From: Candidatus Saccharimonadota bacterium
Lineage (GTDB): Bacteria > Patescibacteriota > Saccharimonadia > Saccharimonadales > Saccharimonadaceae
Reading direction: 5' to 3'
Assembly: GCA_017515125.1 (NCBI GenBank)
Contig: JAFWHP010000053.1
Span: 1 to 23,648, forward strand
Length of the DNA stretch: 23,648 nt
The notes under the pieces are model-generated. The model did no database searches. It saw only the letters and a list, made by a program, of their open reading frames with translations, and was not told the DNA's origin. A program made the position numbers and the translations under genes. Positions 1-23,648 of the stretch are shown here, one piece after another (within the stretch, counting starts at the first letter, position 1; each line of letters starts with the position of its first letter).

Positions 1-1
1 C

Positions 2-2422
2 TATACGGAGTACGTAGCGCCAAACTTGCAAGTGCAGCCGGAACTTTTTAACGGTGGGAATAGCAATGTACGGGATGCATGGGGGACATTTAGAGATATG
101 GCGAATGTGATTTTTGTGGTCTTGCTACTATTCGTAATATTTTCACAACTTACGGGGGTTGGAATTGATAATTATGGAATTAAGCGAATATTGCCGAAAA
201 TGATTGTCGCGGCGATTCTGATTAACCTTTCATATCTAATATGTGTTTTATTAGTAGATATTTCAAATATACTTGGGAATGGTCTACAAGCTATTTTTGC
301 CTCTTTTTCGTCACAACTTGGAGAAAACGGCGTAATACAGCTGAATGCTTTACCAGATAGTGAGTTCCTGGTTGATAATGTTCCTCAGCCTACTTTCAAT
401 ATTGGGAGCGTTTTGTCTGGAATAGGACTATTTGGAGCAGCGGCAGTAATGATAGGTGCGGTATGGGCGAATCATGCGTTACTTTTATCGTTACTCATTG
501 GCGGACTCGGGATTGTTGTTTCTATTTTCTTCTTGTTCGTATTGCTTGCAGCGAGAAAAGCGGCAATAATTGTGCTAACAGTCATATCGCCGCTTGCGGT
601 GGCGGCGTATATGCTACCGAATACGAAGAAATTGTTTGATAAATGGTGGAATTTCTTTAAAGGGCTGTTACTAGTCTATCCTATTGCTGGGTTACTGGTT
701 GGGGCGGGCGATTATGTTTCACGATTACTACTTGTGAGCTCGGATGGATTTTTTATGTGGATCACGGCGATGGTTGTTAGTGTCGCTCCGATATTCTTTA
801 TTCCATCTGTGCTTAAAAGTTCATTTGCGGCGATGGGAAAGATTGGTGGTATGCTAGCCGGGATGGGTGCTGCGGCGAGCCGCACTACTAAGCAACAGGT
901 AAGGGCGCGTGGCGGGGAAATTGCTAAGAAGATTGCTTCTACTGATAGGTTTAGAATGGCGCGAAATGCTATCGGAATGAAATCTCCGTTTAAGAGAGGC
1001 AGGGCTCGTGCAGTGCAGGATGCTGCCGCTTTGATGCGCGAGAGGTCTTTGCGGGATAGACTGTCTGATAGGGATAATATGAAGACGCAACTTGCTTCAA
1101 TTGCTTCCGCAGAGGAGGCTAAGGCTGTTGATGAAGCAACGATGCAGAGGTTGTCTTTGATGAGGAGTTCTGGTAGTGGTGGAGGAATATATTTAGATGC
1201 AGACCCAAAAAATGGCATCAAGGCTGGTCCAGCGGCATTTACTTTGAATAATGCAAAATTGCGTTTGGGACAATTAGAAGAAAAATCTCGGAGCAGTGAT
1301 CTAACATCTGCTGAAAAACAGGAGATTTCGGCTTTGTCGCGGGGGCTGGCCGGGATGAGTGGCGGGGCTGGGAAGATTGCTGGTATTATTAGGGGCGCTC
1401 AAGATTCAAGTGGAAATGCGAATGAGAGGTTTATGTCCGTAATGGGCGAGATATATGCACGGGATGCATTGGTTCAGAGTAAATTGAACGAAAAAGATGC
1501 TGGAGCGAGTGTCTATACGGAACAATTTATGCCAGGAGGCAATAAAGCAATGTCTACTCCACCGGCTGGTGGGACTGCTCCTGCCACGTCGCGAAGTTTC
1601 TCTACTTATAAGGCTACGGAAGCTAGTTATCAGGATGATGTTTTGGCGAGAGCTAAGACGCCAACGCTTGGTTTGAACCAGAGCGGTGAGGCGCTTAATG
1701 AATATATTGGTATGATTAATAGTGGCGCTTTGGGAGATAAAAAGGTTATTTATCAGCAAATTATGGATAATGATGGGCTAATAAATAGCCTTGATTCTAA
1801 GGATTTTGATAAGGTTAGTAAAAATGCGGAATTGGCTGGCGTAACTGGGAAAAGTGTGACTATGGTTGATACGGCAAAGGGTGGTAGAGCGGATACAGCG
1901 ATGCAGGCGACGGCGCAGAATACTGCCGATACTGTATTGACGACTAGGCAGACGGCAATTAATACAAATGCGACCGCGAAGGCAGCTGAGAGAGCGGCGG
2001 ATGCTGGAGAACAAACAGTGGAGAGAATTGAGGAAGTTACTCCGGCAGTTCAGCAAACAGCAATTAATACTTACAGGACTGCAAATGCGAGTGAAGAAAC
2101 GGCTGATGCGAGCAAACAGAACGTTTTGATCGGACAACAAAATGTTAGAAATACTTATAGGACTGCTAAAGCTGCGGAAAGTGGCGTAAAAGAGACTCAA
2201 AAACTAGGAGGAAAAATGGATAATGTCAATAATACTGCACAACAGATTAATGTTAATACTAATTTGGGGGCTAGGGCGGCGGCTGAAACGGCCAAGAATA
2301 CGGGAGAAGGTGTAAAAGTACTGAACCGGGGCGTTAAATCGGTGGAGGGGATTGATAGGAAAGTAACTCCTCCTACGAATGGGGCGGGGGATGGCGGAAA
2401 CAGTGGAGATGGTGGGGCATGA
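2..2422 (+). CDS. VirB6/TrbL-like polytopic membrane protein, 5' end outside window
   Basis: The reading frame is open from base 2, so the true start lies upstream; a TTG at 26 is only an internal codon. About 806 residues are visible. The first ~275 contain roughly seven hydrophobic segments (for example the stretches starting MANVIFVV, MIVAAILI and AAIIVLTV), then ~530 hydrophilic residues follow. This membrane-then-tail layout, and the segment with GVGIDNYGIKRILPK, resembles the VirB6/TrbL-like proteins found beside VirB4-type ATPases in CPR genomes; that is recalled family knowledge, not a search result. A role as inner-membrane channel component of a type IV secretion or pilus-like system is inferred. 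The tail carries repeats in multiples of seven residues (1952-2350). It converges on folD with a 78-nt gap in which I see no strong terminator. Confidence 0.6.
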   Translation, partial: YTEYVAPNLQVQPELFNGGNSNVRDAWGTFRDMANVIFVVLLLFVIFSQLTGVGIDNYGIKRILPKMIVAAILINLSYLICVLLVDISNILGNGLQAIFASFSSQLGENGVIQLNALPDSEFLVDNVPQPTFNIGSVLSGIGLFGAAAVMIGAVWANHALLLSLLIGGLGIVVSIFFLFVLLAARKAAIIVLTVISPLAVAAYMLPNTKKLFDKWWNFFKGLLLVYPIAGLLVGAGDYVSRLLLVSSDGFFMWITAMVVSVAPIFFIPSVLKSSFAAMGKIGGMLAGMGAAASRTTKQQVRARGGEIAKKIASTDRFRMARNAIGMKSPFKRGRARAVQDAAALMRERSLRDRLSDRDNMKTQLASIASAEEAKAVDEATMQRLSLMRSSGSGGGIYLDADPKNGIKAGPAAFTLNNAKLRLGQLEEKSRSSDLTSAEKQEISALSRGLAGMSGGAGKIAGIIRGAQDSSGNANERFMSVMGEIYARDALVQSKLNEKDAGASVYTEQFMPGGNKAMSTPPAGGTAPATSRSFSTYKATEASYQDDVLARAKTPTLGLNQSGEALNEYIGMINSGALGDKKVIYQQIMDNDGLINSLDSKDFDKVSKNAELAGVTGKSVTMVDTAKGGRADTAMQATAQNTADTVLTTRQTAINTNATAKAAERAADAGEQTVERIEEVTPAVQQTAINTYRTANASEETADASKQNVLIGQQNVRNTYRTAKAAESGVKETQKLGGKMDNVNNTAQQINVNTNLGARAAAETAKNTGEGVKVLNRGVKSVEGIDRKVTPPTNGAGDGGNSGDGGA
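1952..2350 (+). repeat. Heptad-phased repeat modules in the C-terminal tail
   Basis: Four protein modules start TAINTNATA, TAINTYRTA, NVRNTYRTA and INVNTNLGA. They are 35, 28, 35 and 35 residues long, all multiples of seven, with Thr/Ala-rich first halves and mixed charged second halves. The phasing suggests a coiled-coil or amphipathic helical rod on the tail of the membrane protein. The repeats are degenerate at the DNA level. Confidence 0.7.
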
Positions 2423-2500
2423 TAGACGTTTATGCGAGTTTCTTTATAGGTTTTGATAGATAAAACTGGGAATATAGAGATATTGTATAAGATAAGAGAT

Positions 2501-3286
2501 TTAACGACTGGCAGAAGTAATAACGTGGTCGAAAAGGCATGAAATAGTAAGTGGGCCGACGCCGCCGGATTTAGGAGTGATGGCTGTGAGATCTTGGCGG
2601 CTCCGGGCCTCGTCTTCAAGGTCGCCTTTCAAAACGCCATTTTCGGAGGCGGTACCGGCGTCAATAATAGAGGCGCCGGGTTTTAGCATAGAACTAGTAA
2701 TTAGCCCCGGTTGCCCCGTTGCTGTAATGATTATATCATACTGCTTAAGCTTTGTCAAGTCAGAACCGCGATGAAAGAGCTCTACTTGATGGCCGGAGGA
2801 TTGAAGGATCCTAAAAAGTGGGGCGCCGACAAGTTTACCGCGTCCGACGAGGGCGATTTTCTGGTTTTTTAGCGGGATGTCGTATCCAGCGAGCAGCCAA
2901 AGGATAGCAGTAGCAGTAGCGGAGTCATATTTGGCGTTAGCTCCGAGGCCGTCGACATCTTTATCTGGACTAATGAGGTTACAAAGTTCGTCGGTTTTGG
3001 ACTTGTCTTTGAGGGGGAGCTGGATAATGATACCGTTTATGGATGGGTCATTATTGGCGCGAAGGATTTCTCTGTCTGGCGAGGCAGTTTCGGCGAGATG
3101 GTCGGTAACTGCTACTCCAATATCTTGACCGTACTGTTTTTTTAGATTGACGTATTTTTTGATGACGGGGTTTTCGGAGTCGCGAAGAATGAGAAGATGG
3201 GGTTTTTGCTGCATGGCGGCGACTTGACCAAATTGCCGCTCTTTGATAAAGCCGGCAAGCTCGCGACCATTAAGAATTTTCGTCAT
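2501..3286 (-). CDS. folD: FolD, methylenetetrahydrofolate dehydrogenase/cyclohydrolase
   Basis: Bifunctional cytosolic enzyme that interconverts methylene-, methenyl- and formyl-tetrahydrofolate using NADP. Seen motifs: KKYVNLKKQYG with the Tyr and Lys (four apart) of the catalytic site, GIIIQLPL, DKDVDGLGANA, the Rossmann loop VGRGKLVGAP, and the C-terminal TPKSGGVGPLT. The start at 3286 (MTKILNGREL) is preferred over an upstream frame extension that runs into murB; it gives 261 residues, somewhat short for the family (about 280-300). It begins 1 nt after the murB stop, so translation is probably coupled and the two form one operon. Deviations from the usual consensus are VGRG instead of VGRS, SATATA where PCTP is usual, and TPKSGG instead of TPVPGG; these may be lineage traits. 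Identification is secure. Confidence 0.93.
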   Translation of the reverse strand: MTKILNGRELAGFIKERQFGQVAAMQQKPHLLILRDSENPVIKKYVNLKKQYGQDIGVAVTDHLAETASPDREILRANNDPSINGIIIQLPLKDKSKTDELCNLISPDKDVDGLGANAKYDSATATAILWLLAGYDIPLKNQKIALVGRGKLVGAPLFRILQSSGHQVELFHRGSDLTKLKQYDIIITATGQPGLITSSMLKPGASIIDAGTASENGVLKGDLEDEARSRQDLTAITPKSGGVGPLTISCLFDHVITSASR

Positions 3287-3287
3287 T

Positions 3288-4382
3288 TTATTGAATCTCC
3301 ACTGGTTCTTGCTCAAGCCAATAGCCAAATTTATCATAGACTTTGCCGACGATTTCGCTTTTAGCTTTATCAAGGTCGTTGTGGGAAGTCGCAGATTCGT
3401 TAATGAGGACTAATGGGGCTTTTGCGCTAACGCGGAAGCCAGAGATTAATTTTCCTTTTAGACCGCAAGATTCGATAAGCCAGGCGGCATTGACTTTAAA
3501 GCCTTCTTTGCTTTGGTAGACTGGAATGTTTTGCTCAAGAGCGCGCTCGGCTTGGGCTTCGGTTAGATAGACATTGTGAAAGAAAGAGCCGGAACTAGCG
3601 ATTTTTAACGGGTCGGGGAGTTTTTCGGCGCGGACGACGGAAACGATTTTGCGGATGCCCATAGGGCTAAAGTCGGTAATGGAATGGGCGTCGATATATT
3701 TTTCGAGGGAATTATAAAATGGACGCTTCATCTGGCCTTCGAGGAGACCGAGGGTGATAGATATAATGAAATAACGGTTTTTCTCGGAAGTATTGAAGAT
3801 GCTCTGACGGTAGGCGAAGTGGAGGTCTTTTTTGGACAGGGTGACGGTCTTTCTAGTGATGGAATCGTAGGCTTCGAGTTCAACGAAAGTGTCGGCGAGC
3901 TCTTGGCCGTAGGCGCCGATATTCTGAACTGGGGCCGAGCCGGCCAGGCCGGGGATTTTGCTCATGGCTTCGATACCGGTAAAGCCTTTTTCGCAAGAGA
4001 ATTTAACGACGTCGTCCCAATATTCTCCCCCCATGATTTTAATGAGATGGCGGATTTGTTGCCAGCCGGCAGTTTCCATATGGAGGTCGGCGGGACTATC
4101 GGAGCGGTAGAGGTCGCCTTGGATAACGGTTGACTCGGCGGTTTTGGAGATTTCGGAGATGCCGCGGATGCGATTAATGATGATGACGCCAGTGAAACCT
4201 TCGTCACGTCCAATAGCATTTGCGCCATAGCCGAGGATGAAGGTTGGGAGTTGATTTTGTCTAGCAAATTCGTAAGCATCAGGGATTTCTTCGGGTTTTT
4301 CGATTTCGACAACATAGCGTGCGGGGCCACCGAGACGCATGGTAGTTAGGCTTGATAAAAGAATGTTTTCATTTACTCTCAT
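3288..4382 (-). CDS. murB: MurB, UDP-N-acetylenolpyruvoylglucosamine reductase
   Basis: FAD- and NADPH-dependent cytosolic enzyme making UDP-N-acetylmuramate for peptidoglycan. The 364-residue protein shows TTMRLGGPARYVVEI, the FAD-binding stretch ILGYGANAIG, IPGLAGSAPVQNIGAYGQE, the YRQSIF element (catalytic Arg region), and SSGSFFHN with the serine expected to protonate the intermediate; LEQEPVEI near the end matches the conserved glutamate region. Length and C-terminus fit the type I (E. coli-like) form. The start at 4382 (MRVNENILL) is chosen because an extended -10 box lies 7 nt upstream; the longer frame to 4469 would span that promoter. No Shine-Dalgarno sequence is present, so the mRNA is probably leaderless. 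Upstream partner of folD. Confidence 0.94.
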   Translation of the reverse strand: MRVNENILLSSLTTMRLGGPARYVVEIEKPEEIPDAYEFARQNQLPTFILGYGANAIGRDEGFTGVIIINRIRGISEISKTAESTVIQGDLYRSDSPADLHMETAGWQQIRHLIKIMGGEYWDDVVKFSCEKGFTGIEAMSKIPGLAGSAPVQNIGAYGQELADTFVELEAYDSITRKTVTLSKKDLHFAYRQSIFNTSEKNRYFIISITLGLLEGQMKRPFYNSLEKYIDAHSITDFSPMGIRKIVSVVRAEKLPDPLKIASSGSFFHNVYLTEAQAERALEQNIPVYQSKEGFKVNAAWLIESCGLKGKLISGFRVSAKAPLVLINESATSHNDLDKAKSEIVGKVYDKFGYWLEQEPVEIQ

Positions 4383-4389
4383 ATATATT

Positions 4390-4398
4390 ATTGTACCA
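4390..4398 (-). promoter_or_regulatory. Extended -10 of murB (leaderless geometry)
   Basis: Minus strand reads TGG-TACAAT, then 7 nt, then the murB ATG. Transcription would begin at about the start codon. The same TATGGTACAATAATA string precedes the PRC-barrel gene. No clear -35 box. Confidence 0.7.
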
Positions 4399-4462
4399 TA
4401 TTTGATGGGGGTTTGATTGGGTTTTATGGATTGGGTTTTGTTTGCACAATAGAAGCAAAACG

Positions 4463-4537
4463 AGGTCAAGCATGACTTTAATGATAATTAGCATGAGCAG
4501 GTCAAGCACAAGTGCTTCTTAGTTTAACACAAGTGTT
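4463..4537. repeat. Paired short repeats upstream of recA: AGGTCAAGCA x2 and CACAAGTG x2
   Basis: AGGTCAAGCA occurs at 4463-4472 and 4499-4508. CACAAGTG, flanked to form the quasi-palindromes GCACAAGTGC and AACACAAGTGTT, occurs at 4507-4514 and 4528-4535, 21 bp apart, which is two helical turns. A third CACAAGTG lies at 4764-4771 before recA. The spacing and symmetry suggest binding sites for a dimeric regulator. Its identity is unknown. Confidence 0.5.
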
Positions 4538-4565
4538 TTTTTGGAAAAAAGTGGGAAGTTGGGGG

Positions 4566-4594
4566 TTGTAAAATTTTTTTCAATATGCTATAAG
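4566..4594 (+). promoter_or_regulatory. Distal plus-strand promoter of the recA region
   Basis: TTGTAA, a 17-bp spacer and TATAAG, with TGC giving an extended -10. Expected start near 4601, which would transcribe the 29-codon ORF and run on into recA. Confidence 0.5.
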
Positions 4595-4653
4595 AAAGTC
4601 GGAAAGTAGGTTGGCGAAGTTTAAAATAAACGTGGCAAGAAGAAAGGAGGGCT

Positions 4654-4743
4654 ATGAATGATGAGTTGGAGCTTGATTATGTAATAATTAAGATTAAACT
4701 TAAAAAGAAAACTCCTGCGGATAAGCAGAAGATTTCAAAATAG
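4654..4743 (+). CDS. Small ORF (29 aa) upstream of recA, hypothetical or leader peptide
   Basis: ATG at 4654, preceded by AGAAAGGAGG ending 3 nt before it, opens a 29-codon frame ending TAG at 4743. The product begins MNDELELDYVIIKIKL and ends in a Lys-rich tail (KKKTPADKQKISK). There is no signal peptide or membrane segment. It follows a plausible promoter at 4566-4594 and precedes recA by 88 nt. The strong Shine-Dalgarno sequence is the main support; the 3-nt spacing is short. I do not recognise it. It could be a leader peptide affecting recA or an independent small protein. Confidence 0.4.
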   Translation: MNDELELDYVIIKIKLKKKTPADKQKISK

Positions 4744-4752
4744 CTTAAATTA

Positions 4753-4781
4753 ATTCTACCATACACAAGTGTGAAAGTCAA
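4753..4781 (-). promoter_or_regulatory. Minus-strand promoter facing away from recA
   Basis: On the minus strand: TTGACT (4781-4776), a 17-bp spacer and TAGAAT (4758-4753), with TGG as extended -10. The third CACAAGTG box lies inside the spacer. A transcript would start near 4746 and run antisense to the 29-codon ORF towards murB. No gene on the minus strand begins between it and murB. Confidence 0.45.
4764..4771. promoter_or_regulatory. Third CACAAGTG box, candidate operator next to recA
   Basis: The 8-mer sits in ACACAAGTGT (4763-4772), about 37 bp before the recA-proximal -10 box and inside the spacer of the minus-strand promoter. A regulator bound here could block that promoter and influence recA. 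Confidence 0.4.
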
Positions 4782-4807
4782 CTCTACTTTCTATTATGAC
4801 GATGTAT

Positions 4808-4825
4808 TATAATATAATAAAGGAG
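4808..4825 (+). promoter_or_regulatory. Proximal recA -10 boxes and Shine-Dalgarno
   Basis: TATAAT occurs at 4808-4813 and again, sharing one base, at 4813-4818; AGGAG follows at 4821-4825, 6 nt before the ATG at 4832. Because a start from this -10 would cut close to or into the Shine-Dalgarno sequence, full use of the ribosome site may need the upstream promoter. No good -35 is seen. Confidence 0.5.
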
Positions 4826-4831
4826 AAAAAT

Positions 4832-5872
4832 ATGACAAAAAAGGATGCGGTGGATAAGAATAAGGGTGTGGAAAAAGGCGGAGCGGCTGCGGATGGAAGA
4901 AGCGAGGCATTGAAACTTGCGATGGCGCAGATTACGAAGCAATTTGGGGACGGGTCGATTATGCGGCTCGGAGAAACGCCGAAGATGGATGTAGAGCTTT
5001 TGCCATCGGGGTCGTTGGCGTTAGATTTGGCGTTGGGGGGTGGATGGCCGAAGGGGCGGATTATTGAGATTTACGGACCGGAGTCATCTGGCAAAACGAC
5101 TTTGGCGCTTCATGCGATTGCGGAAATTCAAAAGCAGGGTGGACAGGCAGCATTTATTGACGCGGAGCATGCTTTGGATCCGGCTTATGCGAAGAAAATT
5201 GGCGTAGACACAGCGAATCTTTTAATTTCGCAGCCAGATAATGGCGAGTCGGCGCTTGAGATTTGTGAGACTTTGGTGCGGTCGAATGCGGTGGATTTAA
5301 TTGTGGTGGACTCGGTGGCAGCATTAGTACCGCAAGCGGAAATTGATGGAGATATGGGGGATGCGCAGATGGGGTTGCAGGCAAGGTTAATGTCGCAAGC
5401 AATGAGGAAGCTAACGGGGATTATTTCGAAATCGCGGGCGACAGTGATATTTATTAACCAGATTCGGATGAAGATTGGAGTAATGTTTGGGAATCCGGAG
5501 ACGACAACGGGCGGGAACGCACTAAAATTCTATGCTTCGGTGCGGGTTGATATTCGTAGAATTGGACAGATTAAAGATGGAGATAACATTTCGGGAAATC
5601 GAACGAAGATTAAGGTCGTAAAAAACAAGATTGCGGCGCCATTTAGAACGGCGGAGTTCGATATTATGTACAATGAGGGGATTTCGAAGACGGGAGATGT
5701 ACTTGATTTGGGCGTGCAATATGGGGTGCTGGAGAAGGCAGGGGCGTTCATTAAATATAATGGCGAGACTTTGGGGCAGGGGAGAGAGGCGGTGAAGAAA
5801 TTGTTTAAGGAAAAGCCGGAGTTGATGGGGGAGATTGAGGAGAAGGTAAGGAAGTTGGCTGCTAATGCATAA
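4832..5872 (+). CDS. recA: RecA recombinase
   Basis: DNA strand-exchange ATPase for homologous recombination and DNA damage response, forming filaments on single-stranded DNA in the cytoplasm. The 346-residue protein has Walker [10 protein letters not shown] near residue 82, Walker [15 protein letters not shown] near 153, and [22 protein letters not shown] covering the core and L2 DNA-binding loop, followed by [11 protein letters not shown]. Length is normal. The N-terminus has a Lys/Gly-rich extension before the conserved [15 protein letters not shown]. The start at 4832 is chosen over an in-frame ATG at 4796 because AGGAG lies 6 nt upstream and the longer version would translate the TATAAT boxes. 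It overlaps the next small ORF by 8 nt and precedes recX. Two promoters and CACAAGTG boxes lie upstream. Confidence 0.97.
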
Positions 5873-6074
5873 AGATGAAATGTGGCAAACATATGCGCCG
5901 AATGGGGAAGCAATTCCCGGAGAAGGATGGGATTCGGCGTTAGGTAATCCAGAGAAGTCGGGGTCGGACAATTCGAAGCAATATGCGAAGCCGCCTTTGC
6001 AAAGGGATGACATTACTTTTATAAATTTGGATGATTGGATGAGGATGCGGGGGATGGTGCATGGAAATATATAA
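5865..6074 (+). CDS. Hypothetical 69-aa protein between recA and recX
   Basis: The ATG lies within the last codons of recA (ATGCATAA), and the stop overlaps the recX start by 14 nt, so the three genes form a tightly overlapped series. AAGGAAG about 10-11 nt before the ATG could serve as ribosome site. The product is acidic to neutral, with [16 protein letters not shown] near the start and [16 protein letters not shown] near the end; no membrane segment. WQTY.PNG vaguely resembles the N-terminal strand of some NUDIX hydrolases, but the NUDIX box is absent, so I assign no function. Overlap at both ends supports a real gene. Alternatively it is a chance frame. Confidence 0.5.
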
Positions 6075-6945
6075 ATTAAAAGATAAGGTGCCGGACGAGA
6101 GACGAGGGCACGAAAGCGCGGAGGAAGGGGCGAAAACTAGCGAAGAAAGTCGTGACGATTGCTATGGCGGTAAAAATGATAATTGCTGCAGTGACAGCAA
6201 TAGGCTTAGTGAGATAAAAAAGATTACAGAGATGAGAGCGGGAGTAAAGGACCCGGAGCGAGTTAATATATACGTCAATTCGCGATTTGCGTTTTCGTTA
6301 GATGTGGCGCAGGTGGTGGATTATAAGCTGAAAGTCGGGAAGATTTTAAGTGGCGAGATGCTGGAGGAGCTTAAAGAAGCATCGGAGTTTGGGAAGGCTT
6401 ATCAGAGGGCTTTAGAGTGGGCGCTTCTGAGACCACGGAGTGTAAGGGAAACACGAGAATATTTGAAAAAACGAGAAATGATGAAGGAGGCAAAGAAGCG
6501 AAAGGCAGAGTGGGATAGAGATAGAGAAATTGCTGAAGCGATAGCAAGAGGAGAGGATGTAACTAGACTTCGGAAAAGGGCGGAGCGGATGAGAGCGGCG
6601 AAGGAAGTTAGATACGATTTTGTGGATTTGATTTTAGAAAGGTTGGTGGAGCGGGGGTATGTAGATGATAAGAAGTTTGCGGAGTTTTGGGTAGAGAACC
6701 GGAATGCGCGAAAGGGGGCAAGTCGGAAGCGATTGGGAATGGAATTGATGAAGAAGGGTATTGCAAAGGACATTATAGATGAGATGGTTTTGGGAAGAGA
6801 TGAGCGAGAAGAGATACGGAAGATTATTGAAAAAAAGCGGCACAAATATAGTGAGCCGCAAAAGATGATTGCGTATTTGTGCCGACAGGGGTTCTCGTAT
6901 GATTTGGCAAAGGAGATGATGGAGGCGGAAGCCGAGAGGGGATAG
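6061..6945 (+). CDS. recX: RecX-family regulatory protein with N-terminal and internal extensions
   Basis: RecX proteins bind RecA filaments and modulate their activity. Family features seen: VNIYVNSRFAFSLD (N-terminal strand region), ALEWALLRPRSVRETREYL (first helical repeat), LVERGYVDDKKFAEFW with ENRNARKGASRKRLGMELMKKGI (second repeat), and KMIAYLCRQGFSYDLAKEM (third repeat). At 294 residues it is long for RecX. The extra length is an acidic, polar N-terminus of ~55 residues and a highly charged insert (about residues 142-195, rich in Arg/Lys/Glu) within the first repeat. An in-frame ATG at 6232 is an alternative start that would remove the N-terminal extension; neither start has a convincing Shine-Dalgarno sequence, though GGGGGA precedes 6061. 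Position after recA supports the call. Confidence 0.88.
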   Translation: MEIYKLKDKVPDERRGHESAEEGAKTSEESRDDCYGGKNDNCCSDSNRLSEIKKITEMRAGVKDPERVNIYVNSRFAFSLDVAQVVDYKLKVGKILSGEMLEELKEASEFGKAYQRALEWALLRPRSVRETREYLKKREMMKEAKKRKAEWDRDREIAEAIARGEDVTRLRKRAERMRAAKEVRYDFVDLILERLVERGYVDDKKFAEFWVENRNARKGASRKRLGMELMKKGIAKDIIDEMVLGRDEREEIRKIIEKKRHKYSEPQKMIAYLCRQGFSYDLAKEMMEAEAERG

Positions 6946-6957
6946 TGACGGTAGTGG

Positions 6958-7569
6958 CTATTCTTTATCGTCCGTATCAGATGAGGATGTTTCGACGCGA
7001 GCGGCAGCTTCACGTGCCTCGCGGAAGGGGTTTACGAAGTTCGGGACAAAATCTTCTTTTTCGGCGCGGGATTTGAGGACCTTTTCTTCATCTTTTATGA
7101 TGATTTTATAGTCGGTAACTTCGACGATTTCTTTTCTAGAAATGATTAACTCGGGGTCGAGTAGGCGTTTGACAATGGGGCGTTTGACGACGATTTGTTG
7201 GATAAGGAAATCTTCGGAATTGACAGTAAAGTCGATCAATTGACCGAGTTTTGAGCCTTTTTTGGTTTCGACTTTGAGGGAAAGAAGGTCGAAATTGAGA
7301 TCGAGGACTTGTTTGATTTTTATGACGTCATCTGGAGATACAAGTTCGTCAATGGAGTCAATAACAATACCGTAATTCGAATATTCGCGGATTGAGGGAA
7401 TGCCTAGGATATTGTTTGCGTTGGACTCGACGAGAGGGCCAGAGAGATGAAAGGCTATTATTTTGAGGTTATCTGGGTCTACGATAGCGGCACTGATTTG
7501 AGCGATAGGGCCGCCGGCTTGAACACTTAAAACGGGGGTGCCGATTAATCGAGAATTATACACTAACAT
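6958..7569 (-). CDS. PRC-barrel domain protein
   Basis: 203 residues with two successive PRC-barrel-like beta modules. The first is MLVYNSRLIGTPVLSV followed by IVDPDNLKIIAFHL; the second begins around VKIKQVLDLNFDLLSL, with KGSKLGQLIDFTVNSEDF and IISRKEIVEVTDYKIII. The C-terminal ~40 residues are charged and probably disordered. PRC barrels are found in RimM, photosynthetic reaction centre H subunits and many stand-alone proteins; the specific role here is unknown. It converges on recX with a 12-nt gap and diverges from truB. An extended -10 (TGG-TACAAT) ends 6 nt before the ATG, so the transcript is predicted to be leaderless. Confidence 0.8.
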   Translation of the reverse strand: MLVYNSRLIGTPVLSVQAGGPIAQISAAIVDPDNLKIIAFHLSGPLVESNANNILGIPSIREYSNYGIVIDSIDELVSPDDVIKIKQVLDLNFDLLSLKVETKKGSKLGQLIDFTVNSEDFLIQQIVVKRPIVKRLLDPELIISRKEIVEVTDYKIIIKDEEKVLKSRAEKEDFVPNFVNPFREAREAAARVETSSSDTDDKE

Positions 7570-7575
7570 ATTATT

Positions 7576-7584
7576 ATTGTACCA
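7576..7584 (-). promoter_or_regulatory. Extended -10 of the PRC-barrel gene (leaderless geometry)
   Basis: Minus strand TGG-TACAAT, then 6 nt (AATAAT), then ATG at 7569. Nearly identical to the murB promoter. Confidence 0.7.
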
Positions 7585-7690
7585 TATATTGTGTGGGTTG
7601 AAATAATGATTTGGCTATGATAGAGTACTATTAGAGGTTGGCGGATTTTAATTATTAGATGATATGAGAAAGGAGGGAGAGCGCTAGAAT

Positions 7691-8374
7691 ATGGAAGATA
7701 GGATAATATTAGTCGATAAACCAGCGGGGATTTCGTCGTTTGGGGTGGTAGCCAAAGTGAGAGGAGCTTTAAGGGCGGAATTTGGACATAAAATAAAAGT
7801 TGGACATACGGGGACATTGGATCCGTTTGCGACGGGACTTTTGATTTTGCTTTCGGGGAAGATGACGAAAAAATCGACGGAGTTTCTGAAACTGGATAAA
7901 TGGTATGAGGCGACAATGAGGCTAGGTTATATTTCTACGACGGGAGATCCGGAGGGGGAAATTCGAGAGTTTTTAGGAGAGAATGTTGAGGGGGTTAAGG
8001 CGGTGTCTTTGGCGGAGGCAGAACTGGTTGTAGCGGGTTTTGTCGGGAAGATTTGGCAAACGCCGCCGCGATATTCGGCGATTAAGATTAACGGGCAGAG
8101 GGCTTATAGACTGGCGCGGAAAGGGGTGGAGTTTGAGGTGCCGAAGCGAGAAGTAGAGATTTATGCGATTGAGATTTTGAGGTATGAATGGCCGGAGCTC
8201 TTAGTGAGATGTCATGTGTCGTCGGGGACATATATTCGGACTCTGGCGGAAGATATTGGAGCGGCGCTTGGAACGGGAGCATATTTGACGACGCTCAGAC
8301 GACTTAAAATTGGGGAGTATGATGTCAAAGATGCGGTGCGGCTAGAGGAGTTGGTGCCGAAGCGGCAGGTATAG
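7691..8374 (+). CDS. truB: TruB, tRNA pseudouridine-55 synthase
   Basis: Makes pseudouridine 55 in the T-loop of tRNAs. The 227-residue protein has LVDKPAGISSFGVV, the catalytic motif GHTGTLDPFATGLL with the nucleophilic Asp, KWYEATMRLGYISTTGDPEG, WQTPPRYSAIKINGQRAY, and SSGTYIRTLAEDIG. It lacks a long C-terminal PUA domain, so it is a short form. An in-frame TAG at 7685 fixes the start at 7691. The best Shine-Dalgarno (AGGAGG, 7671-7676) is 14 nt away, farther than usual, and a 7-codon mini-ORF (MRKEGER) spans 7664-7687. truB next to rpsO is a common bacterial arrangement. Confidence 0.95.
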   Translation: MEDRIILVDKPAGISSFGVVAKVRGALRAEFGHKIKVGHTGTLDPFATGLLILLSGKMTKKSTEFLKLDKWYEATMRLGYISTTGDPEGEIREFLGENVEGVKAVSLAEAELVVAGFVGKIWQTPPRYSAIKINGQRAYRLARKGVEFEVPKREVEIYAIEILRYEWPELLVRCHVSSGTYIRTLAEDIGAALGTGAYLTTLRRLKIGEYDVKDAVRLEELVPKRQV

Positions 8375-8416
8375 GATTTTTATGATAAATAAGGGGTTTA
8401 CGGGGGAGAGGGTTTG

Positions 8417-8425
8417 TGATATAAT
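8417..8425 (+). promoter_or_regulatory. Extended -10 of rpsO
   Basis: TGA-TATAAT, then 9 nt, then the rpsO ATG at 8435. Expected leader is about 2-3 nt, so there is no room for a Shine-Dalgarno sequence or an S15-binding leader from this start site. Confidence 0.7.
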
Positions 8426-8434
8426 TAGGCTATT

Positions 8435-8701
8435 ATGATAACAAAAGAGAATAAAACTAAGGCTATTGCCAAGGTCGCGCGGAATAAGGCGGACGTTGGT
8501 TCTCCTGAAGTTCAAGTTTCGATTTTGACAGAGCGAATTCAAGAGGTGACCGAGCATGTCAAGAGGAATAAACATGACTTTATGGCTAAAAGAGGTTTAA
8601 TTCAGATGGTGGGGAAGCGGAAGAAGCTTCTCAAGTATCTGGAAGAGACGGATTTTGAGCTATATAAGAAAACTGTTAAGAAACTAGGGCTCAGGAAATA
8701 A
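8435..8701 (+). CDS. rpsO: 30S ribosomal protein S15
   Basis: 88 residues, the normal length for S15, which binds the central domain of 16S rRNA early in 30S assembly. Conserved stretches are DVGSPEVQVSILTERIQ, LTERIQEVTEHVKRNKHDF, GLIQMVGKRKKLLKYL and the C-terminal KLGLRK. It follows truB by 60 nt, has its own -10 box and ends in a strong terminator, so it can be expressed as a single gene. In many bacteria pnp follows directly; here an orphan gene and two structured repeats lie between them. Confidence 0.97.
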   Translation: MITKENKTKAIAKVARNKADVGSPEVQVSILTERIQEVTEHVKRNKHDFMAKRGLIQMVGKRKKLLKYLEETDFELYKKTVKKLGLRK

Positions 8702-8730
8702 AATCACAGCGAATTTCTGTAGTCTATTGG

Positions 8731-8757
8731 AAAACCCGCTCGAGAGAGCGGGTTTTT
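8731..8757. terminator. Bidirectional intrinsic terminator after rpsO
   Basis: Perfect 11-bp stem, AAAACCCGCTC with GAGCGGGTTTT, closed by a GAGA tetraloop and followed by T on the plus strand; the AAAA at the left gives TTTT on the minus strand. It can end rpsO and the minus-strand orphan gene (8883-9197). Confidence 0.93.
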
Positions 8758-8772
8758 GGGATTAAATGTACG

Positions 8773-8845
8773 ATAGTTACTTACCAGAAATGTAAATAGT
8801 TGCGTTCAATCGTGTGACGATTGAGGACTGGTTGGTAGTTACTAT
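8773..8845. other. Inverted-repeat (hairpin) region between convergent genes
   Basis: TCAATCGT (8806-8813) and ACGATTGA (8817-8824) form a perfect 8-bp hairpin with a 3-nt loop. It is enclosed by ACCAG/CTGGT (8783-8787/8828-8832) and ATAGT/ACTAT (8773-8777/8841-8845). It lies in the expected 3' untranslated part of the minus-strand orphan transcript. Function unknown. Confidence 0.45.
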
Positions 8846-8882
8846 TCAGTTTTCAAGGTGCGGGGTGCAAACAAAGTTATTG

Positions 8883-9197
8883 CTAGAATAACTTGGTTTC
8901 GTCGACGGCTTTCTGGAAATGTTCCAGAAAGTTCGCTACGTCGTGAAACGTCAAGGTGTTTTCTTTTGAAAACGCGATAGCGACGTTTACGATAGTGTTT
9001 CTTTTTGGATTAAGACTAATCCTCAAATTTCTTCCGTCGTCAGTCACCAATGTCGTTTTGCCCATTGCTACCGATAGGGTGGTTACCAGTGCTTGACCGG
9101 TCAAGCACTCGTCGTCAAACGACTTAAGCTTGACGTCGAGGCCAGTAATTTTCCTTTTGTCGTCACAATGGGTGATAACATTTACGATGCTAATCAT
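8883..9197 (-). CDS. Hypothetical 104-aa protein
   Basis: Starts MISIVNVITHCDDKRK and ends FQKAVDETKLF. The pattern looks like a small alpha/beta cytosolic protein: strands in ITGLDVKLKSF, ALVTTLSVAM and NTIVNVAIAFS, then a helix NFLEHFQKAVDE. No signal peptide, membrane segment or known motif. Expression signals are very good: AAGGAGG with 9-nt spacing, and TTGCTT-17 bp-TGC-TATAAT upstream. Terminated by the bidirectional hairpin at 8731-8757. It splits the usual rpsO-pnp pair and its codon usage is less purine-skewed than its neighbours', hinting at a different history. Function not recognised. Confidence 0.75.
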   Translation of the reverse strand: MISIVNVITHCDDKRKITGLDVKLKSFDDECLTGQALVTTLSVAMGKTTLVTDDGRNLRISLNPKRNTIVNVAIAFSKENTLTFHDVANFLEHFQKAVDETKLF

Positions 9198-9238
9198 TCG
9201 CTACTCCCTCCTTATGCGAAAACGAGATTAACTCTCTT

Positions 9239-9267
9239 ATTATAGCATATTTTGCTGAAAAAAGCAA
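9239..9267 (-). promoter_or_regulatory. Promoter of the 104-aa orphan gene
   Basis: Minus strand TTGCTT (9267-9262), 17-bp spacer, TGC-TATAAT (9244-9239). Predicted start near 9232, giving a leader of about 35 nt that includes the Shine-Dalgarno sequence. It interlocks with the opposite promoter at 9252-9280. Confidence 0.75.
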
Positions 9268-9280
9268 GGTTTGGTATAAT
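9252..9280 (+). promoter_or_regulatory. Plus-strand promoter ahead of repeat copies A and B and pnp
   Basis: TTGCTG (9252-9257), 17-bp spacer, TGG-TATAAT (9275-9280). Predicted start near 9287, just before copy A (9291). The transcript would carry copies A and B in a ~370-nt leader before pnp. A weak alternative, TATATC at 9622-9627, could start pnp alone. Confidence 0.65.
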
Positions 9281-9290
9281 AATATGTGTC

Positions 9291-9420
9291 AATATATGAT
9301 TCATGCATCTTATGAGCTTCGCGACGTGGTAATCTGCGATTATGCTACACCGCTCCGCCCCTAAGGTGGTAAAATCAGAGATTTTGCCTTGATGTCCCTC
9401 AATGCTATGAATCATATATT
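9291..9420 (+). repeat. Structured dispersed repeat, copy A
   Basis: Closing arms AATATATGATTCAT (9291-9304) and ATGAATCATATATT (9407-9420) are perfectly complementary. After a one-base bulge GCAT/ATGC continues the stem. Inside lie the family core elements: GAGCTTCGC, GTGGTAATC/GATT, CCGCC-CCTAA-GGTGG, TAAAATC-AGA-GATTTTG and GATGTCCCTCAAT. The GGGA of the 5' core is altered to ATGA and the first internal hairpin has mismatches, so this is the most diverged full copy. Confidence 0.85.
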
Positions 9421-9479
9421 AAAGAATACGATATTATTAATAAATTGGGAAGACGGCAGATATAACTAGCTAAGCTGTG

Positions 9480-9609
9480 AAACCTAAAGACATCTATCTC
9501 GGGAGCTTCGCGGTGTGGTAATCTGCGATTATATCACACCGCTCCGCTTTTGCGGCGGCAAAATCATAGATTTTGCCTTGATGTCCCTCGATATGATGTC
9601 TTTAGGTTT
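9480..9609 (+). repeat. Structured dispersed repeat, copy B
   Basis: Arms AAACCTAAAGACATC (9480-9494) and GATGTCTTTAGGTTT (9595-9609) are perfectly complementary and unrelated to the arms of the other copies. Then a one-base bulge, TATC/GATA, a TC/TC internal loop and GGGA/TCCC. Internal hairpins: GCGGTGTG/CACACCGC, CCGC-TTTT-GCGG and GGCAAAATC-ATA-GATTTTGCC. It ends 47 nt before the pnp start codon. Confidence 0.85.
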
Positions 9610-9656
9610 GGTTTGGCTGGATATATCTGAGGTTTTCCCGAGAAAGGAATATTTTT

Positions 9657-11831
9657 ATGGAAATTATTAACCCTAATGGTAAGAAAACGGTGCGGGTTTC
9701 GACCGAATGGCTAGGGAGAGAGTTGTCACTTGAAGTTAAGCGAGTGGGATTTAGGACGACTTCGTCGGTCTTAGTGCGGTATGGAGATACTGTGGTGTTG
9801 GGCTCTGTAGTAGTGGGGACGAAGCCGGTGGTGCAGGATTTCTTTCCGTTGTCAATTGATTATGAAGAGAAATGGTATGCGGCGGGGAAGATTTCTGGGT
9901 CGCGGTTTATTAAACGAGAGGGAAAGCCGGCGGATGAAGCAGTGCTGGTCGGAAGATTAATTGATCGTCCGATAAGGCCGCTGTTTCCAAAGGGATATAG
10001 ACAAGAAATTCAGGTGGTTTGTACAGTGTTGTCAATGGATCCGTCGTTTAGGCCGGATTGTGTGGCTATGATAGCGGCTTCGTCGGCTTTGATGAACGCT
10101 GGGGTGCCGTTTGATGGGCCGATTGCCGGGATTCGGATTGGGCGAATCGGTGGCGAATTTAAGGGATTTTTGTCGCCAGAGGAGCGAGAAAGGTCGCCAA
10201 TGGATCTCGTAGTGGCTTGCAAAGACGGTAAGATTATGATGGTCGAAGCTGGGATGAAAGAAGTGCCAGAGGAGATGATTATAGAAGCGATGCACTGGGC
10301 GGTGGATAAAGTTCAGCCAGTGCTCGATTTGCAGAGAGAGCTAGCCAAGCAAGTCGCGGCGACTCCGCAAGAATATGAATTAGTGCTACCTTCGGAGGAG
10401 ATAATTGCTGAGGTGGCAGAGTGGACTTCTGGTAAATTTGGGTCGAAGATTCGGGGGAATGTGATGGAGCGAGCACAGATGCTGGACGATATTAAATATA
10501 AAATGCATGACGAGTTTGCTCTTTCAAAGGGCCAGGGGGAGACGGATAATGAGAAGGTAGCGTGGTATGATGAGAATCTGCGCGACGTATATGATCAAGC
10601 GTTTGAGCTTGCGGTATTTAAAGAGGTGCGGCGAGGAATCGTTGAGGAAGGGGTACGGCCGGATGGTCGGAAACTGAATGAAGTGCGACCTCTGTCGTCG
10701 CAGGTTGGTATTTTGCCGAGAGTGCATGGTTCGTCGCTTTTCACGCGGGGGGTAACTCAGGCGATGAACATCGTGACGTTAGCACCATTATCTTATTGTC
10801 AAGATGTGGACACAATGGAAGTAACTGATGGAAAACGACGATATATGCATCATTATAATGCACCGTCGTATACTGTAGGGGAGCCGGGTCGGATTGGTTC
10901 GCCAGGACGACGCGAGATTGGGCATGGGTATTTGGCTGAGCGGGCTTTGATCCCAGTATTGCCTGACGAGGAGGAGTTCCCGTATGCGATTCGGAGCGTG
11001 ACTGAGATTATGTCGCAGAACGGTTCGACTTCGATGGCGGCGACTTGCTCGTCTTGTATGGCTTTGATGGATGCGGGGGTGCCAATTAAACGACCAGTGT
11101 CAGGGGTAGCTATGGGGCTAATGGTGGATGTGCCAAAGGGGACGCCGATTGAGGCTTCGGATATTGATAAGGCTTATGTATTGACGGATTTGATGGATGC
11201 GGAAGATTTCGCGGGAGATATGGACTTTAAGGTGACTGGCACGACGGAAGGTGTGACGGCGCTCCAAATGGATATGAAGGTACATGGGTTGCCGGTCGAG
11301 ATTATGGAGAAGGCTTTGAAACAGTCGCATGAAGGTCGGATGTTTATCTTGGAGCATATTATGTCGGTAATTGATAAGCCGCGAGGAGAACTTTCTTCGT
11401 TTGCGCCGAGAATTGAGAAGATTAAGATTTCACAAGATAAAATCGGGGCAGTGATTGGGAAAGGCGGAGAGACTATTAATAAGATTACTTCTGAGACTGG
11501 GGCGGAGGTGGACATTTCGGAAGATGGGCTAGTGACAATCGCCGGGACGGATGCGGAGAAAATCGCTAAGGCGCTAGATTGGGTCAAAAGTTTGACTGAG
11601 GAGCCGGAGGTTGGGAAAATTTACGAAGGCACAGTGGTGACGATTAAAGATTTTGGCGCGTTTGTGAATATTCTCCCTGGGATTGATGGGATGCTACATA
11701 TCTCGCAGATTCGCGAGGGGAAGCGATTGAAGTCAGTGGACGAAGTGCTGAAAGTTGGTGACCGTGTAAAGGTGCGGTTGGTGGCGATTGACCACGGGAA
11801 ACTCAGTCTTTCAATGATCGGAGTGAAATAA
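9657..11831 (+). CDS. pnp: Polyribonucleotide nucleotidyltransferase (PNPase)
   Basis: 3'-5' phosphorolytic exoribonuclease of mRNA decay. The 724 residues hold two RNase PH domains. The first contains YAAGKISGSRFIKREGKPA and LIDRPIRPLFPKGY; the second contains GVRPDGRKLNEVRPL, SPGRREIGHGYLAERAL near residue 417 (phosphate binding), and DAEDFAGDMDFKVTGT near 515-525 with the metal-binding aspartates. A KH domain follows (KIGAVIGKGGETINKI, about 593) and then an S1 domain (GTVVTIKDFGAFVNILPGI, about 658-724). The protein is full length. AGAAAGGAA about 9 nt before the ATG is the ribosome site. The likely mRNA leader contains repeat copies A and B. An intrinsic terminator follows at 11852. Confidence 0.97.
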   Translation: MEIINPNGKKTVRVSTEWLGRELSLEVKRVGFRTTSSVLVRYGDTVVLGSVVVGTKPVVQDFFPLSIDYEEKWYAAGKISGSRFIKREGKPADEAVLVGRLIDRPIRPLFPKGYRQEIQVVCTVLSMDPSFRPDCVAMIAASSALMNAGVPFDGPIAGIRIGRIGGEFKGFLSPEERERSPMDLVVACKDGKIMMVEAGMKEVPEEMIIEAMHWAVDKVQPVLDLQRELAKQVAATPQEYELVLPSEEIIAEVAEWTSGKFGSKIRGNVMERAQMLDDIKYKMHDEFALSKGQGETDNEKVAWYDENLRDVYDQAFELAVFKEVRRGIVEEGVRPDGRKLNEVRPLSSQVGILPRVHGSSLFTRGVTQAMNIVTLAPLSYCQDVDTMEVTDGKRRYMHHYNAPSYTVGEPGRIGSPGRREIGHGYLAERALIPVLPDEEEFPYAIRSVTEIMSQNGSTSMAATCSSCMALMDAGVPIKRPVSGVAMGLMVDVPKGTPIEASDIDKAYVLTDLMDAEDFAGDMDFKVTGTTEGVTALQMDMKVHGLPVEIMEKALKQSHEGRMFILEHIMSVIDKPRGELSSFAPRIEKIKISQDKIGAVIGKGGETINKITSETGAEVDISEDGLVTIAGTDAEKIAKALDWVKSLTEEPEVGKIYEGTVVTIKDFGAFVNILPGIDGMLHISQIREGKRLKSVDEVLKVGDRVKVRLVAIDHGKLSLSMIGVK

Positions 11832-11851
11832 AGGTAACAGAGTAAATTTGG

Positions 11852-11880
11852 AGTCGGGTTTTGCGCCCGACTTTTGGTTT
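11852..11880 (+). terminator. Intrinsic terminator of pnp
   Basis: AGTCGGG (11852-11858) pairs with CCCGACT (11866-11872) around a 7-nt loop, followed by TTTTGGTTT. Confidence 0.85.
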
Positions 11881-11887
11881 GGCTATG

Positions 11888-11910
11888 AAAAAGCCCCGCT
11901 GCTGCGGGGC
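11888..11910 (-). terminator. Intrinsic terminator of the 181-aa orphan gene
   Basis: Read on the minus strand: GCCCCGC, loop AGCA, GCGGGGC, then TTTTTC. It lies 10 nt beyond the stop of the gene at 11921-12466. Confidence 0.9.
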
Positions 11911-11920
11911 GGAAGGTTCG

Positions 11921-12466
11921 TTACTGCTGTTGCGGAAGGAGGGCCTTGGCCCAAGGGGTTTTATATGCTACGTGGGGGATGGTCTTTGAATTCTTGATAG
12001 TCTCCTTGAACCAGTCCTTTGGTCCCATGAAAATGAGTCCGCGCGACAATTCGTGGCCATACTTGGCCAAGAGATAGTCGTGGTCATGGCATTTGCATAA
12101 TAATGCGAAGCCAAGGTTGCCAACCAAGTTGCTGCCCATGACGATCCTGTGATCATCAAAGGCCTGCTGGAGACCTTCAACGACAACATCTTTTACGATA
12201 TCGTTGTCGTCTGGGGTGCGGCTAGTGAACCGCTGATCCAGATTTCTCTGAATCAACATTTCTGCGGCAGACACCGCTAACTGAGCCAGGTTGATGGTCA
12301 GGCCAGTCTTGTATAAGTCGGCCAGAGTATTGTTGTCGACTCGACGCAATACGTCGCGCACCAGACAATTATTGAAATCCAGCTCTGGTAAACGATAGCT
12401 CAGGTTTCTGATGGAGCCGGCGTCCAATTTCTGTGCTAACTCCGACATTTTAAGGTTCTCGTACAT
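11921..12466 (-). CDS. Hypothetical 181-aa protein
   Basis: Begins MYENLKMSELAQKLDAGSIRNLSYRLPEL and ends PWAKALLPQQQ. Mostly predicted helix, no signal peptide or membrane segment. Possible features are an HxHDY cluster (CHDHDYLLAKYGHEL) that could bind metal, and LIFMGPKDWFKETI. I do not recognise a family. It has its own strong promoter (TTGACT-17 bp-TGC-TACAAT), GGAGG 7 nt before the ATG and a dedicated terminator, so it is an independent, probably expressed unit. Its codons use more C and CTG/CAG than the surrounding genes. Like the 104-aa gene it is a leadered minus-strand singleton set among leaderless housekeeping genes. Confidence 0.8.
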   Translation of the reverse strand: MYENLKMSELAQKLDAGSIRNLSYRLPELDFNNCLVRDVLRRVDNNTLADLYKTGLTINLAQLAVSAAEMLIQRNLDQRFTSRTPDDNDIVKDVVVEGLQQAFDDHRIVMGSNLVGNLGFALLCKCHDHDYLLAKYGHELSRGLIFMGPKDWFKETIKNSKTIPHVAYKTPWAKALLPQQQ

Positions 12467-12510
12467 AAATCTTCCTCCCCTCTTTGGAAGCAGTGAATAG
12501 TTATTCTATA

Positions 12511-12539
12511 ATTGTAGCATAAAACATTAAAATAGTCAA
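12511..12539 (-). promoter_or_regulatory. Promoter of the 181-aa orphan gene
   Basis: Minus strand TTGACT (12539-12534), 17-bp spacer, TGC-TACAAT (12516-12511). Predicted start near 12504, giving a leader of about 38 nt. Confidence 0.8.
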
Positions 12540-12557
12540 TATTATGATATAGACTTT

Positions 12558-12689
12558 GTTGCATAATTCGCAGTATTTCGGGAGCTCCGCAATGTGGTAA
12601 TCTTAGATTTTACCACATTGCTCCGCCCCTACGGCGGCAAAATGTAAAATTTTGCCTTTACGTCCCTCAATACTGACGAATTATGCAAC
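12558..12689 (+). repeat. Structured dispersed repeat, copy C
   Basis: Arms GTTGCATAATTCG (12558-12570) and CGAATTATGCAAC (12677-12689); after a one-base bulge CAGTATT/AATACTG, a TC/TC internal loop and GGGA/TCCC. Internal hairpins: GCAATGTGGTAA/TTACCACATTGC (12589-12600/12610-12621), CCGCC/GGCGG (12623-12627/12633-12637) and CAAAAT/ATTTTG (12638-12643/12649-12654). As RNA the outer stem could extend by four pairs including two G-U. The lepA -10 begins 11 nt after its right end. Confidence 0.9.
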
Positions 12690-12696
12690 GAGGCTA

Positions 12697-12705
12697 TGAT
12701 ATAAT
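12697..12705 (+). promoter_or_regulatory. Extended -10 of lepA (leaderless geometry)
   Basis: TGA-TATAAT, then 7 nt, then ATG at 12713. This argues against the in-frame ATG at 12683, which lies inside the arm of copy C. Confidence 0.7.
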
Positions 12706-12712
12706 AGAGAGG

Positions 12713-13246
12713 ATGGAAAGAAATCGGAATTTTTGTATTATAGCGCATATCGACCATGGGAAGTCGACGATTGCGGATAGGATGATGGAACTCACTGGGA
12801 CGGTTTCGAAGCGGGAGATGAAATCGCAGCTGCTTGATTCAATGGATCTGGAACGAGAGAAAGGGATTACGATTAAGCTGGCGCCAGTGACGATGTCTTG
12901 GAAAGGATATACTTTAAACTTGATTGATACGCCGGGGCATGTGGATTTCTCGTATGAGGTTTCAAGGTCGCTGGCGGCGGTAGAGATTGCGGTATTGGTA
13001 GTAGATGCGACGCAGGGGATACAGGCGCAGACGTTGGCAAATGTATATCTGGCCTTGGAGCAAGACCTCACGATTATTCCGGTAATTAATAAAGTGGATT
13101 TGCCGGCGGCGGATGTGCCTGGGGTATCGAAACAGATTATTAATCTACTAGGATGCAAACAGAGTGACATCATTGAAGTGTCTGGGAAAACTGGATTAAA
13201 TATTGATAAAATACTTGATGCGGTGGTGGCGCAGGGCGGGTCCTGA
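12713..13246 (+). CDS. lepA: LepA (elongation factor 4), N-terminal GTPase part, before insert
   Basis: LepA is a ribosome-associated translational GTPase. This 177-codon part holds G1 AHIDHGKST, the switch region [14 protein letters not shown]3 [17 protein letters not shown]4 NKVDLPAAD and G5 SGKTGLNI, all intact. It ends [11 protein letters not shown] followed by TGA at 13244. Normal LepA continues with an IPPP-type linker and then RALIFDS; the downstream part resumes at 13349 in the same frame, after a GC-rich insert. Together the two parts encode about 601 residues, the usual LepA length, apart from a missing linker of about ten residues. Start 13 nt before the GTPase core fits a -10 box 7 nt upstream. 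It may be joined to the second half at RNA or ribosome level, or be a broken gene. Confidence 0.9.
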
Positions 13247-13348
13247 CCAAATACCCCTTCCTCGGGCTGCTCCGGGGCGCACGCCCAACTCTTAGTCCCT
13301 TAGGAAGAGGCATTTTGGCCACCCGCCCATTCGGCCACCTGCGCGTCC
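13229..13348 (+). other. GC-rich, highly base-paired in-frame insert splitting lepA
   Basis: Between the GTPase domain and domain II of lepA lies a C-rich, GC-rich stretch unlike the purine-rich host gene. Nested complementarity: GCGCAGG/CCTGCGC (13229-13235/13338-13344), GCGGGT/ACCCGC (13236-13241/13321-13326, extendable to GGGCGGGT/ACCCGCCC in an alternative register), CCAAA/TTTGG (13247-13251/13314-13318), CTTCCT/AGGAAG (13257-13262/13302-13307), and an apical GGGCTGC with GCA-C-GCCC (13264-13270/13279-13286). In the lepA frame it has TGA at 13244 and TAG at 13301. The span from the stop to the resumption codon is 105 nt, so frame is kept. No recognisable group I or II intron core and no transposase. 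Confidence 0.75.
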
Positions 13349-14623
13349 ATGCCTACTCGGGCATTGATTTTTGACTCTTATTTTGATGATTATCGAGGAG
13401 TGGTGTTGTATGTAAGGGTGTTTGAAGGGGAGATACCTAAGAATGCGGAGATTTTGATGATGGCGGCGGGGGTGAAGGGGTTGGCGCTTGAGGTCGGGGT
13501 ATTGACGCCAAAAATGAGTCCGCGAGAGAAACTGTCGGCGGGAGAGATTGGATATATAGTGACGAATCTTAAAACAACGAGAGAGGCGAAGGTCGGTGAT
13601 ACAGTGACGTTGGCGAAGGGAGTGGAGATTCGGCGATTAGAAGACGGTGGGCATGAGATTGTAAAAGATGGCGAAATGATGGAGGCATTACCTGGATATA
13701 AGGAGGTGCTGCCATTTGTGTATGCGGGATTTTTTCCGGTTTCGAACGATCAGTATAAGGAGCTGAAGGAGGCGATCGAGAAATTAGCCTTATCAGACTC
13801 AGCGCTGAGATATGAGCCGGAAAATTCGCCGGTACTTGGATTTGGGTTGCGGATTGGGTTTTTGGGGCTACTTCATATGGATATTATTCGGGAAAGGCTG
13901 GAGCGGGAGTTTAAGTTGGACTTAATTGTGACTAATCCGTCGACGAATTATGAGGTTTTGATGGCGAACGGGGAGTTGATCGAGATCAAGTCTGCGGCGG
14001 ATTTGCCAGATATTTCGGAGGTGGCGGAAATTCGGGAGCCCTGGGTCAAGGGAGAGATTATTGTGCCGAAAGAGATGATTGGCGGGGTACTTAATTTAAT
14101 TAATACGAAGCGGGGGCGTCAGACGAATTTGTCGTATATTGAGAACCGGGCGGTGATTGATTTTGAGGCGCCGATGGCGAATTTGCTGACGGATTTTTAT
14201 GATCAGCTTAAATCAGTGACGAGCGGTTATGCGTCATTTAATTATGAGCTTGATGGGTATCGGGCGGAAGATTTGGTAAGGGTGGATTTCCTGGTTGGGG
14301 GGTCGAAGATTGATGCGCTTTCTGTAATGTGCCACAAAAGCGAGGCGGAGGCGATTGGGCGAGAAACGACGAAGAAATTAAAAGAAGTAATACCGCGGCA
14401 GAACTGGGAGGTGGCTCTGCAAGCGGCGATAGGGGCGAGGATACTAGCACGTGAGACGATAGGGGCGTATCGGAAAGATGTGACAGTAAAAATTCATACG
14501 GGGGATAGGGATAGAAAAGCGAAATTGCTCGAAAAACAGAAACGAGGGAAGGCACGAATGAAACGATTTGGAAAAATTGATATTCCTTCGGAAGCGTTTA
14601 CCGTGATGTTAAAGAGAGATTGA
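13349..14623 (+). CDS. lepA: LepA (elongation factor 4), C-terminal part, after insert
   Basis: 424 codons covering domains II, III, V and the LepA-specific C-terminal domain: RALIFDSYFDDYRGVVLYVRV, LEVGVLTPKMSPREKLSAGE, PFVYAGFFPVSNDQYKEL, LGFGLRIGFLGLLHMDII, VDFLVGGSKIDALSVM, IPRQNWEVALQAAIGARILA and the basic tail GDRDRKAKLLEKQKRGKARM. No frameshift or missing motif is visible, so the half is under coding constraint or was interrupted recently. The ATG at 13349 has neither a Shine-Dalgarno sequence nor a -10 box, which makes independent translation doubtful. The frame upstream is open back to the TAG at 13301. Confidence 0.9.
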   Translation: MPTRALIFDSYFDDYRGVVLYVRVFEGEIPKNAEILMMAAGVKGLALEVGVLTPKMSPREKLSAGEIGYIVTNLKTTREAKVGDTVTLAKGVEIRRLEDGGHEIVKDGEMMEALPGYKEVLPFVYAGFFPVSNDQYKELKEAIEKLALSDSALRYEPENSPVLGFGLRIGFLGLLHMDIIRERLEREFKLDLIVTNPSTNYEVLMANGELIEIKSAADLPDISEVAEIREPWVKGEIIVPKEMIGGVLNLINTKRGRQTNLSYIENRAVIDFEAPMANLLTDFYDQLKSVTSGYASFNYELDGYRAEDLVRVDFLVGGSKIDALSVMCHKSEAEAIGRETTKKLKEVIPRQNWEVALQAAIGARILARETIGAYRKDVTVKIHTGDRDRKAKLLEKQKRGKARMKRFGKIDIPSEAFTVMLKRD

Positions 14624-14654
14624 TAATTCTTTTTTACGTTTCGTTTAGTGATAC

Positions 14655-14802
14655 TCCTGTTGCATAATTCGCGCATTTCGGGAGCTTCGCAATGTGGTAA
14701 TCTTTGATTTTACCACATTGCTTCGCCTCTACGGCGAAAAAATCCGCCTAAAGGCGAATTTTTTCTTTATGTCCCTCAATGCTAGCGAATTATGCAACAG
14801 GA
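14655..14802 (+). repeat. Structured dispersed repeat, copy D
   Basis: Arms TCCTGTTGCATAATTCGC (14655-14672) and its exact complement (14785-14802), 18 bp. After a two-base bulge comes GCATT/AATGC, the TC/TC loop and GGGA/TCCC. Internal hairpins: GCAATGTGGTAA/TTACCACATTGC, CGCC-TCTAC-GGCG, and a larger 3' hairpin of about 13 bp with one mismatch (GAAAAAATCCGCC/GGCGAATTTTTTC) that replaces the usual one. It shares the GTTGCATAATTCG arm with copy C; the two flank lepA. Confidence 0.9.
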
Positions 14803-14844
14803 TGTCAATGCTCATAAACTATACAGCATTTTAATCGTGTTTTA

Positions 14845-14853
14845 TGATACAAT
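14845..14853 (+). promoter_or_regulatory. Extended -10 of the 168-aa gene (leaderless geometry)
   Basis: TGA-TACAAT, then 6 nt, then ATG at 14860. No -35 seen. Confidence 0.65.
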
Positions 14854-14859
14854 AAAGCT

Positions 14860-15366
14860 ATGAAGAGAATTAGTTTTATTGTTTGCTTGGTGGTAAGTTT
14901 GGTTACGGTGCCGGTGGGGGCGATATCGAAAGAGCAAGCGGCGGCGATTATCGACCATTGTGTAGCAATAAAAGATGATTTACGGGATGTGCAGAGGGCG
15001 GATGCAAGGGCGAGAGTTTACATTGGGGGAAAATATGAGATGATTTTGAATGGTTTTGTGAAGCCATTGAATCTGTATCTAGTCGAGAGGAATATTTCGA
15101 GGACAGACTTGGTCGAGAGCCAGAGCTTAATCTCTGAGACGAGAGGCGAGTTTGTAAACGATTATGTAGATTATCAGCAAGGTTTGGAGCAGTTAGTATC
15201 AATGGACTGCAAGGAGGATGCGGAGCAGTTTTATGATAAATTAGTGCGAGTTAGGAAAAAGAGGAGCAAAGTTGATCAGGATATGAAAAAAATGGATACG
15301 GTGCTCAATGAGTATAAGGTGAGGGTTTTGAAAATGAAGGAGGGTTTAGATGCGCGAAAAGAATAA
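14860..15366 (+). CDS. Secreted coiled-coil-like protein, hypothetical (168 aa)
   Basis: The N-terminus MKRISFIVCLVVSLVTVPVGA is a clear signal peptide, with cleavage expected near VGA-IS. The mature part is largely helical and charged, with two Cys residues (near DHCVAIKDD and SMDCKED) that could form a disulfide, and a C-terminal region (KLVRVRKKRSKVDQDMKKM) suited to a coiled coil. No known domain recognised. It overlaps the next gene by 17 nt and a good ribosome site for that gene lies inside it, so the two form an operon. The context of two more envelope proteins suggests a role at the cell surface; this is inference. Confidence 0.75.
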   Translation: MKRISFIVCLVVSLVTVPVGAISKEQAAAIIDHCVAIKDDLRDVQRADARARVYIGGKYEMILNGFVKPLNLYLVERNISRTDLVESQSLISETRGEFVNDYVDYQQGLEQLVSMDCKEDAEQFYDKLVRVRKKRSKVDQDMKKMDTVLNEYKVRVLKMKEGLDARKE

Positions 15367-15739
15367 GAAAAAAATAGAAAAAGGAGCGCGGAATTTGGTT
15401 GTACTTGGGGTACTTTCTACGGTGGTTGCGCTCACTACGACTGGAGTTGCTCTGGCGATTTACCATAATTCGGGCGATATATATTTGGATAGATCGCGGC
15501 CAGGATTTTTGCCAGATGAGGAAGAAATTCAGCAGGATGAGGGGGAGCGCGAGGACGATGATTATGTCTTCCAGAAGGATACAGTATTAGATACGGAGAA
15601 GATGGATGAGTTCTTGGAGAAATTACAGGAGGAAATTGATGCGATAAATGCTTATGAAAAGCCGTTTGGCGAGGAAGTATTGTCAGATGAGCGTTTGGGA
15701 ATTCCGACAACCGAGTCGGCGGCAGGAAAGAATGAATAA
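15350..15739 (+). CDS. Single-pass membrane protein, hypothetical (129 aa)
   Basis: A basic N-terminus (MREKNKKKIEKGARN) is followed by one hydrophobic segment, LVVLGVLSTVVALTTTGVAL, and an acidic extracytoplasmic tail rich in Glu/Asp. The positive-inside pattern predicts the tail outside. AAGGAGGG with 6-nt spacing marks the start, inside the upstream gene. No recognised domain. It sits between a secreted protein and a fibro-slime protein; the three probably act in the envelope together. Confidence 0.7.
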   Translation: MREKNKKKIEKGARNLVVLGVLSTVVALTTTGVALAIYHNSGDIYLDRSRPGFLPDEEEIQQDEGEREDDDYVFQKDTVLDTEKMDEFLEKLQEEIDAINAYEKPFGEEVLSDERLGIPTTESAAGKNE

Positions 15740-15742
15740 TGG

Positions 15743-15771
15743 TTGATTTTTGGCAGTAAAAGGATTATACT
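15743..15771 (+). promoter_or_regulatory. Promoter of the fibro-slime gene
   Basis: TTGATT (15743-15748), 17-bp spacer, TATACT (15766-15771). Start expected near 15778, giving a leader of about 7 nt before ATG 15785. It begins 3 nt after the stop of the preceding gene. Confidence 0.55.
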
Positions 15772-15784
15772 TAAACTAGGAATT

Positions 15785-16921
15785 ATGAAAAAACAGCAGA
15801 AAAAAGCAAATAGACAGGGGGAGATGCGGATTTTTGGAGTAACTTCTTTGATTGCTTTTGGCATAGTGTTGGTTCTTTTGGTGCTTGGGATGTCGGTAAC
15901 AATTAAGGGGATTAAAGATGAGTCGGTCTCTAGGTCTTCGGATGCGATTTTGGCTAGTGCGGGACTTTCGGAAGATAAGGATGTGTTTTTGACTGCGGTT
16001 TATTATGACCAGCGGGCGGATGAGTGTGTGAATTTGTATAGCGCGAAGAACGAAGCTCTAGAAGCACGTGAATTTGAGTGGAGTGGGTGCGGTTACTATG
16101 GCAAAGAGATAGAGAAAGGATTAGCGGATTTTGAGCTGTCGGAAGAAAAAGTGCCAGTTTTGTCAGCGGGGAAGATGACTCCTAATCGCGGTCTTTCGGG
16201 GAGCGAAAGATGGTTCAAGCCTGTGGAGGGGAAGAGTGCGAGTTTTCTTGGAACTTTGGGATTGAAATATGAAAAGGAGGGGACGAGATTTTATTTCTTA
16301 AGAGATGAGTTTTATCCGCTAGATGATGTGATGTTTAGCGAAGGCGATTTTGTCAATAAAGATGGGCATAACCATTTATTTACACTGAGTTTTGCGGTGC
16401 CATTTACGGTATTAAATAATGGTAATGAGGTGTTTGAGATAACGGCGGACGACGATACGTTTGTCTACGTGGATGATAAGTTGGCGATTGACATGGGCGG
16501 AGTACACGATGCGAAAACTGGTAGATTTACGATTTCGAAAGATGGGGAGGTGTACGCCGGTGTGGATGGAGAGGACATGGCGTTTACAGGGGTACGGTTG
16601 AAGGAGGGGGGAGCATCATCAATTAGGGTTTTTCATGCTGATAGAGATGCGGAAGATTCAGTGTTTGGGGTAAACTTTATTGGCATGAATGTGAGTTTTG
16701 TAGATAATTCAAAATTAGCGCGAGAGAATAATGGAGTGCAGATTGCATACGATCCAACGGATCCGGGGTATGAAGCGCCTTTGGGAGAAAGCATGGTGGT
16801 AGAGCCAAATAATTCGAAGGGTTTAATGATTATGGTGGCGATTGAAGGGGTAATGGTAGTGGTGTTTGCTGTGCTCGTGGCGATTGCGGCGAAAATGGTA
16901 GTCAAACGTAAAGTGGCGTAA
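15785..16921 (+). CDS. Membrane-anchored fibro-slime (PA14-like) domain protein
   Basis: 378 residues. A short basic N-terminus is followed by a membrane segment (GVTSLIAFGIVLVLLVLGM), a large extracellular part, and a second membrane segment near the C-terminus (LMIMVAIEGVMVVVFAVLVA) ending in basic KMVVKRKVA. The stretch FEITADDDTFVYVDDKLAI with DMGGVHDAKTGRF is the hallmark of the fibro-slime/PA14-type carbohydrate-binding fold, where consecutive aspartates bind calcium and the aromatic-glycine loop follows. Substrate unknown; surface adhesion or glycan binding is a reasonable inference. Start at 15785 is preferred because an upstream TTG start at 15743 would translate the promoter. A 3' remnant of the structured repeat lies just after the stop. 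Confidence 0.8.
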   Translation: MKKQQKKANRQGEMRIFGVTSLIAFGIVLVLLVLGMSVTIKGIKDESVSRSSDAILASAGLSEDKDVFLTAVYYDQRADECVNLYSAKNEALEAREFEWSGCGYYGKEIEKGLADFELSEEKVPVLSAGKMTPNRGLSGSERWFKPVEGKSASFLGTLGLKYEKEGTRFYFLRDEFYPLDDVMFSEGDFVNKDGHNHLFTLSFAVPFTVLNNGNEVFEITADDDTFVYVDDKLAIDMGGVHDAKTGRFTISKDGEVYAGVDGEDMAFTGVRLKEGGASSIRVFHADRDAEDSVFGVNFIGMNVSFVDNSKLARENNGVQIAYDPTDPGYEAPLGESMVVEPNNSKGLMIMVAIEGVMVVVFAVLVAIAAKMVVKRKVA

Positions 16922-16930
16922 GTCGCGACT

Positions 16931-16985
16931 GTGGCAAAATATAAAATTTTGCCTTTACGTCCCTCAATACTGACGAATTATGCAA
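16931..16985 (+). repeat. Structured dispersed repeat, copy E (3' remnant)
   Basis: Matches the 3' half of copy C almost base for base: GGCAAAAT/ATTTTGCC hairpin (16933-16940/16946-16953), TTTACGTCCCTCAATACTG and CGAATTATGCAA. The 5' arm and the first two hairpins are missing. It begins about 10 nt after the stop of the fibro-slime gene. Confidence 0.85.
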
Positions 16986-17016
16986 TAAGGCCAAGAATAA
17001 TTGATTGATAATCGTG

Positions 17017-17044
17017 AAAAATAATGGCGAAAGGGATTATTTTT
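17017..17044. terminator. AT-rich hairpin between convergent genes, possible terminator
   Basis: AAAAATAAT (17017-17025) pairs with ATTATTTTT (17036-17044) around a 10-nt loop, followed by T on the plus strand. It overlaps the tsaB stop codon. The stem is weak, so termination is uncertain. Confidence 0.4.
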
Positions 17045-17369
17045 TGGGTTTGCTAATGTTGGCTGGGCGGCCGTAATCTGGAATGATTTGTTTATGCTGA
17101 TTGCCGTGATGGTCGAAGAGAGGTATTTCTAATTCGTGAGCCAAGGTATTCACGATAGTAGCACCAATGCGGAGGCCGGTGAATGAGCCAGGACCAGACA
17201 TAAACTCAATTTCGGTTATATCTTGCCATGACATATGATTCTCGTCTAGTCTAGTCTTAATAAAAAAGAGTAATTGTTCGGCGAGAGAATTGCCGAAAGG
17301 GTATTTATACTCTTTGTCGTCAAGCCTTAAAATGGTTTCGGGTATGCTAGTGTCTAGATATAGTTTCAT
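17037..17369 (-). CDS. tsaB: TsaB-like protein, short form (tRNA t6A modification)
   Basis: TsaB partners TsaD and TsaE in making N6-threonylcarbamoyladenosine on tRNAs. This 110-residue protein keeps the diagnostic N-terminal stretch MSGPGSFTGLRIGATIVNTLA and the start MKLYLDTSIPETILRL, which match the first ASKHA-like subdomain of TsaB, but it ends after RPANISKPKK. Usual TsaB is about 200-230 residues, so the C-terminal half is absent. No frameshift remnant was noticed downstream: the stop is followed by a hairpin and copy E. A reduced, still functional TsaB is likely because the retained part holds the dimer interface in known TsaB-TsaD complexes. It overlaps tsaE by 4 nt (ATGA), so translation is coupled. 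Confidence 0.8.
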   Translation of the reverse strand: MKLYLDTSIPETILRLDDKEYKYPFGNSLAEQLLFFIKTRLDENHMSWQDITEIEFMSGPGSFTGLRIGATIVNTLAHELEIPLFDHHGNQHKQIIPDYGRPANISKPKK

Positions 17370-17785
17370 AATTCTACGGTCCTAGTATTGTCATTGTTAT
17401 ACTTGATGGTGATTTTGGTGTGATCGCTGGGGAGAAGATTTGAAATCGAATCGCCCCATTCGATAATGATGATAGCATTTTGGTCATTTAGGTTTTCTTG
17501 GAGGTCTTCGGACATTAGGCCTGGATCTGATAGACGATAAAAGTCATAGTGGACGAGCCTTTTGCTGCCTGGAAGAGAGTATTGTTTGGAAATGGTAAAG
17601 CTTGGACTGGTAATTGGCTCACTAAGACCAAGCCCCTTAGCGAGTCCGCGGACGAAAGTAGTTTTTCCGGCGCCGACGTCGCCGACAAGCTCGATGACAT
17701 TTGACGATTTTGGGATGGTTTTGACGAATTGCTTGGTAAAACTTTCGCCAAAATCGAGCATTTCTTGTTCGGAGTGAATAATCAT
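17366..17785 (-). CDS. tsaE: TsaE, ATPase of tRNA t6A synthesis
   Basis: 139 residues with Walker A LVGDVGAGKTTFVRGLAKGL, then ITSPSFTISKQY (switch-like), LVHYDFYRLSD and IIIEWGDSI, all typical of TsaE (YjeE), the ATPase that binds TsaB-TsaD and resets the complex. The start at 17785 (MIIHSEQEM) is chosen because TGG-TATAAT ends 6 nt upstream; the frame extends further to 18079 but that extension is the reverse of murC and has proline-rich nonsense composition. First gene of the tsaE-tsaB operon. It is divergent from murC with only 14 nt between start codons. Confidence 0.93.
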   Translation of the reverse strand: MIIHSEQEMLDFGESFTKQFVKTIPKSSNVIELVGDVGAGKTTFVRGLAKGLGLSEPITSPSFTISKQYSLPGSKRLVHYDFYRLSDPGLMSEDLQENLNDQNAIIIIEWGDSISNLLPSDHTKITIKYNNDNTRTVEL

Positions 17786-17802
17786 GGTATTATTATACCA
17801 TG
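17783..17802. promoter_or_regulatory. Palindromic bidirectional leaderless promoter of tsaE and murC
   Basis: The 20-mer CATGGTATTATTATACCATG is palindromic except at the two central bases. Plus strand: TGG-TATTAT (17788-17793), 6 nt, ATG of murC. Minus strand: TGG-TATAAT (17797-17792), 6 nt, ATG of tsaE. The complement of each start codon supplies the TG of the other gene's extended -10. Confidence 0.8.
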
Positions 17803-19041
17803 AGAGTGTATATATCTGGAATATCTGGAACGGGAATGGGGCCGCTAGCTTTATTCGCGAATGATGCGGGGTATGAAGTTTTTGGGTCGGATTTGTCAAG
17901 GGGGGCGATTTATGAGGAGCTGAAGAAGGCTGGAATCGAAGTTTCGATTGGAGAGCAAGATGGAGAGTTTTTGCGTAAAAAGATGAAGGAGGGGGTGGAC
18001 TGGTTTGTGTATACTTCGGCTTTGCCGGAAGACCATCCGGAGTTAAAAATGGTGCGGGAGGCTGGCGTAAAAGTTTCAAAACGGGATGATTTTACGGCAT
18101 TTTTGGTGGATGAGCTGGGCTTGGACATGGTAGCGGTGGCGGGGACGCATGGAAAGACGACAACTACGGCTATGATTGTATGGGCGGCATTGAAGTTGGG
18201 ACTACCGGCGTCTTATGTTGTGGGGACGACGCTAGGGTTTGCGCCAAGCGGAGCATATCGGCCAGGAGATAGGTATTTTATTTACGAAGCGGATGAATAT
18301 GATAGGAATTTTTTGAAATTTCATCCCTGGACGTCGGTTATAACTTGTGTGACTTACGACCATCCAGATATTTATAAGAAAAAACGAGATTATAAGGCAG
18401 CGTTTTTGCAATTTAAGGCGCAGAGTGGGCTAGTAATTGATGATGCCGACGAAAGTATATGGAAGTTGTCGCCGGATGAATTTCATTTGGCAGGGAAAGC
18501 GAGAAGGAAGGATGCTAGGCTGGCGGCAGGAGCGGTGTTTTCTATGATGCCGTTTATGAATCCGGGAGAGATTATTGATGTGATAGATGAGTTTCCGGGG
18601 GTGGGGAGGAGATTCGAGAGGATAGCTGATGGGCTTTATACGGACTATGCCCATCATCCAGAAGAAATAACGGCGACGATAGATGTAGCGCTAGAAGAGG
18701 CGAAACTGAGGGGAAAGAAGGGCGTGGTAGTCATATATCAGCCGCATCAGAATGTAAGGCAGCATGAGGTAAGAGATGGGTACCAAGAGGCGTTTTTGGG
18801 GGCTTCGAAGGTTTATTGGTTGCCGACGTATTTGGTAAGGGAGGATCCGCGACTAGCGGTAATTTCGCCGGAGGAGTTTATCGGAGAGCTTAAGAATGCG
18901 GAGGTTGCGGAAGCGACGGAGCTTTCGGGAGAATTGGCTGAAAAAATTCGAGCGCATTTAAAGGCTGGTGAATTGGTGGTATTAATGACGGCGGGACCGG
19001 CGGATGAGTGGCTTAGAAAAAACTTCAAAAAAGTAAAATAA
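17800..19041 (+). CDS. murC: MurC, UDP-N-acetylmuramate--L-alanine ligase
   Basis: Cytosolic ATP-dependent ligase adding the first amino acid of the peptidoglycan stem peptide. The 413-residue protein has the N-terminal nucleotide-binding motif YISGISGTGMGPLA, VAVAGTHGKTTTTAMI near residues 109-124 (ATP site), YEADEYDRNFLKFHP, TCVTYDHPDIY, FPGVGRRFERIADGLYTDYAHHPEEI and YQPHQNVRQHE (usual form QPHRYSR). ATGs are placed by an extended -10 just 6 nt upstream, so the mRNA is probably leaderless. Mpl-type ligases are related and cannot be fully excluded, but the ADEYD and YAHHP motifs fit MurC. It is somewhat shorter than typical MurC (about 450-490). Confidence 0.87.
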   Translation: MRVYISGISGTGMGPLALFANDAGYEVFGSDLSRGAIYEELKKAGIEVSIGEQDGEFLRKKMKEGVDWFVYTSALPEDHPELKMVREAGVKVSKRDDFTAFLVDELGLDMVAVAGTHGKTTTTAMIVWAALKLGLPASYVVGTTLGFAPSGAYRPGDRYFIYEADEYDRNFLKFHPWTSVITCVTYDHPDIYKKKRDYKAAFLQFKAQSGLVIDDADESIWKLSPDEFHLAGKARRKDARLAAGAVFSMMPFMNPGEIIDVIDEFPGVGRRFERIADGLYTDYAHHPEEITATIDVALEEAKLRGKKGVVVIYQPHQNVRQHEVRDGYQEAFLGASKVYWLPTYLVREDPRLAVISPEEFIGELKNAEVAEATELSGELAEKIRAHLKAGELVVLMTAGPADEWLRKNFKKVK

Positions 19042-19076
19042 AGTGCGATTTTATATATAGTAAAAAAAGTTGTTTA

Positions 19077-19085
19077 TGCTATAAT
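19077..19085 (+). promoter_or_regulatory. Extended -10 of the 213-aa gene (leaderless geometry)
   Basis: TGC-TATAAT, then 6 nt, then ATG at 19092. No -35 box. Confidence 0.65.
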
Positions 19086-19091
19086 GGTAAC

Positions 19092-19733
19092 ATGGATGGT
19101 AATACTAAGAATGGGGATGCGGGGAAAAATAAAAAAATACTGATTTGTGTGTTGGTGGGGCTTGGAATATTGATTGTAGGATTAGTCATTGGTCTTATAG
19201 TGGCGTTTAATTCGAAAAAGTCTGATGGGGTAATTGATACGCCGGATGAAATGGAAGCGGCGATGGAGATTGATAAGAAAATTACGGAAGAGGCGGTTTA
19301 TGCGAGAGAGGAGGCTACAAAGCTACTAGAGCAAGATCCAGTGGATGTTAATAGGATTAATGAGCTATATAATAATGCGATTTCGTTGGCGCTTAATAAT
19401 AATCGGGCGGATTATATGGCGGTATTGGTGTATGATAGGAATGAATTGCTGACAGCCAAGGGGCTAAAGAAGGAAGCACTTGATGCTCTACTTAGCCTTG
19501 ATTATTCAACTTTGTCGGAGCCCGACAAATATCGGACTTATACGTTGATTGTTGATTTGGCAAGGGAATTGGGTGAGAATGATGTTTTGGCGGAATATGA
19601 AGAGCTGCAGAAATCCGTTTCAAGGGCTTATCATGCAGAAAAGAATTCGACACAGAGGCAAAATGACAAAGATGAAGCGATAGAAAATGGCACATACGTA
19701 ACCGAGGATCAGGTAGTGAAAGGGGGAGAATGA
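19092..19733 (+). CDS. Single-pass membrane protein with TPR-like helical domain
   Basis: 213 residues. A hydrophilic N-terminus (MDGNTKNGDAGKNKK) precedes one membrane helix, ILICVLVGLGILIVGLVIGL, and an extracytoplasmic alpha-helical domain. Helices such as AREEATKLLEQDPVDVNRIN, YNNAISLALNNNRADYMAV and LLTAKGLKKEALDALLSLD alternate in a way that resembles tetratricopeptide repeats, though no strict TPR consensus is met. Its stop overlaps the ATG of the next, very large secreted protein (ATGA), so the two are translationally coupled and probably work together, perhaps as anchor or assembly factor and surface protein; this is inference. Confidence 0.75.
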   Translation: MDGNTKNGDAGKNKKILICVLVGLGILIVGLVIGLIVAFNSKKSDGVIDTPDEMEAAMEIDKKITEEAVYAREEATKLLEQDPVDVNRINELYNNAISLALNNNRADYMAVLVYDRNELLTAKGLKKEALDALLSLDYSTLSEPDKYRTYTLIVDLARELGENDVLAEYEELQKSVSRAYHAEKNSTQRQNDKDEAIENGTYVTEDQVVKGGE

Positions 19734-22700
19734 AAAGAAAGCTAATACTGACGGTTATTTTATTTGCCATTTTCCTTTTTACTGGACTGTTTTTGTCCGA
19801 TAAGACGTTTGCTGCTCAGTGCCAGAAGTGCGATGGTTCTGGGCTTATCAATGGAGTTAGCTATGTTGGGGCCAGGGCAAGGCCTGATGGAGGGGATGGT
19901 TGCGGATATCATCCAGACGGAGTTGGTGCTACGGTTTTTAATGTCCAGTTTGATTGGGGGCCGGAATGTTCTGATAATAGGTGTTCAACATATGGCTTGT
20001 TTACGTGTAAAGAGAGTGGACAGAGTTGTGCTACTACGGGTTATTCGTCATTGAGCAGTGTCTCGTATTCTACGTCTGACGATAATTACGATTATTTTAA
20101 TGTCTATATTAGCAATGCAGGTTGGATGCAAGATGTTGCTGGCAAGATACGTCGAAGAAAAGATAAAATCAAGATTCAATCTAAGGCGCTCTGTACAAAT
20201 GGGCAGGATATTGATAATGGTAAGGCGATGTATTCCAAGAAAGTCAGTGTTGGTGTGGATACGGATATCCAACGGAAAACAGCGCCCAATCTTAAAGCTG
20301 GTGGTGGTTTTAAAGTAACAGATTTTTCGCATTGGGATAGTGTATGCAAGGCCGGAAGCGATAAAACTTGCGAACTAAATGGAAAGGATGTCAACGAGGA
20401 CATGTCGGTTTTTGCATATTATATTTGCGAGCCTGATGATAAGTATAATTATCCATGTAGTGATCCTCGAAGCAAAAATTATCCTTGTGATAATGGCAGT
20501 AGCGGCGGTGGAGGTGAAACCACCAGAACAGGCAATAGCTCCTGTACTAGGTTGTTTGATGTGGATACTGGTGAAACTCTGAATGAATGTTATAACTTAT
20601 TAGATAATTTTGCTTTGGATGATAAGGACAGTGAAGGAAATGCGCTTAATACTAAAACTTTGCAGGTTAATGCGCCTTGTGGTTGGGATGGTTGGAGGTA
20701 TACAAATGTTAGTTCTTCAACTGATAGTGCGTTGTTGGCGTGCGATCAGAATCATGACTATACATTCTCGGGGAGCCAAGATTTTAGTGCTGGATATAAG
20801 TACCATTATCAAGTAATCGTGCATACGGTAGATGCTGATTGGGGGAATGAGGTTTCGGCGCCGCAGGTAGCAACAGTTGAACGTGGGGGCTGGTATAGTG
20901 CGCACGCTGATGCTCCTTCTGGATATGTCGGTTGGGACTGGGATTGGGGATATTGTGTGGGATTTCAGTCACTTTGGTGCCCGGGAATTACGGTGAATGA
21001 GGATTTAGAAATAACCGCTTATGTTAGAAGACAGTATACTCTTACTGGGACGGCTTATGACCTTTATGAGCAGAAATGGATTGACCTTAATGGGATTTGT
21101 CGAGATTCTTCTAGTGGTTTCTTAGGCGATTGGCTTGAGGTATCGAGGTCGGACTTTAGTTGTGATAGGAATACGCTGGAGAATCTGTACGACTGGGTTG
21201 GTTGGGACTTCCATGGTTCGACTTGCCCTGGAGAGCAAGGAAACGAATGTGGGGCGGTGCTTCAAGCGGATACTGATGTAACGGCGTATTATGAAAAGAA
21301 GGCCTGGGAAGGAAGAATCGTGGCGAGCGGTAATACAAATATCAAGGTAGCAAATTCTGGTGATGGATATACTAGTCAAAGTGCCGAAGTTACTGGTTAT
21401 ATGGATAATTGTGAGAATGGGTGTAATGTGACGTTTGATAGCTATATAAAGAGGGTTTCTGGTAGTGGATCTACGAAATATCATGTAAAAAGAACTTCTT
21501 CGAATCTCTTATCTTCGCCAAGGGCGATTAGCAATGCAGATTTTGGCGAACAAATCGGTGGAGATTTGTACGATAAAGGTGTCGGAGAATTGCTAAGGAG
21601 GGATGGTGCTTTGACGATGTATCCTGGAATGTTTATTTGTGAAGAAATGACATTTGATGCTAATTATACTAATAAAGACGTACATTTGAGGCTCTGCGTG
21701 TTTGCGAGAGGGAACGCTCAGCCAAATGATCCTGCTAACGTCGATACTCCTGAAAATGATCCGGGTTCTGGGAATCTAAATGGCGATGGCGCATTTATCA
21801 ATATTAAGGTTAAAAACGAAAGTGTTGCTAAATGGGTTCAGTACCAGCGCTCCGTATGGGCGAAGCCGCCGTATAGCGGGACGGCTGGCGATAGACTAGC
21901 TTATCGCTCTTCATATAATCCGGTGTTGCAGTATACTTATTATCTGAAGTTGTCCGATAGGGACATGCCGAAACAATTCTCGATAGATGGTGCAGGAGCA
22001 ATTTCGGGGAATGGTCAGACGATAGGAACACTATTCAATCGGAATAAAACTCCGAGTTGGAATAACGCTTATACTATTTATAGGAATAGGTCGGGTAGTG
22101 ATAATCTAATTTCTGAAAATCGATTCCAGTCTGGGGTAATGAGTAGGCAAAGTCCGGCGGCGAATTATGTGACGGTTAATGTAACTGATGCTGGTACTGC
22201 AATTACTGAGACGGCGACTTCGAGTGACGCGAGGAATGTGAATGTCCGAACTACACCAAGCCAGGTATCGTTTAGTGGAACGAATGGGAATGTCATAACA
22301 ACTCCAAAATCAAAGACGGCTTTTGCCTATATCCCTTATAACTTTATAATTAATAATAATATTACTTCGCCGGCGGAGTCAGAAAAAAATGATGATGGTT
22401 CGTCTAAGACGCAGTTCTTTGCTGGAGAGAAGGGGTCGATTGAATATGAAGTAACGATAAACAAAAAGAAGAACAGTTTGACTACGCAGAATGGGTCGGA
22501 TGATGAGGCTTATGCGACTTTGGTGCGTAATTCGAGGACTAGGGTGATTGTGTATTATCCTGGCGCTGGCGGAGTGACGAAGAGAGAGGCTGGTGGCACT
22601 ATGAGTGGCGATATTAATGCTAATGTCTGTGGCTATTATGGCTACACGGGAAATGATGATTCGCGTTGTGGAACGGTTGATGATGGAATAACCCCTCAAA

Positions 22701-23648
22701 CATTGCCGACGGATGTTGTCAAAAAGACTAAAAATTTCCTAGTTCAAGATTTGCCGGCTGGTACGGAGATTTGTGTGTCGGTGGCGACGTTCCCGGCGAC
22801 GAGTGGAGCCGATAGCAACTATAACAATTTGAGCTATGACAATACTTGGAGAGTTTCAAATTCGAAGTGTTATAGAATTGCGAAGCGGCCGAATTTGCAG
22901 GCTTGGGGTGGGAACGTATTTTCGGGAGGTTCAATGACTGCTTCTAGGGCTATGAAGAGGAATTTGTTTGGATACACTGGCTATAGTTTAAATAATCCTC
23001 AAGGTTACTTTGTGTTTGGCTCGTGGGGCGAGCTTGGCGTAATCTCGCGTGGGGAAGTAAGAGGTTTTGCTAGTGGTGCGACATTGGGCTACGGTGCGAA
23101 GAACGGATTAACCTTGACGCCGAATCCATTTACGGATAATAAAGTTTCACAGCCGGCTTTGGCGCAAGTTGGTGGTTCGAGAGAAAGTAGTTTTTGCAGA
23201 CATAGTGTATTGACGTTTGCCAATAGTAACTGTAGTGGCGGAGTTGCTAGTGGTACGGGAGGTAAGGATGCTTCGGATGGCATTACGCTGGATGTCAGTG
23301 CGATTGAATCGTTGGCGGGTAGTACAGCGAAGGTCCAGGATCTACCTGATGGGTCGGAGGTGGTGATGGGGGTTGCGCTTGGTGCGGATGATGGGGTGAT
23401 GCTGTATCGAAGTGGAGGCGATCTGAGAGTTAAGGAAGGGCATTTGGCGCGGAATATCTTTAAGATTACGAGTGCAAAGAATGTTTATGTAAATGGCAAT
23501 ATTACGATTATGGATGGCGAAAAATTTGAGGTGCTTCGTCAGGTGCCGAAAGCGATTATCTATGCTACGGATACTATTTACGTGGGGTGTGATGTAACTA
23601 AGCTGAATGCAGTTTTGGTAGCGAATAGGGTAGTAACTTGTAATAATA
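19730..23648 (+). CDS. Very large Cys-rich secreted surface protein, 3' end outside window
   Basis: The frame stays open from ATG 19730 to the window end, at least 1306 residues. The N-terminus MKRKLILTVILFAIFLFTGL is a signal peptide with cleavage expected near TFA-AQ. I count 35 cysteines in the visible part, many in the first ~500 residues, suggesting disulfide-stabilised domains. Around residues 375-525 two modules of the type GYVGWDWDWG...ITAYVRRQ and YDWVGWDFHG...VTAYYEKK resemble InlB B-repeat (Listeria-Bacteroides repeat) units. Later parts are beta-rich, with LPAGTEICVSVATFP, RPNLQAWGGNVFSGGSM near 1050 and YATDTIYVGCDVTKLNAVLV at the end, patterns I associate with CPR surface proteins. 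Likely an adhesin or envelope structural protein. GGGGGAGA abuts the ATG, which overlaps the preceding stop. Confidence 0.85.
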   Translation, partial: MKRKLILTVILFAIFLFTGLFLSDKTFAAQCQKCDGSGLINGVSYVGARARPDGGDGCGYHPDGVGATVFNVQFDWGPECSDNRCSTYGLFTCKESGQSCATTGYSSLSSVSYSTSDDNYDYFNVYISNAGWMQDVAGKIRRRKDKIKIQSKALCTNGQDIDNGKAMYSKKVSVGVDTDIQRKTAPNLKAGGGFKVTDFSHWDSVCKAGSDKTCELNGKDVNEDMSVFAYYICEPDDKYNYPCSDPRSKNYPCDNGSSGGGGETTRTGNSSCTRLFDVDTGETLNECYNLLDNFALDDKDSEGNALNTKTLQVNAPCGWDGWRYTNVSSSTDSALLACDQNHDYTFSGSQDFSAGYKYHYQVIVHTVDADWGNEVSAPQVATVERGGWYSAHADAPSGYVGWDWDWGYCVGFQSLWCPGITVNEDLEITAYVRRQYTLTGTAYDLYEQKWIDLNGICRDSSSGFLGDWLEVSRSDFSCDRNTLENLYDWVGWDFHGSTCPGEQGNECGAVLQADTDVTAYYEKKAWEGRIVASGNTNIKVANSGDGYTSQSAEVTGYMDNCENGCNVTFDSYIKRVSGSGSTKYHVKRTSSNLLSSPRAISNADFGEQIGGDLYDKGVGELLRRDGALTMYPGMFICEEMTFDANYTNKDVHLRLCVFARGNAQPNDPANVDTPENDPGSGNLNGDGAFINIKVKNESVAKWVQYQRSVWAKPPYSGTAGDRLAYRSSYNPVLQYTYYLKLSDRDMPKQFSIDGAGAISGNGQTIGTLFNRNKTPSWNNAYTIYRNRSGSDNLISENRFQSGVMSRQSPAANYVTVNVTDAGTAITETATSSDARNVNVRTTPSQVSFSGTNGNVITTPKSKTAFAYIPYNFIINNNITSPAESEKNDDGSSKTQFFAGEKGSIEYEVTINKKKNSLTTQNGSDDEAYATLVRNSRTRVIVYYPGAGGVTKREAGGTMSGDINANVCGYYGYTGNDDSRCGTVDDGITPQTLPTDVVKKTKNFLVQDLPAGTEICVSVATFPATSGADSNYNNLSYDNTWRVSNSKCYRIAKRPNLQAWGGNVFSGGSMTASRAMKRNLFGYTGYSLNNPQGYFVFGSWGELGVISRGEVRGFASGATLGYGAKNGLTLTPNPFTDNKVSQPALAQVGGSRESSFCRHSVLTFANSNCSGGVASGTGGKDASDGITLDVSAIESLAGSTAKVQDLPDGSEVVMGVALGADDGVMLYRSGGDLRVKEGHLARNIFKITSAKNVYVNGNITIMDGEKFEVLRQVPKAIIYATDTIYVGCDVTKLNAVLVANRVVTCNN

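Follow-up and report, generated by a model that had tools for sequence, protein, structure and literature searches.

Cloverleaf elements of a Saccharibacteria genus as an IS5-type MITE with an ordinary origin and an unusual afterlife

The window analysed here, a 23,648-nucleotide stretch of DNA from a Candidatus Saccharimonadota bacterium taken at its full length, holds four copies (A to D) and one remnant (E) of a single element, whose common layout is evident from the sequence and from a covariance model. There is a strong case that these elements are an IS5-type MITE, ordinary in origin and unusual in afterlife. At a probability of about 0.8, we hold that their IS5-family (IS903-like) ends make them a MITE and that the two arms of their long closing stem change together at the DNA level, mainly through template switching.

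Copies, fold and extent of the family

The original prediction of four copies and a remnant with one layout was confirmed, as the covariance model matches A, B, C and D. The features are listed in window coordinates.

9291..9420, plus strand: copy A, with diverged closing stem AATATATGATTCAT/ATGAATCATATATT (model 113.8 bits; fold z −3.6)
9480..9609, plus strand: copy B, with closing stem AAACCTAAAGACATC/GATGTCTTTAGGTTT unlike the terminal repeat (127.9 bits; fold z −10.3)
12544..12551, no strand: left target site duplication of copy C, 8 bp, ATGATATA (C is among the 5 near-consensus copies, of 33, in which 7 or more of 8 bases match at the expected offsets)
12552..12695, plus strand: copy C, full element between the target duplications, 144 bp (ends fixed by the duplication)
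12558..12689, plus strand: model match of copy C (153.2 bits)
12552..12571, plus strand: left terminal inverted repeat of copy C, GACTTTGTTGCATAATTCGC, which doubles as the closing stem's outer arm (sequence)
12589..12621, plus strand: hairpin 1 of copy C (GCAATGTGGTAATC...GATTTTACCACATTGC), with strong covariation across copies (RNAalifold, pair counts)
12623..12637, plus strand: hairpin 2 of copy C, CCGCC/GGCGG (sequence; three pairs in the RNAalifold consensus)
12636..12656, plus strand: hairpin 3 of copy C (GGCAAAAT/ATTTTGCC) (folds of the single copy and of the consensus)
12676..12695, minus strand: right terminal inverted repeat of copy C (12678-12695 on the minus strand, 2 mismatches)
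12696..12703, no strand: right target site duplication of copy C, 8 bp, ATGATATA (sequence)
14659..14798, plus strand: copy D, with a longer replacement hairpin 3 (140 bits; alignment)
16933..16992 (about), plus strand: remnant E, a 3' portion spanning hairpin 3 through the right terminal repeat (blastn)

Positions 12552-12569 of copy C differ from GGCNTTGTTGCATAATTC by 1 mismatch, and the first two bases of its hairpin 3 are able to pair in hairpin 2 instead. Remnant E is 95% identical to positions 87-145 of the query window:12550-12700, with its right terminal repeat at 16975-16992. Copy B lies upstream of an ORF at 9657. No target duplication was seen at copy A, and neither tRNA nor tmRNA was found in the window. 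Copies A and B (window 9291-9609) stand about 60 bases apart with similar cores and unlike closing stems, as if a local duplication had given one copy and the stems had drifted afterwards. A reading frame at 12683-14623 (one frame), which we take to be lepA, is broken at window 13226-13365 by a GC-rich palindrome of roughly 100 bases; it contains two in-frame stops, folds at −62.8 kcal/mol and looks like another inserted palindrome.

Each of the four copies was folded as single-stranded DNA and compared with 200 shuffles, which gave z scores of about −10 for B, C and D and −3.6 for A; for none of the four was any of the 200 shuffles as stable as the native copy. RNAalifold, applied to 14 copies from the same genome, returned the long closing stem, a GGGA/TCCC helix and three hairpins. 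The predicted four-way-junction layout with covarying helices is thereby borne out, also by pair counts over the family, and the covariation check proposed with it found at least one two-sided, pairing-preserving change in 25 of the 47 consensus pairs among these 14 copies. Rfam families gave no match to the window at E values up to 1. In six own-genome loci, the loop of hairpin 1 carries about 72 extra bases.

Further copies had been expected in this genome and its relatives, and they were found. The draft genome of origin (520,584 bases in 56 contigs, 69% complete) gave 28 covariance-model matches at E values up to 0.1, and a blastn search with copy C as the query returned 101 pieces (E up to 1), a number that includes copy C itself, fragments and antisense matches of the palindrome; many of the blastn matches lie at contig ends. 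Across the genus, the model detected the family in 21 of 100 genomes (E up to 0.1). At family level, 3 of 151 genomes were positive (E up to 0.01), all three in this genus, and the element was seen in none of the 60 other genera sampled at that threshold. These genus and family searches applied stricter filters and scored no more than 34 or 22 candidates in each genome, so that weak copies may have gone undetected. From 177 model-aligned rows, 153 distinct copies were taken for comparison; where uncut by a contig or locus end, the model match spans 94-184 bp, which is too short to encode a transposase.

A scan of the species collection for the core pattern yielded 35 stretches, of which 33 are titled Saccharibacteria, one "uncultured bacterium" and one Acidobacteriaceae. 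The last (L072) was dropped as a member, since the covariance model gives no match there. Ruminant gut samples are named in 23 of the 35 titles. A literature search over titles and the starts of abstracts found, among the matches listed, no published description of the family. In a subfamily of six loci the similarity extends into the flanks (agtggcaccacaa...), which suggests that a larger repeat carries these copies.

Terminal repeats and target duplications

The element ends in GGCCTTGTTGCATAATTC or close variants, and the terminal GGCCTTGTTGCATAATTC of sister copies equals, at 18 of 18 bp, both ends of a complete IS5-family insertion sequence at locus L262 in the same genus. A match to an insertion sequence end, which the original prediction had named as an outcome that would speak against it and had not seen, therefore exists. 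Its statement that no obvious target duplication is present did not hold either, as copy C is flanked on both sides by the 8-bp ATGATATA. Its interpretation thus survives in part: the family is real, its junction layout and covariation are confirmed and more copies exist, but a duplication and an insertion-sequence match were found and the RNA reading is disfavoured by the pair counts given below.

Target duplications were assessed at a fixed offset in 148 copies with sufficient flank, comprising 33 with near-consensus arms and 115 older ones. At least 7 of 8 bases matched in 5 of the 33 near-consensus copies, against a control mean of 0.06 and maximum of 1 (200 shuffles), and in 1 of the 115 older copies (control mean 0.32, maximum 2). 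Their presence in young copies and rarity in old ones is expected if the duplications decay. When the offset was left free, perfect 8-mers were found in 7 of 147 copies, with a control mean of 0.75.

DDE_Tnp_1 gave four matches in 3 of the 100 genus genomes, and DDE_Tnp_1_5 was found in 2 of the 100. Three of the four DDE_Tnp_1 loci are flanked by ends of the element type: GGCCTTGTTGCATAATTC occurs twice in L262, GGCCTTGTTGCATAATTA twice in L261, and L263 has GGTGTTGTTGAATAATTA and GGCGTTGTTGAATAATTA together with a transposase that contains an internal stop. The fourth locus, L265, has ends that are not of this type. For the L261 and L262 transposases, scores exceed the cut-off of NF033579, "IS5 family transposase", and there are also matches to Pfam DDE_Tnp_1 and DDE_Tnp_1_5; by eye, the two insertion sequences are bordered by the 8-bp duplications TAGCGTCC and CGTATTAG. 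IS903B of the IS5 family is given ends GGCTTTGTTGAATAAATC and a 9-bp repeat (PMC10569121), which differs from the 8-bp repeats here.

IS5-family transposases are rare in the genus. DDE_Tnp_1 was not found in the 69% complete genome of origin, and only one of the 21 element-bearing genomes has a detected IS5-family transposase; we count this rarity against the preferred explanation. Two other drivers were considered and rejected. The IS1595 transposase domain PF12762 occurs in none of the 100 genus genomes. IS6 was initially suspected from the GTTGCA ends, and PF13610 reached its cut-off in none of 13 genomes, with weak matches below it in 2 of the 13.

Eight further loci of the genome of origin hold core-less mini-elements or composites; in the latter, a longer palindromic region of about 300 bp is bordered by mini- or full elements. 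One mini-element of 55 bp lacks the core and has its own 8-bp repeat, CTTTCGAA, so the ends seem sufficient for insertion. A second MITE-like family, seen at ten loci of another genome, has ends of the same kind (GGCGTTGTTGCATAAATC/GGCATTGTTGCATAATTA) and a different core; 9-bp direct repeats were noted by eye at several of its copies, and one copy is inserted within a copy of the cloverleaf family.

Coordinated change in the two arms of the closing stem

Drift of the arms from the terminal-repeat consensus was measured in 147 copies. Between 0 and 10 of the 12 left-arm positions differ from it and the right arm has changed to about the same extent; the mean number of pairs held nevertheless stays between 10.4 and 12 of 12 at every drift level. 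Detection bias was controlled with loci picked out by their core pattern alone, whatever their stem. Among the 34 scorable loci of this kind, 31 reach a stem score of at least 11, compared with a control mean of 8.0 for arms taken from different loci. The three that fall below are the non-member L072 and two loci with shortened cores, L062 and L073, where fixed windows miss the paired ends. A sequence-only core profile recovered 142 complete cores, 141 of them known and 138 with a stem score of at least 11; since this profile derives from the same copies and was applied to model-fetched loci, the pattern-found loci are the better control.

Copies at matching places, identified by flank similarity, allowed the same site to be compared between genomes, and there the stem sequences differ while pairing is kept. 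In 14 such comparisons (13 between genomes and one duplicate within G206), 41 two-sided, pairing-preserving changes were counted, against 4.1 expected if the arms were independent; three comparisons share the same dus loci, so together with the G206 duplicate the 14 are not independent events. The pair L166/L175 was excluded from these totals, as the model alignment is out of register there. The two-sided changes are clustered, with 14 adjacent against 9.2 expected (P 0.02). Matching pairs of the cloverleaf family include no core inverted with both flanks flipped, and eight matches on one flank.

One site lies within a protein gene, which we take to be that of tRNA-dihydrouridine synthase (dus). 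Thirty-one dus loci were examined at protein level: L032 and the best 30 of the 97 matches that 95 of 100 genomes gave. Five carry the cloverleaf element in frame, one of them with a shortened core; in 14 another palindrome occupies this position, and 12 have neither. The 19 filled sites have stem scores of 12-22, and the 12 empty ones score 3-8 over shorter stretches. In old copies the closing stem has been rewritten, even within this gene. The other dus palindrome encodes peptides such as SRSIRDNGSE..SEP..DGREREGDEK, and its stem sequence varies between the 14 loci and still pairs. The orientation of its core is the same in 12 of the 14; at the remaining two, L218 and L225, the reversed core fits better (15 against 8 and 19 against 9), which arm-mediated inversion or a separate insertion would give, in a palindrome other than the cloverleaf family.

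Template switching between inverted arms is a known route to paired arms in the literature (PMC8794818, PMC8604942, PMC6649704). The excess of two-sided changes, their clustering and the two reversed dus cores were counted in its favour. Most likely, an IS5-family (IS903-like) transposase acting in trans inserts the non-coding element and leaves an 8-bp target duplication. Both terminal repeats double as the arms of the long closing stem, enclosing the three-hairpin core. Once the element is in place, its duplication and terminal sequence decay while the arms co-change, and the palindrome persists with a new sequence. We infer that this co-change arises in the DNA itself, chiefly when replication switches template from one arm to the other (quasipalindrome correction).

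Competing explanations and meaning

Template-switch correction would account for part of the unusual behaviour of the closing stem. The closing stem is interrupted beside the GGGA/TCCC helix by an opposed T-C/T-C loop, which blanket palindrome correction would close. According to the model alignment, 146 of 150 scorable copies retain the two mismatches, 1 has a single one and 3 have neither (3 of the 153 copies being unscorable; a cruder count gave 134 of 137). The open loop is thus counted against the preferred explanation, as are the conserved joints, the absence of inverted cores and the G-T lean of the inner hairpins given below. At matching places, identity over 12 pairs is 91.7% for unpaired core bases, 84.5% for flanks and 73.2% for the outer stem; over all 15 pairs, it is 89.3%, 84.3% and 68.6%, respectively. 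The smaller set omits L166/L175, window-D/L170 and L016/L112, of which the latter two may be separate insertions. Stems accordingly change faster than the flanks and joints more slowly. The slowness of the joints could reflect either renewal of the core by conversion between copies or selection on the joint. These observations, together with helices that vary yet pair and show no overall G-U preference, favour a possible but doubtful alternative in which folded DNA (a four-way junction with fixed joints, as a cruciform or a single-strand hairpin) is itself selected, for example as a putative binding site of a host or element protein, and the IS5-like ends are only its vehicle. Against it stand the core-less mini-element with its own target duplication, the restriction of the element to a minority of genus genomes and the possibility that gene conversion between copies also conserves joints. 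In a more specific form, which we consider rather unlikely, the cloverleaf would be a functional folded-DNA module. Its helices could have almost any sequence, selection would fix the unpaired joints and the open T-C/T-C loop, IS5-type ends would move it between sites, and a putative Saccharibacteria protein would recognise it.

Conserved unpaired bases and covarying helices would equally be expected of a small RNA or cis-regulator whose secondary structure is selected. Gene context permits transcription in some cases: neighbours are arranged ++ at 40, +- at 37, -- at 28 and -+ at 25 of the 153 copies, with 10 inside a gene and 13 unclear, so that 68 lie between co-directional neighbours and could be co-transcribed. 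A selected transcript should, however, tolerate G-U and avoid A-C on the transcribed strand, and no general G-U excess is seen. The 7064 helix cells comprise 6536 Watson-Crick, 141 G-T, 155 A-C and 232 other combinations, counts in which related copies are not independent. Transcript sense does not alter this, as the 41 copies forward with their neighbours or host gene have 42 G-T and 42 A-C and the 37 backward copies 30 G-T and 33 A-C; counted in transcript sense, the two sets together give 75 G-T against 72 A-C. Outer helices have 67 G-T against 113 A-C; only the inner hairpins lean the other way (74 against 42), and 27 of those 74 fall at one hairpin-3 pair. This symmetry indicates that pairing is probably maintained at the DNA level, and it makes folded RNA, which the original prediction had proposed as one object of selection, an unlikely explanation. 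Given also the mixed gene context, the lack of an Rfam match in the window and the transposon-type terminal repeats with target duplications, we regard selection on an RNA fold as highly improbable. A selfish element like the Rickettsia palindromic elements (RPEs), specialised for in-frame insertion in protein genes, is likewise improbable. The elements are palindromic, 10 of 153 copies lie within a long ORF, 9 of these on one strand (4 of the 9 at the same dus site), and the dus gene is filled in frame at the loci described above; yet 143 of the 153 lie outside such ORFs, and the ends are those of an IS5-family element.

The preferred reading, an IS5-type MITE, was set beside known systems. 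Like IS5-family bacterial MITEs, the elements are short, non-coding and dispersed, with no transposase of their own (copy C is 144 bp; 153 distinct copies), their young copies have target duplications of the same 8-bp length as the two insertion sequences, and they share their terminal inverted repeats with an autonomous IS5-family element of this genus. They differ in a complex interior (GGGA/TCCC helix plus three hairpins) that is kept across species and in a closing stem that is still paired after its sequence has been replaced. Integron attC sites keep their structure while stem sequence varies, conserve unpaired bases and have an R box GTTRRRY. The variable stems, kept structure and conserved unpaired bases of our elements resemble attC by this description; an attC site was rejected, as the GTTGCAT/ATGCAAC ends do not fit the R box, and 8-bp duplications with DDE-type ends are present in place of an integrase site.

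RPEs, compared here by description, are also palindromes of about 100-150 bp, some of them in frame in conserved protein genes (PMC2229807, PMC10969869), whereas our copies lie mostly outside genes and have IS5-like ends. RPEs are reported to lose repeat identity over time (PMC6649704, citing others), a decay of pairing with age that is not matched by the 10.4-12 of 12 pairs held here at every drift level. Coding palindromes of nematomorph mitochondria are likewise inverted repeats within genes, with several midpoints common between species, and template switching is discussed as their mechanism; the relevant parts of that account do not describe them as dispersed mobile copies with a common core (PMC6649704).

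Covariation is usually read as proof of functional RNA. The present family is a natural case of strong covariation that lacks an overall G-U signature and arises in mobile-element copies that have remained in place, one of them inside a protein gene; it warns against relying on covariation alone. Copies at matching places offer a means to separate template-switch correction from selection on folded DNA. For the organisms themselves, the family adds a small transposon that is common in one Saccharibacteria genus and comes mostly from ruminant gut samples.
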